From positions 62,001 to 126,000 of the IMG/VR virus record IMGVR_UViG_3300027985_001318: a DNA stretch of 64,000 nt. The stretch is one strand, 5' to 3'. The position numbers were made by a program, and so were the translations under genes. The stretch's first letter is position 1; each line of letters begins with the position of its first letter. Positions 1 through 64,000 of this stretch are shown piece after piece. This DNA is from a virus. The notes below the pieces were generated by a model. That model was not told the origin of the DNA, searched no databases, and was given only the letters and a program-made list of their open reading frames with translations.

Positions 1-747
1 CGTTTCCGGTATAACAAAAATGACTGGGAAACTGAGACTAGTAAATTTGCCGATGGTCTCTGGGAGTGGTTTTCTGAGAAAGGGTGTTTCATAGAGGAGA
101 TCTCTTTGACGTTAGAGCACAAAGTGCTCGACCAACATGAGATCATGAATTCAACCATCGATTCTCTAACAAGAGATCAGCCGCTGCGCTGGGACGATTA
201 TCGATTAAACGTTTATTTCATCACCGGGTACGGAAAAGGGATTAAGAATTTCCGGTTTCAGCATTACGAACCTAAGAACTACTGGGAGTTAGACGAGTAC
301 TACAGTGAAATGTCCGCTACTGGACTTTACAATGGCATTTATGTTTCCATGAAGCAACCCGATGGGTTTTGGAAACACTATGTCTATGAATTTAACTGGC
401 TACTTACTTTCACGATCAGTAGCTTCAATAGAACCCAGGGGATTAATGGGGGAGTTACAGCTGACGGTAAAATGGTGAGAATGATTACCAAGAAAGGATC
501 TAACTGGACCCTTGATCTTTTTGGTAATTCGCCAAAGAAAGAAATAATCGGTAAAGAAATAACAATAGTTTATCAATCATCATCCGAACACCCGTTCTTT
601 AGTAACGGCGATGAATATACAATTTTGGTTTTATTGAACACAAGACAGGCTACTGAAGAAGAGATTGAACATACCCGCTTAAAACGCGCTATGAAGAATT
701 TCGACACAGAGCTTAGGAAAGGTCTTCTTATCTATCAAGGAAACTGA
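1..747 (+). CDS. hypothetical protein, 5' end cut by window
   Basis: The frame is open from base 1, so this is the C-terminal part (at least 248 residues) of a longer protein. The TTG at 106 is probably internal. It ends in TGA one base before the next gene's ATG, which suggests co-transcription with 749-2102. The protein is soluble-looking and rich in aromatic residues, with no signal peptide, membrane segment or motif I recognise. The function is unknown. Its position in a run of small unknown genes is typical of accessory genes of phiKZ-like phages. Confidence 0.7.
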   Translation, partial: RFRYNKNDWETETSKFADGLWEWFSEKGCFIEEISLTLEHKVLDQHEIMNSTIDSLTRDQPLRWDDYRLNVYFITGYGKGIKNFRFQHYEPKNYWELDEYYSEMSATGLYNGIYVSMKQPDGFWKHYVYEFNWLLTFTISSFNRTQGINGGVTADGKMVRMITKKGSNWTLDLFGNSPKKEIIGKEITIVYQSSSEHPFFSNGDEYTILVLLNTRQATEEEIEHTRLKRAMKNFDTELRKGLLIYQGN

Positions 748-748
748 T

Positions 749-1180
749 ATGCAAGCTTCTATGGACTTTAAAGAACGTACTGGCAATTACCGACCTGGCT
801 TCGGCGACGCCAAAATGGATGACTGGGATCGTCAGGATTCTCCAGTGATGATTTCAACCTCACGTGAAATGGATCGCGTCATCCAAAACAACGGCTTGGA
901 ACTTCCTGATCAATTACTAGTAGTGCGAGCTTTGGCTATGATCGAGGAAGATCCTTTGTTAGTCGCCCAGGACTTTTTCTTGCTGGCTAAGATCCACCAT
1001 TTGCCGATGCTGGAACGGATTGGTCGACATTTGCTACCCAATGGCGGCCGCTGCCTCAAACCGCGCTTCGATATCTTTGAACGCAACGGCTATATGGTTT
1101 TCAAGAACACAGTTACTGGAAACTGGCACATCCGAACCAAGAAAGGTGATCTGATCTTTTTCCCCTATTACGGAGAATAG
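749..1180 (+). CDS. hypothetical protein (143 aa)
   Basis: The ATG is preceded by an AAGGAA ribosome site and lies one base after the upstream stop. The stop TAG is followed within 2 bases by the next ATG, so translation is probably coupled. There is a charged N-terminus, then a Leu-rich helical middle (about residues 50-90) and a C-terminal part rich in aromatics and lysine. No family was recognised. Confidence 0.75.
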   Translation: MQASMDFKERTGNYRPGFGDAKMDDWDRQDSPVMISTSREMDRVIQNNGLELPDQLLVVRALAMIEEDPLLVAQDFFLLAKIHHLPMLERIGRHLLPNGGRCLKPRFDIFERNGYMVFKNTVTGNWHIRTKKGDLIFFPYYGE

Positions 1181-1182
1181 TG

Positions 1183-1683
1183 ATGAGCAATGTACTTGAA
1201 CAAATTAAATTGATCGGGCTGCGCGATAAACTCTTTACCGGCAAGATATCTCTAGAAGAATTCATGGCCAGCGATCTCCGTATGGTCGAACTCGAAATCG
1301 ACAATAAGTTTTGGATGGAAGTCTGTATGATAAATACCTCTGGTTTTCACGCACTGGTTACTTGCTGGCGTGGTTGGTTAGGCCGTAAATTGCGTGAAAA
1401 GGTTTTGGGTAAATCTTTATCCATTAGCTGGGATATGAAATACCATATCTCCACCGATGAATTCCTGATCATTTTCCTGGTCTCTGGTTTGGATGGTCAT
1501 TACGACCACCAGCTTGAGTTTTTACTGGATGGTACTCCGGTCACCAATGAAGCTTTTGTAATAGACGCCAAAGAACGCGAGATCCTCATTCGTGAGCTCG
1601 CTGATTACAACGCTCTGCACAGATTATGCAGAGCTAATTTTACCTGGCCAGAGCCAACTGTGAAATTAACCGACTTTTCATAA
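1183..1683 (+). CDS. hypothetical protein (166 aa)
   Basis: I chose the ATG at 1183 rather than the in-frame GTG at 1180, because GTG overlaps the previous stop and the GGAG ribosome site (TACGGAGAATAG) is spaced better for ATG. It is a soluble protein with no motif that I recognise. It is the third gene of a compact unknown operon (1-2102). Confidence 0.72.
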   Translation: MSNVLEQIKLIGLRDKLFTGKISLEEFMASDLRMVELEIDNKFWMEVCMINTSGFHALVTCWRGWLGRKLREKVLGKSLSISWDMKYHISTDEFLIIFLVSGLDGHYDHQLEFLLDGTPVTNEAFVIDAKEREILIRELADYNALHRLCRANFTWPEPTVKLTDFS

Positions 1684-1694
1684 TCGAGCCTATC

Positions 1695-2102
1695 ATGAAC
1701 GACATCAACGTAATGCCGCTTTTGCAATGCTTACATTTAGGTACTCCGGTATTTGCTGCTCACGATATTTCTGAGCGGCACCTCGGACTAAATCGGTTTG
1801 AACCGCCAATGACGGCTTTGGTAACTGACACCTTTCTGTTCACGCAAGTTCTTCCGCAGGATCTTTTCAACGAAATGATCCATTACGGTTTCTACCTGAT
1901 TAACCGCTTAGATATCCCAGGAGAAGGTCAGGTAATTACCGCATGTAGTCTGTTGAACAACACTCTGCATTTTTTGATAGAGCTTCCTAAGGGAACTCCT
2001 GAGCTTTATGCTGGTAGTTATTTTGTGGTCAACCCTAGGACTTGGGAGATCCAGGTTTATCAAAGTATGCGAAGCTTTTGCCGTAGCTGGATCGCGCAAT
2101 AA
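1695..2102 (+). CDS. hypothetical protein (135 aa)
   Basis: Starts 11 bases after the previous gene. The ribosome site is weak (CGAG). It is the last member of the small operon. The composition is mixed alpha/beta with no clear transmembrane segment and no recognisable domain. An AT-rich stretch without a gene (2103-2219) follows. Confidence 0.68.
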   Translation: MNDINVMPLLQCLHLGTPVFAAHDISERHLGLNRFEPPMTALVTDTFLFTQVLPQDLFNEMIHYGFYLINRLDIPGEGQVITACSLLNNTLHFLIELPKGTPELYAGSYFVVNPRTWEIQVYQSMRSFCRSWIAQ

Positions 2103-2219
2103 TTCTCGGTTAGATTTTTATTAATATAGTCTATGGTATTCCGTAGGCTTTCTTAGGTAAGCTATAACGGAGATCCGATCGATGGCAGCCTTACCATTCA
2201 ACCATTTGGAGTATTTATC

Positions 2220-2570
2220 ATGCAACGTCTACAATCCGCGTTTGCAGCATGCTGCAACGATCCGACCGTCCGGGTAGTACTGGATGTTAACCCCAACTGC
2301 TGGGAGAACTTGGCTTTTGTCAACGAAGTTCTTCCTGGTGTAGGTAGTTATCATGATCGGATCAAAGAACTGTTTCGTCAACGTAACATTCGTTACTTCT
2401 CTGTTGATGGTGTCAATGAGCCCAGTGAACTGTCTGCTGCGGTGGAAGACTACGTAGCTAACAACACCTCGCTCAACGACCGCTTCATTCTGATGCTCGA
2501 CCGGACCCCGACCAACCTGGTCGAGATCCTCGGCCGCGCCGCTCCTGCGTTGGCTGGCTGTTACGTTTAG
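2220..2570 (+). CDS. hypothetical protein (116 aa)
   Basis: The ATG at 2220 has a good GGAG ribosome site eight bases upstream. The product is small, acidic and probably soluble, with several Val/Leu-rich strands (for example VRVVLDVNP near residue 20 and FILMLDRTP near residue 92) that suggest an alpha/beta fold. It stands alone, with its own terminator just downstream at 2577-2599. The function is unknown. Confidence 0.75.
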   Translation: MQRLQSAFAACCNDPTVRVVLDVNPNCWENLAFVNEVLPGVGSYHDRIKELFRQRNIRYFSVDGVNEPSELSAAVEDYVANNTSLNDRFILMLDRTPTNLVEILGRAAPALAGCYV

Positions 2571-2576
2571 CGACAG

Positions 2577-2599
2577 GGGAGGGGCAACCCTCCCCTTTT
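2577..2599 (+). terminator. rho-independent terminator
   Basis: Perfect stem GGGGAGGG / CCCTCCCC with a GCAA loop, followed by TTTT. It ends transcription of the 2220-2570 gene. Confidence 0.85.
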
Positions 2600-3033
2600 G
2601 CCGCGCCGTCCCGGCGACCCGTAAAACGGTGGGAAACAAATTTCTTTTTTATTTTTTGATTTTATCCTTTCTTCGAAAAGTACGTAGTAAACTTACTCTA
2701 AGTTTTGATTAAAAATAGCTAGTTTTCTTCTTGAAAAACTAGCTTACGTAAAAAAATACGTAGGGGTTAATAATATGCACTATAAAAGCGGAACGAGCGA
2801 AGCGAGAGACATCTAAACCGAAGCTGAGGTGGAGGAGGATGGTCGTTGCGGAGCACGACCAGACGGGGGAAAACGAAGTAAATAGATGGGGGAAAGGGGG
2901 CAGGAGAGGATTAGATAGAATAGATTAGGAGAGGGGGTACGGGGGAGAACCTAAAGAAAAGAAAGAAAAGGAGAGGATGGGGGAAAACCCCTTTTTTTTA
3001 TTTTTGCCTTCAGCAAAAAAAGGAAAATATCCA
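2600..3033 (+). other. non-coding stretch: AT-rich then polypurine, possible ncRNA or origin
   Basis: No convincing gene. Bases 2640-2770 are very AT-rich and hold an inverted repeat (AGCTAGTTTT near 2717 / AAAACTAGCT) and repeated TACGTA words. From about 2790 to 2978 the plus strand becomes almost pure A and G. This part contains a hairpin GGTCGT / ACGACC near 2840-2860. It ends in a terminator-like hairpin at 2979-3005. A 29-codon ORF from 2839 has a purine-rich ribosome site that is too close, and I do not call it. The segment could be a short structured RNA ending at the terminator, or a replication or transcription control region. Confidence 0.45.
2979..3005 (+). terminator. rho-independent terminator
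   Basis: GGGGG-AAAA-CCCC hairpin followed by T8, A and T5. It lies upstream of a gene start with no gene directly before it, so whatever it terminates is a transcript from the purine-rich non-coding stretch. Confidence 0.7.
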
Positions 3034-3519
3034 ATGGAACCGAACATCGATGGATTGGGCGAGTTCGTCCAACCTGAACAATACGATTTTAAAGATCTGT
3101 GGGATTTCAGTAATTACGACGGTCATTCCGGAATGGTGTTGGGTTCCGACGGATATTGTCTTTACTTGCTCGATTGTAACGAGCAAGATGGCTCTATCCC
3201 TAAAGAGATTTACAAACAGTTGGTGGGAAGGACTGTGGAGGGTTCTCTGCAAGTCAGACGCTACCATGAGGTAGAGATATTCGAGTTAGTAGGGAAAAGC
3301 TCTGGTAAAGCGTATCCTTTGCTAGAGATCTGGTATGTCCCCACACCCGGTACCCTGGGAGTAGAGTATCCTGGAAAGGGTAAGTACTGGATCGGAACCG
3401 AAGGCGTCAATACGCTGATCCTTACTTGTATCGGCGGATCCAATATCGGCGTTGATGTAGTCCTTTCCCAGCTGATTGGCTGGATAGAATCCATGGACTC
3501 AGAAAAAACTTTGGGTTGA
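3034..3519 (+). CDS. hypothetical protein (161 aa)
   Basis: I chose the ATG at 3034 because AAAGGAAAAT lies just upstream. The longer frame from 2977 would read through the terminator hairpin. It is an acidic soluble protein with Gly-rich turns in the second half and no motif I recognise. It is a single-gene unit ending in the terminator at 3609-3635. Confidence 0.72.
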   Translation: MEPNIDGLGEFVQPEQYDFKDLWDFSNYDGHSGMVLGSDGYCLYLLDCNEQDGSIPKEIYKQLVGRTVEGSLQVRRYHEVEIFELVGKSSGKAYPLLEIWYVPTPGTLGVEYPGKGKYWIGTEGVNTLILTCIGGSNIGVDVVLSQLIGWIESMDSEKTLG

Positions 3520-3608
3520 GTTGTAGATATTATGTAAAAGTTGGTTTTGTTTGGTCGTTTCCGTTGTCACACTGTCTAGCTGTTCTTACTTCTGCCATTT
3601 CCATTTTA

Positions 3609-3635
3609 GAGGAGGGCTTTCGCCCTCCTCATTTT
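3609..3635 (+). terminator. rho-independent terminator
   Basis: GAGGAGGGC / GCCCTCCTC stem with a TTTC-type tetraloop, then ATTTTT. It is one of a family of near-identical hairpins in this window. It closes the 3034-3519 gene. Confidence 0.85.
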
Positions 3636-3734
3636 TGCCTCGAGCCGGTTATCGTAAAGAGAGCCGATAGAAAAGACCTTCTCGTGCTGGGTATAGCAAT
3701 TGTTTAATGAACACGGCAAGAAGTTTCTTTTTCA

Positions 3735-4565
3735 TTAGTTGCAACCACCCACCATATACTGAGTATTGCGCTTCATGCGCTCAGGATCGTTCAGGAACAG
3801 CATCTTACCCATCTTCTCATTACGGAAGTCCTTATAGGACTGCTCTGCGTCAGAATAAGAATCAACCACTTCACGAATCCGGCCCAAAGCTTGACCGCCG
3901 ATCAACTGGCCCATGTCGAGAGAGATGTTCAGTTTACGATAGATATAAGCTTTAGTAGCCAGTACTACGAATTCAGCAAACATATCGTAGTAGGGTGGCG
4001 TAATAAAACTGAGTTCATTATCTCCGGAGAGCATGCAGCGTAGGAACAGGTCGCCGGACATCGGGATAATATCCGAGATCAGTATCGTATTGGTAGCTAT
4101 CAGCCTCACGTTAGAAGTAGAAACCTTCGGGATGGGACTAAAAGCTGACTGCATGTTAGAGATCGCGTCAGTTACGACAGAACGCCCTACGTCACCGTTC
4201 TGTAAAAAGTTCATGGTAGAGTTACCATAACCACCTCCCCAGTTACCGAGACGTCCATAGGAGACGTACATGCAGCTAGAGATTTCCCGCCCTTGAGTAA
4301 GCGCTAGTGGAATTCGGTAGATATGGCTAAACTGATCGGTAAACTCTGGAACAATACCAACCAGCGGTACAGTGAATTCACCAGCGCCACGGTTATTGAT
4401 ATCTTGCCGAACACGTTTATCGATTACCATTTCTCTGATCATGGCTGGGATATTAACTTGACCGTGCCAGGCGAAATCGTATTTGGGCTTAAAAGCTAAT
4501 TCGAGGATCTCCTCGGGAATTTCCTGGAATACTTCATCCAGAGCTTTTTCTATAGGGCCGTACAT
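3735..4565 (-). CDS. conserved virion-type protein of unknown role (276 aa)
   Basis: A reverse-strand gene with a strong ribosome site (CTAGGAGGCAG) before its ATG. It stands alone between forward genes. The N-terminal third is helical and acidic. The middle has a Gly-rich segment (residues about 100-115) and the C-terminal part is helical and charged, ending in VGGCN. There are no membrane segments. The layout and composition resemble phiKZ-type structural or assembly proteins, but I cannot name a homolog, so the virion role is inference. Confidence 0.6.
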   Translation of the reverse strand: MYGPIEKALDEVFQEIPEEILELAFKPKYDFAWHGQVNIPAMIREMVIDKRVRQDINNRGAGEFTVPLVGIVPEFTDQFSHIYRIPLALTQGREISSCMYVSYGRLGNWGGGYGNSTMNFLQNGDVGRSVVTDAISNMQSAFSPIPKVSTSNVRLIATNTILISDIIPMSGDLFLRCMLSGDNELSFITPPYYDMFAEFVVLATKAYIYRKLNISLDMGQLIGGQALGRIREVVDSYSDAEQSYKDFRNEKMGKMLFLNDPERMKRNTQYMVGGCN

Positions 4566-4654
4566 AACTGCCTCCTAGGTAAAAAAATACTTTGCTTACT
4601 AACATGTGAGCGTCATAGCATTTCTCTTCTAAAAACCAAAAAAAGGAAAGTACC

Positions 4655-4942
4655 ATGGAAAAAACCAAGGTGCTGATGTCCAGAGACAATCCTGAAGGTT
4701 ATAAACTCGAGGAGCTGCTGCAGTACATAGCGGCCGATATCGAGATCAAATCCAAGGATCTCTCCGACAAAATCGCCACAGCAGATCAGACCAGTGCACA
4801 GACCAAGGTAATGTCCAAGGTACTGGAGAACAACAATGCGATCGTAATGTTGCTCCAGAGCGCACTGAAAGCTCAAAACGATTCGTTGCGTGCCCTGGAT
4901 ACTTTGGGTCCTAACAAAGGCCCTGCTGCTCCCAGAGTCTAA
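4655..4942 (+). CDS. small helical protein preceding PhuZ
   Basis: 95 residues, almost entirely predicted helix or coiled coil, starting at an ATG with an AAAGGAAAG ribosome site. It ends nine bases before the phage tubulin gene and is clearly in the same operon. The C-terminal tail (GPNKGPAAPRV) looks flexible. No domain is recognised. Co-expression with the tubulin makes it a candidate filament partner or regulator, which is inference from position only. Confidence 0.7.
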   Translation: MEKTKVLMSRDNPEGYKLEELLQYIAADIEIKSKDLSDKIATADQTSAQTKVMSKVLENNNAIVMLLQSALKAQNDSLRALDTLGPNKGPAAPRV

Positions 4943-4951
4943 GGAACCAAA

Positions 4952-6001
4952 ATGACTGCAAAGAAACCAACTATCGGCGCCGCTGGCGAGCTGCAACCGC
5001 CGACCGGCGATAACGCCGAAAAGAAAGTTCGGATTTATGCTTGTGGTGGCTGTGGTATTAATATAGCCAATAAGCTGGAATTCGAAACCGAACAATTCTC
5101 CGGTCGTGGTTTGCCGGATATCGTTCGGCTGGATACCAGCCGCAGTAATCTGCGCACTGGCGTTGAATACAAAAACCTTTTCCTGATCGATGGTAAGGAC
5201 GGTGCCGGGAAGATTCGTCGTGAAAACTACCCGGAAATCGCCGCAGCCATGGGTCAGATCGTCTTGGAACACGGGCCTCTTGATCTGAGCATCGTACTCT
5301 TCTCCGCCTCTGGTGGTACCGGGTCCGTGTTTGGACCGCTGCTCATAGGTGAGCTGCTCAAGAAGTCCGCAAGTGTGGTTGGCGTGATGATCGGTAGTAC
5401 CGAGTCTGCCATTACGGCCGAGAACACTCTCAACACCTTCAAATCGCTGGACGGGATCGTAAAGACCAGTCAATGCGGCGCCGCGTTGTTCTACGAGGAG
5501 AATCCTCGTGACAGCGGCCGTGGAAGCGTGGATGCGACTGTTCTATCGGTACTCAACGCCCTACTGGTAATGGGCTCCGGCAACCACTTTGGCCTGGACA
5601 CCAAAGATGTGGGGAATTTCCTCCGCTTTGATCTCGGGGCCCGTGTTCCACCCCAACTTGCGCTGCTGGATATTATCTCCTCGGAAGAGCAGATTGCCGG
5701 CCTGCGTGAGCGGAAGCTCGATCGCCCTCTGTCGGTATTGAGCATCCATGCGTCTGATGACTTCGTTCCGCTGCCGGTATCTTATTCTTACCTGGCCGAG
5801 GGCTGTTTCCTTGATGGTAAACAGAACAACGCAGCTTCAGTGCATTTCCTGATCGACAATGCCGAACTTCCGGCATTGGTTAAACGTCTGGATGGTATCG
5901 TTGGCGAGTATGCTGCCGTTGCTAATTCCAGGCAACAGCCCACCGCGCTTTTCGGTAGCGGTGGCGCAAGTAAGGCCGATGACCTAGGGATGGTGTTGTG
6001 A
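4952..6001 (+). CDS. phuZ: phage tubulin PhuZ (spindle protein)
   Basis: A tubulin/FtsZ-family GTPase that in phiKZ-type phages forms a dynamic spindle. The spindle centres the phage nucleus and carries capsids to it. Visible features are the N-terminal nucleotide-binding strand YACGGCGINIANKLE (about 29-43), the tubulin signature loop SASGGTGSVFGP (about 118-129), the following GELL...VVGVMIGSTES strand-helix, and a C-terminal acidic tail ending DDLGMVL, similar to the DEDGMVV tail of the 201phi2-1 protein. The length (349 aa) is slightly more than usual because of a roughly 24-residue N-terminal extension. It follows a small helical gene and overlaps a zinc-ribbon gene at its stop (TGATG). 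Confidence 0.93.
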   Translation: MTAKKPTIGAAGELQPPTGDNAEKKVRIYACGGCGINIANKLEFETEQFSGRGLPDIVRLDTSRSNLRTGVEYKNLFLIDGKDGAGKIRRENYPEIAAAMGQIVLEHGPLDLSIVLFSASGGTGSVFGPLLIGELLKKSASVVGVMIGSTESAITAENTLNTFKSLDGIVKTSQCGAALFYEENPRDSGRGSVDATVLSVLNALLVMGSGNHFGLDTKDVGNFLRFDLGARVPPQLALLDIISSEEQIAGLRERKLDRPLSVLSIHASDDFVPLPVSYSYLAEGCFLDGKQNNAASVHFLIDNAELPALVKRLDGIVGEYAAVANSRQQPTALFGSGGASKADDLGMVL

Positions 6002-6189
6002 TGGGTGGGGAATTCGTGTGCGATAAATGCGGGTGCGTGGATCTGGTCGGGTTAATGACGAACCCATCGGTCTTCCAATGCAGTGAATGCAGTACCGGCA
6101 AATGGCATGGTCAGTTCCCCAAACGTCAGTACAATCCTGAAGTCGACATTGTCGTGAACCGCCCTAATGGGCTAGGAATGGAGGGTTGA
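6001..6189 (+). CDS. small zinc-ribbon protein
   Basis: 62 residues. The ATG overlaps the tubulin stop codon, so translation is coupled. There are two metal-binding pairs: CDKC near the N-terminus (with another Cys two residues on) and CSEC near residue 30. The rest is basic or flexible. It is a probable zinc ribbon. Such small proteins are common in jumbo phages and usually have no known function. It belongs to the PhuZ operon. Confidence 0.7.
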   Translation: MGGEFVCDKCGCVDLVGLMTNPSVFQCSECSTGKWHGQFPKRQYNPEVDIVVNRPNGLGMEG

Positions 6190-6702
6190 TCTGAGCACTA
6201 GCTCTGCGTCAAAGAGCCAGTTCTACGGATTCCTCACAGTAAGCGCTTTGTTGTTGGCATGGCACCTGTTGACACACTCGGCTACATCCGAGTTCCTTCA
6301 GCTGCCCCTCGCGTATGGTGTACTGATCAGCACCAGCCAGGACTATCTGTCAATAACTAAGTCTAGGACCCTCATTGAGTACCAACACCCAACAGGTATC
6401 TTTGAGGGAAGTCGCGCCGCACTATCACCTGGCCACACCGCCGGACGTCGCGTCTGCCTTAGCGTAGGGTTCTGGATCCTAAGAGCTAAGTCCTAGATAT
6501 TGAATAAAGTCGGCGCTTATTGTATGGGTTCTAGGACCGCTCTAAAAACAATCTGGGCTTAGTTAATCGCAAGGTTAATGAAAGCAAAAAAATCAGTCGC
6601 TTAATTGCGACCTAAAGGAATAGCGATCAAAAGTTTAGTACACCGAGCACCTCACTGAGCGTGACGCTGAGACTTTTCACCGATCGAGTAAATGAGCAAC
6701 CC

Positions 6703-6734
6703 AAAAAGTCCAGGGCAGTGCCCTGGACTTTTTT
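6703..6734 (+). terminator. rho-independent terminator
   Basis: Long perfect stem AAAAAGTCCAGGGC / GCCCTGGACTTTTTT with an AGT loop. The A and T tracts on both flanks allow it to work in both directions. Confidence 0.88.
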
Positions 6735-6795
6735 CAGCTTATTCTTTTAATGAGCTTCCTGAGTCTCTCAAACGCTCTCTATTAAAATGAAATAG

Positions 6796-6822
6796 AAAGG
6801 TAGGGGTTACCCCTACCTTTTT
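6796..6822 (+). terminator. rho-independent terminator
   Basis: AAAGGTAGGGG / CCCCTACCTTTTT stem with a TTA-type loop. It lies about 60 bases downstream of another strong terminator and insulates the promoter at 6888. Confidence 0.85.
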
Positions 6823-6887
6823 AACGCAATGGCTTAGAAACGTTTTTAAGTACGCATTTAACCAATGTATGGAAGCAAGCACGTTTT

Positions 6888-6900
6888 GGACCTATATTAC
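6888..6900 (+). promoter_or_regulatory. phiKZ-early-type promoter box
   Basis: GGACCTATATTAC, containing the TATATTAC core known for phiKZ early promoters. It lies 30 bases before the ATG of 6931, directly after two terminators. It heads the eight-gene block 6931-10211. Confidence 0.7.
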
Positions 6901-6930
6901 CTTAATGATAGGTAACGATAGGATATCTTC

Positions 6931-7275
6931 ATGAATCAATTCATAGTGGTTATAACTCTAGCCGAAGAGTTGGCTGAAATAATCGAACAGTTACCGTTCC
7001 AAATTAACGGGATTGAAAGCAGAAAGCTTAAAAGATTACTGGAGGATGTAATAGTAGGTTCGTTGAGGGTTCGTGGATTGCTTGAGGCAAGCCCAACGGA
7101 AACGGACTGTTTCAATACACCAGATTATTACCTTCTAGTAAACGCTTTGTCTCTTAATGAAAGACTAGGTAGATCGCTGTATCGACAAACTGCCCAGATT
7201 GCAACCAGATTTGGTTACGATGGCTGGAAAGTAAGACTGGAATTTTTCGATAAACTTTACATCCAGAAGGAATAA
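6931..7275 (+). CDS. hypothetical early protein (114 aa)
   Basis: First gene of the block behind the TATATTAC promoter. The ATG has an AGGATA ribosome site. It is a helical soluble protein with no motif recognised. The next gene starts five bases downstream, so this is an operon. By position it is a candidate host-takeover factor. Confidence 0.72.
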   Translation: MNQFIVVITLAEELAEIIEQLPFQINGIESRKLKRLLEDVIVGSLRVRGLLEASPTETDCFNTPDYYLLVNALSLNERLGRSLYRQTAQIATRFGYDGWKVRLEFFDKLYIQKE

Positions 7276-7280
7276 GGATA

Positions 7281-7799
7281 ATGATTAACTTTGGCTATCT
7301 ACCTAATGCCCAATGTTTTGCTCTTAATCGCCTAATCTCCGAAACCACAGCCGGTCTTATTAACATGGCTACAGCTCTGGAGTTCAATCCTGGGCAACCT
7401 CTGGCTATTTGGTTTAATCGTCAGATCGTAACCGAAGTACTCAAGTCGCTAGCCGACGACTACGTCGATAACTTCAGCGTTTACGCTGCTGATTATTTCC
7501 AAGGTAAAGAAAAAGTCATTTCGGCACATCAGAAGCTAGATGAAAAGATTAGCGTGTTGTTTCCTGAAACAGCCCTTGTTTCCGAAACACAGAAAAATCT
7601 GATACGAGATCAACTTAGCTACGTTTTATCTGACGCCATCGATCAGATTTATGGTTTCGTATTATCTACTCTACTGGTACCTACTTGGCATGTCTGGGAA
7701 GTGCGTTTGATTGGCACTACGTTGATCCTGTCTTGCGGCATGGATTATCGGGTTTTGGAATATTATCGACTAACTGGACAGCCTGTGCCGCTCGAATAG
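7281..7799 (+). CDS. hypothetical early protein (172 aa)
   Basis: Starts five bases after the previous gene with AAGGATA as ribosome site. Mostly helical, with a hydrophobic C-terminal strand region (VWEVRLIGTTLIL, about 147-159). The ORF overlapping its 3' end in another frame is the upstream extension of the next gene and not a separate product. No recognisable domain. Confidence 0.72.
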   Translation: MINFGYLPNAQCFALNRLISETTAGLINMATALEFNPGQPLAIWFNRQIVTEVLKSLADDYVDNFSVYAADYFQGKEKVISAHQKLDEKISVLFPETALVSETQKNLIRDQLSYVLSDAIDQIYGFVLSTLLVPTWHVWEVRLIGTTLILSCGMDYRVLEYYRLTGQPVPLE

Positions 7800-7807
7800 A
7801 GGCAGCC

Positions 7808-8173
7808 ATGACCTATTTTGTTAGAAGCATTTTTGATCAAGAAATAGACGACATCAGATATTTCTTGGTAAAGAAAAACAACCAAAGCTTCGAGTTAGAA
7901 AACACCAACTTATTTGCTGGTTCTTTGATTGAATACAGACTAGAGATCCGAATCAATGGCTCTTCGATAAGAGACTATTGGGAATCGGAGACACCACAAG
8001 AGTCTCTAGAAAGATTTGGTTTCTCTAGTTTGGAGATCGAAGAAATCTTCTCTTTTATTGACAGTCGGCTCGACCTGTTCTTTAAACGGATAGGACTAGA
8101 TCCAAAGAGAATGGAGATCGTCAATTTCAAAACAGAAGCCGGTAAGTTCTCAGTTATGTTTAAATCCCAATAA
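7808..8173 (+). CDS. hypothetical early protein (121 aa)
   Basis: I chose the ATG at 7808, nine bases after the preceding stop, rather than an upstream in-frame start that would lie inside the previous gene. The ribosome site is GAGGCAG. It is an acidic protein with an RLEIRINGSS-type strand and a helical second half. No family recognised. It belongs to the early block. Confidence 0.7.
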   Translation: MTYFVRSIFDQEIDDIRYFLVKKNNQSFELENTNLFAGSLIEYRLEIRINGSSIRDYWESETPQESLERFGFSSLEIEEIFSFIDSRLDLFFKRIGLDPKRMEIVNFKTEAGKFSVMFKSQ

Positions 8174-8188
8174 GCCGGGAGGTGAGCT

Positions 8189-8674
8189 ATGAATAAAACA
8201 AATGGTCAGCTCACTATCCTTCGATATAACTTGGAAGAAGAATACCGGGCAGTCGAAGACATTATACGGAAAAACGGCTTCGATGGGATTTATCCGCCAG
8301 GATTCCTATTGGAGCTAGTTGTTTCCTGTTACGGTGGTGAGCAAGTACCGTTCTTTAAGGAATTCGAGGAAATCTTCGGTGAGAAATTTATCTCGGTGGT
8401 CGATAGCTTTAAAGTCGAACTTGGACCAAGTATTTGGGAGACGGCCGATCTACCTGGGCTTTATCAAGACCTAGTGATGGACCTATATCCAAGAATTGTC
8501 GAAAAATTGAGACCTTTTTCAAATGGCTTTTATGACGATCAACATGTTGAGGTCGATTCTTCAACACCACGGTATACACTGATCTACTTGGAGTTGAAAG
8601 ATGAAGAAATCAAACTCGATCATAGTAGCCTTGAAGCTATCTGGAGTAGTGAGAGATATCAATCTTCAATATAG
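8189..8674 (+). CDS. hypothetical early protein (161 aa)
   Basis: The ATG follows a strong GGGAGGTGAG ribosome site. It is acidic and helical. The last part of the gene overlaps the start of the next by 74 bases in another frame. The overlap could be real coupling or the result of a shifted stop. No domain recognised. Confidence 0.7.
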   Translation: MNKTNGQLTILRYNLEEEYRAVEDIIRKNGFDGIYPPGFLLELVVSCYGGEQVPFFKEFEEIFGEKFISVVDSFKVELGPSIWETADLPGLYQDLVMDLYPRIVEKLRPFSNGFYDDQHVEVDSSTPRYTLIYLELKDEEIKLDHSSLEAIWSSERYQSSI

Positions 8675-9020
8675 GGAATCTAGTTTTATAGGTCTGAATA
8701 TAAACAAACTGATCGAAACTTTTTTAAGCGGAGTAGAGTTCCTAGAGAGACGAAACGGAACGATCATTAGTTGTCGAAACAGAAACGAGCTAGAAAACCT
8801 AATCGAATATCATTTTGGCAAAATAGACCTACAGAATATCATTGAGGATATAGTCAATTATTTATCTGAAGATATCTACGACTACCTGAATAGATTCTTG
8901 GGTGAAAACTTCCATACGCGTTACGATATCTCAGCAATACGGTATTCGACAGACGGAGAAATCCTTTTTCTAATGGTTACCATCAAACCCTTAAAGTTTA
9001 CGTTAGGAACGATAATGTAA
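8601..9020 (+). CDS. hypothetical early protein (139 aa)
   Basis: Starts at an ATG (TTGGAG ribosome site) inside the 3' end of the previous gene. A later start is possible, so the first 15 or so residues are uncertain. It resembles its neighbours in overall style: an acidic helical body followed by beta strands with a YDISAIRYSTDG...FLMVTIK pattern. This may point to paralogy among the block's proteins. Confidence 0.65.
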   Translation: MKKSNSIIVALKLSGVVRDINLQYRESSFIGLNINKLIETFLSGVEFLERRNGTIISCRNRNELENLIEYHFGKIDLQNIIEDIVNYLSEDIYDYLNRFLGENFHTRYDISAIRYSTDGEILFLMVTIKPLKFTLGTIM

Positions 9021-9047
9021 ACAGAGAACAGATCCCAGGAGCTCAGA

Positions 9048-9434
9048 ATGAAACAACAAAACTTTGGAATTGATCTTACCGATTGGATCAACAGCGTCAA
9101 TACGATGCTGATCAATGATCAGCAGCTCGCCAAAAAGATTATTGAAATAATCCCCATGGCGGTTATTGACGGGCTGTTCAACGTACCGGAGGAAACAGTG
9201 CTTCAATTTATCGCTATGCGATTCCCTGAAGCGATGCCGGATAGTTATCAGTCCGTTGCAATTATTGCACTAAAGGCACTGTTGAACAACAAACTCTACA
9301 TCGAGTTTTCCACTATCGACAAAATGGAAAACGCTCTGCATCCGATCGGTTATAAAGGCAATGTTTTGATGTTTATTTGCCAACCGGCCTCCTGGGCTTT
9401 CATTCGACCCGCCGAGCTCAAACAACTCGGCTAA
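9048..9434 (+). CDS. hypothetical early protein (128 aa)
   Basis: The ATG has a CAGGAGCTCAG ribosome site. It is a helical protein with a hydrophobic C-terminal strand region (GNVLMFICQPASWAFI). The function is unknown. The next gene starts nine bases after its stop. Confidence 0.72.
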   Translation: MKQQNFGIDLTDWINSVNTMLINDQQLAKKIIEIIPMAVIDGLFNVPEETVLQFIAMRFPEAMPDSYQSVAIIALKALLNNKLYIEFSTIDKMENALHPIGYKGNVLMFICQPASWAFIRPAELKQLG

Positions 9435-9442
9435 GGAAAATT

Positions 9443-10006
9443 ATGCTGGCTGTAGCCATTAGGCCTAATTCTCTATCGGTCATTTATCGCATTTTCAAAA
9501 GCCTGATCTCCCCAGACTCTCCCGTAGTTCAACAGGAGGTTCTGGGGGTTTTTAATGACCATATTCGGCTTTTCATGGATCCGGATTTCTTAACCGGCGA
9601 AGAATGCTATGAGTCTAGCGATACTTCATTTCTAAACGAAACTTTCGTTGAAGAGATGTTAGTAGAGCTATTCGACGAAATAGTTAACCAGTTGGCTAAG
9701 ATCGATTTGATTGCAGTTGGTCGTGAGTTAATCGTCTCGAAGATAACCGTAATCAACGATACCACAGCTTTGGTCGAATATTATTTTAAGGAGATCAGCA
9801 ATGACCGCAATACTGTCGCAAGTACCAATCGGCTCGACAGTTTCCTTCGAAACGTACGCCCCTCAGATCATCGGAGCCGTAATATCGGACGCCGTGGTGT
9901 TGTCACATTTGGACGCAGAAAGCGTAAGAATGCTCGGTGGGGATCCGTACAGCAAACACGCCCAGATTTATCCGCTACTCCCGAGTGGTACGGTAGACGA
10001 CGCTGA
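9443..10006 (+). CDS. hypothetical early protein with out-of-frame overlap into next gene
   Basis: ATG at 9443 with an AAGGAAAA ribosome site. Residues 1-120 look like the neighbouring acidic early proteins. The frame then has no stop before the next gene's ATG at 9801 and continues 206 bases through it. It adds about 67 Arg- and Ser-rich residues that read like an unselected frame. Either the natural stop was lost or a small indel near 9790 shifted it. The N-terminal part is more secure than the tail. Confidence 0.6.
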   Translation: MLAVAIRPNSLSVIYRIFKSLISPDSPVVQQEVLGVFNDHIRLFMDPDFLTGEECYESSDTSFLNETFVEEMLVELFDEIVNQLAKIDLIAVGRELIVSKITVINDTTALVEYYFKEISNDRNTVASTNRLDSFLRNVRPSDHRSRNIGRRGVVTFGRRKRKNARWGSVQQTRPDLSATPEWYGRRR

Positions 10007-10211
10007 GGCATATACCTACCTCAAACTCCGTTTGGTATCTAACCAAACGGTTTTCATTGGGTTGAACTGGATCCGTGAAGATACCATAGAGGCTACTCAA
10101 CGACATCGTGCTGAGGTGGTGGTTGAGGACGTTGGGCCGAGCGATGTTGAAAACATCCGCTTGGCTTTGGTTAGCAACGGGTTTACTAAACTCAGTATCA
10201 AACTGTCTTAA
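9801..10211 (+). CDS. hypothetical early protein (136 aa)
   Basis: The ATG at 9801 is preceded by AAGGAGATCAGC, a strong ribosome site. It is the last gene of the block and is followed at once by a terminator. Mixed alpha/beta, with Val-rich strands (ITIGAVISDAVV-like region near 25-40). No domain recognised. Confidence 0.72.
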   Translation: MTAILSQVPIGSTVSFETYAPQIIGAVISDAVVLSHLDAESVRMLGGDPYSKHAQIYPLLPSGTVDDAEAYTYLKLRLVSNQTVFIGLNWIREDTIEATQRHRAEVVVEDVGPSDVENIRLALVSNGFTKLSIKLS

Positions 10212-10243
10212 AAAAAGTAGGGGGGTTGCCCCTACTTTTTTTT
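10210..10243 (+). terminator. rho-independent terminator
   Basis: AAAAAAAGTAGGGG / CCCCTACTTTTTTTT hairpin closing the 6931-10211 operon. Confidence 0.88.
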
Positions 10244-10305
10244 CAGTTTATTTGAACCAGCTGTACCGTTTTATAGAAGCTAGGTATTTTTTAGGGTTGA
10301 CTAAG

Positions 10306-12483
10306 ATGAAATATCAGATAACTACCAGCAAACGCGGTATAGAAGTAATCAATCCATTTGTGCTAAACAAAGAACATTATAAACGCAGTATCGATATGTT
10401 CAGCTATGCCGAACAACAATACGCTCTGTATTTGCGAATCATGACAGGTGACGATTATGAGAAATGTCTAGACTTCGTGAAACGAGCTTTTGGGAAAGAC
10501 GGTCGATTCAAGAAACAAAGCCCTCAAGTACTAGTGCTGTCAAGACATACCGAGGCTAATCGCGAAAAAGAAACCATCGATTTCGATGACTTGTTACGTG
10601 ATGTGGTGGCGAAAGACCGTATCATGTCGCCAAGTATGGCGGTATACCACTCACCAAAAGTCAAAGAATCCATCGTAGCCAAGTTCATTGGTGAAAACGT
10701 AGGTTTGCGCGGTAAAGCAAAAAAAGAAATGTTCGCAGCAGATCGTGCCGGTAACAAGATACTCGAGGCAATCAAAGACGGAGAACAAGGTTCTTACAAA
10801 ACCTCTAATAACTCACTATCTGGTGCACAGCTTTCCAAATACTCTCCGTTGTGGTTACCGTCGGCACATTCATCGCTAACCAGTACTTGCCGCACAGCAG
10901 CTGCATACGCCAATGCTAACAACGAAAAACTTCTACACGGTAACCGCCATTATTACAACCCAGAGGTTGTTACAGAGAACATTGTAGCCATCATTTACCA
11001 GACGGACATGACGGCTTTTGAACAAATAGTTAATCGTTATAGTCTCTATATCCCGACAGCAGATGATTGCTGGAATGAGATTGTTCGCAGTGCAAAGTTT
11101 TATAACTGGGTGAATGAAATCACTAAGGCCCCTATTTTCTCCCTCCTAGAACGTTGTAGTGGGTTGGAGAGAGCTGCTTTCCTTTATACCGGAGATCTGT
11201 ACCAGGTAGCTAAGTACAATGACGCTATGATGCGCGAGTTTATTGGGAAGTGGATCACTATCCCAGAAGTTGGTTTGGTAGATAATCCAGAGGACTATTT
11301 CGAAACCCTTAACTCAGATTCTACAGCTTACATCTGTAGTCTTTGTGCGCATTTGACAGAGAACCGGGATTTCAAAACTCTTAAAGAAGTCGACCCGAAA
11401 GCTTATCAAATAGTCGGCACGCGAATAAAACAGACCTATGACGTGATGAAGGAGTATTCAGACTTCATTTACACAATTATGACTACTTCTGTAGTTCCTC
11501 ACAGTGTAGCTATGTTTACCGAAGCTACAAGACGAGCCGGTGTGGTGTCAGATACCGACTCAACTATCTTTACGGTGCAGAACTGGGTTGAGTGGTATAC
11601 TGGGGAGATCTCCATTAACCGCACAGCCAACGCTATCCGCAACGTAACTATCTACTTTGCATCACAGTCCATCATTCACGTTTTAGCTATGATGTCCGCC
11701 AATATGGGCGTTATTCGCGAACTAATACATCAGTTGGCGATGAAGAACGAGTTTGCATTCCCAGTATTTGGGTTGACCTCAATGGCCAAGCATTACTACG
11801 CACTTCAAGCTGAGCGTGAAGGTTTGGTTTATGATGTGCCTAAGATGGAAATAAAAGGCGTTGGGATGAAGAATTCCAAAGCCCCGCCTAAGGTAACCAA
11901 GGCCGCCAAGGACTTCGTGAAACGCGCAATGAACCAAATACTCCATGGCGGTAAAGTAGAGATAATCCCAGAGCTGAGAAAAATAGGTGATCTTGAAAGA
12001 GAAATCTTTCAAGCCCTTCGTGACGGTAAGTCAGATCTTCTTAGCCGAATGGAAGTAAAGCCGGCAGATAGTTACCCGAACCCGAACAAGTTATCTACTC
12101 CTTACGGATATCACATGTTCTGGGAAAAGGTATTTGCTCCTAAGTACGGTAGTGCTCCAGAACCCACCTATCGTGGGATCAAAGTATCCCTAGATGCAGG
12201 TAAGGCAACCAGTTATCGTGAATGGCAAGACTCCATAGCGGATGAGGGCATACGGCAACGGCTGAAAGAATGGGTAATGGAACATCGCAAAACTGGCATC
12301 ACCACAATGGTTGTTCCGGAAACCATCGCTGACCGCATAGGTATTCCGGAAGAGCTAGTGTTAGGTATGAACCTTCGAAAGCTGGTTTATACCACGATGT
12401 CAACTTTCTACCTGGAACTGGAACCTTTCGGCTTCTATTTCAACAACCCCAACATAACCAGGCTAGTTTCCGACCATTACTAG
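10306..12483 (+). CDS. family B DNA polymerase, C-terminal fragment (palm motifs B and C, thumb)
   Basis: A 725-residue protein. I chose the ATG at 10306 (AGGG ribosome site); the longer frame reads back through the terminator and the previous gene. It carries a motif B-like segment K165-TSN-NSLSGA (about 165-174), the equivalent of Kx3NSxYG, which binds the incoming nucleotide. Motif C is seen as SDTDST at about 415-420, with two catalytic aspartates. There is no exonuclease domain and no DxxSLYP motif A. Those are found in a separate reverse-strand gene (43595-47136). The two products should assemble into one replicative polymerase inside the phage nucleus. The split is read from the sequence; assembly is inference. 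Confidence 0.85.
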   Translation: MKYQITTSKRGIEVINPFVLNKEHYKRSIDMFSYAEQQYALYLRIMTGDDYEKCLDFVKRAFGKDGRFKKQSPQVLVLSRHTEANREKETIDFDDLLRDVVAKDRIMSPSMAVYHSPKVKESIVAKFIGENVGLRGKAKKEMFAADRAGNKILEAIKDGEQGSYKTSNNSLSGAQLSKYSPLWLPSAHSSLTSTCRTAAAYANANNEKLLHGNRHYYNPEVVTENIVAIIYQTDMTAFEQIVNRYSLYIPTADDCWNEIVRSAKFYNWVNEITKAPIFSLLERCSGLERAAFLYTGDLYQVAKYNDAMMREFIGKWITIPEVGLVDNPEDYFETLNSDSTAYICSLCAHLTENRDFKTLKEVDPKAYQIVGTRIKQTYDVMKEYSDFIYTIMTTSVVPHSVAMFTEATRRAGVVSDTDSTIFTVQNWVEWYTGEISINRTANAIRNVTIYFASQSIIHVLAMMSANMGVIRELIHQLAMKNEFAFPVFGLTSMAKHYYALQAEREGLVYDVPKMEIKGVGMKNSKAPPKVTKAAKDFVKRAMNQILHGGKVEIIPELRKIGDLEREIFQALRDGKSDLLSRMEVKPADSYPNPNKLSTPYGYHMFWEKVFAPKYGSAPEPTYRGIKVSLDAGKATSYREWQDSIADEGIRQRLKEWVMEHRKTGITTMVVPETIADRIGIPEELVLGMNLRKLVYTTMSTFYLELEPFGFYFNNPNITRLVSDHY

Positions 12484-12496
12484 CTAAGGAGTTAAT

Positions 12497-12607
12497 ATGG
12501 CTAAGAAGAAAAGCCGTAGTAACGAAACCAATAAGTCTTTTGATAAGATGCTGAAGGGTTTCGTGGACGCCAGGCTTTATCCAATCAAGCTGAAAAAAGC
12601 TGCGTAA
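12497..12607 (+). CDS. small basic protein (36 aa)
   Basis: A short ORF with an excellent ribosome site (TAAGGAGTTAAT) 14 bases after the polymerase stop, so it is probably co-transcribed. The product is very basic (MAKKKSRS... ending LKKAA). It could bind nucleic acid or the polymerase, but no family is recognised. The following terminator begins at its stop codon. Confidence 0.6.
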   Translation: MAKKKSRSNETNKSFDKMLKGFVDARLYPIKLKKAA

Positions 12608-12608
12608 A

Positions 12609-12638
12609 AAAAAAGGAGGGCGAAAGCCCTCCTTTTTT
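12609..12638 (+). terminator. bidirectional terminator between convergent genes
   Basis: AAAAAAGGAGGGC-GAAA-GCCCTCCTTTTTT. It serves the DNA polymerase operon on the plus strand and the 12637-13785 gene on the minus strand. Confidence 0.87.
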
Positions 12639-13785
12639 ATTGCGATAGCAAAATCTTCATGGTTGTTTCGATCTCTTCGACCAAACCAAAAGGTAGGCGT
12701 TGCTTGAAAGTACCATCACGTAAAGCGATAGATAGCTCACGTTTCAGTTGTGCCTTATAGGTCTGATTCCCGCCACCTTCATTTGTTTCATCGAGAGTGA
12801 AAAGGAAATCCACATAGTTCAACTGAGCTATGAACAAAGCCCAACTGATCTGTTTGGTTACCAGAACATTCGGTAGACGAACCAGATCGATAAGATCAAC
12901 GTTGTTCTCTGCCAACGGCACCGTATGTAAGATTTCCCCAAAACTAGCTTTATAACCTACAATACGGTCCAGTACGACGTTAACCAGCTCACGCAGCTTA
13001 GCATTATAGTTAGGTAAGCCAATCGGCAGACGTCTAACCAGGTCACTTACTGGACGCTGCTGGAGCGATGCGTTGAGTCGGTTAAAGAGAGCAATATTAA
13101 GATGGTCTTCGATCAAAGCAGATAGCACAAAGCGATGAACAAAGTGCGTTATTCCTTCCGGCGCATCTGAATTGATTTCTAATTGATGTAAGCGAAATGC
13201 TCGATACTGAGTACAGAGAAGAGGGATATCGATCGAATAGACAACTAGACCAGTTTCGGCACCAAGTGATCGACCATCAGGTACAGTCAAACCAACACTA
13301 GTCACCGGATGAGTCAGTAGTCTAACTGGATTACTGATGTCTAAGCCGAAGTTATTGTCAGGACCGAAGTTCAGGTTCTCATCGTTGTAGTTATTAATAG
13401 CTACCGGGATTTCCGTATTACCTTTACCATATAGCCAAGGTACTTCAGATACCGTACCGCGATAAGAAGGAGATGAGATCTTTAGAGCGCTAGCTATCTC
13501 GTAAGAGACGTCAGTGACGTTATCAAAGTATTTTCTTACGTCATTGCCATGTTCTATAGGAGTCGATTCAATCAGCTTTACTAACAGATGTTCACTCCGT
13601 ACAGCAAAGTGAGAATCACGAAAAAAATCCCTGTAACGTTCGATGTTAGAACGCGTACCGGACCGAGCTACTTCAAATCCAGGGTAACTATAACCACCCC
13701 TTGTTGCAGTGCTGAGTTTCTGTAGTGTCGTGAACATAGTGGTGTGTTCCGAAAAAATGATGTTGATGTCATACGATGAGCCCAC
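12637..13785 (-). CDS. conserved phiKZ-type protein of unknown function (382 aa)
   Basis: A reverse-strand gene, divergent from chimallin. The start is uncertain. The frame opens at GTG 13785 without a clear ribosome site, 26 bases downstream of a CCTATATCA box; an ATG 16 codons further in is an alternative. It is a soluble mixed alpha/beta protein without membrane segments. It begins with an RGGYSYPGFE-type Gly/aromatic segment, and the C-terminal half is helical. The function is unknown. Its position beside chimallin and the separate promoter suggest non-late expression. Confidence 0.65.
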   Translation of the reverse strand: MGSSYDINIIFSEHTTMFTTLQKLSTATRGGYSYPGFEVARSGTRSNIERYRDFFRDSHFAVRSEHLLVKLIESTPIEHGNDVRKYFDNVTDVSYEIASALKISSPSYRGTVSEVPWLYGKGNTEIPVAINNYNDENLNFGPDNNFGLDISNPVRLLTHPVTSVGLTVPDGRSLGAETGLVVYSIDIPLLCTQYRAFRLHQLEINSDAPEGITHFVHRFVLSALIEDHLNIALFNRLNASLQQRPVSDLVRRLPIGLPNYNAKLRELVNVVLDRIVGYKASFGEILHTVPLAENNVDLIDLVRLPNVLVTKQISWALFIAQLNYVDFLFTLDETNEGGGNQTYKAQLKRELSIALRDGTFKQRLPFGLVEEIETTMKILLSQ

Positions 13786-13810
13786 GTTAAAAAATACATG
13801 GATTGTAGTA

Positions 13811-13819
13811 TGATATAGG
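13811..13819 (-). promoter_or_regulatory. CCTATATCA promoter box
   Basis: On the minus strand the sequence reads CTCCTATATCATACT. It has the same core as the boxes upstream of 23650 and 28745 and is placed about 26 bases before the 13785 start codon. Confidence 0.5.
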
Positions 13820-13900
13820 AGATTACTCCTTTCTAGTCCTTCGGGGCTGGGTCATTTGGGTTATGATTGATTTGTTTATCAGAATCCCAAAAAATCTCAC

Positions 13901-13914
13901 ACAGATATTACTTT
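13901..13914 (+). promoter_or_regulatory. probable early promoter of chimallin
   Basis: ACAGATATTACTTT, close to the phiKZ early TATATTAC core (ATATTAC is retained), 80 bases before the chimallin ATG. The leader contains a perfect palindrome GTCTTTAGCTAAAGAC at 13939-13954 and then a strong CTAAGGAG ribosome site. Early, strong expression of the shell protein is known in the family. Confidence 0.55.
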
Positions 13915-13993
13915 AGTGATGCGCAAGGAAACAGCATCGTCTTTAGCTAAAGACTTCTTTTAATGTAAGAAAAAATGTTCTAAGGAGAACAAC

Positions 13994-15967
13994 ATGGCAG
14001 TACATGACAACGGCCAAAGCAACCAAGGCCAGCCCCAGCAACCGACTGGCGGTCAGCCGCAACAGCAACAACAGACCCAACAACAAGGACCGGCTCAAAT
14101 GTCCCAACAGACTACCAACTTCAACTTCAATCCCGCGGCCGGTGCCGGCGACTTCAACCTGGACGACCTCATCGGTTCCGGTATCAGTCCCCTGGCCCCC
14201 ATCGCCGACAGCGCCAAGCTGACCGAACTGCAACAAGCCCTCCGTGAAGTGCTGTCCAAGGACGGCGGTAAGACTCTCCTGCCCGGTTTCGCTATCGACA
14301 TCGTCGATGCTGCCACTGCTCGCACCAAGGGTTCTGCGGTCCTGGTTTCTCACGCCACTCAAGTGGCCGGTGTTACCAACATCGCCGTGATGACCTGTAT
14401 CCTGGAAGCCTCTGTTGCCAACCAGTCCAAGGTGCAGTACGTTTTCAACCAACGTACCTATGAACTGGAGCCGACCGCCGGCACCAGCTGGACTTCCGCG
14501 TTCTGGAACCGTGTCGAGAACCGCATCCGCGATCAGTACGGCCGTGGCGATAACGTCAAGGTGTTCGACGTAGGTGTTATCTCTGTTCCGTTCGACTTCG
14601 ACGTCGAAGACAAGCAACATGTCCACAACCTGGCCCGGATCACTTCCAGCGCCTGCGCCATGTGCTCCGCTTCCCTGACCGGCCGTAGCGTTCGCCCCAT
14701 GAACCTGAGCGCCCAGATGCTGAAGCACAACCTCCAGCTGCAAAGCCGGGTTGACTTCACTACCAAGGATGCCAAGGATGCCGTAGGCCGTCCCGTTCGT
14801 GCCGATGTGGTTATCTCCACCTTCCTGGGCAACCAGCAACAGCAACAAGTGTACCAAGGTTACGTCGATCAAGGCCAGGACTCCGTTCCGCTGGTCAATC
14901 TGTCCGGTTATGTTGATGTCAACTACGTTGGGCCGACCCAGACCACCAACGGTGTGCAGACCCTGAACAGCACTCAGCACTACATGGCCGAGTTCGTCAT
15001 GACCGGTTTCGAAACCCGTCTGTACGACATGACCATGGAACGCCTGATGTTCATCACTGCTACCGCCTCCATGATGGATCGCGAGTTCACCTGGGCCCAC
15101 GCCATGCTGCCGAAGCCGCGGCCGGCTGATGCCAAGGGTAAGGATATCCGTGACATCGGTATCCTGGGTATCGAACAGGACTTCTTCGGCACCGGCGCCC
15201 CCAAGCGCATCGAATTCGGTGTCAACAAGGATAGCAACCAGAAGGTGGTGGAAATCTCCAACTTCCTGGCGACCCTGTTCTACAAGGAGCTGATCATCAG
15301 TATCGACTGCGATACCGTTGGCCCCAACTCCTACCTGACCAACGATCTGCTGCTGGCCGCCGGCAAGGGTGAGGCTTCCGTAGCCGCTCAATCCCGGATC
15401 CTGAACGCCTGTAACCAGCTCACCAACGGCGCTTTCGCTCCGCTGTGGGCACAGTCTGGTCTGCGTCCCGATCAGATCATCTACAACCGTAACCTGACCC
15501 TGCCGCGTAGCCAGTACGTCGACAACTCCGGTACCCTGCGTTCCGGCGCCGACCTGGACTACATCGCTCGACTGAACCTGCTGGAAAAGGATCTGCAATC
15601 CTACAACGAGTTCACTCGTACCATGGAAGATCCCAACCTGCCGAGCGAAGTCAAGCTGGCTACCCAAGAAGCTATGCTGAAGATGCTGTGGCCGACCGCC
15701 GTCGTCACTGGCGAACTGCATCGCCTGACCTGGGAACCCAAGATGTTGCAAGTCCTGGTCAAGGCCATGGAAAACGCCGGTGTGGCAATCCGTCCGGAAG
15801 GTCAACGCATCTCCGCGTGGGGCAATACCGCCATCCGTAGCAACCAAGCCCTGATGTCCTACGGTAACTTCGGGCTGTCCGCTGGCCTGTTCAACTACGG
15901 CAACAACGTAGGTGCCATGGCCGGTCCCGGTGGCTTCGGTGGTCGTATCTCCAGCTTCGGGATGTAA
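13994..15967 (+). CDS. chmA: chimallin, phage nucleus shell protein
   Basis: This protein self-assembles into the proteinaceous shell that encloses replicating phage DNA. I recognise it by segments shared with the 201phi2-1 shell protein: VGRPVRADVVIST (theirs VGNPIRADIVVTT), a WAHAMLP...KDIRDIGILG block (theirs WARPFLP...KDMKDIGALG), and the C-terminal YNEFTRTMEDPNLPSEVK helix region. It has a Gln-rich disordered N-terminus (about 1-40) and a Gly-rich C-terminal tail. The length is 657 aa, close to family size. Its codon use is strikingly biased (CTG, ATC, GGT, CGT) and the gene is GC-rich, fitting very high expression. There is a strong ribosome site and its own terminator. The long antisense frame over it is a composition artefact. 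Confidence 0.9.
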   Translation: MAVHDNGQSNQGQPQQPTGGQPQQQQQTQQQGPAQMSQQTTNFNFNPAAGAGDFNLDDLIGSGISPLAPIADSAKLTELQQALREVLSKDGGKTLLPGFAIDIVDAATARTKGSAVLVSHATQVAGVTNIAVMTCILEASVANQSKVQYVFNQRTYELEPTAGTSWTSAFWNRVENRIRDQYGRGDNVKVFDVGVISVPFDFDVEDKQHVHNLARITSSACAMCSASLTGRSVRPMNLSAQMLKHNLQLQSRVDFTTKDAKDAVGRPVRADVVISTFLGNQQQQQVYQGYVDQGQDSVPLVNLSGYVDVNYVGPTQTTNGVQTLNSTQHYMAEFVMTGFETRLYDMTMERLMFITATASMMDREFTWAHAMLPKPRPADAKGKDIRDIGILGIEQDFFGTGAPKRIEFGVNKDSNQKVVEISNFLATLFYKELIISIDCDTVGPNSYLTNDLLLAAGKGEASVAAQSRILNACNQLTNGAFAPLWAQSGLRPDQIIYNRNLTLPRSQYVDNSGTLRSGADLDYIARLNLLEKDLQSYNEFTRTMEDPNLPSEVKLATQEAMLKMLWPTAVVTGELHRLTWEPKMLQVLVKAMENAGVAIRPEGQRISAWGNTAIRSNQALMSYGNFGLSAGLFNYGNNVGAMAGPGGFGGRISSFGM

Positions 15968-15992
15968 GAGTCTCCGGTAACGGAAAAGACGG

Positions 15993-16025
15993 AAAGAGGG
16001 AGGCATTAGCCTCCCTCTTTTTTTA
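15993..16025 (+). terminator. rho-independent terminator of chimallin
   Basis: AAAGAGGGAGGC / GCCTCCCTCTTT stem with an ATTA loop and a long T run. It separates chimallin from the RNA polymerase gene 26 bases downstream. Confidence 0.88.
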
Positions 16026-16050
16026 TCAATGAATCCGGAGTACTTGGCAG

Positions 16051-18893
16051 ATGAGCGCATACGTTCCTTATATCTCCAAACACGATCAATTAGAGGAGGA
16101 ATATGTCAGCGGTTTACATCTTGATATCGTTGATTTCGATTTGATGGCTGCGATTAGTTCGCGCCCTCCAGTCTACGCCAACGATCTTGATGTTAACGAA
16201 ATCGAGTCAAGACGCAAACTTCAGGATGAGCTCTACACCCACTACGAGTCGGACACCATAGACAACATCCCCGTTTGTAGCTGCCAGAAATACAAAGGCG
16301 CTCGCTATTACGGGATAGTCTGTGATCGTTGCGGTTCAGAGGTAATGATTCCCTCGGAACGGCCAATAGAATCCGCTCTTTGGATCCGCGCCCCAGAAGG
16401 CGTTCCTGGTCTGATAAACCCATTAGTTTACAGTAACTTGGTAGCGACCTTCAAGAAAAACGGCGTAAGTATCATTGAGTGGTTGATCGACCCGTATTAC
16501 AAGCCCCCGAAAAATAACAGCGGCCAAGTAATTGCTCGACTGGAAGCTTTAGGGGTGCAGCGTGGCTTGAAGAACTTCATCTTCAACTTCGACCAAATCA
16601 TCACCATCCTCACAGCTAATACGTTGTTCAGCAACAAAAAGAAAGCGCCTCTGCAACGTTTCAAGGAATGGATCGACCGTAACAGAGATCGTCTGTTCCC
16701 CCAAGCTTTGCCGATACCATCCAAGCTTTCCTTCATTCTGGAAGACTTGGCGGTTGGTCGCTTCGCTGACCACAACATGGCTGATGCTCTGGATGCGGTA
16801 AGTACCATAGCGTCACTGAACTCTGGCATAACGGCACCTTCACAGCAACAACGTGAAAGTCGTGCAGTGAAAGCCTGTGCTCAACTGGCCTCTTTCTACG
16901 AAGGTCAATGTCGTAGTAGCCTTGGTGATAAACCTGGGCTGTTTAGACGCCACGTTTTTGGTACAAGACCAGCAATGAGTTTCCGGGCAGTAATCACCTC
17001 GCTGTCGGCTAACCACCGATATGATGAGATGCACTTGCCTTGGTCGCTCTCTGTGTCACTCTTCAGGGTCCATATCTACAACTACTTGTTGAAGATGGGA
17101 CTTTCTCCACTGGAATGTCGTAAACAAATCGCTGAAGCGATCATCAAATTTGATCCGGTAATTTACGATATCCTGAACAACCTTATTTCCACCCACAGCT
17201 CCGGTAAAGGTTGGCCTTCGTTCTTGCAACGAAACCCTTCACTGAAGCGTTTGTCTGCTCAACGTCTCTTCATTACCAAAATCAAAACAGATGTCGAAGA
17301 TTACACGATTTCGTTCTCTGTTCTTGTACTTAAGGGAATGAACGCTGACTTTGACGGTAGAGCATTGCCGTCAATAGTTTCTTGGTTTCTGTGGCTAAGA
17401 AACTTACTAAACTCATCTAACTGCTGGAAGTACGTAATATAGTAGCAACCAAAGCGGAACTGGAAACGGTAGACGTCATGGTATGAAAATGGTTACTATT
17501 AGCTCGTCGTGAGACGTCAAAATCGTTAATCAGCAACGAAGCACCTTAAACTACGAAAGTAATCCTACTCCTAGGAGTGTGTGTGTTCAGAGACTATCGA
17601 AACCACATCGATGCAATGTCGATGGAAGGGAGTAGAGTAGGGGAAACCCGAAACGGTGAGTATTGGCCACATTTGAGCCAGTAAAGATATAGCCCACAAT
17701 GTTCTGTTTCCTAGTTTCATCTTCCAGGAGGTGAAATGAAGAAAGAAATCCCAGGAACTGTAAATTATAGCGCTGATGACCGTGGAATTATTTACGGCCC
17801 AGATGGTAATGTGAGAAACACCTATCGGAATGGCGATGGTTATATCACTACACTAATCAAGACCGACAATGGTATTTTCCGAACTGTTGGTGTTCATCGA
17901 TTAGTGGCGCTAGCTTTTAAGGCCGAGGAACGTTCGCCAGAGAAATTCCAAATCAATCATCTTGATGGAAACATTGAAAACAATGTCCCAGACAACCTCG
18001 ATTGGGAAACTCCAGCAAACAATAACCTACACGCATCCTTAGTTTCAGAAGGGTACGAACGAAAGATCGTTACTGTAAATCAAAAAGGTTCAGTTAACTA
18101 CTTCAAGAATCTTCGCGAAGTGGCTGTTTTTGCCAATTCAAAAATAGGCGATGTCTGGAAAGCTTTCAGAGACAAAGAACAGATAGCTGGACTAAGTATT
18201 TACATTAATCTAAACCTCGGGCCAGAATTTCATCTAACCAAGATCAAAAACAGAGACCATTTAGGTAGACAGATAAAACGAAATCTTAAGATGCAAAACC
18301 TAGAAACAGGAGAAATTAAACTAGGCCATGCTTCTGAATTAGCTAGATTTTTCGGAGTCTCTACAGCGCACATTACTACCTCAGTAACAGAAGAAATTCT
18401 GCATTTATTCAACGAAAAATGGATAATTGTAGATGAATGCTCGGAGTTTCCAGAAATAGATAACGAAACCTGGCTATATCTGAAAGAACGTGGAAAATCA
18501 AAACCTGTCTTTGCAATCGATCCAAGCAATCGACAAGTTATTTTACGTTTTAAAAGTGCAGCCGAGTTCGTTAGAAATTCTGGTCTGAGTAAGAAAGCTG
18601 TTACTGTTAGGTTGAAAGCGAGTAAGTGCGGTAAACTAGATGGTTGGGCGTTTGGTTACCAAGATTGTTTAGATGAACAATCGTTAAAAGAAATGTAAAG
18701 AACTGGGAAACAGAACGGTTTTACGGACGCTCTCAACGGTCTCATTATTCTTGACGACCGGATGGGTAAAGCAGCAGAACGGCTGGCTACATACCACGGT
18801 ATGTTGGATTTGCAAAAGCCGTACAGGATTTCTGACGACATGGCTCTTCAAGGTCCTGTGATCAGTACGATCGATGAATGGCTACGTTCTTAG
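16051..18893 (+). CDS. nvRNAP beta' subunit N-terminal part (phiKZ gp55-like), interrupted by a group I intron
   Basis: Exons 16051-17358 and 18726-18893; 491 residues after splicing. It is the catalytic N-terminal half of the beta' subunit of the non-virion RNA polymerase that transcribes phage genes inside the cell. Seen: a zinc-binding pair set C76-x-C78 and C91-x2-C94, an RPAMSFRAVI segment (about 309-318), and the metal-binding motif NADFDGD at 431-437. The unspliced frame stops at 17442 and replaces the third catalytic Asp with Arg. Exon 2 restores GDALNGLIILDDR and ends DEWLRS. Joining the exons at a codon boundary gives a seamless beta' motif. The location straight after chimallin matches the gp54-gp55 order of phiKZ. 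Confidence 0.9.
17359..18725 (+). mobile_element. group I self-splicing intron in nvRNAP beta' gene
   Basis: 1367 bases. The 5' exon end TTGACGGT pairs perfectly with GCCGTCAA eight bases into the intron (P1, with the expected U.G at the splice site). The intron ends in G (18725), and AAAGATATAGCCC at 17684-17696 resembles the conserved group I P7 strand. AGAGC at the intron start can pair with GCTCT early in exon 2 (P10-like). It carries an HNH endonuclease ORF after the core. Insertion is exactly within the NADFDG|D motif. Confidence 0.85.
17736..18698 (+). CDS. intron-encoded HNH homing endonuclease
   Basis: 320 residues with an AGGAGGTG ribosome site. The HNH_3-type core is VHRLVALAF...INHLDGNIENNVPDNLDWET (about 49-90), containing the H...NHxxGxxxxN...NLxW residues. 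It is followed by NUMOD1-type helix-turn-helix repeats (ASELARFFGVSTAHI near 205; SAAEFVRNSGLSKKAV near 280) that bind the target DNA. It lies wholly inside the group I intron and should cleave the intronless nvRNAP allele so that the intron can move into it. AT-richer with less biased codons than the host gene, as expected of a mobile element. Confidence 0.9.
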   Translation: MKKEIPGTVNYSADDRGIIYGPDGNVRNTYRNGDGYITTLIKTDNGIFRTVGVHRLVALAFKAEERSPEKFQINHLDGNIENNVPDNLDWETPANNNLHASLVSEGYERKIVTVNQKGSVNYFKNLREVAVFANSKIGDVWKAFRDKEQIAGLSIYINLNLGPEFHLTKIKNRDHLGRQIKRNLKMQNLETGEIKLGHASELARFFGVSTAHITTSVTEEILHLFNEKWIIVDECSEFPEIDNETWLYLKERGKSKPVFAIDPSNRQVILRFKSAAEFVRNSGLSKKAVTVRLKASKCGKLDGWAFGYQDCLDEQSLKEM

Positions 18894-18937
18894 TAACGTA
18901 ACCAGGCTATTTATGGCAGAAAGCAAAAGAGGTAACT

Positions 18938-19564
18938 ATGGCACAAGTAATCGAAGCTCATCCAGAAGCGTTTAATGCGATGGTCTTCGGGACGACATTG
19001 CATCCAGCTTCACTACAATTCCTACAACAAGCACCGCAGATACAAACTGCGCAGTTAACGGCAATGGGTCAGCAATTCATGACATTTGCCGAAAACATCG
19101 TGAATACCGTGCTGGACTCCAACGTTGCACGTACGGCTATGGCGGTATTGAGAACCGTCGACAATAGCTGGCGTGATGATGTAATTCGTGAACTACGAGA
19201 CATCGGACAATTCCAACACGCACCTGGTGCAATGTTGCGATGGATTATGTCCAACGAAATGGTTCAAGGCATGTGTGGTCGCCAAGAAATCGATGGGTAC
19301 TCTGGACGTTGGGTTGATCCTACCCCAGAAGAGTACGGTCGTGAGCGTTTCGAGTGGCGTTGTGTGAACAACGGCGTCATCGAGGAACGTATCGTGGATG
19401 GTGAGGAAACCTTTGGCTATACTCACTATCTAGATGACCGCGAGGCCTGCGATGAACTCAGCTTACCTGAAAAGGATGTGGTTACACAGAGCTGGGAAAA
19501 CATCGAACATTTCTTGCGCTATGGAAATACGGATCCCACATCGAAGTGGAATTCTTCCATGTAA
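18938..19564 (+). CDS. hypothetical protein (208 aa)
   Basis: ATG with an AGAGGTAAC ribosome site, 44 bases after exon 2 of the nvRNAP gene. The N-terminal half is helical and the C-terminal half charged and aromatic (FEWRCVNNG near 128). No known domain. It ends in its own terminator. Confidence 0.72.
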   Translation: MAQVIEAHPEAFNAMVFGTTLHPASLQFLQQAPQIQTAQLTAMGQQFMTFAENIVNTVLDSNVARTAMAVLRTVDNSWRDDVIRELRDIGQFQHAPGAMLRWIMSNEMVQGMCGRQEIDGYSGRWVDPTPEEYGRERFEWRCVNNGVIEERIVDGEETFGYTHYLDDREACDELSLPEKDVVTQSWENIEHFLRYGNTDPTSKWNSSM

Positions 19565-19568
19565 GAAC

Positions 19569-19594
19569 GGAGGCTTCGGCCTCCTTCTTTTTTT
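19569..19594 (+). terminator. rho-independent terminator
   Basis: GGAGGC-TTCG-GCCTCC hairpin with a T-rich tail, after the 18938-19564 gene. Confidence 0.86.
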
Positions 19595-19640
19595 ATTGAT
19601 ACCGTATACTGTATGACTTTAACTTAGTAGGAGCCAGACC

Positions 19641-20036
19641 ATGACCGTTCCAGTTACTCCAGCGCTTTCTGCTCTGGGATGGGCAACTACGGTATCGGAC
19701 CGTTTAGATATCGAGTTTGCAAATTTCATTGCCTCAGATATCGCACAGTCTATACTGTTCCCGATAGCATCGCTGCCCTATTTGATCAAAAAGTACCAGA
19801 GCGATTTCCAAGGGCTCTGTAACGAAGCAACTACGGTGCTTCGAGAACATCTCAGCGGCTTGTTTGATCAAGTGGAACTATCGGTAACTTATGTTGTTGA
19901 TAGTGACGATGAAGCAAAGATTCAGTTGATTTTTGCTATCACCGTAATCGAGAACGGCGATGTTTTCAATATTCGTCAGGCGGTTGAGAACATCAATAGC
20001 AAGGTATTGAAACTGATGGAGATTAACAATGGCTGA
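19641..20036 (+). CDS. hypothetical protein (131 aa)
   Basis: ATG with a TAGGAGCC ribosome site. The first gene of an operon that runs to 22576. It is mixed helix/strand with a LSVTYVVDSDDEAKIQLIFAITV beta region split around residue 80. It overlaps the next gene by eight bases. No family recognised. Confidence 0.7.
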   Translation: MTVPVTPALSALGWATTVSDRLDIEFANFIASDIAQSILFPIASLPYLIKKYQSDFQGLCNEATTVLREHLSGLFDQVELSVTYVVDSDDEAKIQLIFAITVIENGDVFNIRQAVENINSKVLKLMEINNG

Positions 20037-20589
20037 TTCACGACTCCAGAATTCCAAGCAGGAACTAGCCGCTTTGCATGCGCTGATTGAAGACCCTGCC
20101 GTTCGTATCGAACTCAGCGTATTCCGAGCCAGATATTGGCAACTTATCAAGAATCTTCATAGTGCGCCCGAAGGTTTACTGATCTGGCGTGCTGAAGTCG
20201 ACCATAGTCTGTTACGATACGTAGATATCGTAGATGGCGGCAAAGTAGTGGCTCGAGTACCACCTATTCTGGCCGAATATCCTAGCGAAACCAAATACCA
20301 TAACAGCAGAGCTATGTCGAAGATTTCCAGCGACATAGAACACTGCATGGACATCAGTCCAATCGCTGCCGAGAAACTTATTGATAGCGTTTTACCGGCG
20401 CATTTTTCCTCGATCGACAAGTCAGATAAAATGAACATCACTAAGCAGACCATTCGTGATGCTTGGGATAGCCTTTACCTATTTTTCAACGAATCCCCGC
20501 CTTTCTCTAAAAACAACGAAAAACAGCCAGGCAAACAATCGAAACCGATAGCCAATCAACTGGAAGTTGAAGGATATGACGACTGGTAA
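20029..20589 (+). CDS. hypothetical protein (186 aa)
   Basis: Starts inside the 3' end of the previous gene (eight-base overlap) and overlaps the SbcD-like gene by 14 bases, so the three are translationally coupled. Helical, with a lysine/glutamine-rich linker near the C-terminus (SKNNEKQPGKQSK). Coupling to the nuclease suggests a DNA-repair or recombination partner, but that is inference. Confidence 0.7.
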   Translation: MADSRLQNSKQELAALHALIEDPAVRIELSVFRARYWQLIKNLHSAPEGLLIWRAEVDHSLLRYVDIVDGGKVVARVPPILAEYPSETKYHNSRAMSKISSDIEHCMDISPIAAEKLIDSVLPAHFSSIDKSDKMNITKQTIRDAWDSLYLFFNESPPFSKNNEKQPGKQSKPIANQLEVEGYDDW

Positions 20590-21721
20590 AAGATCTGAGT
20601 TTACTTTCAAAAATACCAAAACAGCTAAAGTTCTTAAGATCCTGGAAATGGCCGATATTCATCTCGGCCATCAAAGAACCCCAACTAGCAGCACCTTAGA
20701 AGCTTTAGAGAAAGTAATCAATAACAAGTCTCTTAGAGAACTGGATATCCTGTTAATAGCCGGTGATTTTTTCGACCATCTCCTGCAATTACCAGAAGAT
20801 CGCGTCTTGCAAATACAGGCTTGGATTTCCAGAACTCTGGTACTTTGTAAAAAACATGACGTGGTCGTTAGAGTTCTGGAAGGTACTGGTAGTCATGACT
20901 GCAAGCAATCAAAAAGCTTCACCAACATCAACGAGAACGCCGGTATTTTCGCCGATGTTAAGTACGTAGATAAGATTTCAATAGAGCTGATCGAAAGATT
21001 TGGAATCTCTATACTCTACGTGCCGGACGACCAAGGTCATAATGACAACGTCTGGAAAACAGTACAAAAAACCTTGCTCGAAGCAGGCTTAGAAAGCGTC
21101 GACATGGCTGTGATGCATGGGTTCTTTGAGTTTCAGGTACCTTTCGGTGCCCAGGATAGTAACGCACATATTCGTGCTCGCTACGAGTCCATAGTTGAAC
21201 AAACCATCTTTATAGGGCATCATCACACTCATCGATTAGTCGGTAAAGTAGCTGTATCTGGAAGCCTTAACCGGCACACTCACGGCGAGGAGGAAGACAA
21301 GGGCTGTTTACTGGCCACGTATACCGAGGCCGGTCTAAAAACAATGGAGTTCTTAGTCAACCATAATGCCAAAGTTTACAAAACACTTGAAGTGCGTGGT
21401 AAGACAGTAGAAGAAACAATGAAGGCTTTGGATCTGCTCGGATTACCCTACGATAGTGCAGTGCGCTTACAGGTAAACGGACAAGACCCGATCTGTTCGG
21501 TGTTTCGCGATGTAAGTATGCGCTACCCGCAGTATGAGATGACGCTAGACAAAGAAAAATCGAAAGCGCTAGACGAGCGAATCGAAAGTATCAAATTCAG
21601 TTACGAACCAATAACCATAACCAAGGATAATATTCGACAACTCTTAACTGAAAGGTTGGTCGGAGCCATAGACCAAAAAGATCTTCCTGCATGTATGGAG
21701 TTGTTAGAAGAAGTCCTCTAA
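20576..21721 (+). CDS. SbcD/Mre11-like nuclease subunit
   Basis: A calcineurin-type metallophosphoesterase of the SbcD/Mre11 kind, which processes DNA ends. All metal motifs are visible in order: DIHLGH (about 24-29), GDFFD (about 61-65), GTGSHD (the GNHD position, about 100-105, with Ser for Asn), MHG (about 176-178) and GHHHTH (about 213-218). The length, 381 aa, is normal. I chose the ATG at 20576; a TTG nine bases upstream is an alternative. An SbcC/Rad50 ATPase partner is not seen in this window. The next gene follows with a good ribosome site. Confidence 0.88.
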   Translation: MTTGKRSEFTFKNTKTAKVLKILEMADIHLGHQRTPTSSTLEALEKVINNKSLRELDILLIAGDFFDHLLQLPEDRVLQIQAWISRTLVLCKKHDVVVRVLEGTGSHDCKQSKSFTNINENAGIFADVKYVDKISIELIERFGISILYVPDDQGHNDNVWKTVQKTLLEAGLESVDMAVMHGFFEFQVPFGAQDSNAHIRARYESIVEQTIFIGHHHTHRLVGKVAVSGSLNRHTHGEEEDKGCLLATYTEAGLKTMEFLVNHNAKVYKTLEVRGKTVEETMKALDLLGLPYDSAVRLQVNGQDPICSVFRDVSMRYPQYEMTLDKEKSKALDERIESIKFSYEPITITKDNIRQLLTERLVGAIDQKDLPACMELLEEVL

Positions 21722-21730
21722 GGAGCGACC

Positions 21731-22576
21731 ATGGGCGTTAGCTCTTTCTATAACCGCGAGATGGGTGAAAAACTCCCCATCTCAATAGGTACGGCTCTGG
21801 CGCTAGAGACCTTGTTAGATCCATCGCTTACCACAGCCTGGACTAACGCAAAAGTACCTTATCTTTACCTGAACCTCCACACTCTGTTCAGAAACCTCTA
21901 TGGGTCTATGACGGTGTTGGATAAGGTGGGTGTGAGCGACGTTGACTTCGCTCAGGTTCTGGCAAAAGAAATCGTATACATCAGAGACTTTCTCGAGAAG
22001 GACGGCCGTGGGACTAAGTTAGTGGCTTATTGTCCAACTTACGAAGGACTGATGCAGCGTTTCAAATACGCCAACGTCAAAACCATCAATACCCCCAAGC
22101 AGAAAGAATATGTGTTGTTAAACACCACAACACTCAAGGTCCTGATCAAAGAACCTGAGAAATTCAAACAACAACTCGGGGTAGAGTTGGAGGTTACCGA
22201 TTACAAACCACCTAAACACATGGAAAGAAACTGCGTGATAATGACACATCACCCAGTGGAGCTTCTATTCTCTCCGGTTTCAACTACCTTACTAGAATCC
22301 CATACAGGGAAGTATAAAAAGTTTCCTGAATGGAATACTAAGTTAGGTAGTAGTTCAGACACCAGCCACATGCCTTTCAATGCCCTGACATTACAAGTGT
22401 TTGGCGATGGTGTTGATTTTGGTCCAATGGACCGGAACGTAAGAGCAGTTCTAATGGCTTTGGCTCAGGAAAGAAAATGGACTGCCGTTACAACAAAGGA
22501 CCGGATTCTAGTCTCGCTAGACTTGATGAAGGATAGGTTGTCAGCTGAGCGACTGAAGTTGCTACTGCTGTCTTAA
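21731..22576 (+). CDS. conserved hypothetical protein (281 aa)
   Basis: ATG with an AAGGAGCGACC ribosome site, nine bases after the nuclease gene. A soluble alpha/beta protein with an MTHHPVELLFSP segment (about 176-187) and a KLGSSSDTSHMPFN segment (about 202-215), the latter with a possible phosphate-binding or active-site character. No family assigned. The operon context points to DNA metabolism. Confidence 0.68.
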   Translation: MGVSSFYNREMGEKLPISIGTALALETLLDPSLTTAWTNAKVPYLYLNLHTLFRNLYGSMTVLDKVGVSDVDFAQVLAKEIVYIRDFLEKDGRGTKLVAYCPTYEGLMQRFKYANVKTINTPKQKEYVLLNTTTLKVLIKEPEKFKQQLGVELEVTDYKPPKHMERNCVIMTHHPVELLFSPVSTTLLESHTGKYKKFPEWNTKLGSSSDTSHMPFNALTLQVFGDGVDFGPMDRNVRAVLMALAQERKWTAVTTKDRILVSLDLMKDRLSAERLKLLLLS

Positions 22577-22628
22577 TTTACGTATTGCACAGATATGTGA
22601 GACATAACAGGATCCCTAGGAGTCGACA

Positions 22629-23546
22629 ATGGGTGAAAATGAAAATATGGCCCAAGCGCCAAGCCAGGACGCTGGCAAACGCCCTTGGAATGCTTTGGAC
22701 GAATGGAAACTGCGTCTGATTGGACGTGTTCTCGATGGAGCCAAAAAGAACTCTACACTGAAGCTGGCTATGATAGCCAACCAGCTTCGGTTCCAGGCGT
22801 TCACCAATATCGAGAACGACCCCACCGGTGGTAAGGTGGAAGCTAAGCTCGGTGCTTACGACATGTACGCTGTGTTTAAAGTCATCGAAAACGCAGCAGC
22901 TAACCGCGATTTCAAGGCCCTGAGCATTCCCTGTAAAACCGGACCGGAAAGCGAACAGGTATTGGAATCGACCATTATCATCGGCCGAGATTCTGAGCAA
23001 TGCATTTTTATTGCTCTGAAACCCGGCCCTGGTTCGCAATGTCAAACCAACATGAGCTTCCAGTTCTACCCAAGCTCTTACCATAGCCTTCAGCGTGCTG
23101 ATGGTCAGGAAACCTCCAAGGCTGAGATTTCAGAGTACTGGACCTTTGCCTGGCTGGAACTTATGCGTAATCTTTGCGGTTCCGTACTGGCTTTCTCTGG
23201 CAAAGATCGTTCCGGGCAGGAAAATGTCAACGGCGAAGCGCTGGCTGAACGTCCCAAGCAACAATGGCAGGGCGGTGGTCAGAAGAAACCTTGGCAGGGT
23301 AATGGTGGCGGCGGTGGTGGTTACCAGAAGAAGCCCTGGCAAGGAAACAATGGTGGCGGTGGTTACCAGAAGAAACCTTGGCAGGGTAATGGTGGCGGTG
23401 GCGGTGGTTACCAGAAGAAGCCCTGGCAAGGAAACAATGGTGGCGGTGGTAATAACAACTACCAACAAAAGTCATCCAACGGCTACAGTGGCGACATCAG
23501 CGTTAACGAAGGCAGTGAAGGCTTCGAGGACGGTATCCCGTTCTAA
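22629..23546 (+). CDS. single-stranded DNA-binding protein (SSB-like)
   Basis: 305 residues. The C-terminus, GFEDGIPF, matches the acidic D-x-I-P-F tail by which bacterial and phage SSBs recruit partners. Before it lies a long disordered Gly-rich linker with four QKKPWQGN repeats, which is the SSB style of linker. The N-terminal ~190 residues form a folded domain that I cannot prove to be an OB fold. It follows the SbcD-like operon and has its own terminator. The combination suggests that it coats single-stranded DNA during phage replication. Confidence 0.75.
   Translation: MGENENMAQAPSQDAGKRPWNALDEWKLRLIGRVLDGAKKNSTLKLAMIANQLRFQAFTNIENDPTGGKVEAKLGAYDMYAVFKVIENAAANRDFKALSIPCKTGPESEQVLESTIIIGRDSEQCIFIALKPGPGSQCQTNMSFQFYPSSYHSLQRADGQETSKAEISEYWTFAWLELMRNLCGSVLAFSGKDRSGQENVNGEALAERPKQQWQGGGQKKPWQGNGGGGGGYQKKPWQGNNGGGGYQKKPWQGNGGGGGGYQKKPWQGNNGGGGNNNYQQKSSNGYSGDISVNEGSEGFEDGIPF
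23280..23453 (+). repeat. tandem 87-bp repeat (two copies) in the SSB linker
   Basis: Two nearly identical 87-base units, each encoding 29 residues with two QKKPWQGN blocks separated by Gly runs. The differences are mostly in Gly codons. Such in-frame units can expand or contract by slippage. Confidence 0.85.
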
Positions 23547-23551
23547 CCAAA

Positions 23552-23578
23552 AAAGGGAAGGGGATTCCCCTTCCCTTT
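23552..23578 (+). terminator. rho-independent terminator of the SSB-like gene
   Basis: AAAGGGAAGGGG / CCCCTTCCCTTT stem with a short ATT-type loop. Confidence 0.85.
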
Positions 23579-23610
23579 GTTCTGTAACGACACGATCCAA
23601 TAAAAACAAA

Positions 23611-23622
23611 GACCTATATCAC
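23611..23622 (+). promoter_or_regulatory. GACCTATATCAC promoter box
   Basis: GACCTATATCAC lies 27 bases before the ATG of 23650 and just after a terminator. It has the same core as the boxes at 6888, 28703 and 34542. Confidence 0.6.
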
Positions 23623-23649
23623 TATTGTGGCAACTAGTGAGGAAAGACC

Positions 23650-25191
23650 ATGCGTATTTACATAAAGGATCTCAAAGGGAACTCGATAACCGAAAGGCTT
23701 CGTGAGGTTGTCACTGAACATAACGGAGAGGAGATAGTCTGGAACGTTAATAACTACTCACAACAGACTATTTCTGAACTACCAAACCTTTTTACCTGCA
23801 TCAATGAGTATTGGGGTAAGATGCAGGGCCAGCGGCAAACTAGAATCTTTCAGCTCTACAAAGACGCTCACGATATTTTGTATTCGGTATCTGACATGCG
23901 TCGGCTTTTGGAGCGGTTACGTCCAGTGGTTTGTGAGTTGCTCCACGAGCATCATCCGGATGAGATTTATTGGTACCTGAAAACCCCAGGCAATATGGTC
24001 ATGCCAGCTACTCTGCGTGACACGCTGGCAGAGAACCATAAGCCAGAGCGAACCTATCTGCGCGAAGACTATTGTGGTCTCGCAATGGTAGCTATGCTAT
24101 TGCGTGTAATGGTTCCAATTTGGGGCGAGTTCTGTAACCAGCAAAGTGGTGCTGGCGATAGACGAGAAGTCCAAGCAGTCAAGTTACTTGACGGCTCCGG
24201 TCTGTTAGAACGACCAGAAATTGCCAAGCTTCAAACCCTTGTGGATGTACTGGTTAAGGAAGAAGCCGTGCCGTTGGCGGCATTGTTGGCTTTGAACGGT
24301 TCTGAAGACATGGGCGGTTGGTTGTTTGCTCAGACTCTACTGCGCCGGGTAGCCATCGGAGAGATTTCTCGGATGGATCAGACTATCAACATTGTCAGTA
24401 ACGTACACAAACACGTTACGAGCAGTATGGCTCAGCTGGAAAGACGCTACGGTGGGCGAGTATCCCACAAGTACGGTAACGTGGACAATGGGGAACGGGA
24501 AGACAACTCTTCCAACCTAGAAGCCCACAAAGAAATTTCTGTAGTGGCGGCTGGCGAACTCGAACTCGACGCGGTGTTTATGCGTAATATACAGAACGTA
24601 GCGCTCAAGATCGATCCAACGATTGATCTCGATAAGTTACGAATCTGTACCGAGGCTGTTGAGAAAGCTCGTTATAGTGCTCAGTTAGCTTTGGAGCAAC
24701 ACCAGGACCTGTTAGCGCAATGGTGTATGGCTGACGTTCTCTCTGTCGAAAGTATCTCTTACCTTCGCGAGAACCATTACAAAACTCTTTGCATTACGCA
24801 AGCACTTCTTTGGCATTGGGGTTTTCCCAATCTGGCGATGCTAGTTTGCGTTGGTGGTAGAGAGCGTGGTGAGAACGACATGATCATTACCGAACAGCGA
24901 AGTCGCATACCGAAAGATATCGCGGCAAAGCTGCAGAAAATGTTCACTTACTACAAAGGGGTTCCAGTACCCAATACAGTAGGTACCGAAAATAGCAAGG
25001 AAAATCCTGGACACCAGGCTATCGAAAATTTCTGCCGGTACCTGAATAATAAGATCTGGATTGATCTCAATCCGCAAGCACTACGTGAGCAAGCAAAAAT
25101 AAATACCGTGGATGGCATAATAGTTATTCATGGTTCTATTAAAGTAGAGTTGGCTCAGCTCGGTATTTTCATAGCAGAAAGACAGGAGTAG
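23650..25191 (+). CDS. probable nvRNAP promoter-specificity subunit (gp68 position)
   Basis: 513 residues, mainly helical, with no motif that identifies it on its own. phiKZ orders its non-virion RNA polymerase genes as gp68, gp69, gp70, gp71-73, gp74. Here three genes precede the beta C-terminal gene, and this first one (513 aa) is close in length to phiKZ gp68 (about 520 aa). On position and size I propose it as the fifth nvRNAP subunit, which recognises promoters in this family. That is inference. The start has a GAGGAAAGACC ribosome site. The next gene starts three bases after its stop. Confidence 0.45.
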   Translation: MRIYIKDLKGNSITERLREVVTEHNGEEIVWNVNNYSQQTISELPNLFTCINEYWGKMQGQRQTRIFQLYKDAHDILYSVSDMRRLLERLRPVVCELLHEHHPDEIYWYLKTPGNMVMPATLRDTLAENHKPERTYLREDYCGLAMVAMLLRVMVPIWGEFCNQQSGAGDRREVQAVKLLDGSGLLERPEIAKLQTLVDVLVKEEAVPLAALLALNGSEDMGGWLFAQTLLRRVAIGEISRMDQTINIVSNVHKHVTSSMAQLERRYGGRVSHKYGNVDNGEREDNSSNLEAHKEISVVAAGELELDAVFMRNIQNVALKIDPTIDLDKLRICTEAVEKARYSAQLALEQHQDLLAQWCMADVLSVESISYLRENHYKTLCITQALLWHWGFPNLAMLVCVGGRERGENDMIITEQRSRIPKDIAAKLQKMFTYYKGVPVPNTVGTENSKENPGHQAIENFCRYLNNKIWIDLNPQALREQAKINTVDGIIVIHGSIKVELAQLGIFIAERQE

Positions 25192-25194
25192 AAA

Positions 25195-26799
25195 ATGTTT
25201 GGCAATAATGACATGTACGGTGTGACGCTGGAGATAGAAGAGTTGCTGCTCTTCCAGACCGGCACCTACAACGACCAGTATCGTCACGACTACACCGTAA
25301 ATCAACAAGGTCACGGCAATATGCTGATGGCCGCTTCCGAACAACTGAACGAAGTTACACATGAAGGTAAAAACCTTAACCCTGTCACACTGGCGCAGTT
25401 AGGTACTAACATCATTGCGCCGCGCGCTCAAGTAACCCATAACGAGTTCGTCACTATCCCGTTTGGTTGGGGACAGGAACGTTTCTTGTTCATGATGAAA
25501 GTTCGCGCCCAGCAAGCTATGTCAAACATAGTTAACTACTATTACCTCACCGGCTACACGGACAACAACGAGATCAGTTTGGTTGGAAACATTTCCCCTA
25601 ATCTGAAATTCTACATCAACAACTCCGTTCGTGTCCGCGAAGTAATAAATGCTATCAATGGAGCAAACGTATCTACGCTCCAAGGCGTGCAACTTTCCCA
25701 GGTGTTGTTAGGTACCCACAACCCAGGCGTAAGTTCCATGGGTCCGGCAGCTAACAATGAGTTCCAAATGCTGCCGAGCACAATGGCTGAAATGGCTGGT
25801 ACTTTGGCTTGTTCTCAGCAAGGTATTGCCCAGCCGACAGGTCAGTACGGTGGAATGGGTGGAGTGCCGCCACAGTACAACGGTCCGGCCATGATCGAAA
25901 CAACCCCGATGTTCCATAACGGTGCGGTACTCCAGACCCGCGATAACAACATGCCGAACCGCTGGTTGTCTCGGTTCTTGACTGGTTTTAGCGTTGGTGT
26001 TGGTGACACTTACAACGATACCACTGACAGTAACATGTTCAGTGCTATGGCTGGGGCAATGGCGGAACCTTTGTTCCAAAACGATCAAGTTCTGGCCATG
26101 TTCAAGCGTCATACATCGTTCGGTGATCCAAATTCAGGCTTCATTAGCTGGGCCGAACTCTGTAACATGAGTCCTGGTTTGGATAATCGCACCAAGGTTA
26201 ACCGGGTTAGTAACCAAGATCTTCACTACCTGCAACAAGTGAACGGTAGTGAAGCCTGGCATGCCGCGACCCGCAATGCCTGGGCTGCTTCGCTGATCTC
26301 TCAGATCTTGCCGTCTATCATGGCTCCGCTGATGTTGATGCGGGTTACTTTCACGGTAACTAACATGGTTGTTGGCGGCGGGTTGCAGTTCCAAATCCAC
26401 AGTAACACCACAGACCCTTATGTGATTACTCCGAAGTCATTCATGTCTTCGAACGTCGATATCAGCGCGTATCTTCAACAATTCCAGGCTCGAGTGCTGG
26501 CCGAACTGATGCCCTCAGTTCTCCATAGCCCAGATTGGCCGGTAAGTATCGTTGTCGATGCTCAATTGACCAGAGACATAGTGATCAATTTGTCTGTGGG
26601 CGGTGAACCAACTGAGAAGTTCGTGTTCCCGACATTTGCCGACCATCGTCTGGCTCCGGTAATGACCAACAACTACGCCAACGTACAAAACATGTCAGCT
26701 GACCTGGTAACGTTGGCGAACCAAGTAATTTCAGCCCCGTTAGGGACTTCTTCAGTGAATATGGGAGGCTATAGTGGCACAAGTTTTGGAACTGTATAA
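25195..26799 (+). CDS. conserved protein in the nvRNAP cluster (534 aa)
   Basis: ATG with an AGGAGTAGAAA ribosome site. The protein has Gln/Asn/Met-rich, low-charge sequence, with several Gly/Pro-rich loops near 215-235 (GQYGGMGGVPPQYNGP). Its C-terminal half contains strands of structural-protein type. By gene order it would match phiKZ gp69, which is of unknown function. It overlaps the next gene by 26 bases. It is not one of the catalytic RNAP parts. Confidence 0.6.
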   Translation: MFGNNDMYGVTLEIEELLLFQTGTYNDQYRHDYTVNQQGHGNMLMAASEQLNEVTHEGKNLNPVTLAQLGTNIIAPRAQVTHNEFVTIPFGWGQERFLFMMKVRAQQAMSNIVNYYYLTGYTDNNEISLVGNISPNLKFYINNSVRVREVINAINGANVSTLQGVQLSQVLLGTHNPGVSSMGPAANNEFQMLPSTMAEMAGTLACSQQGIAQPTGQYGGMGGVPPQYNGPAMIETTPMFHNGAVLQTRDNNMPNRWLSRFLTGFSVGVGDTYNDTTDSNMFSAMAGAMAEPLFQNDQVLAMFKRHTSFGDPNSGFISWAELCNMSPGLDNRTKVNRVSNQDLHYLQQVNGSEAWHAATRNAWAASLISQILPSIMAPLMLMRVTFTVTNMVVGGGLQFQIHSNTTDPYVITPKSFMSSNVDISAYLQQFQARVLAELMPSVLHSPDWPVSIVVDAQLTRDIVINLSVGGEPTEKFVFPTFADHRLAPVMTNNYANVQNMSADLVTLANQVISAPLGTSSVNMGGYSGTSFGTV

Positions 26800-28273
26800 A
26801 GAGATCGCTGGTTTCATCGGCACCAAGTTCGATGAAAACGGCTCTTTGTCTCAATATTACGATGATGAAAAAATCGTCGTAACGGTAGGTGGGAAGGTTC
26901 TTAAACTTCCCACCAATGAGTTCCTCAAGAACCCTGACTGGGATAACAACATCGCCTTTCATCCGCTCTCCGAGCAAAGCTTCCGTGGCGAATCCGAAGT
27001 ACTCCAGCAACTGCGTAAGTTGCTGGTCTTCCGCTTCAACCACACGCTGACTCGTATGACCGAGCTACTGATCGAGCTGGCTGCCGATCCCAGTCAACAT
27101 CGTAAGTTGGGAGCTAAAGCTTCCAAGTACCTGTCTCTGGTACCCAAGGCCGACGCTAAGTCGGTCACTGACATGGGTAAAATCCTGGATAAGTTGGGAT
27201 CTAACAACCACCGCTGGCTGGTTGGGATGTATCTCAAACGTCCTGGTAAAATCGCTGATACGACGTACGGTCGAGTTGCCGTATTCCGCTATCCGATTCT
27301 GACAGACTACTCGGACTCCAAGCGGACCATCTTCGATGTACATCTGCGTGTCGACGACTACAAGGATTTCAAGAACTTCTTCAAATTCCTGCTGGGGATC
27401 CCTGAAGACGGTAACATCGAAGTCCATAACTTCGGTACCAATACCGAAACGGCCCCCTACCTCACAGCTGTATTGGGCGGTGGGCTGAAACTGGCCAAGC
27501 ACTTGAACGTACTGCTGAAACAGTTCCAGAAAGCCATTCCGGAATTCGAATCGCTGTTGTTCAATACTGACTGGGAAAACATGATCGACGAGTTCGAGCG
27601 TCTGTCAAGCGATATCATTCCTCTGGAAGGTAATCGCGGCGTTCCCAATCCTGACGCGCAGCCTGAACTGGATGAAGAACAAGTCTCCAATGAAGCTATT
27701 CCGAGCAAACGCAAAGCTGATCGCTCCCAGATGATGCGTTCCGGTCTCAGCGACAACATCCAATTGTCCCAACCACAACAACAGAGCCCAACTACGTGCT
27801 CTGTTCAACAACAAACTCAACAAGTACAACAGCCGGCCAAACAGCCCAGTTCTAGCGAAAGCATAAGCTGGGACGAGGCTATGAAGAACCGCCAACAACA
27901 GCAACAAATGGTTTACCAGCAGCCCATGATGGTCCAGCAACCTGGCATGATGATGATGCAGCAGCCGCAGCAGTTCTTTCAACAAAACCAGCCCAGCGGT
28001 TTTGCCAGACAGCAGCCGATGCAGCAGCCCATGATGATGCAGCAGCCCATGATGATGCAGCAGCCGCAGTTCTTTCAGCCTGGCATGATGATGCCGCAGC
28101 AGCAGCAGTTCTTTCAGCCTGGCATGCAACCTGGCATGATGATGCAGCAGCCGCAACAGAACCCCGTGATGTCGGCATTTGCTCAAGCTGGCGGGATGGG
28201 CCAAGCTATTCAACAACCGTTAAGTCAGTTCGGTTTCCAGATGGCTCCGACTACGTCATTTAGTGTTGTCTAA
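26774..28273 (+). CDS. nvRNAP-cluster protein with Gln/Met/Pro-rich disordered tail
   Basis: GTG start with a GGGAGG ribosome site, inside the end of the previous gene. Residues about 1-290 are a folded, charged domain. From about 330 to the end it is low-complexity: runs of Gln, MMMQQP and QFFQPGMM units rich in Met and Phe, with several near-repeats. By gene order it corresponds to phiKZ gp70, of unknown function. The tail is typical of proteins that phase-separate or bind multivalently; a nuclear-compartment role would be inference. Confidence 0.65.
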   Translation: MAQVLELYKEIAGFIGTKFDENGSLSQYYDDEKIVVTVGGKVLKLPTNEFLKNPDWDNNIAFHPLSEQSFRGESEVLQQLRKLLVFRFNHTLTRMTELLIELAADPSQHRKLGAKASKYLSLVPKADAKSVTDMGKILDKLGSNNHRWLVGMYLKRPGKIADTTYGRVAVFRYPILTDYSDSKRTIFDVHLRVDDYKDFKNFFKFLLGIPEDGNIEVHNFGTNTETAPYLTAVLGGGLKLAKHLNVLLKQFQKAIPEFESLLFNTDWENMIDEFERLSSDIIPLEGNRGVPNPDAQPELDEEQVSNEAIPSKRKADRSQMMRSGLSDNIQLSQPQQQSPTTCSVQQQTQQVQQPAKQPSSSESISWDEAMKNRQQQQQMVYQQPMMVQQPGMMMMQQPQQFFQQNQPSGFARQQPMQQPMMMQQPMMMQQPQFFQPGMMMPQQQQFFQPGMQPGMMMQQPQQNPVMSAFAQAGGMGQAIQQPLSQFGFQMAPTTSFSVV

Positions 28274-28287
28274 ATAACACGTGTTAT

Positions 28288-28317
28288 AAGGAGGGCGAAA
28301 GCCCTCCTTTATTTTTT
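28288..28317 (+). terminator. rho-independent terminator
   Basis: AAGGAGGGC-GAAA-GCCCTCCTT hairpin plus T-rich tail, preceded by the palindrome AACACGTGTT at 28276-28285. Confidence 0.85.
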
Positions 28318-28342
28318 AATGAAATCCAAAATTACGTGACAA

Positions 28343-28681
28343 TCAGATGTTATGGTAGGTTACGTGAGTTTTACGTATTTTTTCCAAAGTTTCAATCGAT
28401 GGTATTAAGATACTCTCAATTGAGGTATCGAACTGATTTGGAGAAACCATATCGTTAAGACGCATGATTACCCAAAAATAGGCTCTATTAATACTCCCCA
28501 ACGAATACAAGTAGCGATAAAAATCGCCACCAAAACGGTAAGCATCATTAGCTGCAACGACCATGCTTCTGGTTGTTTCATGACTGCGTAACCAATTAAG
28601 GTGACTTTCTAATACAGCCCTGAAGTCCTGGTCGTAGAACAAAGAATTACTTGTGGACGGTAATTTTTCTGCAATTTTCAT
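28343..28681 (-). CDS. putative baseplate wedge-like small protein (gp53-type)
   Basis: 112 residues on the reverse strand, divergent from the beta C-terminal gene. The arrangement FGGDFYRYLYSLGSINRAYFWVIMRLND is like the conserved tyrosine-to-WxIMxxN segment of T4 gp53-like baseplate proteins (YxxxLLxxxGxxxxxWWVIMxxN). The N-terminal ~40 residues are charged and helical. The ribosome site is weak. The identity is suggestive only. Confidence 0.4.
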   Translation of the reverse strand: MKIAEKLPSTSNSLFYDQDFRAVLESHLNWLRSHETTRSMVVAANDAYRFGGDFYRYLYSLGSINRAYFWVIMRLNDMVSPNQFDTSIESILIPSIETLEKIRKTHVTYHNI

Positions 28682-28702
28682 AAAAATACCAAAAAGATAT
28701 GG

Positions 28703-28716
28703 AACCTATATCATCT
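28703..28716 (+). promoter_or_regulatory. AACCTATATCATCT promoter box
   Basis: ACCTATATCA core, 28 bases before the ATG of the nvRNAP beta C-terminal gene. Confidence 0.55.
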
Positions 28717-28744
28717 ACAAGGTAAAGGTAACGGAGAATAAGAA

Positions 28745-30883
28745 ATGGCCGAAGTAGAAATACCAACGACTGAAATTAGAGGCAATGAACTCAGTGTTAG
28801 ACGACTGGGTTGCGCGATTAACCTAAACCCGTGGGTTGGTAACGTAAGCTCTTCCCGCTTGCATATGTTTGCTGGCCATCTAGGTCAGATGTTAGTTGTT
28901 AGTAATCCCAGCAGACCGAAGAATCTGACCGGGGTCGAGCGGGAATACGGAAAATATGTCTGGAATCATCGTTGCCGGCAGGAGATCCGGGTAGTGCGGA
29001 TCATACCGCGCTATGGGCTTTCTGGTAATGACATGGATTCTATTTCCCATAGCCCGTCAAAGCTACTCATTTACGAGGTTGCACGCACCAAAGAAATCGG
29101 GTGTATGGAAATTACCGATAGTATCCAAAAGCACCAATACTTCGGTTATTTCCTCAAACCGAAGCCTATTTTAAACACCCTGAATGTTGGCGATATTATT
29201 CCCGAAGACACCATACTGGCCGAGTCACCTAACGTGACCGATAGCGGCGATTGGCGTTATGGTAAGGAAATGAAAGTGATCTTCATGTCCTTGCCACAAG
29301 TAATAGAAGACGGTTTTGTCGGTTGTCGTGAGGACATGGCTCACTTTAAACATTGGCGGTTCTTTACCGTTGTAGGTTCTGCCGACGGCCTCTGGGTTCC
29401 GCTAAACCTCTACGGAACTATCGATAACTACAAACCATCTCCAGATATCGGCGAACCAATTCGCGAAGACGGTTTGATCTTTGCTTTGCGTAAATGGGAT
29501 CCGGATATGGCGTTCGTAAAACTGACGCCGAAAGCGCTGATGAAATTCGATCATGCTTTTGACAAAGGCATCTATGGTAAACCAGGTGCTGTAGTAACCA
29601 ACATGGATATTTGGTGGGGAGGTGAGAACCGCCACTGGCAAGATCGACTGCCGGTGGGTATGGAAAAGCAGTTCATGAAATACGAGCAACGTAATCGTTG
29701 GTACGCTAAGACGATTTACGACACGTACATGGACCTTAACCGTAAAGCCGGCGGAGAACTCAATGTAACACCTGAGTTCAATCGTTTGGTTTACGAATGC
29801 GAGATGCGCCTCAAGATCAATAAGCGACGCATCAACTATACCTACAAGCGGAGTAGCGTGGCTGATTGGCGGGTAGCTATTAGTTACGCGTATCTGCGCG
29901 AACCTACCATCGGTGATAAGTTCACTGGTCCTAATGGTGATAAGGGCGTAATTGTCGATCTTTGGCCAGCAGCCGATATGCCGGTCGATACTTTCGGTCA
30001 GCGAGCTAGTTTCATTCTTGATGGTGACTCCACCATCAAGCGTATGAATCCAGCCAGACTCTATACCCAGTACGTAAACGCCAGTACTTGGCACGTACAG
30101 CGTAAAGTGATCGAATTGATGTCACAGGGCATGTCTGTCGAAGCCTGGGAATGGCTAAAGAACTACTGGGAATTGGCTTACCCGGAACATTGGGTGCTGA
30201 TACAGAGTTTCATTGCTAAGTTTCAAAACCCGCAAGATGGTATAAACGTCTGCTTACAAGCAGCTTGCGAACTCGATGAGGAAAATGGTGAGTTTCTCTC
30301 CCATTACCTACCACCGGATTCGGAAGTAATTGGAATCGAGCAGATACGCCGTATCAAAAACAGCCCTTATCGGCCACCAGCAACTCCTGTAGTTTTCCGA
30401 GGACGATCTGGATTAATGCGACGTACCAAAAATCTCTTCATTATTGGCACCATCTACATGCTATTGCTCGAGAAAGTTGCTGACGATGCCTGGTCGTCTG
30501 TGTCTTCACCAAAGACTCAACATCTAGGAATCCCGGCAAAACAATCGAGGATCGATAAGCTCGGAGATCCAGGTAATAACACCCCGGTCAGAATACTTGG
30601 CGAGGACGAAGTTCGTCTATTCACTAATACCCTGTATAGCGATGAGCAAACCGGTGGGGAGGTTATGGCTGAATTGCTAGATATCACCAACAACCCGCAG
30701 TCTCATCGTTTCGCCATGCGAAGAATCATGACCGTAGATAACCCAGCTGTTATCGAAGACAACTTGGTAGATAGAGAACAGATAGCATTGGGTGGTAATC
30801 GCCCAGTCGGCTACTCCAAACACCTAGTTGGCTGTATGGGTGCCAAATTCACTCGTCATCGTTACACCATAAAGCGGAGGTAG
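28745..30883 (+). CDS. nvRNAP beta subunit C-terminal part (phiKZ gp71-73-like)
   Basis: 712 residues; the C-terminal half of the beta subunit of the non-virion RNA polymerase. It has the beta active-centre segment GDKFTGPNGDKGVI (about 390-403), like bacterial GDKxxxRHGNKGV, followed by DMPVDTFGQRASFILD and RMNPARLYTQY (about 433-442), the counterpart of MPS/RMNIGQ. The C-terminal end (KHLVGCMGAKFTRHRY) is basic. In phiKZ this gene is interrupted by an intron that carries gp72; here it is uninterrupted. It is followed at once by the beta' C-terminal gene, so the pair forms an operon. Confidence 0.9.
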   Translation: MAEVEIPTTEIRGNELSVRRLGCAINLNPWVGNVSSSRLHMFAGHLGQMLVVSNPSRPKNLTGVEREYGKYVWNHRCRQEIRVVRIIPRYGLSGNDMDSISHSPSKLLIYEVARTKEIGCMEITDSIQKHQYFGYFLKPKPILNTLNVGDIIPEDTILAESPNVTDSGDWRYGKEMKVIFMSLPQVIEDGFVGCREDMAHFKHWRFFTVVGSADGLWVPLNLYGTIDNYKPSPDIGEPIREDGLIFALRKWDPDMAFVKLTPKALMKFDHAFDKGIYGKPGAVVTNMDIWWGGENRHWQDRLPVGMEKQFMKYEQRNRWYAKTIYDTYMDLNRKAGGELNVTPEFNRLVYECEMRLKINKRRINYTYKRSSVADWRVAISYAYLREPTIGDKFTGPNGDKGVIVDLWPAADMPVDTFGQRASFILDGDSTIKRMNPARLYTQYVNASTWHVQRKVIELMSQGMSVEAWEWLKNYWELAYPEHWVLIQSFIAKFQNPQDGINVCLQAACELDEENGEFLSHYLPPDSEVIGIEQIRRIKNSPYRPPATPVVFRGRSGLMRRTKNLFIIGTIYMLLLEKVADDAWSSVSSPKTQHLGIPAKQSRIDKLGDPGNNTPVRILGEDEVRLFTNTLYSDEQTGGEVMAELLDITNNPQSHRFAMRRIMTVDNPAVIEDNLVDREQIALGGNRPVGYSKHLVGCMGAKFTRHRYTIKRR

Positions 30884-30890
30884 TTCGTTG

Positions 30891-32870
30891 ATGTTAAGAA
30901 TAAGAGCTCGAGACATCGTGAAGATGGAAAGCGACCAAGTATGGTCGCTTCCAGACTCCGTGATTGAGGTTGAGTTTGATGACGGTGTGTTGGAAACTAC
31001 CGGTAAGGCAACTAAACTGAGTTGGTATTTCTGGCCGTTCTTTCGGTTGGATGAAGAAGTGCCGATGTGCATGCACCACCATATCGGTCGTGGGCATTTC
31101 ACCAAAGATACCCAACTTAAGTTACTGGGACGCTGCCTGTTTGACGTATATCTTCATCGGATGCGTGTACATCAAGCAGCTCCAGTAAAACACATCGAGT
31201 TCTTCACGATGATGGCGATGGAGTCAATCAATCGACTCTATAACGAACTGACTTATCGATTGGAGGAATACGTTACCGGACTGTCGGCCGAGGATTATCT
31301 GGAAGTTATCGACAACCCGCGAATCAAAGCAAACAATGCCCAGATTCGTGCTAACTACGAATCTCTCGAAGCAGCCTACAAGGCTAACGAGAAGGTTCTT
31401 CGTGATGTGACCGAGTTCCCGAATAACCGATTAGCCCTGTTCGTAAGAACAGGGATTGGTTCCGTTGGGCAGGTTAACCAGAACATCACAGCTATCGGCT
31501 ACCGTACAGCTGCCAACTCTAAGATGTTCCCTTACCCGCTACTGGAAAACTTCGGTGAAGGCGTTAACAGCGCCTATGGTCATTTGACCGAGTCCCGTTC
31601 TGCATCGAAAGCAGTGCTTTACACCCACAGCCCTTTGCAGAAAACCCAGTACTACAACCGTGAAATGCAGTTGATGGCGTGTTCGGTAACGAACCTCCAT
31701 CATTTCACGGACTGTGGGACGAAACGTACCATCGATTATCCTATTCGACATAGCAAAGATCTTGCGGTGCTGGATGGTAAATGGATGGTAAAAGACGACA
31801 GCAAGTTAGAACTGATCAGGTCTGACAGCTACCATCTCATCGGGACCACTGTTAAGTATCGCAGCGTCATCCAATGCGAACATCCTGATCCAACTGGATG
31901 CTGTTCGGTTTGTTATGGTGAGATAGCCCACTCTGTTCCAGATCACACAAACATCGGGAATATTTCAGTGGTGGAGATTTGCGAACGTATCTCGCAGATC
32001 GTACTGTCGACCAAACACCTGGACCAAAATGCCAAACTGGAAGAATTCGAGTTCCAAGGCATTGAAACCAAGTACATGACTATCCATGGCGTTGATTCAA
32101 AGATCCGGATTAAACCCTGGGTTTGCGAACACAATCCCAAGCTACGTCTGTTCGCACAGTCTCTACCGAACCTCGCATTGCTCGGGTTGATGGATGATAT
32201 CAGCACCCTCGATCCAGATAGCATTGGTGAGTTAGTATCGGTAACCATAGTGCACGACATTCGTGACGGCACGACGGCTGTTCCGATCTCGGTAAGTATG
32301 GGTTCTCGCCGAGCAGTGATGACCCACGAGCTGATGCGTTACTTGCAAGCTGTCCCAGGTAAAATGATCTCCAAGACCGAGTATGAGATAGAACTTGCCG
32401 GCTGGGATCATAGCAAACCGTTACTGCAACTGCCAAATAAACATCGCAACATGTTGGAGTACAAAAACTCAGTTGAGAACTTTATCAAAGCTCACAACGA
32501 GTTTGGTAGACGGTTGAACAAACAACTCAGTGACCAGGACATCTCCGATGTTTTGTTGGAGTTCGTTGACATAGTTGGTGCTAAACTGACCATCAACATT
32601 GTTCATTTGGAAACTGCTTTGTATGGGACCATGATTCGCTGCTCGGAAACCGAGGACTATCGGTTACCGAAACCTAATACTCCACGAGAGTTTGGTAAGT
32701 ACGCAGATATCATGGCTCGACGTAGTTTGGCTCCGGCTATGGCATACCAAGGTCATCGCCGAGTGCTTTACGATATCGAGAGTTTCATGTCTACCGAAAG
32801 ACCAGCTACACCAATGGATGAGATCATGGCGGTCGGCATTGACGACAATGCTTTCCAGTATTGGGAATAA
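30891..32870 (+). CDS. nvRNAP beta' subunit C-terminal part (phiKZ gp74-like)
   Basis: 659 residues from ATG 30891; a TTG three bases earlier is possible. It holds the beta' segment R-S-V...C...GCCSVCYG (about 321-345), then a TNIGNISVVEICERISQIVLSTKHL segment that matches bacterial [26 protein letters not shown] in position (trigger-loop and bridge region). A long linker and a second conserved block near the C-terminus follow. It completes the beta' subunit with the NADFDGD protein (16051-18893). The ribosome site GGAGG lies in the end of the beta gene, and a shared hairpin terminator follows. Confidence 0.88.
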   Translation: MLRIRARDIVKMESDQVWSLPDSVIEVEFDDGVLETTGKATKLSWYFWPFFRLDEEVPMCMHHHIGRGHFTKDTQLKLLGRCLFDVYLHRMRVHQAAPVKHIEFFTMMAMESINRLYNELTYRLEEYVTGLSAEDYLEVIDNPRIKANNAQIRANYESLEAAYKANEKVLRDVTEFPNNRLALFVRTGIGSVGQVNQNITAIGYRTAANSKMFPYPLLENFGEGVNSAYGHLTESRSASKAVLYTHSPLQKTQYYNREMQLMACSVTNLHHFTDCGTKRTIDYPIRHSKDLAVLDGKWMVKDDSKLELIRSDSYHLIGTTVKYRSVIQCEHPDPTGCCSVCYGEIAHSVPDHTNIGNISVVEICERISQIVLSTKHLDQNAKLEEFEFQGIETKYMTIHGVDSKIRIKPWVCEHNPKLRLFAQSLPNLALLGLMDDISTLDPDSIGELVSVTIVHDIRDGTTAVPISVSMGSRRAVMTHELMRYLQAVPGKMISKTEYEIELAGWDHSKPLLQLPNKHRNMLEYKNSVENFIKAHNEFGRRLNKQLSDQDISDVLLEFVDIVGAKLTINIVHLETALYGTMIRCSETEDYRLPKPNTPREFGKYADIMARRSLAPAMAYQGHRRVLYDIESFMSTERPATPMDEIMAVGIDDNAFQYWE

Positions 32871-32872
32871 GG

Positions 32873-32898
32873 AAAAGGAGGGCTTTCGCCCTCCTTTT
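32873..32898 (+). terminator. rho-independent terminator
   Basis: AAAAGGAGGGC-TTTC-GCCCTCCTTTT hairpin after the nvRNAP beta/beta' operon. Confidence 0.85.
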
Positions 32899-32950
32899 AT
32901 TTTTATTTAGCGTGACCTTTTATGAGACGTAGCTTCATTTGAGGTGTGAT

Positions 32951-34456
32951 GTGAAAAAAGCACATATCGATATCTTCAGTCACAATTTTAGACTTTCTAA
33001 ATTTGATCGGGATTTCTATATCTTGATACTGGAGTTCTGTAGACCGTTAATGCAACTTGAAATGGGAGGTGGTGGGATCAAATGCGTTTTTGCTGCCTCT
33101 ACGGCGGCTAGAGATGAATTTCGCATCCATCGTAATCTCCTTGATAAGTTTTATAGCTTCATGGAATATCGGGGGATTAAGAAAGAACAATTTGAAATCA
33201 AAGAACACACACTACCGGAATTCATTCCGTTAGACCTGGCCATAAAGGAAGGACTTAAAGCCAGAGACTACCAAGAACCGATTATCGATTTCATTAATGA
33301 AAAAGATAAACCCATCCGAGTAATCACTATCCAAACAGGCCGTGGTAAAACTTTGATAGCGATTATGGGTATGGTTAGGTGGAATCAGCGCGTGCTAATC
33401 ACAGTGCCGGCTAAGTTTACCGATAAGTGGTATTCTGACGTAACTGACAACACGGATGCTACTGTAGAAGATATCCTTTACATTAAGAAAGCGAAGGACT
33501 TCTACGCTCTGCTCAGAAACGCTAAAGCTGGTTATGAAATCAAACAGAAAGTTATTATCATTAGCAATAGCTTGATGCAGATCTTCCTGAGCGATTTCGA
33601 AAAGAACCCATCGTTAACTATCGAGATGGCTTGCCATCCGGAAGAAATGTACGATGTATTGAAAATCGGTTATCGTATCATCGATGAAGTCCATACGCCG
33701 GCTCATTTGAACTTCAAGATAGATCTTTATACCAACCTGAGTAAGGCGGTGTACCTGACAGCCACTATGGACTCCAGGGAGCCATTCCTTACCAGAATGC
33801 GGCAGATAGCCTACCCTATTGACGATCGTTACCAGGGATTGGCTTATGACCAATACATCGAAGTACGTGCGTACGAGTATGCTCTAAGAGCTCCACGTAA
33901 GGCGAGATTCAAGAATCGCAAAGGGCATTACAATCACATCGTATACGAACAGTACCTGATGAAAAACAGGCAGATGTTGGATAGTTATCTTGCAATGATT
34001 ATCGACCTGCTAGCTGGGGAATTTTACAGCATCAGAGAAGCTGGACAGAAAGCGATAGTGTTTGCTGCGAGCGTGGAGTTCTGCGTCATTCTTAGCAATG
34101 CAATAAAAGCGAAATGGCCACATCTAGCTGTAGCTAAGTACGTCAGTGAAGACGACTACCAAGTTCTTCACAGTAACGATATCGTTGTCTCCACAGTGCT
34201 CTCAGCTGGTACTGGGGTCGATATCGAAGGTCTGACCTATAACCTAATGACTACCTCGGTGGATTCGCCACAGTCTAACGAGCAAACCATGGGTCGTTTG
34301 AGAAGACTTAAACGATGGCCTGACCATACCCCAGTTTTTGGTTACCTCTACACCGGAGACATACCAAAGCAGTTCAAGTATCACCAGAACAAGCTGGAGT
34401 TCTTTAAGGGCCGTGCAAAGCTACATCGTACAATGATGACTGGCGCAATCATCTAA
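32951..34456 (+). CDS. SF2 DNA/RNA helicase (phiKZ gp75 position)
   Basis: 501 residues from GTG 32951, chosen because GAGG lies six bases upstream; a TTG at 32939 is less likely. Motifs visible: Q-motif-like KARDYQEPII (about 103-112), Walker A QTGRGKTLIA (about 128-137), motif II IIDEVHTP (about 244-251), motif III TATMD (about 270-274), and motif VI SNEQTMGRLRR near 430-440. It is a UvsW/RecG-type superfamily 2 ATPase that translocates on nucleic acid. It follows the nvRNAP beta' gene, as in phiKZ (gp74-gp75). A GACCTTTTATGAG sequence about 35 bases upstream is a weak promoter candidate. Confidence 0.86.
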   Translation: MKKAHIDIFSHNFRLSKFDRDFYILILEFCRPLMQLEMGGGGIKCVFAASTAARDEFRIHRNLLDKFYSFMEYRGIKKEQFEIKEHTLPEFIPLDLAIKEGLKARDYQEPIIDFINEKDKPIRVITIQTGRGKTLIAIMGMVRWNQRVLITVPAKFTDKWYSDVTDNTDATVEDILYIKKAKDFYALLRNAKAGYEIKQKVIIISNSLMQIFLSDFEKNPSLTIEMACHPEEMYDVLKIGYRIIDEVHTPAHLNFKIDLYTNLSKAVYLTATMDSREPFLTRMRQIAYPIDDRYQGLAYDQYIEVRAYEYALRAPRKARFKNRKGHYNHIVYEQYLMKNRQMLDSYLAMIIDLLAGEFYSIREAGQKAIVFAASVEFCVILSNAIKAKWPHLAVAKYVSEDDYQVLHSNDIVVSTVLSAGTGVDIEGLTYNLMTTSVDSPQSNEQTMGRLRRLKRWPDHTPVFGYLYTGDIPKQFKYHQNKLEFFKGRAKLHRTMMTGAII

Positions 34457-34483
34457 AAAGAAAGGCTTCGGCCTTTCTTTTTT
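34456..34483 (+). terminator. rho-independent terminator of the helicase gene
   Basis: AAAAAGAAAGGC-TTCG-GCCTTTCTTTTTT hairpin overlapping the helicase stop region. Confidence 0.86.
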
Positions 34484-34541
34484 CAGTAAAAAACAAATAC
34501 AAAGGATTCGTTGGGAATAGATTTCTCTACAACGAATCTCA

Positions 34542-34555
34542 GACCTATATGACCT
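34542..34555 (+). promoter_or_regulatory. GACCTATATGACCT promoter box
   Basis: GACCTATAT core, here about 66 bases before the 34622 start rather than the usual 30. Two of the five bases after the core match the 6888 box, which continues TACCT. Confidence 0.5.
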
Positions 34556-34621
34556 AAGTGTGTTAAGTAATTAATTTTACTTTTCTTGTCCTCTACTACA
34601 TTTTTTAATAGGAGAAAGATT

Positions 34622-35032
34622 ATGAATTGGACTGTACACGGCGTTGTTACATTAAACGAAGAACACACGTCCCTCGCCGATGAAGTGTGTGAACATCTCC
34701 GTATCGGAGACAAAGCATACTTCATCGGCGAGCAGGACTCCTTCGGTCCAGTAACGCGTTTCTACTACTGTTCGGACTGTCATCTGGCAGAGCAAGAGCG
34801 TGAAGACGCTGAGCTAGTGTATTGTAACGACTGCGGTTGTGAAAAACCGCGGTCAGACGTCCTGGCTTGGCGTTGGTACGACTTCTACGCACCGCAGGGA
34901 GATGAACCTATCATGGTTTGTTCCGAGTGCCGAAAGAAGGCCAAACATCTTAATCGGGTGGCTAAAGATAAAGCCGATCGCGATTGGGAGTTGGGACTCG
35001 ACCAACCAGAGGAGGACGATTTTTATTACTGA
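34622..35032 (+). CDS. small zinc-finger-like protein
   Basis: 136 residues from ATG 34622, chosen because TAGGAGAAAG is directly upstream. Three CxxC pairs are present (CSDC about 45, CNDC-x-C about 65, CSEC about 96), so it probably binds one or two zinc ions. The C-terminus is acidic (PEEDDFYY). The function is unknown. It stands between two terminators as a single gene. Confidence 0.72.
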   Translation: MNWTVHGVVTLNEEHTSLADEVCEHLRIGDKAYFIGEQDSFGPVTRFYYCSDCHLAEQEREDAELVYCNDCGCEKPRSDVLAWRWYDFYAPQGDEPIMVCSECRKKAKHLNRVAKDKADRDWELGLDQPEEDDFYY

Positions 35033-35060
35033 AAGAGCTTAGGCTCTTTCTTTTTTTTTT
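35031..35060 (+). terminator. rho-independent terminator
   Basis: GAAAGAGC / GCTCTTTC hairpin with a TTAG loop and a run of ten T. Confidence 0.85.
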
Positions 35061-35166
35061 GTTAAAAACCAAACCAAAAGAATTTCAGATATATATCCTT
35101 TAGGTGATGAAAGGGCATAATGCCCGCCTTGTGTAAACGAACTTTTTGATTTAGAAGGAACTCCGT

Positions 35167-35391
35167 ATGAGCACCGAAGAACTTTACCGCGACAAGCATC
35201 GCGTAGAAACACTGGCAGCTCGTGCGGAGCTGTTAGCTAAACTGGCCGGTACTTCAGTTAAGCTGAGAGCAGAACTCAATGAAGTCCTGGCAAAAGCTTA
35301 CTTAATGCTCGACCGTATCGAGCAGCAGGCAGCCGGATGGCTGTTTATACCGGCGCTGTTAAAACGCCTTGAAAGCATCACCTTGGCATAA
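35167..35391 (+). CDS. small helical protein (74 aa)
   Basis: ATG with an AGAAGGAACTCC ribosome site. Almost completely helical, with a Lys/Arg/Leu amphipathic pattern and a hydrophobic C-terminal helix (GWLFIPALLKRL). An AT-rich CAGATATATATCC sequence at 35086-35098 is a possible promoter. No family. Confidence 0.65.
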   Translation: MSTEELYRDKHRVETLAARAELLAKLAGTSVKLRAELNEVLAKAYLMLDRIEQQAAGWLFIPALLKRLESITLA

Positions 35392-35402
35392 GGAAACAAA
35401 AA

Positions 35403-35903
35403 ATGAAAGATACCAAAGCACCCCAACGGCAACAAACCACCGCCGGCAAGCCCAGCCGTCGCAGTGGCAGATCACAACGATCTGCCACCAAGGCAGAAGT
35501 TCCGGCAATGAGCCAAGAACAAGGGAAGGTCTTGTTCGACGCCGTCGCTAACGACAACAGCAAGGCCATCACCCTCGGCACTCCGGTGGTGGTTGATGAT
35601 CCGGTTCACCAACAACCTGCTCTGACTCAGCCTCCGTTGGAGTCTGCTGAGCTGGAAGTCCAGGCAAATGCGGTGGAGGACATCGACGCGGTGGTAGACT
35701 CCTCCTTGGAAAACAACCAAAGCATGGATCGGATCATCGAACAAGCTATCGACAACATGGCCCATGCTGGCGACAACCCTGGTGCTATCTACCATAGCAC
35801 CAAGATGCTCGAGTGCGATATGCTGCTCGAGGCCATGTGCGATTATCGTATTCGTGCCGATGCGCTGCCGAAGAAAGAACCTTGCCGTATCGGCTGGTTC
35901 TAA
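35403..35903 (+). CDS. hypothetical protein (166 aa), basic N-terminus and acidic body
   Basis: Starts 11 bases after the previous gene (AAGGAAACAAAA). The first ~45 residues are basic, rich in Lys/Arg/Gln and likely disordered; the middle is acidic (EVQANAVEDIDAVVDSS), then a helical C-terminus with two Cys. It could be a DNA-binding or scaffold-like protein, but no domain supports that. It ends in a bidirectional terminator. Confidence 0.7.
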   Translation: MKDTKAPQRQQTTAGKPSRRSGRSQRSATKAEVPAMSQEQGKVLFDAVANDNSKAITLGTPVVVDDPVHQQPALTQPPLESAELEVQANAVEDIDAVVDSSLENNQSMDRIIEQAIDNMAHAGDNPGAIYHSTKMLECDMLLEAMCDYRIRADALPKKEPCRIGWF

Positions 35904-35912
35904 CTAAGGCGT

Positions 35913-35945
35913 AAAAAAGAAAGGGTTTAGTCCCTTTCTTTTTTT
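35913..35945 (+). terminator. bidirectional terminator
   Basis: AAAAAAGAAAGGG / CCCTTTCTTTTTT hairpin shared by the forward 35403-35903 gene and the reverse macro-domain gene, whose last codons lie inside it. Confidence 0.85.
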
Positions 35946-36367
35946 GTTAAAAACCAAACCCAGGTCTCAAGATCATCGCCTAGGTATTTCTCTATTAACG
36001 CCTCAACTTCATTAAAAGGCAGCCCGCCTTTCCCGCAGCCAATCGCTGGGATAGCTAAGCTCTCTATTTTTTTATCACGACAGTAAGCTGCTAGTTTCTT
36101 CAAATTGTTTTCTAGATACTCTACTTTAGAGCCCAGATAGAATTCTTTTTTTGTTGGAAAACAAACCACTTCGTCACAGACCAGTATCTGATCGACAGTA
36201 AATTGTTTGGCTAAACAGAGTTTACGATAATGTTCGTAAACTTTAGGATATTTCCATTTGAAAGCTAAAGCCAGCCCATTACCCATAACTCCCAAGGTAT
36301 TCACCGGACAAACCTTTAACTCCACGTCCGTAGTAAAGATATTTCCTCCACCTTTGTATACAATCAA
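35927..36367 (-). CDS. macro-domain ADP-ribose hydrolase, DarG-like
   Basis: 146 residues on the reverse strand; TTG start with GGAG seven bases upstream. Two macro-domain motifs are clear: PVNTLGVMGNGLALAFKWKYP (about 22-42), the ADP-ribose-binding segment, and LAIPAIGCGKGGLPFNEV (about 104-121). This spacing and the VNTxGVMGxGLALxFK pattern are those of DarG/ALC1-type macro domains, which remove ADP-ribose from DNA or protein. The protein stands alone, without a DarT toxin gene near it. A plausible role is to reverse host ADP-ribosylation-based defence (DarTG). Domain identity is firm; role is inference. Confidence 0.85.
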   Translation of the reverse strand: MIVYKGGGNIFTTDVELKVCPVNTLGVMGNGLALAFKWKYPKVYEHYRKLCLAKQFTVDQILVCDEVVCFPTKKEFYLGSKVEYLENNLKKLAAYCRDKKIESLAIPAIGCGKGGLPFNEVEALIEKYLGDDLETWVWFLTKKERD

Positions 36368-36384
36368 AGCTATCTCCTAAAAAG

Positions 36385-36404
36385 AGGAGGGCTTTCGCCC
36401 TCCT
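36385..36404 (-). terminator. rho-independent terminator on minus strand
   Basis: Read on the minus strand: AGGAGGGC-GAAA-GCCCTCCT followed by CTTTTT. It ends the reverse transcript from 38814 down to 36403. Confidence 0.82.
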
Positions 36405-36855
36405 ATGTACTTTTGCCCTCTAATCCGCGACGGATGTTATCGGCAATAGCACCTCTCTTCTCGGCAATATCCATAGCGATAATGAACCACTCATTAACAA
36501 GCCATTTAGGGTTATAGAGTAGATCATCAAAACTTATAGAAAGCTCTTTGAAGGTAGGGGCGTATTTGGCATAACGTTTCTGTAGGTTAAAGATCGGATG
36601 GTTACCCAACACCGATTCCCTTGGCTTAGCCATAATGGGAGCCAAAGGATGGTCTGAATTGATATTACCGTAAAGACCATAGGTTTCGCGATAAGCGTCA
36701 TCCAACACCTGACGCGCCGTGGTGTTGGTAAGACCACCAGGGACTTTTTCTAGCTTCTCTAGTACGTCCTTGATCTCTATCCCTCTACCAAAGGAAGACG
36801 AACTTATATGCCGGCCCCTTCCCTCATCTTCGTTAGGCGAAGAGAGGTCAGTGTA
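36403..36855 (-). CDS. -1 frame continuation of the 36804-38399 gene (probable frameshift product)
   Basis: An open frame of 150 codons with no ATG, GTG or TTG start until 36708, after 49 codons of sequence that reads like protein (for example IEIKDVLEKLEKVPGGL). It overlaps the end of the 531-residue gene. A run of eight T (36855-36862) sits in the upstream frame as GTT-TTT-TTT-ACA. A -1 slip there moves the ribosome into this frame and would give a 665-residue fusion. A lost or missing T in the run (assembly error) would have the same effect. The alternative is independent translation from 36708 (101 aa). Confidence 0.6.
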   Translation of the reverse strand, partial: YTDLSSPNEDEGRGRHISSSSFGRGIEIKDVLEKLEKVPGGLTNTTARQVLDDAYRETYGLYGNINSDHPLAPIMAKPRESVLGNHPIFNLQKRYAKYAPTFKELSISFDDLLYNPKWLVNEWFIIAMDIAEKRGAIADNIRRGLEGKST

Positions 36856-38399
36856 AAAAAAACTCCGGCCGGATCCAGAGCTATCAGGTGGTCAAAACGA
36901 CCGCCTATTACCGGTTGTTTACCGTCGTAACCAGCAGCTACGCAGGAAGGACAGACGAAGTTAGGTACAGCGACCACGCCAATCGTGCAGTCGGAGATAA
37001 AAGCCTCGACTTTATCGTAGAAGTCCTTGGCGATATTTTCATCGTTAGTGAAAACACCGAGCTGATTAGCCAGATCTTCCCGATCTTCGATGTAGCCATT
37101 TTCATCGCCGTTCTCGTCCAAGAAGACAATCCGCTCAATCCAGTGGGAGTACTGCCGCATTGCGGTAGCTTGTCCTTGACTGAGGATATACTCTTCCCGT
37201 TCTTCAGGAGACATTTTCTTTTGGAAAGCCATCTCGCAACGCTGACGAATTTCCTCGACCCAAGCAATCCCTTCATTTTCGTATTGGGCGAAACTGGGGA
37301 TACGGAGATCGAAACGAATGCCGTTAGAAACGAAAGAACGGTTACCTTTCAAAGCAAATGCTTCGTGATACTCCTTGTAGATCTCAGGAGTTACCGGCGT
37401 GCCGGGGCGAGAAATGATCGAACGTTGCTTGCTGGTAAGATAACTCTTATCCATCCAAAGCATTTCGTTGATGTTAACCAACCCTTCAAAGGTAGCCATA
37501 CAGTTACCCGGCCGAGACAGGCAGGGTTGAGTGTAGAGGAAACCCTTGGGGTAGATAGCGGCAGCTACTTCAGTGAGAATCAAGTTTACATCAGGTAGCT
37601 TGATGTATTCCTTCAACAAGGCCTTGTCGGTGTAGTCGGCAACCAAATTACTACCGATAACAAAGTCCAAAATGAAGTTCATCGCTGCTGATTTGATGAA
37701 AACATCGGTAGAGGAAAACACTCGACCGGCGGTAGCGCGACCCAAGACAGACTTCATCAGAGCCATTGAAGCTTCCAGATTAATCAGATCTGCATTCAAC
37801 GGCTGTTTGATAGTCAGAGAGAAACCACTATGAATACCAGTGGCAGTAACTGGGGAACCGATGCCTAGAACGGCGGATGCCTTGGCCATGGCCTTAACAC
37901 CAGTCAAAGGCATGTTACCGGAACTACCCTCGATACGAGGTCTGGTCAGACCGATGCGACGACCTTCGTCAGAGAAGTTATTAGTCCATTCGGAACCTTC
38001 TCGGTTGAAAGGAAGGTCCGCACCTTTCTGACCAAACAGATCAGCACCCATTTCCAGAATTTCCGGCCATTTAGTTTTAAGCAGCGCAGCCAGCTCTTCC
38101 TTAGAAGATTTCTCGAGGATCTCACGGAACGGACCATTGATGGTTTCTTGATTGCCGCCAGGTACGATCAAGTGCTCCGCATCGCCGATGGGTTGTTCTT
38201 TAGGGATCTTGCAGTCCTCAGCTATTTTACCAGCCGGCAAAATAGACAGAGAAAATCCAGGATCGTCTTCTTCCCCAGATTCGGCATTGCTGTCCTGGTC
38301 CGGTTGTTCTTCGGTAGCCAGCCCCTGACTATCTACCACCGGTTCTTGATGTTCGATCTCGGCACCTTCTGGTTCTTGCTTGTCGGTTTCGTTAGACAT
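36804..38399 (-). CDS. virion-type protein, frame 0 product (531 aa)
   Basis: ATG with an AAGGAT ribosome site. The N-terminal ~50 residues are acidic and disordered. The body contains RPGNCMATFEGL (about 286-297), a helical region rich in charged residues, and a VPNFVCPSCVAAGYDGKQ segment near 480-497 with a CxxC pair. I do not recognise the family. The acidic, likely removable N-terminus and the surroundings fit a structural or assembly protein of the phiKZ group. It is translated after the 140-residue gene with an eight-base overlap. The last 16 residues follow the T8 run and differ from the -1 frame. Confidence 0.7.
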   Translation of the reverse strand: MSNETDKQEPEGAEIEHQEPVVDSQGLATEEQPDQDSNAESGEEDDPGFSLSILPAGKIAEDCKIPKEQPIGDAEHLIVPGGNQETINGPFREILEKSSKEELAALLKTKWPEILEMGADLFGQKGADLPFNREGSEWTNNFSDEGRRIGLTRPRIEGSSGNMPLTGVKAMAKASAVLGIGSPVTATGIHSGFSLTIKQPLNADLINLEASMALMKSVLGRATAGRVFSSTDVFIKSAAMNFILDFVIGSNLVADYTDKALLKEYIKLPDVNLILTEVAAAIYPKGFLYTQPCLSRPGNCMATFEGLVNINEMLWMDKSYLTSKQRSIISRPGTPVTPEIYKEYHEAFALKGNRSFVSNGIRFDLRIPSFAQYENEGIAWVEEIRQRCEMAFQKKMSPEEREEYILSQGQATAMRQYSHWIERIVFLDENGDENGYIEDREDLANQLGVFTNDENIAKDFYDKVEAFISDCTIGVVAVPNFVCPSCVAAGYDGKQPVIGGRFDHLIALDPAGVFFTLTSLRLTKMREGAGI

Positions 38400-38814
38400 T
38401 TACAAATCCTTGTTGAGGTTGAGGTTGATTGATGGCAGCCTGGATAGAAGAAACGATAGGCAGCGCATGTTCGGTCCAACGAGCGATCAGTCCCTGGTAA
38501 GACATACCGAGCTCCAGGGCTTTTACAGTGCGATCAGCACCATTGATATGATCGTTCGTATCACGAACCTGTAGTTCCAAGACATCGATCTCTTTCTTGA
38601 AAGCCTGGACCTGTTCGTTCAATACACCCAGGTTATTGAGCAGAATCTGCCGATCGCACTGCCCTCCAGCACGAACGAAATCAAGAGCCAACTTAGCGAT
38701 ATGAATACCGGCATTATGAAGTTTTACGACTTCTTGATGGAAGAGAACGACTTCTTGGATCGGATCCTGACGCTGAGGTCGATAAGGGTGACGAGGTGCG
38801 CTTGAAACAGGCAT
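38392..38814 (-). CDS. hypothetical coiled-coil protein (140 aa)
   Basis: First gene of the reverse operon; ATG with a GGGAAAAAT ribosome site. The N-terminal ~20 residues are Pro/Arg-rich, then there is a long helix with heptad-like Leu/Val spacing (about 70-105), and a Pro/Gln-rich C-terminus (QPQPQQG). Its 3' end overlaps the ATG of the next gene by eight bases. The function is unknown. Pairing with the larger downstream gene suggests partner proteins. Confidence 0.68.
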   Translation of the reverse strand: MPVSSAPRHPYRPQRQDPIQEVVLFHQEVVKLHNAGIHIAKLALDFVRAGGQCDRQILLNNLGVLNEQVQAFKKEIDVLELQVRDTNDHINGADRTVKALELGMSYQGLIARWTEHALPIVSSIQAAINQPQPQQGFVNV

Positions 38815-38889
38815 GATAATTTTTCCCTATGTTAAGTAAAGGTCTCATAGATAGCCTTTACTTGATATTTTTTAACTACGGTGGATCTT

Positions 38890-39714
38890 ATGCTTAACGA
38901 GATTAATCAATATCTTGCCGACCATGTCTCTCTGGAAAGACGAGCTTTAGTGGTTGACTGTTTGCGGACTTTAGAGGCTGTGCTCGGCGCCGGTATTTAC
39001 GAACCACTCGATCCTCTCTTGACAATCGAAGAAGCTCAAGAACCAGCCAGTACTTTGGATACGATCAATGAAACAATTCTTGGTCTGTTCTATCAGGCCT
39101 ATGCGCAATTTGGGATCAGTCTAAACAAAGATCTTCTAGAAGCAGATCAATTCCAAGAACTCAGCAATGGGATCGAGGCATTACTGCAATTAGAAGTATC
39201 TGAATACGGCGAAGAGCTTTCTCTTGCACTAGAATGCTCGGACGATACTGTCGAAGCACTCCTTAACTCCATGGAGACAGTTTTGCCGGGCACTGAGCAT
39301 AAACTCTCACAGATTATCGAAAACGTATCTGTCAACCTGATACAACGTATCCGTGAAACCTTACATAGCCCGACTATCGTCACTGATTTTGACGACCAAG
39401 TAACAGCAGCGTATCTATCAAGAATCAAAACCTATAACTCTAAGTTTAGACGACCGGAGTTGGTTGAGTTCTTGCTGGACTCCGGGGCTAATCTACGCCT
39501 TAATCCAGAGCACAGCATCGGATTGGTAGCCGAGCATTTCGTCGAGTACGAAATCAGAGAAGTAGCCGAAACTATCTACGCGCTAGTGGTCTACAGTTCC
39601 GTTCCGGACGATCAGGTAGTCTCTCTAACCAAAAAGCTTTGCGAGCAAGCTTTTGCTGATGAAAACAAGATCGCTCAACTGGAGTTGGTGATCAATGAAG
39701 TTTTCAGGAGTTAA
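38890..39714 (+). CDS. hypothetical protein (274 aa), precedes vRNAP gene
   Basis: I chose the ATG at 38890 (GGTGG ribosome site); a GTG nine bases earlier is possible. It is acidic and almost entirely helical, with no motif recognised. It ends three bases before the virion RNA polymerase gene, whose ribosome site lies in its last codons. The two are therefore co-expressed, probably late. Confidence 0.7.
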   Translation: MLNEINQYLADHVSLERRALVVDCLRTLEAVLGAGIYEPLDPLLTIEEAQEPASTLDTINETILGLFYQAYAQFGISLNKDLLEADQFQELSNGIEALLQLEVSEYGEELSLALECSDDTVEALLNSMETVLPGTEHKLSQIIENVSVNLIQRIRETLHSPTIVTDFDDQVTAAYLSRIKTYNSKFRRPELVEFLLDSGANLRLNPEHSIGLVAEHFVEYEIREVAETIYALVVYSSVPDDQVVSLTKKLCEQAFADENKIAQLELVINEVFRS

Positions 39715-39717
39715 GCC

Positions 39718-41025
39718 ATGGATCTTAATGAGTATTTTCTTAAAGCTCTACGTGCCAATGCTTGGCGTTGGCGAATGTGGATTTTTTCCTGCTTCACCGT
39801 TTCCAGGCTCGACGGCCTTGATTGGAAACAAGACCCTTTCCCGTATCGGCTGGTCGTCCAAGATCAGAAATACTATTTCGTCGATCCAGAAAACAACAAC
39901 GATTTGACCGAACTAGCTCCTTACAGTACCGAGCATCCGTTGTTCGGTATCGAAGAGCCAGTAGACGTACCTAGCGGCAGTCTGGCTAATATCTCCGAAG
40001 ATGTCCACACTACTTACGGTAATTTGCTTTTCAATGCAGCTGCGCTTTGTTATCCATTTGGTGCTACCGTGCCGTTTTACAACAAAGAAGGTGGACCTGA
40101 AGATATCGAAGCTCTTTATGGTTGGAGAGCCATAGAGAACCTACCGGAAGGGGAGGAGATCCCGGAAGGTAAGGTAACGCAACAGCAAATAAAAACTCAC
40201 TTGAACGTGATGTTTAACGTGATTTCTCACCTAGGACCGATCTGTGTCCAGTCGGCTTCTGAGAGAATGTTGCATGTCGATCCTAAAATCATCGAGCTAC
40301 GAGATCGTTTACTCGAGGAGAACAAAGACCGACTGAATGACATCACTGTGGTAGCAGATATCATTAAACAGTTGGTCCAGGCATTGCGAGATTCCTACAA
40401 GGATGATCCGGCTGCTGGTTTTCTGTTTAAATCAAAACACTTCGATACCATTCTGTTGCGCACCAGAGTTCTTCACGGTGTAGAGCATTCCTTTGATGGC
40501 GACGGTAGATTTGCATTGATAACCAAGTCGTTAGCTGAAGGTTGGGATTTTGACTACTTCGCCGAACTCAACAACTCTACCCGAATGGGTAGTTTTAACC
40601 GCGGTACCAACACGGCGATGGGCGGTGAAGCTGTTAAGTTCTTCTACCGTAGATTCCAGAACTCCAGATTGCATTTGAGAGACTGCGGTAGTAAGACCAC
40701 AGTACCTAGAATGATCCAGGGCAATATCAAGGATCGTTTCATTGGTAACTATTATGTGGTTGATAGTCAGCCAATCCAGATCACCAAAGATAATATCGAT
40801 GGGCTGGTTGGAAAGATCTTGCAGTTACGAGACCCTTCTGGCTGCAAAGAAGAAAACGGCGATTTCTGTATCTACTGCATGGGGGAGAATTACCGTAAGT
40901 TCCCCACAGCACTGGCCAATATCGAAGCCGTCGTCCCGTCTCAGTGGATGTATATCTACATGAAAAAGATGCACGGTGAAGCACTGAAAACCACCAAATT
41001 CACTAGTAAACTTCTTATGGACTAA
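39718..41025 (+). CDS. virion RNA polymerase beta' C-terminal part (phiKZ gp80-like)
   Basis: 435 residues. It carries a second, diverged beta' C-terminal pattern, distinct from the 30891 gene: NNSTRMGSFNRGTNTAMGGE (about 282-301), LRDCGSKTTVPRMIQGNIKDR (about 320-340), then LRDPSGC...CIYCMGE (about 370-390), a position equal to the CxxCYG segment of cellular beta', and a C-terminal MHGEALKTTKFTSKLLMD. In phiKZ, gp80 is the C-terminal beta' part of the RNA polymerase that is packaged in the head and injected to transcribe early genes. The location after the nvRNAP-helicase block fits. The other vRNAP parts are not in this window. Confidence 0.82.
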   Translation: MDLNEYFLKALRANAWRWRMWIFSCFTVSRLDGLDWKQDPFPYRLVVQDQKYYFVDPENNNDLTELAPYSTEHPLFGIEEPVDVPSGSLANISEDVHTTYGNLLFNAAALCYPFGATVPFYNKEGGPEDIEALYGWRAIENLPEGEEIPEGKVTQQQIKTHLNVMFNVISHLGPICVQSASERMLHVDPKIIELRDRLLEENKDRLNDITVVADIIKQLVQALRDSYKDDPAAGFLFKSKHFDTILLRTRVLHGVEHSFDGDGRFALITKSLAEGWDFDYFAELNNSTRMGSFNRGTNTAMGGEAVKFFYRRFQNSRLHLRDCGSKTTVPRMIQGNIKDRFIGNYYVVDSQPIQITKDNIDGLVGKILQLRDPSGCKEENGDFCIYCMGENYRKFPTALANIEAVVPSQWMYIYMKKMHGEALKTTKFTSKLLMD

Positions 41026-41046
41026 TCGTTTAGAGAGGAAAGAACA

Positions 41047-41712
41047 ATGGCTAAAGCTCCTGCAAAACAAACCGCAGTAAGACGCACAGCGAAGGAAGCA
41101 GTTCCTCAGCAGTCGGCCGCTACTGAAGAAACTGTTGTACAAGAAACACTGCCGGACACCCCGATCGGTGAAACCGAAACCATCGCCGATGCCGAAACCG
41201 TTACTCAGGTGATCGAAACCCAAGAAGCTCTGGAGCAGATCGACGGTACCGAGATCGCTCCCGAGCAGGTCACTGAAGCAATGGAAGCCACCAGCACGAT
41301 CTATAAACTGATCATGGCTGATATGGCTCACTACATTGCCTCCATGGGTCCTACCTCCCCGCAGAGCGAAGCTTCTGGCGCCTCCCATCAAGTGCTGTTG
41401 TTCCGCAACCTGCAACGCGTGTTCCGTTTGGGTGACGACGAGTTCGTTAAATGTTTGAACGAAATCCTGGCGATGTTTGGCAATGCCAACAATCTGGCAC
41501 TGCAGAAAGAACTGCCGTTCCGTTTCATCCCTAACGTGGCACTCACCAAAGACCAACGCCAGTTGTTCGTTCGTTTGCTGCAGTTACTGCAAACCGCTTC
41601 CAATCCGGTTCTGCGCAGCGCCGTAGCTGCACGCACCAACCTGGCCGAAATCTCCCGACTGATGTCTGATGAGCGTTCTAGCCAACGCCTGACTGCGTTT
41701 TTCAGCAAGTAA
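41047..41712 (+). CDS. virion-type protein with Ala/Glu-rich N-terminus (221 aa)
   Basis: ATG with a GAGAGGAAAG ribosome site, 21 bases after the vRNAP gene. About 80 N-terminal residues are Ala/Thr/Glu/Gln-rich and likely disordered. The C-terminal ~130 residues form a helical folded domain (FRNLQRVFRLGDDEFVKCLN near 118). It may be a head protein with a removable N-terminal part, like the other inner-body-type proteins here. No named homolog. Confidence 0.65.
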   Translation: MAKAPAKQTAVRRTAKEAVPQQSAATEETVVQETLPDTPIGETETIADAETVTQVIETQEALEQIDGTEIAPEQVTEAMEATSTIYKLIMADMAHYIASMGPTSPQSEASGASHQVLLFRNLQRVFRLGDDEFVKCLNEILAMFGNANNLALQKELPFRFIPNVALTKDQRQLFVRLLQLLQTASNPVLRSAVAARTNLAEISRLMSDERSSQRLTAFFSK

Positions 41713-41789
41713 GTAAACGGCAAAAACTTAGAGGAGGCAATTGCCTCCTCTAATCAGGCTATTGTGTGAAACACTATCCGGAGAGAATC

Positions 41790-43559
41790 ATGCGTAAAAA
41801 TCATCTGACATTAGCATTGGAGCAAAGCTTTGCTCCAACCGCAGAACTCACTTATAGTGAGGAAGGTTTCAAGGACCTGTTCCGTAAAATTTACGATAAA
41901 TGGAAAGAGTGGTTCCCGACCACTTACTGGACACTGGAAGGTGCCAAGAATGGTCTGATCAAAAAGACCGATCAGTTGCGAGCTTTCGGTAAAATCGGTA
42001 ACGATTACGCTGACATGATAGCTGGTGGTCTGATCGCCAACGAAGCCGCACTTAATGCGCTCTCATCGTCTTTCAAGTCCAAGCGTCCCCTGGTTTCCAC
42101 AGCCCGTTATCTTGGCGAGGTAAACCGTTTCATTGCAAAGATCAATAACCGTGGTCGGATGCAGCGCGGTCGTTTTAACCTGGAGCTGGCCGAACTGGCT
42201 ATCGAAGGACGTGATGAAAAGATCAAGGAGTTTATCGACCAGGCTACACGGTTCGGTAATCTTACTCTTTTGAGAAAGTACGAAGAAGCCGTAGAGTTGG
42301 CTCAATTAGCCATCAGACAAGGCCGTGAAGGTTTGGTGATCGCCGCCGGTCTGAACGCCAAGGCGTTTTCTGTGAGCGTCGAAAAACTCCCGTTGGAGAA
42401 TTTCGATACCGACATGTACTTGCGTACTTACAACCCCAGTAACTCCTTCCAGATCTCTTTCCAAGACCTTGAGCGCAAAGTCTTGAGCGAGTACTACACT
42501 CCTTTGTTTGAGACGTTGCGTTTCTTTGTGGATAGCCGCGCCTATAGCCGGGTGTTGGGTCTTCTGTGGGCACTCGACATGTACGACTACGAAGCAGAAG
42601 ATCACGAAGACAGAACTGACAGAGCACGTCGAGAAAATTTCCTTCGTCTAGTCCTGGAACTTTTCGGTGTCGGTTTCGAAGACGCGATCAAAGTCGTCAC
42701 CAAACAAGTCCAGAACTCCTACGTGGCGATGTTGGCGTTCCGTTGCCAATGTAGCGACTACATGACCTTACATCGACTGCTCTTGCAGGCACAAATCGCT
42801 TACGCCGAAGAAACCATTCGTCGATTGCGCGATGCCGACCCACAGACGATCAGCCAAGAGGCTTTCGATGAAAGTCTCTATCAACAGCCGCTTAGCGTCC
42901 CTGGCACTTACAGTTTCGGTAAAACCACCGTTAAGGTCGAGCCGGAGCCGAGCTCCTTCGAAGGAAACGTTCCTTCCGAAGAGAACTATCGGCCGTTGCC
43001 GAAACGCCAAAAGGGCGAACAGGTACTAGCCAATGCCTTCCAAGAACAGCTGAGGGCTTCCCTAGCTAACGCAAACAACCCTCTCTCCTTAGAGGGAGTT
43101 GAAGTTCTTGACGCAGTAGCCAAGCGGTTGTTCGCTGGGATTTTCAGCGCTGAAGCTGCCGGTGAAGCGAGTAACGATGATCCGATGGACGTGGTAGTGG
43201 AAACGGCTAGGGATGAGATCGAGTTGGTGGTCGATGAGTACGAGAAGGAACCCTGCTTCCAGCCCGTCTACAGTGCCTTCAGTGACGCGTTCACTAAGAC
43301 CCTGGACTTCACTCAGACCTATCGAGCTAACTTGGGCTTTGATACCCCAGACATGAAAATCGGTGACTGCGTTGAAGCTTTCAGTGACGGCACGGTCTAC
43401 CCGCAACGCGACTGTAAGCAAGTGGCTGAATGCCGCGTAGGGAAAGGCTGCTGGGAGTTTAAGACCCAGGAAGACGGTGAGTGGTTTACCGCTCCGGACT
43501 CCGATTACCTCGAGTCCTACCTGAACCAAGACAACACCACGGTACATCAGTATCGCTAA
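41790..43559 (+). CDS. head inner-body-type protein (589 aa)
   Basis: I chose the ATG at 41790 (CCGGAGAGAATC ribosome site) over a GTG 24 bases upstream. The N-terminus LTLALEQSFAPTAE contains Ala-x-Glu sites of the kind cut by phiKZ-type prohead proteases. It is followed by a KDLFRKIYDKWKEWFP amphipathic segment similar in style to other paralogs at 57241-61105. Later there are a long helical domain (60-330) and an aromatic C-terminal domain with Cys (CKQVAECRVGKGCWEFK). Likely packaged in the head. It ends at a bidirectional terminator shared with the DNA polymerase gene. Confidence 0.65.
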   Translation: MRKNHLTLALEQSFAPTAELTYSEEGFKDLFRKIYDKWKEWFPTTYWTLEGAKNGLIKKTDQLRAFGKIGNDYADMIAGGLIANEAALNALSSSFKSKRPLVSTARYLGEVNRFIAKINNRGRMQRGRFNLELAELAIEGRDEKIKEFIDQATRFGNLTLLRKYEEAVELAQLAIRQGREGLVIAAGLNAKAFSVSVEKLPLENFDTDMYLRTYNPSNSFQISFQDLERKVLSEYYTPLFETLRFFVDSRAYSRVLGLLWALDMYDYEAEDHEDRTDRARRENFLRLVLELFGVGFEDAIKVVTKQVQNSYVAMLAFRCQCSDYMTLHRLLLQAQIAYAEETIRRLRDADPQTISQEAFDESLYQQPLSVPGTYSFGKTTVKVEPEPSSFEGNVPSEENYRPLPKRQKGEQVLANAFQEQLRASLANANNPLSLEGVEVLDAVAKRLFAGIFSAEAAGEASNDDPMDVVVETARDEIELVVDEYEKEPCFQPVYSAFSDAFTKTLDFTQTYRANLGFDTPDMKIGDCVEAFSDGTVYPQRDCKQVAECRVGKGCWEFKTQEDGEWFTAPDSDYLESYLNQDNTTVHQYR

Positions 43560-43566
43560 AGCGAAC

Positions 43567-43596
43567 AAAAGAGAGGGCTTTCGCCCTCTCTTTTTT
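43567..43596 (+). terminator. bidirectional terminator between convergent genes
   Basis: AAAAGAGAGGGC-TTTC-GCCCTCTCTTTTTT. It ends the 41790-43559 gene on the plus strand and the DNA polymerase gene on the minus strand. Confidence 0.86.
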
Positions 43597-46500
43597 AGGC
43601 TGCTTGCTGAAGATTTTTCTCCTCCATGTAAGCCGCCAACATGGTTTCCAGAGTAGGAGTTTTATAAACATCCCTACAGAATTCAAGAGCGTTAGTTCTA
43701 CCACCAGTGATATTGATCCCAATCTTTCTACGCATAGCCAAGTCAAGACCTTGAATCTGTGAAACTTCTCTAAAGGTTGTTTCATGACTGATATTCAAGA
43801 GCACCTGACCGTTGGGATATGCGGCAGCTACGTCGATCGAATTGTTCGGATGGGTCGTTAAGCCACCCCGCCTCTCGCTGTCGTCACGACAGTAAAAGAC
43901 TGCTTCAGCTGTTAGCTGAATGCCCAGACTATATCTTCTTCCGCCAGTATACAAAGCGTTTATGCATTTAACGCTCTGAGTCGTTCCTTCACGGAACACT
44001 GTGGAGATTACCATTTCGAGCCCACTTGGTGCCCTACTCCCTGGCTAAGGGATAGTCGTTGAACCTTACGCATAGCTTGTTTCACAACAATCTTTAGCGT
44101 CTTGGATGCTGATTATGGATTGCAAGTTAGCTAGTCTTTTGAACCGCTAACATCCATGTGATTCTTTCTGGCTCTCGCCCGCATTCACGCCCGAGCTTTC
44201 GCTCCACGTTGTAGCTCACACGGCTTTACCTTACTCCCAGCAGTTAAATAATGATCACTCCACCGTTACCGATAGAGCGGACAAGACGAAAAAGACTATT
44301 AACGTTTAGAGAACTTAAATTTGTACCCGTTTTTACCGAAGCCGCTATTTCGTTTACAGGCGTAGTAAATGCTCGCCGGCCTTAGACCAACGGCACTACC
44401 GGCCTCTAAAGCAGAAGCAAACTCAGTCACAACACCATCCCTATTTTCAGCAATAACTGGCTCGTTATTAATGCCGCCAGTACGGACAGGGATTAGTTTA
44501 TCTTTATCGACATCAGGCCAAGGTCTTGGATCATCGGCATACTTGAACAAACGCATATCGGCATATACGTTCAAACCAATACCGTTCTTCAATCGCTGCA
44601 TTATCAGATCACCTCTTCTCATCCCGTAATGTTTAGCTGCGGATTGAGTTGTCGGGAATCTTAATTCCTTACCAGTAAGTAATTCTTTAACAACCACTGG
44701 TCGACTACTATTCGGCCTTAAACCGAGATCGTAGGCGTGTAGGGAATTTTCGCGATAGCTGGTCCATTCCAAATTATCCAGTTCGTCAGAACCAGGTATC
44801 CCATTTAAATGGTTAATGACCATAGTTCTAACTACCTTATTTGGATGTTTAAACACTACACCCAAAGCCCTATGTCTAAAAAGAGTTTGTGATTTACCGC
44901 TGTCGTCTAATAGCCTGGTGTAGAAATAACCGCCAGTACTATTACGTTCCAAATTAGGTGGAGTAATACTCCACACTTTCTTTTTCATGGTCTCGGTATT
45001 CCAGATCTCACCGTTTCTACTTATCGCATAAACAGTAAAACCAGGTATCCTGTAAAAACCAGGCTTTTCATCCCACTCAACCAAACCTTTGAAACGGTAA
45101 CTTAGATTATCGATGTTTAGATTACCGATATCCTCATCTTCGTACAGTGGTTCGATCTCCTTCATGAAGAAATAGTCTAGCTTGAAACCATAAAACGTTA
45201 TCAACAATAGTGTGGCAATCGGGTAAAAGATCTCTCCATTCACCCACGTAAGTTTCACTGAGAAATGCCCGCCTACTAAAGACGGTGTTATTTCTCCTTC
45301 GGCATCAAAAATCTGCCCATTATCTCGTATGAGGTAACGCCTACATGAATGTGGTAAAAAACGTTCTTTCATCATTTCGTCCTACATGACAATATATCTC
45401 ATATTATCGTGCAGTTTTTTATCGCCTACATGAAGGTACACCTGCGAAGTGAGTTCTGGGAACTCCACTAACGGATGGTATTCGCTCTCCACTATCTGGT
45501 GTGCCGGTAGAGTTACAATCCATTCCTTTGGAGTAACTACCAGCTCATCTAGTTCTGTAGCCATTTGTTTCGAAGTAGAAGCAATAACGTGCTTTTGCTG
45601 TAAACCGAAGAAATGCAATCGGTCACAGGTACGGCGCGGTTGAGAAGAGAACTTACTATAATCCGAGCTACGACATAACAGAGAAATCGTAGACCCGAGA
45701 TCCATTGTTTTCTCGTCCAACAACTCAACTCCGATACAGTCGAACAAGTTGTAGATTAAGTATTCCAGCTTGTAGTTCTTTTGCATGAATTCGTGCCATG
45801 CCAAGCGTTCTAAGCCATCGGCTTCTTTAAACTTCAACTTACGAATGCCTAAGTGACGTTCCAGAGTAGCGTCTAGAGCATAGGACATCTTACCCTTACC
45901 CAGACGAATCTTCTGGTAAACGCACATGCCATCGATCGGATAGAACGAGGCTGGACAAGTTACGACGTGCCAACGTTCGGCCGGCGATAACGGCATTGTT
46001 CTACCAGATTCCGTTACCTTTATCTTAGTTCCTTCTTGATAATTGAAATAACGGAACTCCGGAGGTACTGATGGGTCGCTGAAAACTTCGGCTGGATCAA
46101 TACCGGCGTATTTCAGGTGCTCGAGCATTTTTGGAATATCGAAATTGATGTTCCAAAACGCCAAGAAATCAGGTTTCCATTCATGAGCCTTACCAATCAA
46201 TTTAACTACCAAATCGGCAGGATTGTCAGCAAACATTATTTCCAAGTTAATGTTGCGTTTGTAAACTACATCCTTACCAATGTCTTCCAATAACTCCTCA
46301 TTACCTTCTTTGGACAGGGCTTCTACCAAGCTAACCCACTTTTCCATCTCCATCGGCTGCAATTGCTTGCTCTTAGCTGTGGCTTCGTAGGTTTTATAGA
46401 GCTTAGGTAGGCGGTCCATGAAATCGTCTTCATCGCGGACCATCTCAGCAACTAAAGACGCTTGCTGAACCTGCTCTCCTAAACCACCGCCGGAAAAGAA

Positions 46501-47136
46501 CCCCTGTAAGAACATCTTGGAGTTATCGTTAAGAGCTAAGTAATGATGAAACTTCTCACGTATCCGAGTAGTTACATTGGGCCCGTCGTCAACAAACGAA
46601 CGGTTAATCACCAGCAACGCTTTATCTTTGAAAGTCAAAGAACCGGAGATGATATCGCGCCCATCGGTGTAGAGAACATCGGTTTCCAAGTCACAAACCG
46701 CCACACTGTTCAGACTGACGTGGTCTGGCCAGCGATCTTTGTATTGCTGTTTGTAGATGGTAGTAGATGGCACATCGATGCCGTAGACATAGGGACTGTC
46801 GGCTAAGAGACGAAGATCACCATTCCATCTTTTACGCAACGCCCTCGCCACATTGATACCTAGGTCTCGCTGTGTAGATGACATCCGATGGACTCTGTCT
46901 ATGCTTTCGAACAGCTTCTTATCTTTGTGTTTCCTGAACCCATCTTTTGTTACCCAAAAGTCCCGTTTGAAGTTAAAAACCTTACGAGTAAAAGGAATGA
47001 CCCGACCATCGTTAAGGTGGACTGCTTCCTTAACAAACAACATATCGTCCCTGCTTTCGGGGTCTTGCGATGGCGCATAGATTACATGACGACATTCAAT
47101 ACCGACGACATCCGATTTCTTAAAAGGTAAATTCAT
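43595..47136 (-). CDS. family B DNA polymerase, N-terminal fragment (exonuclease and motif A), interrupted by a group I intron
   Basis: Exons 47136-45406 and 43855-43595; 663 residues after splicing. The 3'-5' exonuclease motifs are visible: CDLETD (about 148-153, Exo I), NINFD (about 329-333, Exo II) and YNLFD (about 462-466, Exo III). Exon 2 begins THPNNSIDVAAAYPNGQ, the polymerase motif A (DxxSLYP), with the Asp at about 585. The protein stops about 78 residues after motif A. Motifs B and C are absent here but present in the 10306-12483 product, so the polymerase is split. The unspliced frame stops at 45382. The ribosome site is AGGGAGTAGG. Confidence 0.85.
43856..45405 (-). mobile_element. 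group I intron in the DNA polymerase gene
   Basis: 1550 bases, read on the minus strand. The 5' side GATAAT can pair with ATTGTC (U.G at the proposed splice site after GAT), giving P1. The 3' end is G followed by ACCCATCC. AAGATATAGTC on the minus strand near 43926-43936 matches the conserved P7 strand of group I introns. Both splice points fall between codons. It contains an HNH endonuclease gene (44299-45375) near the 5' end. The exact 5' boundary could move by a codon or two. Confidence 0.8.
44299..45375 (-). CDS. intron-encoded HNH homing endonuclease
   Basis: 358 residues; ATG ATG start just inside the intron, with a TAGGACG ribosome site. It has an NUMOD4-like region, then the HNH_3 core HRALGVVF...VINHLNGIPGSDELDNLEW (about 167-203) with the H...NHxxG...NLEW residues. 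Two NUMOD1-type DNA-binding repeats follow at the C-terminus (SAAKHYGMRRGDL near 240; SALEAGSAVGLRPASI near 325). It should cut intronless DNA polymerase alleles. It is about 30 residues longer than the nvRNAP-intron enzyme and only distantly similar, so the two introns were probably acquired separately. Confidence 0.88.
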   Translation of the reverse strand: MMKERFLPHSCRRYLIRDNGQIFDAEGEITPSLVGGHFSVKLTWVNGEIFYPIATLLLITFYGFKLDYFFMKEIEPLYEDEDIGNLNIDNLSYRFKGLVEWDEKPGFYRIPGFTVYAISRNGEIWNTETMKKKVWSITPPNLERNSTGGYFYTRLLDDSGKSQTLFRHRALGVVFKHPNKVVRTMVINHLNGIPGSDELDNLEWTSYRENSLHAYDLGLRPNSSRPVVVKELLTGKELRFPTTQSAAKHYGMRRGDLIMQRLKNGIGLNVYADMRLFKYADDPRPWPDVDKDKLIPVRTGGINNEPVIAENRDGVVTEFASALEAGSAVGLRPASIYYACKRNSGFGKNGYKFKFSKR

Positions 47137-47231
47137 TATTCCTACTCCCTAGCCTGCTATAAGTTTAGGCCATTCCGTGATTTTTTATTGGCATCATATG
47201 AACTCCTTAACCCAGAACAAGGATCTTTCAG

Positions 47232-48515
47232 ATGAAAGACTTTATCAAGAAACAGTTAGAAATGGACATCGGTTTCGCCTTAGGTACCGAAGCCGTAGCA
47301 TTCCAGCACGACCGTGGACTCTTCCTCGATCTCGCTGCATGTTTTGAACCACTGATCCAGAAAGGACGTAGCAAAGCAGTTACTGCCAGAGACGTCCGGG
47401 AATGTGGAGTGGAGGCAGTTATCAAGAAACATACCAACCTCACCTTTAATCTTGGTGTATGGGCTGGGATGTTAAACGCCTGCGTTTATCCTCCCCAACT
47501 GGACTCCAGTCATCCGTTTTATAACGGCTGGTATCGTGGAGCTACCGAAGACATTGCCAAGTTGATCAAGAAAGCCACCGACCCCATTCGTGGGGTTATC
47601 GACCTTAAGAAGGGTTGGGTCAGCGGCGTTTATGCTGAGCTTAACATGAAAATGATGCTCGGTACCGAGCTCTTCACTTGCCAGATGAATGCCGAACATG
47701 TAGCAGCCATCTGTCTGCACGAAATCGGTCACGTGATGTCTTATCTGGAATTCCTTGGTGAGTTCGGACAATACAACCTGCTGCTGTTGGGCTTGACTAA
47801 AGCCGTTACGGGTCATGAACCGGCAGAAAAGAAAATCGAAATCATGCGTTTGATCGAGTCCCATACTGGCAATACCATCCCGAACAAGGAAGTCTTGGCC
47901 CAAAGTAGCGATCCCAAGGACTACATCAAGATCGTGGTTTCTGATCGACCTGCCGGAACCAGAACCAGCTCTGGTTCGATGATGAACGACATCAAGGCCT
48001 GGGAATTCGCTTCTGATCAGTTCGCAGTACGGATGGGTGCCGGTAAGGCATTGGCTGAGAGCATGAATATCCTGTACAAGACCTGCGGTTCGGCAGCAAC
48101 TCTCAGTACTGCTGGCTTCATCGCCACCCAAGTTTTAACTCTCATTACTTTGATCTGGACCGGTTTTCTCACTTTCGGAATTATTCCGTTGTTAATGATA
48201 GTTCTCTACTGCCCGTATTTCAGCACCTATGACAACGAAGCTTATCGCGTTACTCGTATGCGGTTGTCATTGCTGGAAGCCCTCAAGGATCGTGAACTGG
48301 ACGCTGAAACTCGCAAGCGCATTAACGAAGAAATCGAAACTATCGATAACATCCTCGTTACCCTAAAAGATCGAGAAGGTCTGCTGGATAAGATCAAGCT
48401 ACTGATTTCTCCGGCAACACGACGCGAGAAGCGCGAAATCCTCCTCCAACAACTCACTGAATCGCTCGGCAACAACGATCTGTTTCTGGCCGGTTCTCGT
48501 TTCCAATCCAGATAG
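47232..48515 (+). CDS. membrane-associated zinc metallopeptidase (M48-like)
   Basis: 427 residues; ATG with AAGGATCTTTCAG upstream. The zinc-protease motif CLHEIGHVMSY is at about 161-171 (HExxH, 163-167), and a likely third ligand follows in AWEFASDQFAVRMGAG (Glu near 258), as in M48 peptidases. Two hydrophobic segments near 285-335 (TAGFIATQVLTLITLIW; FGIIPLLMIVLYC) suggest membrane anchoring. The C-terminal ~90 residues are charged and helical. It sits at the head of a structural gene cluster. It is unlike the serine prohead protease of phiKZ. The substrate is unknown: host envelope, phage head or phage nucleus proteins are all possible. Confidence 0.75.
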   Translation: MKDFIKKQLEMDIGFALGTEAVAFQHDRGLFLDLAACFEPLIQKGRSKAVTARDVRECGVEAVIKKHTNLTFNLGVWAGMLNACVYPPQLDSSHPFYNGWYRGATEDIAKLIKKATDPIRGVIDLKKGWVSGVYAELNMKMMLGTELFTCQMNAEHVAAICLHEIGHVMSYLEFLGEFGQYNLLLLGLTKAVTGHEPAEKKIEIMRLIESHTGNTIPNKEVLAQSSDPKDYIKIVVSDRPAGTRTSSGSMMNDIKAWEFASDQFAVRMGAGKALAESMNILYKTCGSAATLSTAGFIATQVLTLITLIWTGFLTFGIIPLLMIVLYCPYFSTYDNEAYRVTRMRLSLLEALKDRELDAETRKRINEEIETIDNILVTLKDREGLLDKIKLLISPATRREKREILLQQLTESLGNNDLFLAGSRFQSR

Positions 48516-48530
48516 GAAGGACCAGTAAAA

Positions 48531-48989
48531 ATGGTTATGAAAATTACCAATGTTCAAAGCGTTCTGAATCAACTCCAGATCATCCACAACAACCAGCCTG
48601 AAGCCAAGTCTTCGGTACAGCAGTACGTGGTAGCCAAAGCACTGGCCTTCGATGCCATCATTCCGTCCCAGGAAGTGTCCAGCCCGCGTGCCTATTACCT
48701 GGAAAACATCGCCAGGCCGCTTGAGGCGTTGCTGTCCCAGATCAACGAAGTGGTGGTGTTGAACTTTAACACCACTACTGAAACCGCTTACCGGATCTGG
48801 CTGGCGCGTTACAATCTGGTTTACGACTGCATGGCTAGCGACGATCTGGAACTCTACAAGTGTCTGCGAGCACAGTCTGTAATGGACGCTATCGTCATCG
48901 ACGGTTTTAATCGTACCGAGAAACAAGTAGGTTTCGATATCGCTGACAGCGTACGCGAGCTGGTGCGGACTTTCCAAGAAAAGGAGTAA
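48531..48989 (+). CDS. hypothetical virion-cluster protein (152 aa)
   Basis: Starts 15 bases after the metallopeptidase gene with an AGGACCAG ribosome site. Helical, no membrane segment and no motif recognised. The next gene follows after six bases, so the three form an operon. Confidence 0.68.
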   Translation: MVMKITNVQSVLNQLQIIHNNQPEAKSSVQQYVVAKALAFDAIIPSQEVSSPRAYYLENIARPLEALLSQINEVVVLNFNTTTETAYRIWLARYNLVYDCMASDDLELYKCLRAQSVMDAIVIDGFNRTEKQVGFDIADSVRELVRTFQEKE

Positions 48990-48995
48990 TCTGAA

Positions 48996-50417
48996 ATGTC
49001 GCAACTAAGTCGCGAGTACCAACTTGACGGCGAGATGACTTTCGATTATAGTGCTGAATCGCTGGGACAGGAAGTCAAAGACGAAGACGCCCAGTTGCGT
49101 GAATTGGAGGCTGTAGCGGCCTCCATTCAAAATCAGCGTATTGAAATCGAAGCCCAAGGCAAGGTCTCTCGCCAGGACGCGATGGCTCTGGAATCTTTGG
49201 TTCCCAATAGCCTACCCGATCGTTATCGCCCGAATAGCTTTACGATGCAACCCACAGCAACTAACCTCAAGGTTATGTTGGAATCTAATGACCAAGCTCA
49301 GCGAGGAGTTGTTGCTCGTTTCTTCGTTACCGCCTGGTCTCTGTTGGTCAAAATCGGTAAATGGATCTTAGGGTTGTTTCGTAGTAGCAAGAATCTCGAT
49401 AATGACTCGGGTACTGCTACCGCCCAAGCACTCACGGTTTCCAAGATCGTTGCCGATCTCGGCTCCAAAAACATTCTGCTTGCCAACACCAGCGTACAAC
49501 AACTCCTGGAAGAAGCTTTCGTCGACAAGTTAGCCCCTCAACTGTCTCTGCTTAACGTTTACCTTTACGATCCTAATCGCGGTACCGAAGAGCTTACGTC
49601 TTATTGCAACTTCGTCGATGAAGTAAGCGAAGCGATCATTGGCCGGACGCTGGGTTACAAAGGCGTGTTGGATGATGCAGATAAATATCTCGACATAGTA
49701 GATACTACGTTGCGTCACAGTAGCGGAGCTGGGGTCAAAGAGCCAGCGTTGTTGTTCCGCGTAGCGGCTGCTTACAAGAACCTGATGTCTTCAGGTCATC
49801 GTCCGAGTAGTGCTCGTTTTAATGAACGCTTATCTAAAGCAGTAGCGGGTACTGTAGCCCAAGTAAATGTTCAGTCTGCTGAGTATCTGGCCGAGCGTGA
49901 CGGTGCTTATAACACCTTAGCTTATCTGGTTCGCACTGGCTACGAAGACGATCAATCAGTTCGTCCCTCAATGCTCGAGCTCCAGAACTGGCTGAACCCC
50001 GAATACGTTCTGCGACTGGAAAGTTTCTGTCGGCGAGGAATGGTTATCCTCCGCGTGGATCCCGCCTACGATAAAAAGTTAGATGGGCTGGTAAAGCGCC
50101 TGGAAGGCTTTAAGAACCAAAGCTTGAAGTCAATGGATAATCTTGACGATGAAGGTGTAGAAGCGTTCAGAAAGGCTCTCAGGGCCACTCAGAACGACTT
50201 CATGGTTCTCTCCAAGATCATTGGGCTGTTGCGTGAGCAACAAGAACGCAATATCCGACTGATGTCCACGATAGAGCGTGGGATGAACAAAGTAATCACC
50301 GATATCTACAAGCTGGTTCCTAAAGAACAAGCCTCTGAGGTAAAGGCGGTTGTGGAAGCTCATCGTAAAGCGCATGCCGATCTGGTTAAACGCATGACCG
50401 ATAAAGGCTATGTTTGA
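48996..50417 (+). CDS. head inner-body-type protein (473 aa)
   Basis: ATG with a strong AAGGAGTAATC ribosome site. The N-terminal ~90 residues are acidic with Ala-x-Glu sites (AMALESLVP near 64; VMLESND near 92) that could be cut during head maturation. These are followed by an amphipathic WSLLVKIGKWILGLFR segment (about 114-129), the same style as the paralogs at 57241-61105. The rest is helical. It was presumably packaged in the head. It ends in a bidirectional terminator. Confidence 0.65.
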   Translation: MSQLSREYQLDGEMTFDYSAESLGQEVKDEDAQLRELEAVAASIQNQRIEIEAQGKVSRQDAMALESLVPNSLPDRYRPNSFTMQPTATNLKVMLESNDQAQRGVVARFFVTAWSLLVKIGKWILGLFRSSKNLDNDSGTATAQALTVSKIVADLGSKNILLANTSVQQLLEEAFVDKLAPQLSLLNVYLYDPNRGTEELTSYCNFVDEVSEAIIGRTLGYKGVLDDADKYLDIVDTTLRHSSGAGVKEPALLFRVAAAYKNLMSSGHRPSSARFNERLSKAVAGTVAQVNVQSAEYLAERDGAYNTLAYLVRTGYEDDQSVRPSMLELQNWLNPEYVLRLESFCRRGMVILRVDPAYDKKLDGLVKRLEGFKNQSLKSMDNLDDEGVEAFRKALRATQNDFMVLSKIIGLLREQQERNIRLMSTIERGMNKVITDIYKLVPKEQASEVKAVVEAHRKAHADLVKRMTDKGYV

Positions 50418-50426
50418 GAAGCCAAC

Positions 50427-50456
50427 AAAAGAGAGGGCGCGAGCCCTCTCTTTTTT
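50427..50456 (+). terminator. bidirectional terminator between convergent genes
   Basis: AAAAGAGAGGGC-GCGA-GCCCTCTCTTTTTT, after the 48996-50417 gene and before the end of the reverse baseplate gene. Confidence 0.86.
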
Positions 50457-50458
50457 AG

Positions 50459-53359
50459 CTAACTTCCATGTTTTACAAATGTTACGTCGATGTCGTCTTC
50501 GATCTGCAAAGTACTGTTCGGGTTAACCTTAAGTACTCGCTTCACGCTACAGTAGGAACTGTCGTCGTACAAAGTGAAGTTGGTAAGAACCTCATCGTCG
50601 CCAGTCATTGTGATATCTACAGGTACGCGATCAGCACCCAAAGCATCACGAATGGTCTCGTTGATTTCTGAAACACTTACGTTCGTACCAGAAACCAAAT
50701 CGTTAATGATCCGTTTAGCAGTGGACTTAAGCGTAGACTGCACAGAGCTGTTAGCGTAACTGCTGGGCGGCAGATAAAACTTCACGGCAAAGCTGAGGTT
50801 GGCCGGAATATAAGTCTCGCTCTTATCGTCGATCAGTACTTTGGTTTGTCCCAAAGTCTTTCTCGGATAGTAGTAGAGATGAGTTTCTTCCAGCAGACTC
50901 TTCGAGATATCCGCAATATCGCCTTCCAAGTAATTGATCAACTGTCTGGCAACCGTTTTCAGATAACGAACATCTGTCGGGTGGGTGGTGAAATGGAATA
51001 CACCTTCCAGGAAGAAAATTTCCAGTTCACAGTTCAAACTACGCTCGGAGATAACAACAGGTTCCCCGTTATCGTATTTTATCTCCCCTTTCAGATGTGC
51101 GTAGACCGGATCCCCGTTAGCGTTGAGTACCGGACTATCTTTCTCGTGAAGAACAACCATCTGAGGGTTGTTCTCTTCGTCCAGTACGATTTTCGGGAAG
51201 CCCGTCACTGAGTCCAGCTCATACTCGGTTTTCGCCCAGAGCAAAGGGATGTCTTCTTCATAACGCAGATAATCCTCCTCGCCAACCAACGGACGACAGT
51301 TAGTCCAGAGATTGCTCAACGCACTACCGAACTTGATCCCGATCTCTTCCTTAACTACCGGAATAACGTCAGTAGGAAGACCCCAGTTATTGATCTCACT
51401 GTCCAAATCGGTTATGGCCAGAGTCGCCAGGCTGTAACCAGATACCAAGTGGTAAATGTTAAACTTACCATTCAACAGAGAACTGAATTCGCTGGGGTCG
51501 TTCTCGAAGATATGGAAACTAGTTAGCTCAAGGCCGTCGCTGTCCGAAACGTTGTAGTTGGTGGTGATATCAAAAGACCATACTCGTTCTTCATCGGATT
51601 TGCCATACAGTACGCCGTTCATGAACGCCGTAGTGTCCTCACCGATGGGCTGGAAAGCCAACTGACAATGTACCTGATCATCGGACAAACCCTGATAGCT
51701 AGGACCAGATTTGGTGACAATCAGTAACCGATAACCATCGTCTGTTTTCTCGATCGAATAACTATCGGTGGCGACCTCCATTTCAGCGGTATCGTTCTCG
51801 TAAACGAAATGACGAGAAACGATTTCTGGGTCGTCGAGATGGTAACCGCGCAGTTCCAAACGACTATCGCTACGATCAACTACGTAGTAGAAAGGCGTGA
51901 ACATGTACGAGTTACTATTCACTTCATTGGCTAGCTGTTCCTCAGACATTGCTCCGAGTTCAGCAAGTTCAGCCAACCCTACCAGTTCAGTAACCCCATT
52001 TTCAAATTTGAACAAGGTTTCAGGACGAATTGTCACAGAACTTACATTGTCTGCAACGGTAGGGTACTTAGCGAGCTCTTCGATACTGGTGATCAAAGAT
52101 TCAATGGTACAGTTTGCTCCAGCGTTCAGAGTCGTGCCGGTATAGTTAGGCAGACTACGAGTAGCCAGGAAAATACGACTACCTAAGTTATCCACCTGAG
52201 AAACAAAACCATAACCCATATCTTCCAAGGAAGACTCCAGACTAACTGGAGTTACTGGTAGGGAAGTTTTAGTGGCTCCGGTAATTACCCGCTTACGAAG
52301 TTGTTTGAAGGTAATAGGATCGCTACCGCCTTCGCAAGACCCGTCGGAAAAAACCAACAGATAATGCAGTTTTGACAACGGCGTAATATAGCGCATGTTA
52401 TCCGTGTTGTCATAATCTTCCCAAAACTTCTGGTAGACTTCAGGAGCGTAGTCTGACAGCATCATCGATATCTCGCCTTGCGTGGTGTAGATATCAACCC
52501 GGAGCTGGCCGGTGGCTAGGCCGTTATTGATGTAAATCTGGGGAATGGTTACCGACAACTTGTCGTCATCCAGCTCTAACGTAACGGTCAGTGTGTCTTC
52601 ATCAAAAGTCTGATCGCTGTGGGTTGTCAGACATTCGTTCCAAGTTACGCCATCGTTGGACTGATATGCTCGGCAGTACCAGAACTTGTCAGTCAAAGTG
52701 TAAGTCTTGTTAAAACCGGCCAGATTGGTGATCAAGTTAACGTCGGTAGCCAGAGCGAATTGGTTCAGGGTGAAATCGATAATAATCAGATCTTCGCCCG
52801 TGTTGCTAGAACGCTCGGTCCAAGTAACAAAGTTAGAGGTCATTTGTTGCAAAGGATGTTGAACGTCAACATCCCAAACAATCTGCAACCCGCCGTGCGT
52901 CATCACCCGAATTTCCATCGGGTACAGGAAAGAGAACGTAGTACCGGCGATTTCGATACGACTGTTTTTCGGAATGACGATTTTCTTAACCCCAGTGTCG
53001 TCCACCTGAACTGCGTTATTCTTTATCTCGTCCTTTGAGAATACCAAAGTGAAAGGAGCTACCCCGGGCGTACCGAATCTTCCCAGATAGTCAATATCGG
53101 ACATATGCCGATAAAGCTCTTTGTTGTTAGTCGCCAGCTCCGGATAGATAGAGCGCTGAATTGCTTCATGTTTGTTGATTTCCGCAACGGCCAGAATGAT
53201 GTCGCTTTCTAGCCCAGCGATGAAGGGGTTGCTAGCAGTCACTATGTCGTACTTACCGTCCAGAGCGTCATCGATAGCGTTAAGCATAACGCGCATAACG
53301 CGACTGGGGTCATTCTGAACTGCCGAGATAAGATCGGCAGTATCTTGAATTGAAGGCAT
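50459..53359 (-). CDS. baseplate wedge protein (gp6/J-like)
   Basis: 966 residues; ATG with TAAGGAGTAAGAG upstream. The N-terminal domain includes SRIEIAGTTFSFLYP (about 138-152), preceded by KIVIPKN, the typical strand of the baseplate J/gp6 family (IPxGTxVxxxxxxxF). Multiple beta domains follow. At the end are further helical/beta segments with a RIINDLVSGTNVSVSEIN patch. Long, acidic and without a signal peptide. It is adjacent to another reverse virion gene (53375-54517). T4-like gp6 forms the baseplate inner ring that connects tail tube and fibres. Assignment to the J-family is by pattern. Confidence 0.6.
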   Translation of the reverse strand: MPSIQDTADLISAVQNDPSRVMRVMLNAIDDALDGKYDIVTASNPFIAGLESDIILAVAEINKHEAIQRSIYPELATNNKELYRHMSDIDYLGRFGTPGVAPFTLVFSKDEIKNNAVQVDDTGVKKIVIPKNSRIEIAGTTFSFLYPMEIRVMTHGGLQIVWDVDVQHPLQQMTSNFVTWTERSSNTGEDLIIIDFTLNQFALATDVNLITNLAGFNKTYTLTDKFWYCRAYQSNDGVTWNECLTTHSDQTFDEDTLTVTLELDDDKLSVTIPQIYINNGLATGQLRVDIYTTQGEISMMLSDYAPEVYQKFWEDYDNTDNMRYITPLSKLHYLLVFSDGSCEGGSDPITFKQLRKRVITGATKTSLPVTPVSLESSLEDMGYGFVSQVDNLGSRIFLATRSLPNYTGTTLNAGANCTIESLITSIEELAKYPTVADNVSSVTIRPETLFKFENGVTELVGLAELAELGAMSEEQLANEVNSNSYMFTPFYYVVDRSDSRLELRGYHLDDPEIVSRHFVYENDTAEMEVATDSYSIEKTDDGYRLLIVTKSGPSYQGLSDDQVHCQLAFQPIGEDTTAFMNGVLYGKSDEERVWSFDITTNYNVSDSDGLELTSFHIFENDPSEFSSLLNGKFNIYHLVSGYSLATLAITDLDSEINNWGLPTDVIPVVKEEIGIKFGSALSNLWTNCRPLVGEEDYLRYEEDIPLLWAKTEYELDSVTGFPKIVLDEENNPQMVVLHEKDSPVLNANGDPVYAHLKGEIKYDNGEPVVISERSLNCELEIFFLEGVFHFTTHPTDVRYLKTVARQLINYLEGDIADISKSLLEETHLYYYPRKTLGQTKVLIDDKSETYIPANLSFAVKFYLPPSSYANSSVQSTLKSTAKRIINDLVSGTNVSVSEINETIRDALGADRVPVDITMTGDDEVLTNFTLYDDSSYCSVKRVLKVNPNSTLQIEDDIDVTFVKHGS

Positions 53360-53374
53360 CTCTCTTACTCCTTA

Positions 53375-54517
53375 TTACACTACGATAGTGCTGCCGTTAT
53401 AGCCGGCCATGTAATTGCTGGATAGCGTCTGACCAACAGAACCGCCGTTGCGACTATTGGTAAACTGACTATAAAGATCTTTCGGTACCCACCACTCCAG
53501 AGCATGTCCAGGCGTTTCCCCGTCGCTCGGGTTTACGTTGATCCACGGAAAAGCCAGGAAATTAAAGTACATCAGTTCATCTTTAGACAACTTAGTAAAA
53601 TAACGTTCCCGAGTGGAATCACCAAGTTCCGGGTTAAAGTACATTTCCTGACACCAGTTAAATTCATGTAGTAGTATCGGATCCATATACTCGCAGCCGT
53701 GGCAACGGAATGTTACAGTGATCTGATCGTTTTCGCTAGCACGAATGGTATTGACATCATAGTTGAACGCAGATCCGATATTTATACTGATCGGATAAGC
53801 TATGGTTCTAGCAATCTTCTGGACATGGGTCATATCCCGGTTAGTAACCAACCGATAGATAGCTGTTGCGAAATCCATCTCGTCTTCAATGATGGCATCT
53901 GGATGGGGAAAAATAGCTCCCTCGTAATTAAGCCCATAGTACTCCCGCCAAGCTAGTATCAGACCAGTAAGCGGATCACCGTCTATGTTGCGGAAGTTAC
54001 AGGTGATGTCAAAGGTATTGTAAAGCTTTACTGGACCATCCGGCAGGCTGTATTCTTCCTGATATAAACCAGGGTTAGAAGTCCAGCAAGAACTGACGAT
54101 ATCCGGGAACCCAGATACGTTGAGCAGCAAGTTGCTCAGTAGCGGCATAAAGGCCTGACGCGGGTCAATTAGAGGACAATTACGTCTTCCTGGCTTCTTT
54201 GCACTTACCGGATCAAGCAAATCTCTGATATAAGCCTGATAGCTTAACCGCTTATCGGTCATCAACGGAGTAAGTACCCGTGACGCTGCCAGGTTATCGT
54301 ATGACAAATTACATCTTGGTCTGGTGAACAAAGTTATCCCACCGTGATCATTATTGTGGGGCAACATAGTGCCGAAACCACGGGCGTTGATGCCAGCCAG
54401 GATATCTGCGTGAACACCCCTGGCGGTGCCAAGTCCTGATTCGCGAGACAGAATATCGAGCCATTTGGCTACGACAGCATCTGTGTACGAATTGGCATAA
54501 GTTACATCATTTGGCAT
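53375..54517 (-). CDS. virion-type protein, probably baseplate or tail (380 aa)
   Basis: ATG with TTAGGAGAGAT upstream. It lies 15 bases upstream of the baseplate wedge gene, so the two form a reverse operon. Many Tyr, Pro and Asn and beta-rich sequence (LYNTFDITCNFRNIDGDPLTGLI) suggest a structural fold. FRCHGCEYMDP (about 276-286) has a CxxC pair. No family name can be given. Tail or baseplate role inferred from the neighbour. Confidence 0.6.
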   Translation of the reverse strand: MPNDVTYANSYTDAVVAKWLDILSRESGLGTARGVHADILAGINARGFGTMLPHNNDHGGITLFTRPRCNLSYDNLAASRVLTPLMTDKRLSYQAYIRDLLDPVSAKKPGRRNCPLIDPRQAFMPLLSNLLLNVSGFPDIVSSCWTSNPGLYQEEYSLPDGPVKLYNTFDITCNFRNIDGDPLTGLILAWREYYGLNYEGAIFPHPDAIIEDEMDFATAIYRLVTNRDMTHVQKIARTIAYPISINIGSAFNYDVNTIRASENDQITVTFRCHGCEYMDPILLHEFNWCQEMYFNPELGDSTRERYFTKLSKDELMYFNFLAFPWINVNPSDGETPGHALEWWVPKDLYSQFTNSRNGGSVGQTLSSNYMAGYNGSTIVV

Positions 54518-54547
54518 GATATCTCTCCTAAATAAGGAAGGAAAAAG

Positions 54548-55798
54548 ATGGGCGCAATTAAAGACACCTTCGAAGTCGGAGGTACGTTGATGGAAGAGGT
54601 ATACAATCGCGGTAAAGCGGTTGCTGGACCTACTTCTCTTTCTGAATACACGCGGATGGCGCGGGTTTGTCCTCGAGTCCTGGTTGAAGACGGACTTCGC
54701 GGTTTGCCTTATATCAGCGAACTTCTACATACCAGTTGCAATATCTTTGCTGGCTATTACCTGACAGCCGTCAGTATGATGGCTGACATCAATGGCGTTA
54801 GCGTACTGGAGCGTCTGGAACGACTGAATCCGGATCGCGACCCGGTTCGTTACGTTAAAGCTAAATTTGGTAAAACCAGCTTTGGGGTAGAAGACTACGG
54901 TGACGGTTCCCTTAACCTGGAGTCATTTGCCACCGGTCTCCCGACAGCTGCCAAAATCAAACGGCAGATCAATCTCGAACCTATGACCTGGGACCCGACT
55001 CGTCAACGTTACGTTAAAGCTTCTTCCATTAATACTCTTTCTACTGAAGCTAATGACGACAAAACCGCTCAAATTGGCGGCAAGGGCGACGATAAGAAAG
55101 AAGGCCGTACTATCGAGGTCGGTAACCGCGCTCGTGACGCTATTGTTAGCGTTAGCGAAACCAACAACATGGGCGTAGGTAAAATCCTGGAAGTATCTCT
55201 CACCAATCGTGGTGAGACCATCTCCATCCCAGTAACTATCACTTTGGCGGTTAGTACCACCGACAGTGAAAGTATGTCTCATATTTTAGGCTTGTGGAAT
55301 CGCAACTATAAGCTGAAAGAGCGTTGGCATGGCATGCGCTCTGGTGAACTCAAGTTCTGGAGCGAATTCGTTTTCATGCAAGACATCATCGCTAACCAGA
55401 GACGTTCTGTCATGCGCGACAAGTCCGGCTATCTGGCTACCATGATGGCTCAGTCTACCAAGAATGCTGCCGCTGCTGCCATCTCTGGTACGGCTTCTGT
55501 TGCCACGGCCTCCAGTACGATCATGGTGTCGCAAGAAACAGCCCAGCAGATTCAACTGGCCGGTGCGTTCAGTTTCGACGATTACCGCGCTCGTCAACGA
55601 GTGTTCGAAACCACGTTCTCCATGCTCCTGTTCATCGTCGACAGCGAGTGGGAAATGGTTAAGATCTACCACCGCGGTATCGAACAACCGACCAGATTGA
55701 CCATCAAGGAACTGAAGTCCTCCAGTAAGGGCAACGGTCCGGATATCGCTGAAATCCTCAAAGCCTATCAGCTCGGTCGCGCGCCTGGCGTAGTGTAA
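54548..55798 (+). CDS. virion-cluster protein (416 aa)
   Basis: Starts a forward operon running to 58428. The N-terminal part has MADINGVSVLERLERLNPDR (about 77-96). An acidic/Lys-rich linker is at 170-195 (KGDDKKEGRTIEVG), and the middle is beta-rich (ETISIPVTITLAVSTTDSE), followed by Ala-rich helices. It resembles phiKZ-type head or tail proteins, but I cannot name one. The divergent start sits 30 bases from the 53375-54517 gene's start. Confidence 0.62.
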   Translation: MGAIKDTFEVGGTLMEEVYNRGKAVAGPTSLSEYTRMARVCPRVLVEDGLRGLPYISELLHTSCNIFAGYYLTAVSMMADINGVSVLERLERLNPDRDPVRYVKAKFGKTSFGVEDYGDGSLNLESFATGLPTAAKIKRQINLEPMTWDPTRQRYVKASSINTLSTEANDDKTAQIGGKGDDKKEGRTIEVGNRARDAIVSVSETNNMGVGKILEVSLTNRGETISIPVTITLAVSTTDSESMSHILGLWNRNYKLKERWHGMRSGELKFWSEFVFMQDIIANQRRSVMRDKSGYLATMMAQSTKNAAAAAISGTASVATASSTIMVSQETAQQIQLAGAFSFDDYRARQRVFETTFSMLLFIVDSEWEMVKIYHRGIEQPTRLTIKELKSSSKGNGPDIAEILKAYQLGRAPGVV

Positions 55799-55809
55799 GG
55801 GAGAGTTAA

Positions 55810-56712
55810 ATGAACATTTTTGATTTTGCGCGTTCCCTTCTGCCCAATCTGGAGCGCAACCGTGTAGCTGACGAGATCGCCACCCTGATCAAGATCGAGG
55901 AAAACTCGCTGATCGGTGCCTGGGAACTCGTCGGTAAAGAACTGAAGGGCAAGTTCCAGGCAGAAGAGATCTCCGGTATCGAGAAACTGTTGCAGGCGGC
56001 ACTTAAGGGCGTCCAGCGCGGCAGTCTCACCGAGATCCTGGAAAAGGCCAACGTCAACGCTGTTGAAGTTCTGAAGTTCCTGGAGGGTGCAGTAAATGAT
56101 TCTTTCGGTGATACTATTTCTCGTGAAGGTATCGACTACCGCAAGGCCACTGTACTGCAATATATCGAGGTAATGCGGCAGTTTATCGTTTTCCAACGCG
56201 GTTTCGTTCGTTTCGTAACCGTCTCTGAAACGAAAGCCCGTTTCCCCTCTACCGAATCCTTGGAAGAAGTCTTCTCTCCTGGCGAGTTGCGGGAAATGCG
56301 TTCCGGGGTTCAGGGTTTCATTGAACTCACAGTCCTGGCTCTCAAAAAGACCGCTGACATCGAAGCGGCTATTGCCGAGATCCCGGAAGTGGTTGTTGAC
56401 ACCAACGCTAGCGATAACCGTGCAGTGTCTCGCGTGATGGGTGCTGATCGGATCGATCCGTTCAACATGCGCGGTTTCTTCCAGAAATGGAACCCGATCT
56501 TCTGGATCCAGATGCGCTGGGCCGCACACCAAGTCGACATGTATAACGCCGCCCTGGAAGACCGCAAGGCTCTGGAGCAACGCCTGTTGAGCCTTCGGGA
56601 AATCCAGCGCAACGATCCCAATCCCCAACGCCAGAAAGTTATCGAGTATCATGAACAACGCCTGGCTCGCTTGGTAAGCAAGATCAAGGAAACGGAGCAA
56701 AAGTATGGCTAA
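55810..56712 (+). CDS. virion-cluster helical protein (300 aa)
   Basis: ATG with a GGGAGAGTTAA ribosome site, 11 bases after the previous stop. Almost entirely helical, with a charged coiled-coil C-terminus (KVIEYHEQRLARLVSKIKETEQ). It overlaps the next gene by eight bases. Scaffold-like or inner-head in character, but with no identified family. Confidence 0.65.
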   Translation: MNIFDFARSLLPNLERNRVADEIATLIKIEENSLIGAWELVGKELKGKFQAEEISGIEKLLQAALKGVQRGSLTEILEKANVNAVEVLKFLEGAVNDSFGDTISREGIDYRKATVLQYIEVMRQFIVFQRGFVRFVTVSETKARFPSTESLEEVFSPGELREMRSGVQGFIELTVLALKKTADIEAAIAEIPEVVVDTNASDNRAVSRVMGADRIDPFNMRGFFQKWNPIFWIQMRWAAHQVDMYNAALEDRKALEQRLLSLREIQRNDPNPQRQKVIEYHEQRLARLVSKIKETEQKYG

Positions 56713-57229
56713 GTACTCGTATTACCCTAACGGGTTTCGAGCCTACGTAGCAATGTCTGCCGCTTCGCAAGTTGGGGCTGACTTACAAGTAGTCTCGCTA
56801 ATGGACCGTTTTATGAATCAACCTGCGGTTCGTAACTCCTGGTCTTTCAAGAAAGAGATCGTTGAAACGGCCATACGGTTGTTCGGTAACGATATCTGGG
56901 CTTGGTTTGAAGCTCAGCAAAACAACCCCATGCTTTGTCAAGAAAGTTACGCTTTCCTGGAAGACTGTATTGACTTCATCCAAAAGGGTAAGCGCGATTT
57001 CTCGATTTACAGCAGGACTAGCTGTTTCAGAACCGATCGCAACGTACGGCCCGGCGATTCCGACGCTGTACTAATCTCTCGTAAACGACTCAAGCCGTTG
57101 GTTAGCCAGACACTTCGTCAAGAGACACGTCCCTTGCAAGCCTGGCTACTGCCCAAAGATGGCTGGATCGATTTGCTCTGTTCCATCTACACCCTGTTCG
57201 GACCTACTGGTCCTACACCCAAACCGTAA
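56705..57229 (+). CDS. virion-cluster protein (174 aa)
   Basis: Overlaps the previous gene by eight bases and precedes the first inner-body paralog by 11 bases. An aromatic-rich N-terminus (YSYYPNGFRAYVAMS) and a helical middle. Arg-rich C-terminal third. No domain recognised. Translation is coupled to both neighbours. Confidence 0.64.
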   Translation: MAKYSYYPNGFRAYVAMSAASQVGADLQVVSLMDRFMNQPAVRNSWSFKKEIVETAIRLFGNDIWAWFEAQQNNPMLCQESYAFLEDCIDFIQKGKRDFSIYSRTSCFRTDRNVRPGDSDAVLISRKRLKPLVSQTLRQETRPLQAWLLPKDGWIDLLCSIYTLFGPTGPTPKP

Positions 57230-57240
57230 GGAATACAAAG

Positions 57241-58428
57241 ATGAGTCTCATGCAAACCATGTTGAGCCGCGAAGGGCTCGAAGCCGATGTAGCCGCCAAT
57301 GGTACTCCCGTCGAAGTCAGCGAAGACACCTTGGCTGTAGTTGAAGCTTCCGATGCTCAAGAAGACGTCCTGGTTGAAGACATCGCAGCGGTTGACGCCG
57401 CCAACGAAGAAGCAACCGAGGTCGAAGAAGCAGTCGAGGATATCGGCGACGCCGTCGAGTCTCTCGAAGCTATCATGATCCGCATCTCTCAAGCTACCGC
57501 CGACGGCAGTAAGCTGACCCCGCGTGAACTGGGCTTTATCAGCAATGAAGCTCACGCCATTTACGCCGGTCTGAATCTGGCTCCCATTCCCGTAGTGGCT
57601 ACCGAATCTGTCGATGCCGACAACAATGCCGTATTGGCCATGGAAGGCATTGGCGATACCCTGTCCCGTCTGCTGGAAGGCTTCAAGGCTTCTCTGGGTC
57701 GTATCGGCTCCGCCATCAGTAAGTTCTGGACCAATACCTTCACCGCCTACGGTCGGATTCGCACCCGTGCCGAGAAACTGAAGGCCAAGCTCCAAGCTCT
57801 GCCCGGCGACACTGGCGGTGAAATCACTGCCAGCAAAGCCTTCGAAGGCTTTGAAAAACTCGGCGGTAAGTTCCTGAGCTCTTCCAAGACCATCGTGGTT
57901 GACTACCAAAACGCCCTGCTCGCTTACATCAAGAAAGGCTGCGAGGGCGACGCTCCTTCTCTGCAATCCGCCAAGGGCGCTCTGAAGGGTCTGCCCCATC
58001 AGCCGACCGTCGTTCGCGTCATGAACAAGTACGACCTGTTCGAGTACGACAAGGGTGCCGAAGGTAAGGGCGAGATCAAGGTTGGCGGTAAATCCGCTCT
58101 GATCAAAGCCATGGACGACGTGATCGCCCTCTGTGACCTGGTGCAACGTTCCCGCATGGGTTGGATGAAGATCACTACCACCATCAATGAACTGCTGGTC
58201 AAGTTCGTCAAGGCTACGTCGGCCTCCCACATCGGCGGTAAGAAATGGGCCATTGGCTTCAATGGCGTCGGTGAAGAAATGCAATTGACCAAGAAGATGT
58301 CCGATATTCGGATCATGCTCGGCGCTGCATTGCGCGCTCCGCGTGATTTCATCTCCTATGAACTGAGCACCGTGAACACCATGCTGGGCCTGACTGCTCG
58401 CGCAGTTAAGAGCGCTCCGGCCGCCTAA
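57241..58428 (+). CDS. head inner-body-like protein, paralog 1
   Basis: 395 residues. The first ~130 are acidic and Ala/Glu/Val-rich, with low complexity, ending in LAMEG at about 132-136. This resembles the removable propeptides of phiKZ inner-body proteins (gp93-gp97 family), which are cut by the head protease after an x-x-Glu site. After it comes a LSRLLEGFKASLGRIGSAISKFWTN segment split by an amphipathic helix, then a compact C-terminal domain. The next gene shares the KLTxREaGFxxxxxaA segment, the LAMEG site and the FW helix. Codon use is very biased, indicating high late expression. Likely packaged with DNA in the head. Confidence 0.72.
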   Translation: MSLMQTMLSREGLEADVAANGTPVEVSEDTLAVVEASDAQEDVLVEDIAAVDAANEEATEVEEAVEDIGDAVESLEAIMIRISQATADGSKLTPRELGFISNEAHAIYAGLNLAPIPVVATESVDADNNAVLAMEGIGDTLSRLLEGFKASLGRIGSAISKFWTNTFTAYGRIRTRAEKLKAKLQALPGDTGGEITASKAFEGFEKLGGKFLSSSKTIVVDYQNALLAYIKKGCEGDAPSLQSAKGALKGLPHQPTVVRVMNKYDLFEYDKGAEGKGEIKVGGKSALIKAMDDVIALCDLVQRSRMGWMKITTTINELLVKFVKATSASHIGGKKWAIGFNGVGEEMQLTKKMSDIRIMLGAALRAPRDFISYELSTVNTMLGLTARAVKSAPAA

Positions 58429-58551
58429 TCGAAAGCAGTTCTTGGCTAGTTATATGACGCGGTGTAGTGCCGCGTCAAATTTCTTTGCAAAGAAATTCTG
58501 TTTTTAATTATGGGACGCATTGGCGTCACTAACTCACCAAGGATTTTCATC
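58429..58551 (+). promoter_or_regulatory. hairpin-rich spacer between inner-body paralogs
   Basis: It holds a hairpin GACGCGG / CCGCGTC (58455-58475), a perfect 20-base palindrome AATTTCTTTGCAAAGAAATT (58477-58496), and a shorter GACGC / GCGTC pair just before the AAGGA ribosome site. No T tract follows the stems, so simple termination is unlikely. They may be RNA-processing or stability elements that adjust expression of the two strongly expressed genes. Confidence 0.5.
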
Positions 58552-59775
58552 ATGTCTGATTTTCTGAAAAATGCACTGCGCGGCGCTGGCCTGGCTATGG
58601 AAGACGCCGAAGTCGATACCGATGTCGAAGTACCGGTTGAAGACACCCCGATCGAAGAAGTCATCGAAGCTTCTGACGTCGAAGCCGATCCCGTTGAAGA
58701 AGGTTGCGATGAAGCCGAAGCAGCTGCTGAAGAAGCCGAAGAAGCTGCCGAAGGCATCGAAACCTCCGAAGAAGTCGTTGAAGCTCTGGAAAGCATCTAC
58801 AGCTCCATGGAAAGCGCCATGGCCGACGGCGGTCTGACCGCCCGCGAGGCCGGTTTCGCTCAAGCCGCTATTGCTGCGCAACTGAAGCGTCTGCGCGTCG
58901 CCGCTCCGGTGATCATGTCCAGCGAATCCTTCCTGTCCACCGAAGACCGTGTTGGTAATACCACCCTGGCCATGGAAGGCGTGAAGGAACTGGGCAAGAA
59001 GATCGTTGAAGCCATCCGCGCCGCACTGAAGGCTCTCCGTGATGCCGCCAAGAACTTCTGGTTGAAGATCACTGACACTGCCGGTCGTCTGGAAAAGCGT
59101 GCTACCGAAGTCGGTAACCTGCTGGCCGGTAAGGAAGGCGAAGCCGTTTACGGCGAGTTCTTCAAAGACCATCGCAACCTGACCAAGCTGGGCCAGTGGC
59201 TGTCCGGCGGCACCAAGCGCAAGGACTGGGACAAGCAAGCCATCTCCGTGGTCAAGGCTACTCACGCCGTCATGAGCTGGACCAAGACCGTACGTACCGG
59301 CCTGGAACAGATGACCGAAGGCAAGGAGTTCGTGTTCCCCGAGCTGGATACCAAGGCTTTCACTGATCTGCCCTGCGGTGCCAAGCTGGTCAAGACCGGT
59401 ACTGACAGCTTCTCCTACAAGCTGGAAGTTACCAAGACCCGCGAAGGCGCCAGCGAAACCTACGACCTGCCCCCCAAGGCTGTTCTGGTTACCCTGATGC
59501 GTCAAGTGGCCGAAGCCGCCAAGCAGCTGTCCGTTTACCGCAAGGACTGGCAGACCACCGATGCCGCCATCGAAGGCGCACTGAAGAAGCTGGAAGCCAA
59601 GGGCGACAACGCCGTTCAGAAGGAAATCCAGTCCAAGTTCACCAAGGCCGCACGCAGTGCTCTGACCCTGCCGCAGTCCTGGGGTGGCTTCGCGCTGCGT
59701 GCCCTGAGTGGCTACGTAAGCCTGGCTTCCCTGGTAGCCAAGCACTGGGATAAGCTGACCGGCGAGAAAAAGTAA
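58552..59775 (+). CDS. head inner-body-like protein, paralog 2
   Basis: 407 residues from ATG 58552 (AAGGATTTTC ribosome site); the frame upstream to 58510 is not used. The first ~140 residues are an acidic Glu/Ala-rich propeptide-like region, ending in LAMEG at about 139-143, a likely protease site shared with paralog 1. GLTAREAGFAQAAIAAQL (about 94-111) is the counterpart of KLTPRELGFISNEAHAIY in paralog 1. KEWGKKIVEAI..NFW matches the FW helix of paralog 1. Codon use is very biased. Expected to be packaged in the head and cut during maturation. Confidence 0.72.
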   Translation: MSDFLKNALRGAGLAMEDAEVDTDVEVPVEDTPIEEVIEASDVEADPVEEGCDEAEAAAEEAEEAAEGIETSEEVVEALESIYSSMESAMADGGLTAREAGFAQAAIAAQLKRLRVAAPVIMSSESFLSTEDRVGNTTLAMEGVKELGKKIVEAIRAALKALRDAAKNFWLKITDTAGRLEKRATEVGNLLAGKEGEAVYGEFFKDHRNLTKLGQWLSGGTKRKDWDKQAISVVKATHAVMSWTKTVRTGLEQMTEGKEFVFPELDTKAFTDLPCGAKLVKTGTDSFSYKLEVTKTREGASETYDLPPKAVLVTLMRQVAEAAKQLSVYRKDWQTTDAAIEGALKKLEAKGDNAVQKEIQSKFTKAARSALTLPQSWGGFALRALSGYVSLASLVAKHWDKLTGEKK

Positions 59776-59791
59776 CCCGTCAAGCTCCCTA

Positions 59792-59822
59792 AAAAGAAGG
59801 AGGGGAAACCCTCCTTTCTTTT
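59792..59822 (+). terminator. rho-independent terminator
   Basis: AAGGAGGG-GAAA-CCCTCCTT hairpin with TTTCTTTT tail, after the inner-body paralog 2 gene. Confidence 0.85.
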
Positions 59823-59842
59823 CAGCCAAACTCGGAGGACAT

Positions 59843-61105
59843 ATGTCTGATGAAAATGAGTTTTACGATCAAGCAGAGACTGATCTGGTCGATCGAGAGC
59901 TCGGGATTGTGGAAGCAATCGGCGTTCATGAAGAACTCGTAGATGCCGTTGAGTCAGGGTTGAACAAAACCTGGAGCTTCGAAACTCTGGCAATCCAAGC
60001 CGAGCTAGAAAAAGAGGAAACTATCGACCCCGAGAAACTCTGGATCGATGCTACCCTAAAAAGCTCTTTCTACGATGTAGAACAAGAACCGGAAGATATT
60101 CTCGAAGGACTTAATCTCACAGCTGAGTCTTTCAGGGAGCGCGCCAAGTCTTTGTTGACTACGGTTCTGGAATTCCTCGGCAGAATCCTTAAAAGCGCTT
60201 TGGCTATCTTGAGGCAGTGCGCTGACTTCTTCGTCGGCATTGAAGCTAAAGCCAAACGGATTCGTTATTGGGCCGAGAACAGTCGGTACAAAAAAGTCCC
60301 AGAAAAAGCAGCTATCGAGCTAGGTCGTAGCGCCAACAAGTTGTTAGTCGGTATGGTACCGGTTAAAGATGGCAGTCAATTGATCTCCGCATTGAAAGAA
60401 CACCAGTTATTTTTACAGCAGATCAAAGCCTACGTTAACCATAGTGTTCAGATCGGCGGTCGACTGACTGACGTAGTCGGTCAGTTTGATCTTAAGAACC
60501 CCGAAGCTTCCATTGAACGTATCCTCTCCGTTTATAAGGAAGTCAATCGCGGTGTTGCTGAGAAAATCTGCAGCAAGCAAATCAAAGACAATCGGTTCTT
60601 CGTTAATAAAGCCGGGATGCTTAAAACCTCAGTTCCTCTGCTAGGTGGAAAGCAATTTTATCTGGCAGTTAATAGCGGTGGAGCTAACGTATCTGAAGAG
60701 CTACGTAATGCGATTCGTACTAAGTTTATTTACCAGTTTAGTTCTAGCAACAGACCTGCGTTTACTGAAGCTGCTTTCAAACCAATGAGTGCTGAAGAAA
60801 TCATTTCGGCGATGGATTTGGTATTGGAACTCTCAGCTGCCGCTAAGAGCCTGGTTGAAGAAGACATTGAGAAAAAACTCGAGCTCATCAACAAACAGAT
60901 GACCGCCTCTAGTAAGAAGGCGCTTAGCTATTTCGATGAGCAATCTCAGCGCGAGCAGCGAGCTGTGACTGAACTGATGGTAGATACCGTAAAGGCATTC
61001 TCGATTCAGAGCTCTACTCCGATCCTCAATTACGTCTCTGCTCTCAGCTCTACGCTGAGAGCGGTTACTACGGTAGGTAAAGGGAGTCTGTCTCTCTTAC
61101 GTTAA
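59843..61105 (+). CDS. head inner-body-like protein, paralog 3
   Basis: 420 residues; ATG with a CTCGGAGGACAT ribosome site. It repeats the plan of paralogs 1 and 2: an acidic N-terminal ~85 residues with possible Ala-x-Glu sites (TLAIQAELEK near 49), then an amphipathic AKSLLTTVLEFLGRILKSALAIL segment split by charges, then a helical C-terminal domain. It is more diverged and less codon-biased than the other two. Probable inner-body or core protein. Confidence 0.62.
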   Translation: MSDENEFYDQAETDLVDRELGIVEAIGVHEELVDAVESGLNKTWSFETLAIQAELEKEETIDPEKLWIDATLKSSFYDVEQEPEDILEGLNLTAESFRERAKSLLTTVLEFLGRILKSALAILRQCADFFVGIEAKAKRIRYWAENSRYKKVPEKAAIELGRSANKLLVGMVPVKDGSQLISALKEHQLFLQQIKAYVNHSVQIGGRLTDVVGQFDLKNPEASIERILSVYKEVNRGVAEKICSKQIKDNRFFVNKAGMLKTSVPLLGGKQFYLAVNSGGANVSEELRNAIRTKFIYQFSSSNRPAFTEAAFKPMSAEEIISAMDLVLELSAAAKSLVEEDIEKKLELINKQMTASSKKALSYFDEQSQREQRAVTELMVDTVKAFSIQSSTPILNYVSALSSTLRAVTTVGKGSLSLLR

Positions 61106-61178
61106 AAAAGCCATTAATTATATGGCATTTGACGAGGGCCACGTCTTCATTTGTCGTTTCCTTAGAACGTCCCTGTTA

Positions 61179-61208
61179 AGAGGAGGGCTTCGGCCCTCCT
61201 CCTTTTTC
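61179..61208 (+). terminator. rho-independent terminator
   Basis: AGAGGAGGGC-TTCG-GCCCTCCTCC followed by TTTTT, between paralog 3 and the 61248 gene. Confidence 0.85.
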
Positions 61209-61247
61209 GCAAAATACTATAGACAGTCAGTTCTAGAGGTTATAAAC

Positions 61248-62783
61248 ATGCCTTTCACAACACTCGGATTGCAGGAAAGCTATCAGGCGATAACCCGCCC
61301 TGTAGTTAAAGAAATCATCGCACACATCCTTCAACTCACTAACTTACCGGCAGATACACCAATCTTTCACGTAGGGTCTTCAAACACAGCAGCCTTAGAA
61401 AACTCTACCATGGAAGAAAGTTTAGACCAAGTTCGGTTTTCTCAGAAGCAGAAGATTTTTATCCAGGTTTCTGAAAAAGCAAGCGAACAAACTGAACTTA
61501 CCATGCAGTCTACTAAGCCAGAAGGCCCGCCGGTATTCTTCGATCAGCCAAGAGGTGTGGTAATTCGACCGATCTACAGTCCTACCACAGTCACTATTTC
61601 AGTTAAGTTTCGCGCTAACGACCAAGTAGCTGCCGAAAGCTGGCGCAACGGTTTGCGTCGTAAGATTGCCGAAGACCTGATGGCCGTTAGTCACGAGATC
61701 CAATACCAGTACCTGATCCCTAATTGCTGCATTGGACTTTTACACGAAATATATACCCTGAAAGAAACCATCGATCCTGACAACGAAAAGCTTTCCGAAT
61801 GGTTTAAACGCTGCTGGACTAACGGAGCCACCACCGTTACCAAGATGGATACCAAACATCCGCGTATCGGCGTCAACGAACTCCAGACCGATGTGATAGG
61901 GTTCTTCGATTTCACTAGCCCGCCTGAGCACGACAAACACGAAGAAGGTTCTGCTTGGGAGATCTCGTTCGACTACGAGGTTCGTTTTGATAAGCCAACG
62001 GCACTGCAAGTAGTTTACCCAGTGATTGTCCACCAGCAGCTGCTGGATGAAAAATGGTTTCATCTGGAGACCAGTTACAAACCGTGGTTGCGGCCCGATA
62101 ATAGCTCTTTTAGTCGCAGAGCTTTTGATGGGGTAATTAACCAGACCAAACCTATCCCAGCAGAAGTTTTTGGCGGACTCCAGTACCCCAAATACGATGA
62201 CTGGTATCCGCCCATGAAACAGATGGCTACCAACACCATCCTTCGGGTTCTATGTAGCATCGCTGAAACAGATCGTACCTATATCGAGAAATTCGACGGT
62301 TTCGGTTTGTACGACATAAACCCAAGGTTTTTGGCCTTCATGCAGAAACACTATCGCTATCTGTTTAAGAAGGAAGAATCGCCATTTGTTCTTGAGCTTT
62401 GGGATGGCACGGATCGGATTGATCCATCGCAGATCGAAGTTAACGAGGAACTTGAGATCCGTACCAAATTCGAGCTCTCTCTACGGAATACTTACCACCT
62501 ACGTTTCTGTGCACTGATGGATCTTAGTTTGCTCTCAGATGCAGCTACGATGCGTTTCAGAACCGAAGGTCAGGCTTGTATTGAATTCCTGCAAGCTATT
62601 TGCCCTAACTTAGAGAACGTCGGTCTCGTACCGACTCTGACCAGCAACGGTATGGTTAGATCAGAAGAGTATTGGGCAGCTGTACGTTATATAGCGACCA
62701 CAAACCGCATGTATCGATCTAAGTACGAAGTGGTGCGTGCTAGAGCCAGTGGATTTGTCATCGAGGCCGATCAGTTGGAGTAA
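61248..62783 (+). CDS. virion-type protein, possibly tail or baseplate (511 aa)
   Basis: I chose ATG 61248 (AGAGGTTATAAAC ribosome site); the frame upstream would read through the terminator. Beta-rich, aromatic sequence with many Asp and Pro (PPEHDKHEEGSAWEISFDYE near 220-240, YPKYDDWYPPM near 308-318). It has no signal peptide or membrane segment and no catalytic motif. It is followed by a small gene after three bases and then by the truncated virion gene, so the three form one structural operon. Confidence 0.62.
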   Translation: MPFTTLGLQESYQAITRPVVKEIIAHILQLTNLPADTPIFHVGSSNTAALENSTMEESLDQVRFSQKQKIFIQVSEKASEQTELTMQSTKPEGPPVFFDQPRGVVIRPIYSPTTVTISVKFRANDQVAAESWRNGLRRKIAEDLMAVSHEIQYQYLIPNCCIGLLHEIYTLKETIDPDNEKLSEWFKRCWTNGATTVTKMDTKHPRIGVNELQTDVIGFFDFTSPPEHDKHEEGSAWEISFDYEVRFDKPTALQVVYPVIVHQQLLDEKWFHLETSYKPWLRPDNSSFSRRAFDGVINQTKPIPAEVFGGLQYPKYDDWYPPMKQMATNTILRVLCSIAETDRTYIEKFDGFGLYDINPRFLAFMQKHYRYLFKKEESPFVLELWDGTDRIDPSQIEVNEELEIRTKFELSLRNTYHLRFCALMDLSLLSDAATMRFRTEGQACIEFLQAICPNLENVGLVPTLTSNGMVRSEEYWAAVRYIATTNRMYRSKYEVVRARASGFVIEADQLE

Positions 62784-62786
62784 GCC

Positions 62787-63032
62787 ATGGACTTGGGAAT
62801 TATCAGACCGCTTGTTAGACGTGGGAAAGGTTGGGCGTTTTGTCGCAGTTTGGTAACTCCCAAGCAACGAGCTCTAGAGGAAATAAAAGGCTGGGGTAAA
62901 AACCCAGCCCCGTTCGGATGGCATTGGTATTTTCATATCAAAACAGCCACTATGTTCCTTGTTAGCTATTATGACACTAAGTTTATAATCACCGAGCAGG
63001 AGTGGCATAAAAGTCGCTCTGAGGAGTCTTAA
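62787..63032 (+). CDS. hypothetical protein (81 aa)
   Basis: ATG three bases after the previous stop; the TTGGAG ribosome site overlaps the previous gene's end. Basic N-terminal half (RPLVRRGKG), then a WHWYFHIKTATMFLVSYY aromatic/hydrophobic strand region. Its stop is immediately followed by the ATG of the next gene. No family. Confidence 0.66.
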   Translation: MDLGIIRPLVRRGKGWAFCRSLVTPKQRALEEIKGWGKNPAPFGWHWYFHIKTATMFLVSYYDTKFIITEQEWHKSRSEES

Positions 63033-64000
63033 ATGCCTATCGCAAGACCCAATACCAAGCCAACTCCCCAGGCTACGCAGGAACCGTTTATTTCGGAACA
63101 GCCGTACGTACCGGTTGGAGTGGATAGCAAATTCCAATCTATGCGCGATACCCTAGTGTATCTGGAAGGCTCTACTTGGATCGTACCGCGCTATTACCAT
63201 CTGATGGTTACTAAAGACCAAGACCTTACTGCCATCCAACAAAACTTAGATCCAGTTTACCAGCAGTACCAACAAATCAATAACCTGGAGTTTAAGGTTA
63301 CTGATCCGCTTTCCGTGTCCCAAGAGACAGACACTGGCGAACATAAACTGGAAGGTTCTTCGAACATGTTCCCTGGCTTTAAGCCGCATCGTGGGGATAT
63401 GTTCATGGCGGACATTGGTGATGGTCGTAGCGCTTTCTTTGAGATCTACGAAGTCAACCAAAGCAATATCCTGATCGATAGCGCTTACAAGGTTAGTTAT
63501 CGGGTTTACGATTACGCTACCCCAGAACTTACTAAAAGTTTCCAAGACAGAGTAATCCAAGAAACCTACTTCGTTAAAGAGTTCCTCAAGAACCGCCAGA
63601 ATCCACTGATCGTCGCTGAAGATTATGTTTTACTTCAGCAATGTAAAGAGAACATCGACTATCTCCGTCAGGTCTGGTGGCGTAAGTTCTACAATTTTGA
63701 ATTTAAAACTTTCTTAGTACCTGGACAGGACCAACCTACCTTGGATGGTTTTCTGGCCAAGTATCTGGATTGGTTTTGGCCGTTGCAAAATCGGCCAGGT
63801 AACCAGAGAGTAAGTACTTATCCTTTGCAAAGCGACGAAGGCTTTTTAGTGCCGACGCTCTGGGAGTCTTTGATTAATGCAACAGATAAAGATTTCTGGA
63901 CCATCACTCAGGAACTAGATACTATTACAGTAGCAAGTCTGCCGTTTTATATCGAACAATTCGGTGAAGGTGGTTTGAAGTTCTCCGGTATTCGTCGCGT
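63033..64000 (+). CDS. virion-type protein, 3' end cut by window
   Basis: ATG directly follows the previous TAA (GAGGAGTCTT is the ribosome site). At least 322 residues are visible, with the frame open to the last base. A Pro/Gln-rich N-terminus, then a mixed alpha/beta body: FKPHRGDMFMADIGDGRSAFFEIYEV (about 130-155) and many Trp/Tyr in the C-terminal visible part (LRQVWWRKFYNFEFK). Part of the structural operon 61248 onward. It resembles jumbo-phage virion proteins in style, but no name can be given. Confidence 0.66.
   Translation, partial: MPIARPNTKPTPQATQEPFISEQPYVPVGVDSKFQSMRDTLVYLEGSTWIVPRYYHLMVTKDQDLTAIQQNLDPVYQQYQQINNLEFKVTDPLSVSQETDTGEHKLEGSSNMFPGFKPHRGDMFMADIGDGRSAFFEIYEVNQSNILIDSAYKVSYRVYDYATPELTKSFQDRVIQETYFVKEFLKNRQNPLIVAEDYVLLQQCKENIDYLRQVWWRKFYNFEFKTFLVPGQDQPTLDGFLAKYLDWFWPLQNRPGNQRVSTYPLQSDEGFLVPTLWESLINATDKDFWTITQELDTITVASLPFYIEQFGEGGLKFSGIRR

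Follow-up and report, generated by a model that had tools for sequence, protein, structure and literature searches.

Within the window, a stretch of 64,000 nucleotides from a 223,650-bp viral record, the gene for the nuclear shell protein (chimallin) is followed directly by the gene for the N-terminal beta' subunit of nvRNAP, the homolog of phiKZ gp55, whose reading frame is broken inside the catalytic NADFDGD motif (Table 1). The part ahead of the break, designated exon 1, is matched by 297 phage records and by phrog_2987, RNA polymerase beta subunit (E 1.1e-135). Read without splicing, the frame from 16051 continues for 27 codons past 17358 and then stops, yielding a product of 463 aa; the third catalytic aspartate of the motif stands at the head of a short exon 2, and an intact ORF for a homing endonuclease lies between the two exons. 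Judged by its chimallin gene, the window phage is a nucleus-forming one (Chimalliviridae).

Table 1. Features of the interrupted nvRNAP gene and its surroundings (window coordinates unless stated otherwise).
Feature	Position	Strand	Basis or remark
Nuclear shell protein (chimallin) gene	13994..15967	+	phrog_4795, E=6.2e-76; directly upstream of exon 1
Exon 1, nvRNAP N-terminal beta' gene (phiKZ gp55 homolog)	16051..17358	+	ends ...K-G-M-N-A-D-F-D-G
P1 exon strand UUGACGGU	17351..17358	+	U.G at splice site
Group I intron, 1367 nt	17359..18725	+	Rfam and joined frame
P10 strand AGAGCAUU	17359..17366	+	7/8 pairs with exon 2, 18726-18733
Ribozyme core, Rfam Intron_gpI, model 1-253/253	17362..17701	+	RF00028
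Internal guide sequence GCCGUCAA, P1 intron strand	17367..17374	+	pairs with UUGACGGU
In-frame stop closing the unspliced 463-aa frame	17440..17442	+	about 82 nt into the intron
J8/7 and P7 3' strand AAAGAUAUAGCCC	17683..17695	+	Rfam alignment and family alignment
P9 5' strand GUUCUGUUUCC	17701..17711	+	11 perfect pairs with 18706-18716
9-bp hairpin over endonuclease Shine-Dalgarno AGGAGGUG	17715..17736	+	-7.3 kcal/mol for 17715-17745
HNH_3 homing endonuclease ORF, intact, 320 aa	17736..18698	+	looped out of P9; frame differs from exon 1
P9 3' strand GGAAACAGAAC	18706..18716	+	pairs with 17701-17711
Exon 2, 55 codons and stop	18726..18893	+	starts with third catalytic Asp (DALNGLIILDD...)
Second group I intron, 396 nt, without nuclease gene	record 37321-37716 (L065:1511-1906)		outside the window

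The 5' splice site is placed directly after T17358, and the intron, which starts with AGAGCATT and ends with TTTTACG, has G as its last base; exon 2 opens at 18726 with GACGCTCTC. When 17358 is joined to 18726, the frame encodes a 491-aa protein with the C-terminal end ...NADFDGDALNGLIILDDRMGKAAERLATYHGMLDLQKPYRISDDMALQGPVISTIDEWLRS, residues 21-489 of which align with residues 22-493 of a phiKZ nvRNAP chain (PDB 7ogp_A) at 316.9 bits (E=1.8e-93). This alignment runs end to end and crosses the junction, and the DFDGD motif is present once the exons are joined. Likewise, the joined frame is continuous in all five intronless controls, each of which has an uninterrupted NADFDGD or NGDFDGD: 201phi2-1, PhiPA3 gp054, Eowyn, SPLA1a and pEa_SNUABM_4. 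An earlier note on this DNA had proposed an intron at 17359-18725 that splits the motif as NADFDG/D (the slash marks the junction), ends in G and leaves the third catalytic aspartate to exon 2, and it had called for a comparison with intronless homologs. Its boundaries prove right to the base, and the restored aspartate agrees with both 7ogp_A and the homologs. Splicing at 17358/18726, as at all other junctions compared below, is what we infer from such joined frames, and the loss of the aspartate from the unspliced frame makes it a sound expectation that transcription by nvRNAP would depend on splicing.

The covariance-model search that the note had likewise suggested finds a group I core: RF00028 matches 17362-17701 with 44 bits (E=1.5e-9 in the window, E=4.9e-11 in a search of the whole record). 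Since this score falls short of the curated gathering score of 50 bits, a default Rfam scan misses the intron, which was found only at the E-value threshold; at the gathering threshold there was no match anywhere in the window. Many of the relatives at the same site score above this cut-off. P1 consists of eight pairs between UUGACGGU and GCCGUCAA, one of them the U.G at the splice site, as had been noted, and the stretch taken to be P7-like, AAAGATATAGCCC (17683-17695), coincides with J8/7 and the 3' strand of P7 in the Rfam alignment. For P10, the eight intron bases ahead of the guide, AGAGCAUU, face GACGCUCU of exon 2 with one mismatch. The perfect 11-bp stem of P9 was equalled in one of 2000 shuffles, and the core remains uninterrupted because the P9 loop holds the entire endonuclease gene. 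Two oddities of the core are an extra stem in P2, which is unusual, and the P7 variant GCC for GTC; single-sequence MFE folding (z=-2.94) did not recover the group I core.

The endonuclease carries an HNH_3 domain at residues 52-97 (30.1 bits, E=3.9e-7, against a Pfam cut-off of 24.8), and its only significant relative in the PDB is I-HmuI (1u3e, E=1.6e-4); a search of IMG/VR with the endonuclease found no relative. The note's identification of the insertion in the nvRNAP N-beta' gene as a group I intron that carries an HNH endonuclease thus stands on the Rfam core, on P1, P10 and P9, on the HNH_3 domain, on the intronless homologs and on the alignment to 7ogp_A. The hairpin over the Shine-Dalgarno sequence, which recalls the occluded intron ORFs of T4, may restrain translation of the endonuclease.

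The intron has a family at the same site. Named phages with an intron at NADFDG/D are pEa_SNUABM_54 (Erwinia), HHBS47_1 (Pseudomonas), Miami (Klebsiella), the Vibrio phages 5 and VP4B, and Totoro and Kodama (both Serratia), to which the second intron of Aeromonas phage PS1 is to be added. IMG/VR was sampled with a DNA pattern based on P1, which returned 31 loci; nine of these have the polymerase motif (L039, L041, L048, L049, L051, L052, L055, L060 and L064), and the remaining ones, in which the motif is absent, were set aside as chance matches. An intron at NADFDG/D is present in L039, L048/L064, L049 and L055, and L052 and L060 reach the edge of the locus inside it. Apart from PS1, the named phages and the loci L039, L048, L049 and L055 all have a terminal G, U at -1 and the guide TTGC[C/T]GTC, and the 5' halves of the family's introns share the invariant blocks TTGC.GTC (the guide), TAA.TGC.GG.A, AATC.GC, TCA..G.C.A and AAGATAT.G.C. 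Introns with a nuclease gene measure 1347-1425 nt and those without it 296 (Kodama), 322 (L039), 345 (L048) and 386 nt (VP4B); the cores of Totoro and Kodama are 93 percent identical, the former with and the latter without a nuclease. The nucleases at NADFDG/D find their best matches in one another, and those of other junctions are more distant in a tree that is partly resolved.

Changes in the exon 2 codons are matched within the intron: GATGCTCT occurs with AGAGTATT, GACGCTCT with AGAGCGTT and GATATGTT with AGTATATT. Across 12 introns at NADFDG/D, P10 with the intron's own exon 2 forms 80 of 96 pairs against a mean of 66.5 with the exons shuffled, at p=1e-5, a value that is optimistic because related introns are not independent and shared ancestry remains, and that refers to covariation in P10 rather than in the whole core. 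Because the intronless homologs carry the joined frame and both P9 and P10 surpass their shuffled counterparts, the intron at NADFDG/D is no product of chance. In nucleotide BLAST, the whole locus matches only pEa_SNUABM_54 and, over a short shared stretch, the Vibrio phages JSF10 and JSF12. The match in JSF10 (L003:4001-4068) covers 68 nt of the window intron and lies between two pieces that are annotated as DNA polymerase I and that enclose an ORF; it probably belongs to another group I intron, in the DNA polymerase I gene of a member of the Demerecviridae.

Our main reading, to which we assign a probability of roughly 95 percent, is that the G and D codons of NADFDGD in the nvRNAP N-beta' gene of a chimallin-encoding jumbo phage are separated by a mobile group I intron and that splicing would restore the 491-aa subunit. 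For this reading the sequence supplies the boundaries, the core, the pairings, the intact HNH domain, the uninterrupted homologs and the related introns at the same site. The precursor RNA would fold into the group I core, with the 5' site set by P1, that is by the exon strand UUGACGGU and the guide GCCGUCAA, and the 3' site set by P10. Splicing initiated by guanosine would then join GGU to GAC, thereby producing the subunit with all three catalytic aspartates, in which a peptide across the junction would span FDGDALNGLIILDD. The HNH gene would be carried along in the P9 loop, outside the core, and its product probably nicks or cuts the intronless site in co-infecting relatives, upon which repair would copy the intron in.

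It might be held against this mechanism that the ribozyme is degenerate and splices poorly, the subunit being made as two separately translated polypeptides, a 463-aa N-terminal part and a short C-terminal part. RNAP subunits of jumbo phages are indeed often split (PMC7598289), the window core stays under the Rfam cut-off, and GenBank lists the parts as separate genes in relatives. However, the break would then fall between the catalytic Gly and Asp, exon 2 begins with GAC and lacks, at the junction, a start codon provided with a ribosome site, and P1, P9 and P10 have all been kept. Moreover, the phiKZ counterpart was solved as one chain, and the 56 kDa of the protein from infected cells exceed what the annotated ORF of 420 aa would give, which makes two polypeptides very improbable. 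The chance of an intein or another in-frame protein insertion is smaller still, to the point of being negligible: Although inteins, as a matter of general knowledge, also prefer the catalytic motifs of polymerases, the frame of exon 1 stops at 17442 and the HNH ORF has a start and a ribosome site of its own and is read in a different frame, Pfam shows no intein domain and a group I core is present, so that this explanation is ruled out by the frame. A group II intron was also considered and rejected.

A different question is what the endonuclease does. It could mainly be a weapon against co-infecting relatives, a role demonstrated for PhiPA3 gp210, and no longer move the intron. The setting is the same as that described for PhiPA3, namely a nucleus-forming phage, an RNAP gene and an HNH nuclease (PMC11620839), and the endonuclease of the window intron is distantly homologous to PhiPA3 gp210 (24 percent, E=3e-7). 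Yet the patchy occurrence of introns at a single junction in phages that infect many different hosts resembles continuing mobility, and the roles of weapon and homing enzyme are not exclusive; we regard loss of homing as unlikely, albeit far from negligible, and keep to a mobile intron with a putatively active homing nuclease.

The record contains a second match to RF00028 (37311-37651, 56.4 bits). The corresponding intron is inserted after the two aspartates (DD) of the virion-polymerase beta gene, which is the position of the PhiPA3 intron. Each polymerase of the window phage would thus appear to have one core subunit whose gene depends on splicing.

The NADFDG/D site is one of several. Junctions were placed so that a U stands at -1, the intron ends in G and the conserved protein is restored; in jumbo phages this yields nine distinct junctions within about 10 codons around NADFDGD: A/P (LucasX, L048/L064), N/A (phiKZ, KTN4, phi9_PA9, KpGz_1, L052), A/D (SPLA3, phiRU), D/F (PS1, ZPAH34), inside the F codon (Goslar), D/G (Yong MS31), G/D (the window phage and its same-site family), D/Q (PA7) and after DGDA (the second intron of Goslar). 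A further junction, RN/P, was located about 38 codons upstream in KTN4 and L049 and, through an alignment, in AttikonH10. Every interrupted locus has at least one match to RF00028, and a search of the intronless controls 201phi2-1, Eowyn and pEa_SNUABM_4 gave none; the second core of Goslar is weak in Rfam (16.7 bits, E=0.065). In Salmonella phages SPLA3 (L022), which has the A/D intron, and SPLA1a (L032), which has an empty site, the surroundings are 98 percent identical, and three differences fall within the last nine exon bases ahead of the insertion, a pattern expected of co-conversion. KpGz_1 and Eowyn form another pair of occupied and empty sites, at 88 percent identity. The tblastn coverage criterion over-counts splits, as pEa_SNUABM_43 seemed interrupted and is in fact continuous, and the prevalence of roughly one-third that it suggests is no measurement. 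The GenBank entries of PA7 (L004), Miami (L006), Vibrio phage 5 (L007), HHBS47_1 (L005) and ZPAH34 (L026) list a truncated subunit and a separate protein of about 60 aa, the spliced form being unannotated.

Several of these genes appear to contain two introns with a very small exon between them. PS1 (Aeromonas; L009:2187-3821) has a putative 9-nt micro-exon, TTCGACGGT, with the codons F-D-G, so that the three catalytic aspartates would sit on three different exons. Corresponding candidates comprise 13 nt in Goslar, a phage of E. coli (CGACGGTGACGCT, L012:4763-6570), 15 nt in L052 (GCCGATTTCGACGGT, 668-1069) and 21 nt in L048/L064 (CCAAATGCTGATTTTGACGGT, minus strand). In KTN4 (L011:4147-6870) and AttikonH10 (L028), which are phiKZ-type, gene 55 has two introns at RN/P and N/A, and KTN4 has two different HNH genes. 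A small exon between phage group I introns is known from the ribonucleotide reductase gene of phiNIT1 (PMC11878797). Our literature search, with subscription papers mostly outside it, returned no account of NADFDG/D introns, of multiple junctions or of micro-exons in this motif; Orekhova et al. 2019 may cover the phiKZ splice.

We think it probable that group I introns have a multi-site hotspot in the NADFDGD stretch of the jumbo-phage nvRNAP beta' subunit, with nine junctions, endonuclease lineages that differ from junction to junction and double-intron genes with micro-exons, and this wider pattern matters more than the window intron. Provided that the junctions are correct, nearly every codon boundary of one active-site motif has been occupied separately by different introns, and nature here offers a clean test of whether homing elements seek immutable DNA. 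Introns in this motif would also be the reason why many phages of the collections compared have truncated polymerase subunits in their annotation. Furthermore, a 9-nt exon flanked on both sides by self-splicing introns would put the order and accuracy of splicing to a hard test, in phages that keep transcription apart from translation.

Among known systems, the polymerase introns of Bacillus phages that encode HNH nicking endonucleases of the I-HmuI type share with the window intron an HNH_3-type nuclease inside a group I intron, but their target gene is another one and their nucleases are remote in sequence from the putative nuclease of the window. Goslar (NC_048170) has the same gene and motif, and a RefSeq ncRNA feature, Intron_gpI, adjoins its N-beta' gene; unlike the window phage, it appears to have introns at two other junctions, of which the record annotates one next to a truncated polymerase gene. 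The PhiPA3 intron with gp210, which interrupts the virion RNAP beta gene, has been studied experimentally, and its nuclease nicks the intronless site (Birkholz et al. 2024, PMC11620839). Like the window intron, it belongs to group I, encodes an HNH nuclease and splits an RNAP gene next to conserved aspartates in a phage that forms a nucleus, but it lies in vRNAP beta after DD, where the intron of the window phage has no nuclease gene. PhiPA3 also has an intron in nvRNAP beta (ORF 53811-56444, PMC10449902), and such introns resemble that of the window in that they interrupt a gene for an nvRNAP subunit in a jumbo phage and differ in subunit and site. The closest counterpart is that of phiKZ, in which annotated gene 55 ends at 420 aa and is followed by the HNH gene 56 and the 61-aa ORF 56.1. 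For phiKZ gp71-73 we presume a further intron, in nvRNAP beta. Between PHIKZ055 and PHIKZ056.1, RF00028 scores 75.6 bits, the splice sites rebuild NADFDGD at N/A, and the chain in 7ogp_A is PHIKZ055 joined to PHIKZ056.1. For native phiKZ gp55 a size of 56 kDa has been reported (PMC4666361), and in the structure the motif bears the numbers 417-DFDGD-421 and further residues come after it (PMC8287921); an intron within the NADFDGD of phiKZ gene 55 is hence already implicit in published work. This intron, of 1372 nt, shares with that of the window the gene, the motif, the group I core and an HNH nuclease, whereas its junction, N/ADFDGD, lies 15 nt upstream of NADFDG/D and its endonuclease belongs to another lineage. 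The window intron is an added case of a known class, and the phiKZ precedent makes it less surprising than the earlier note held.
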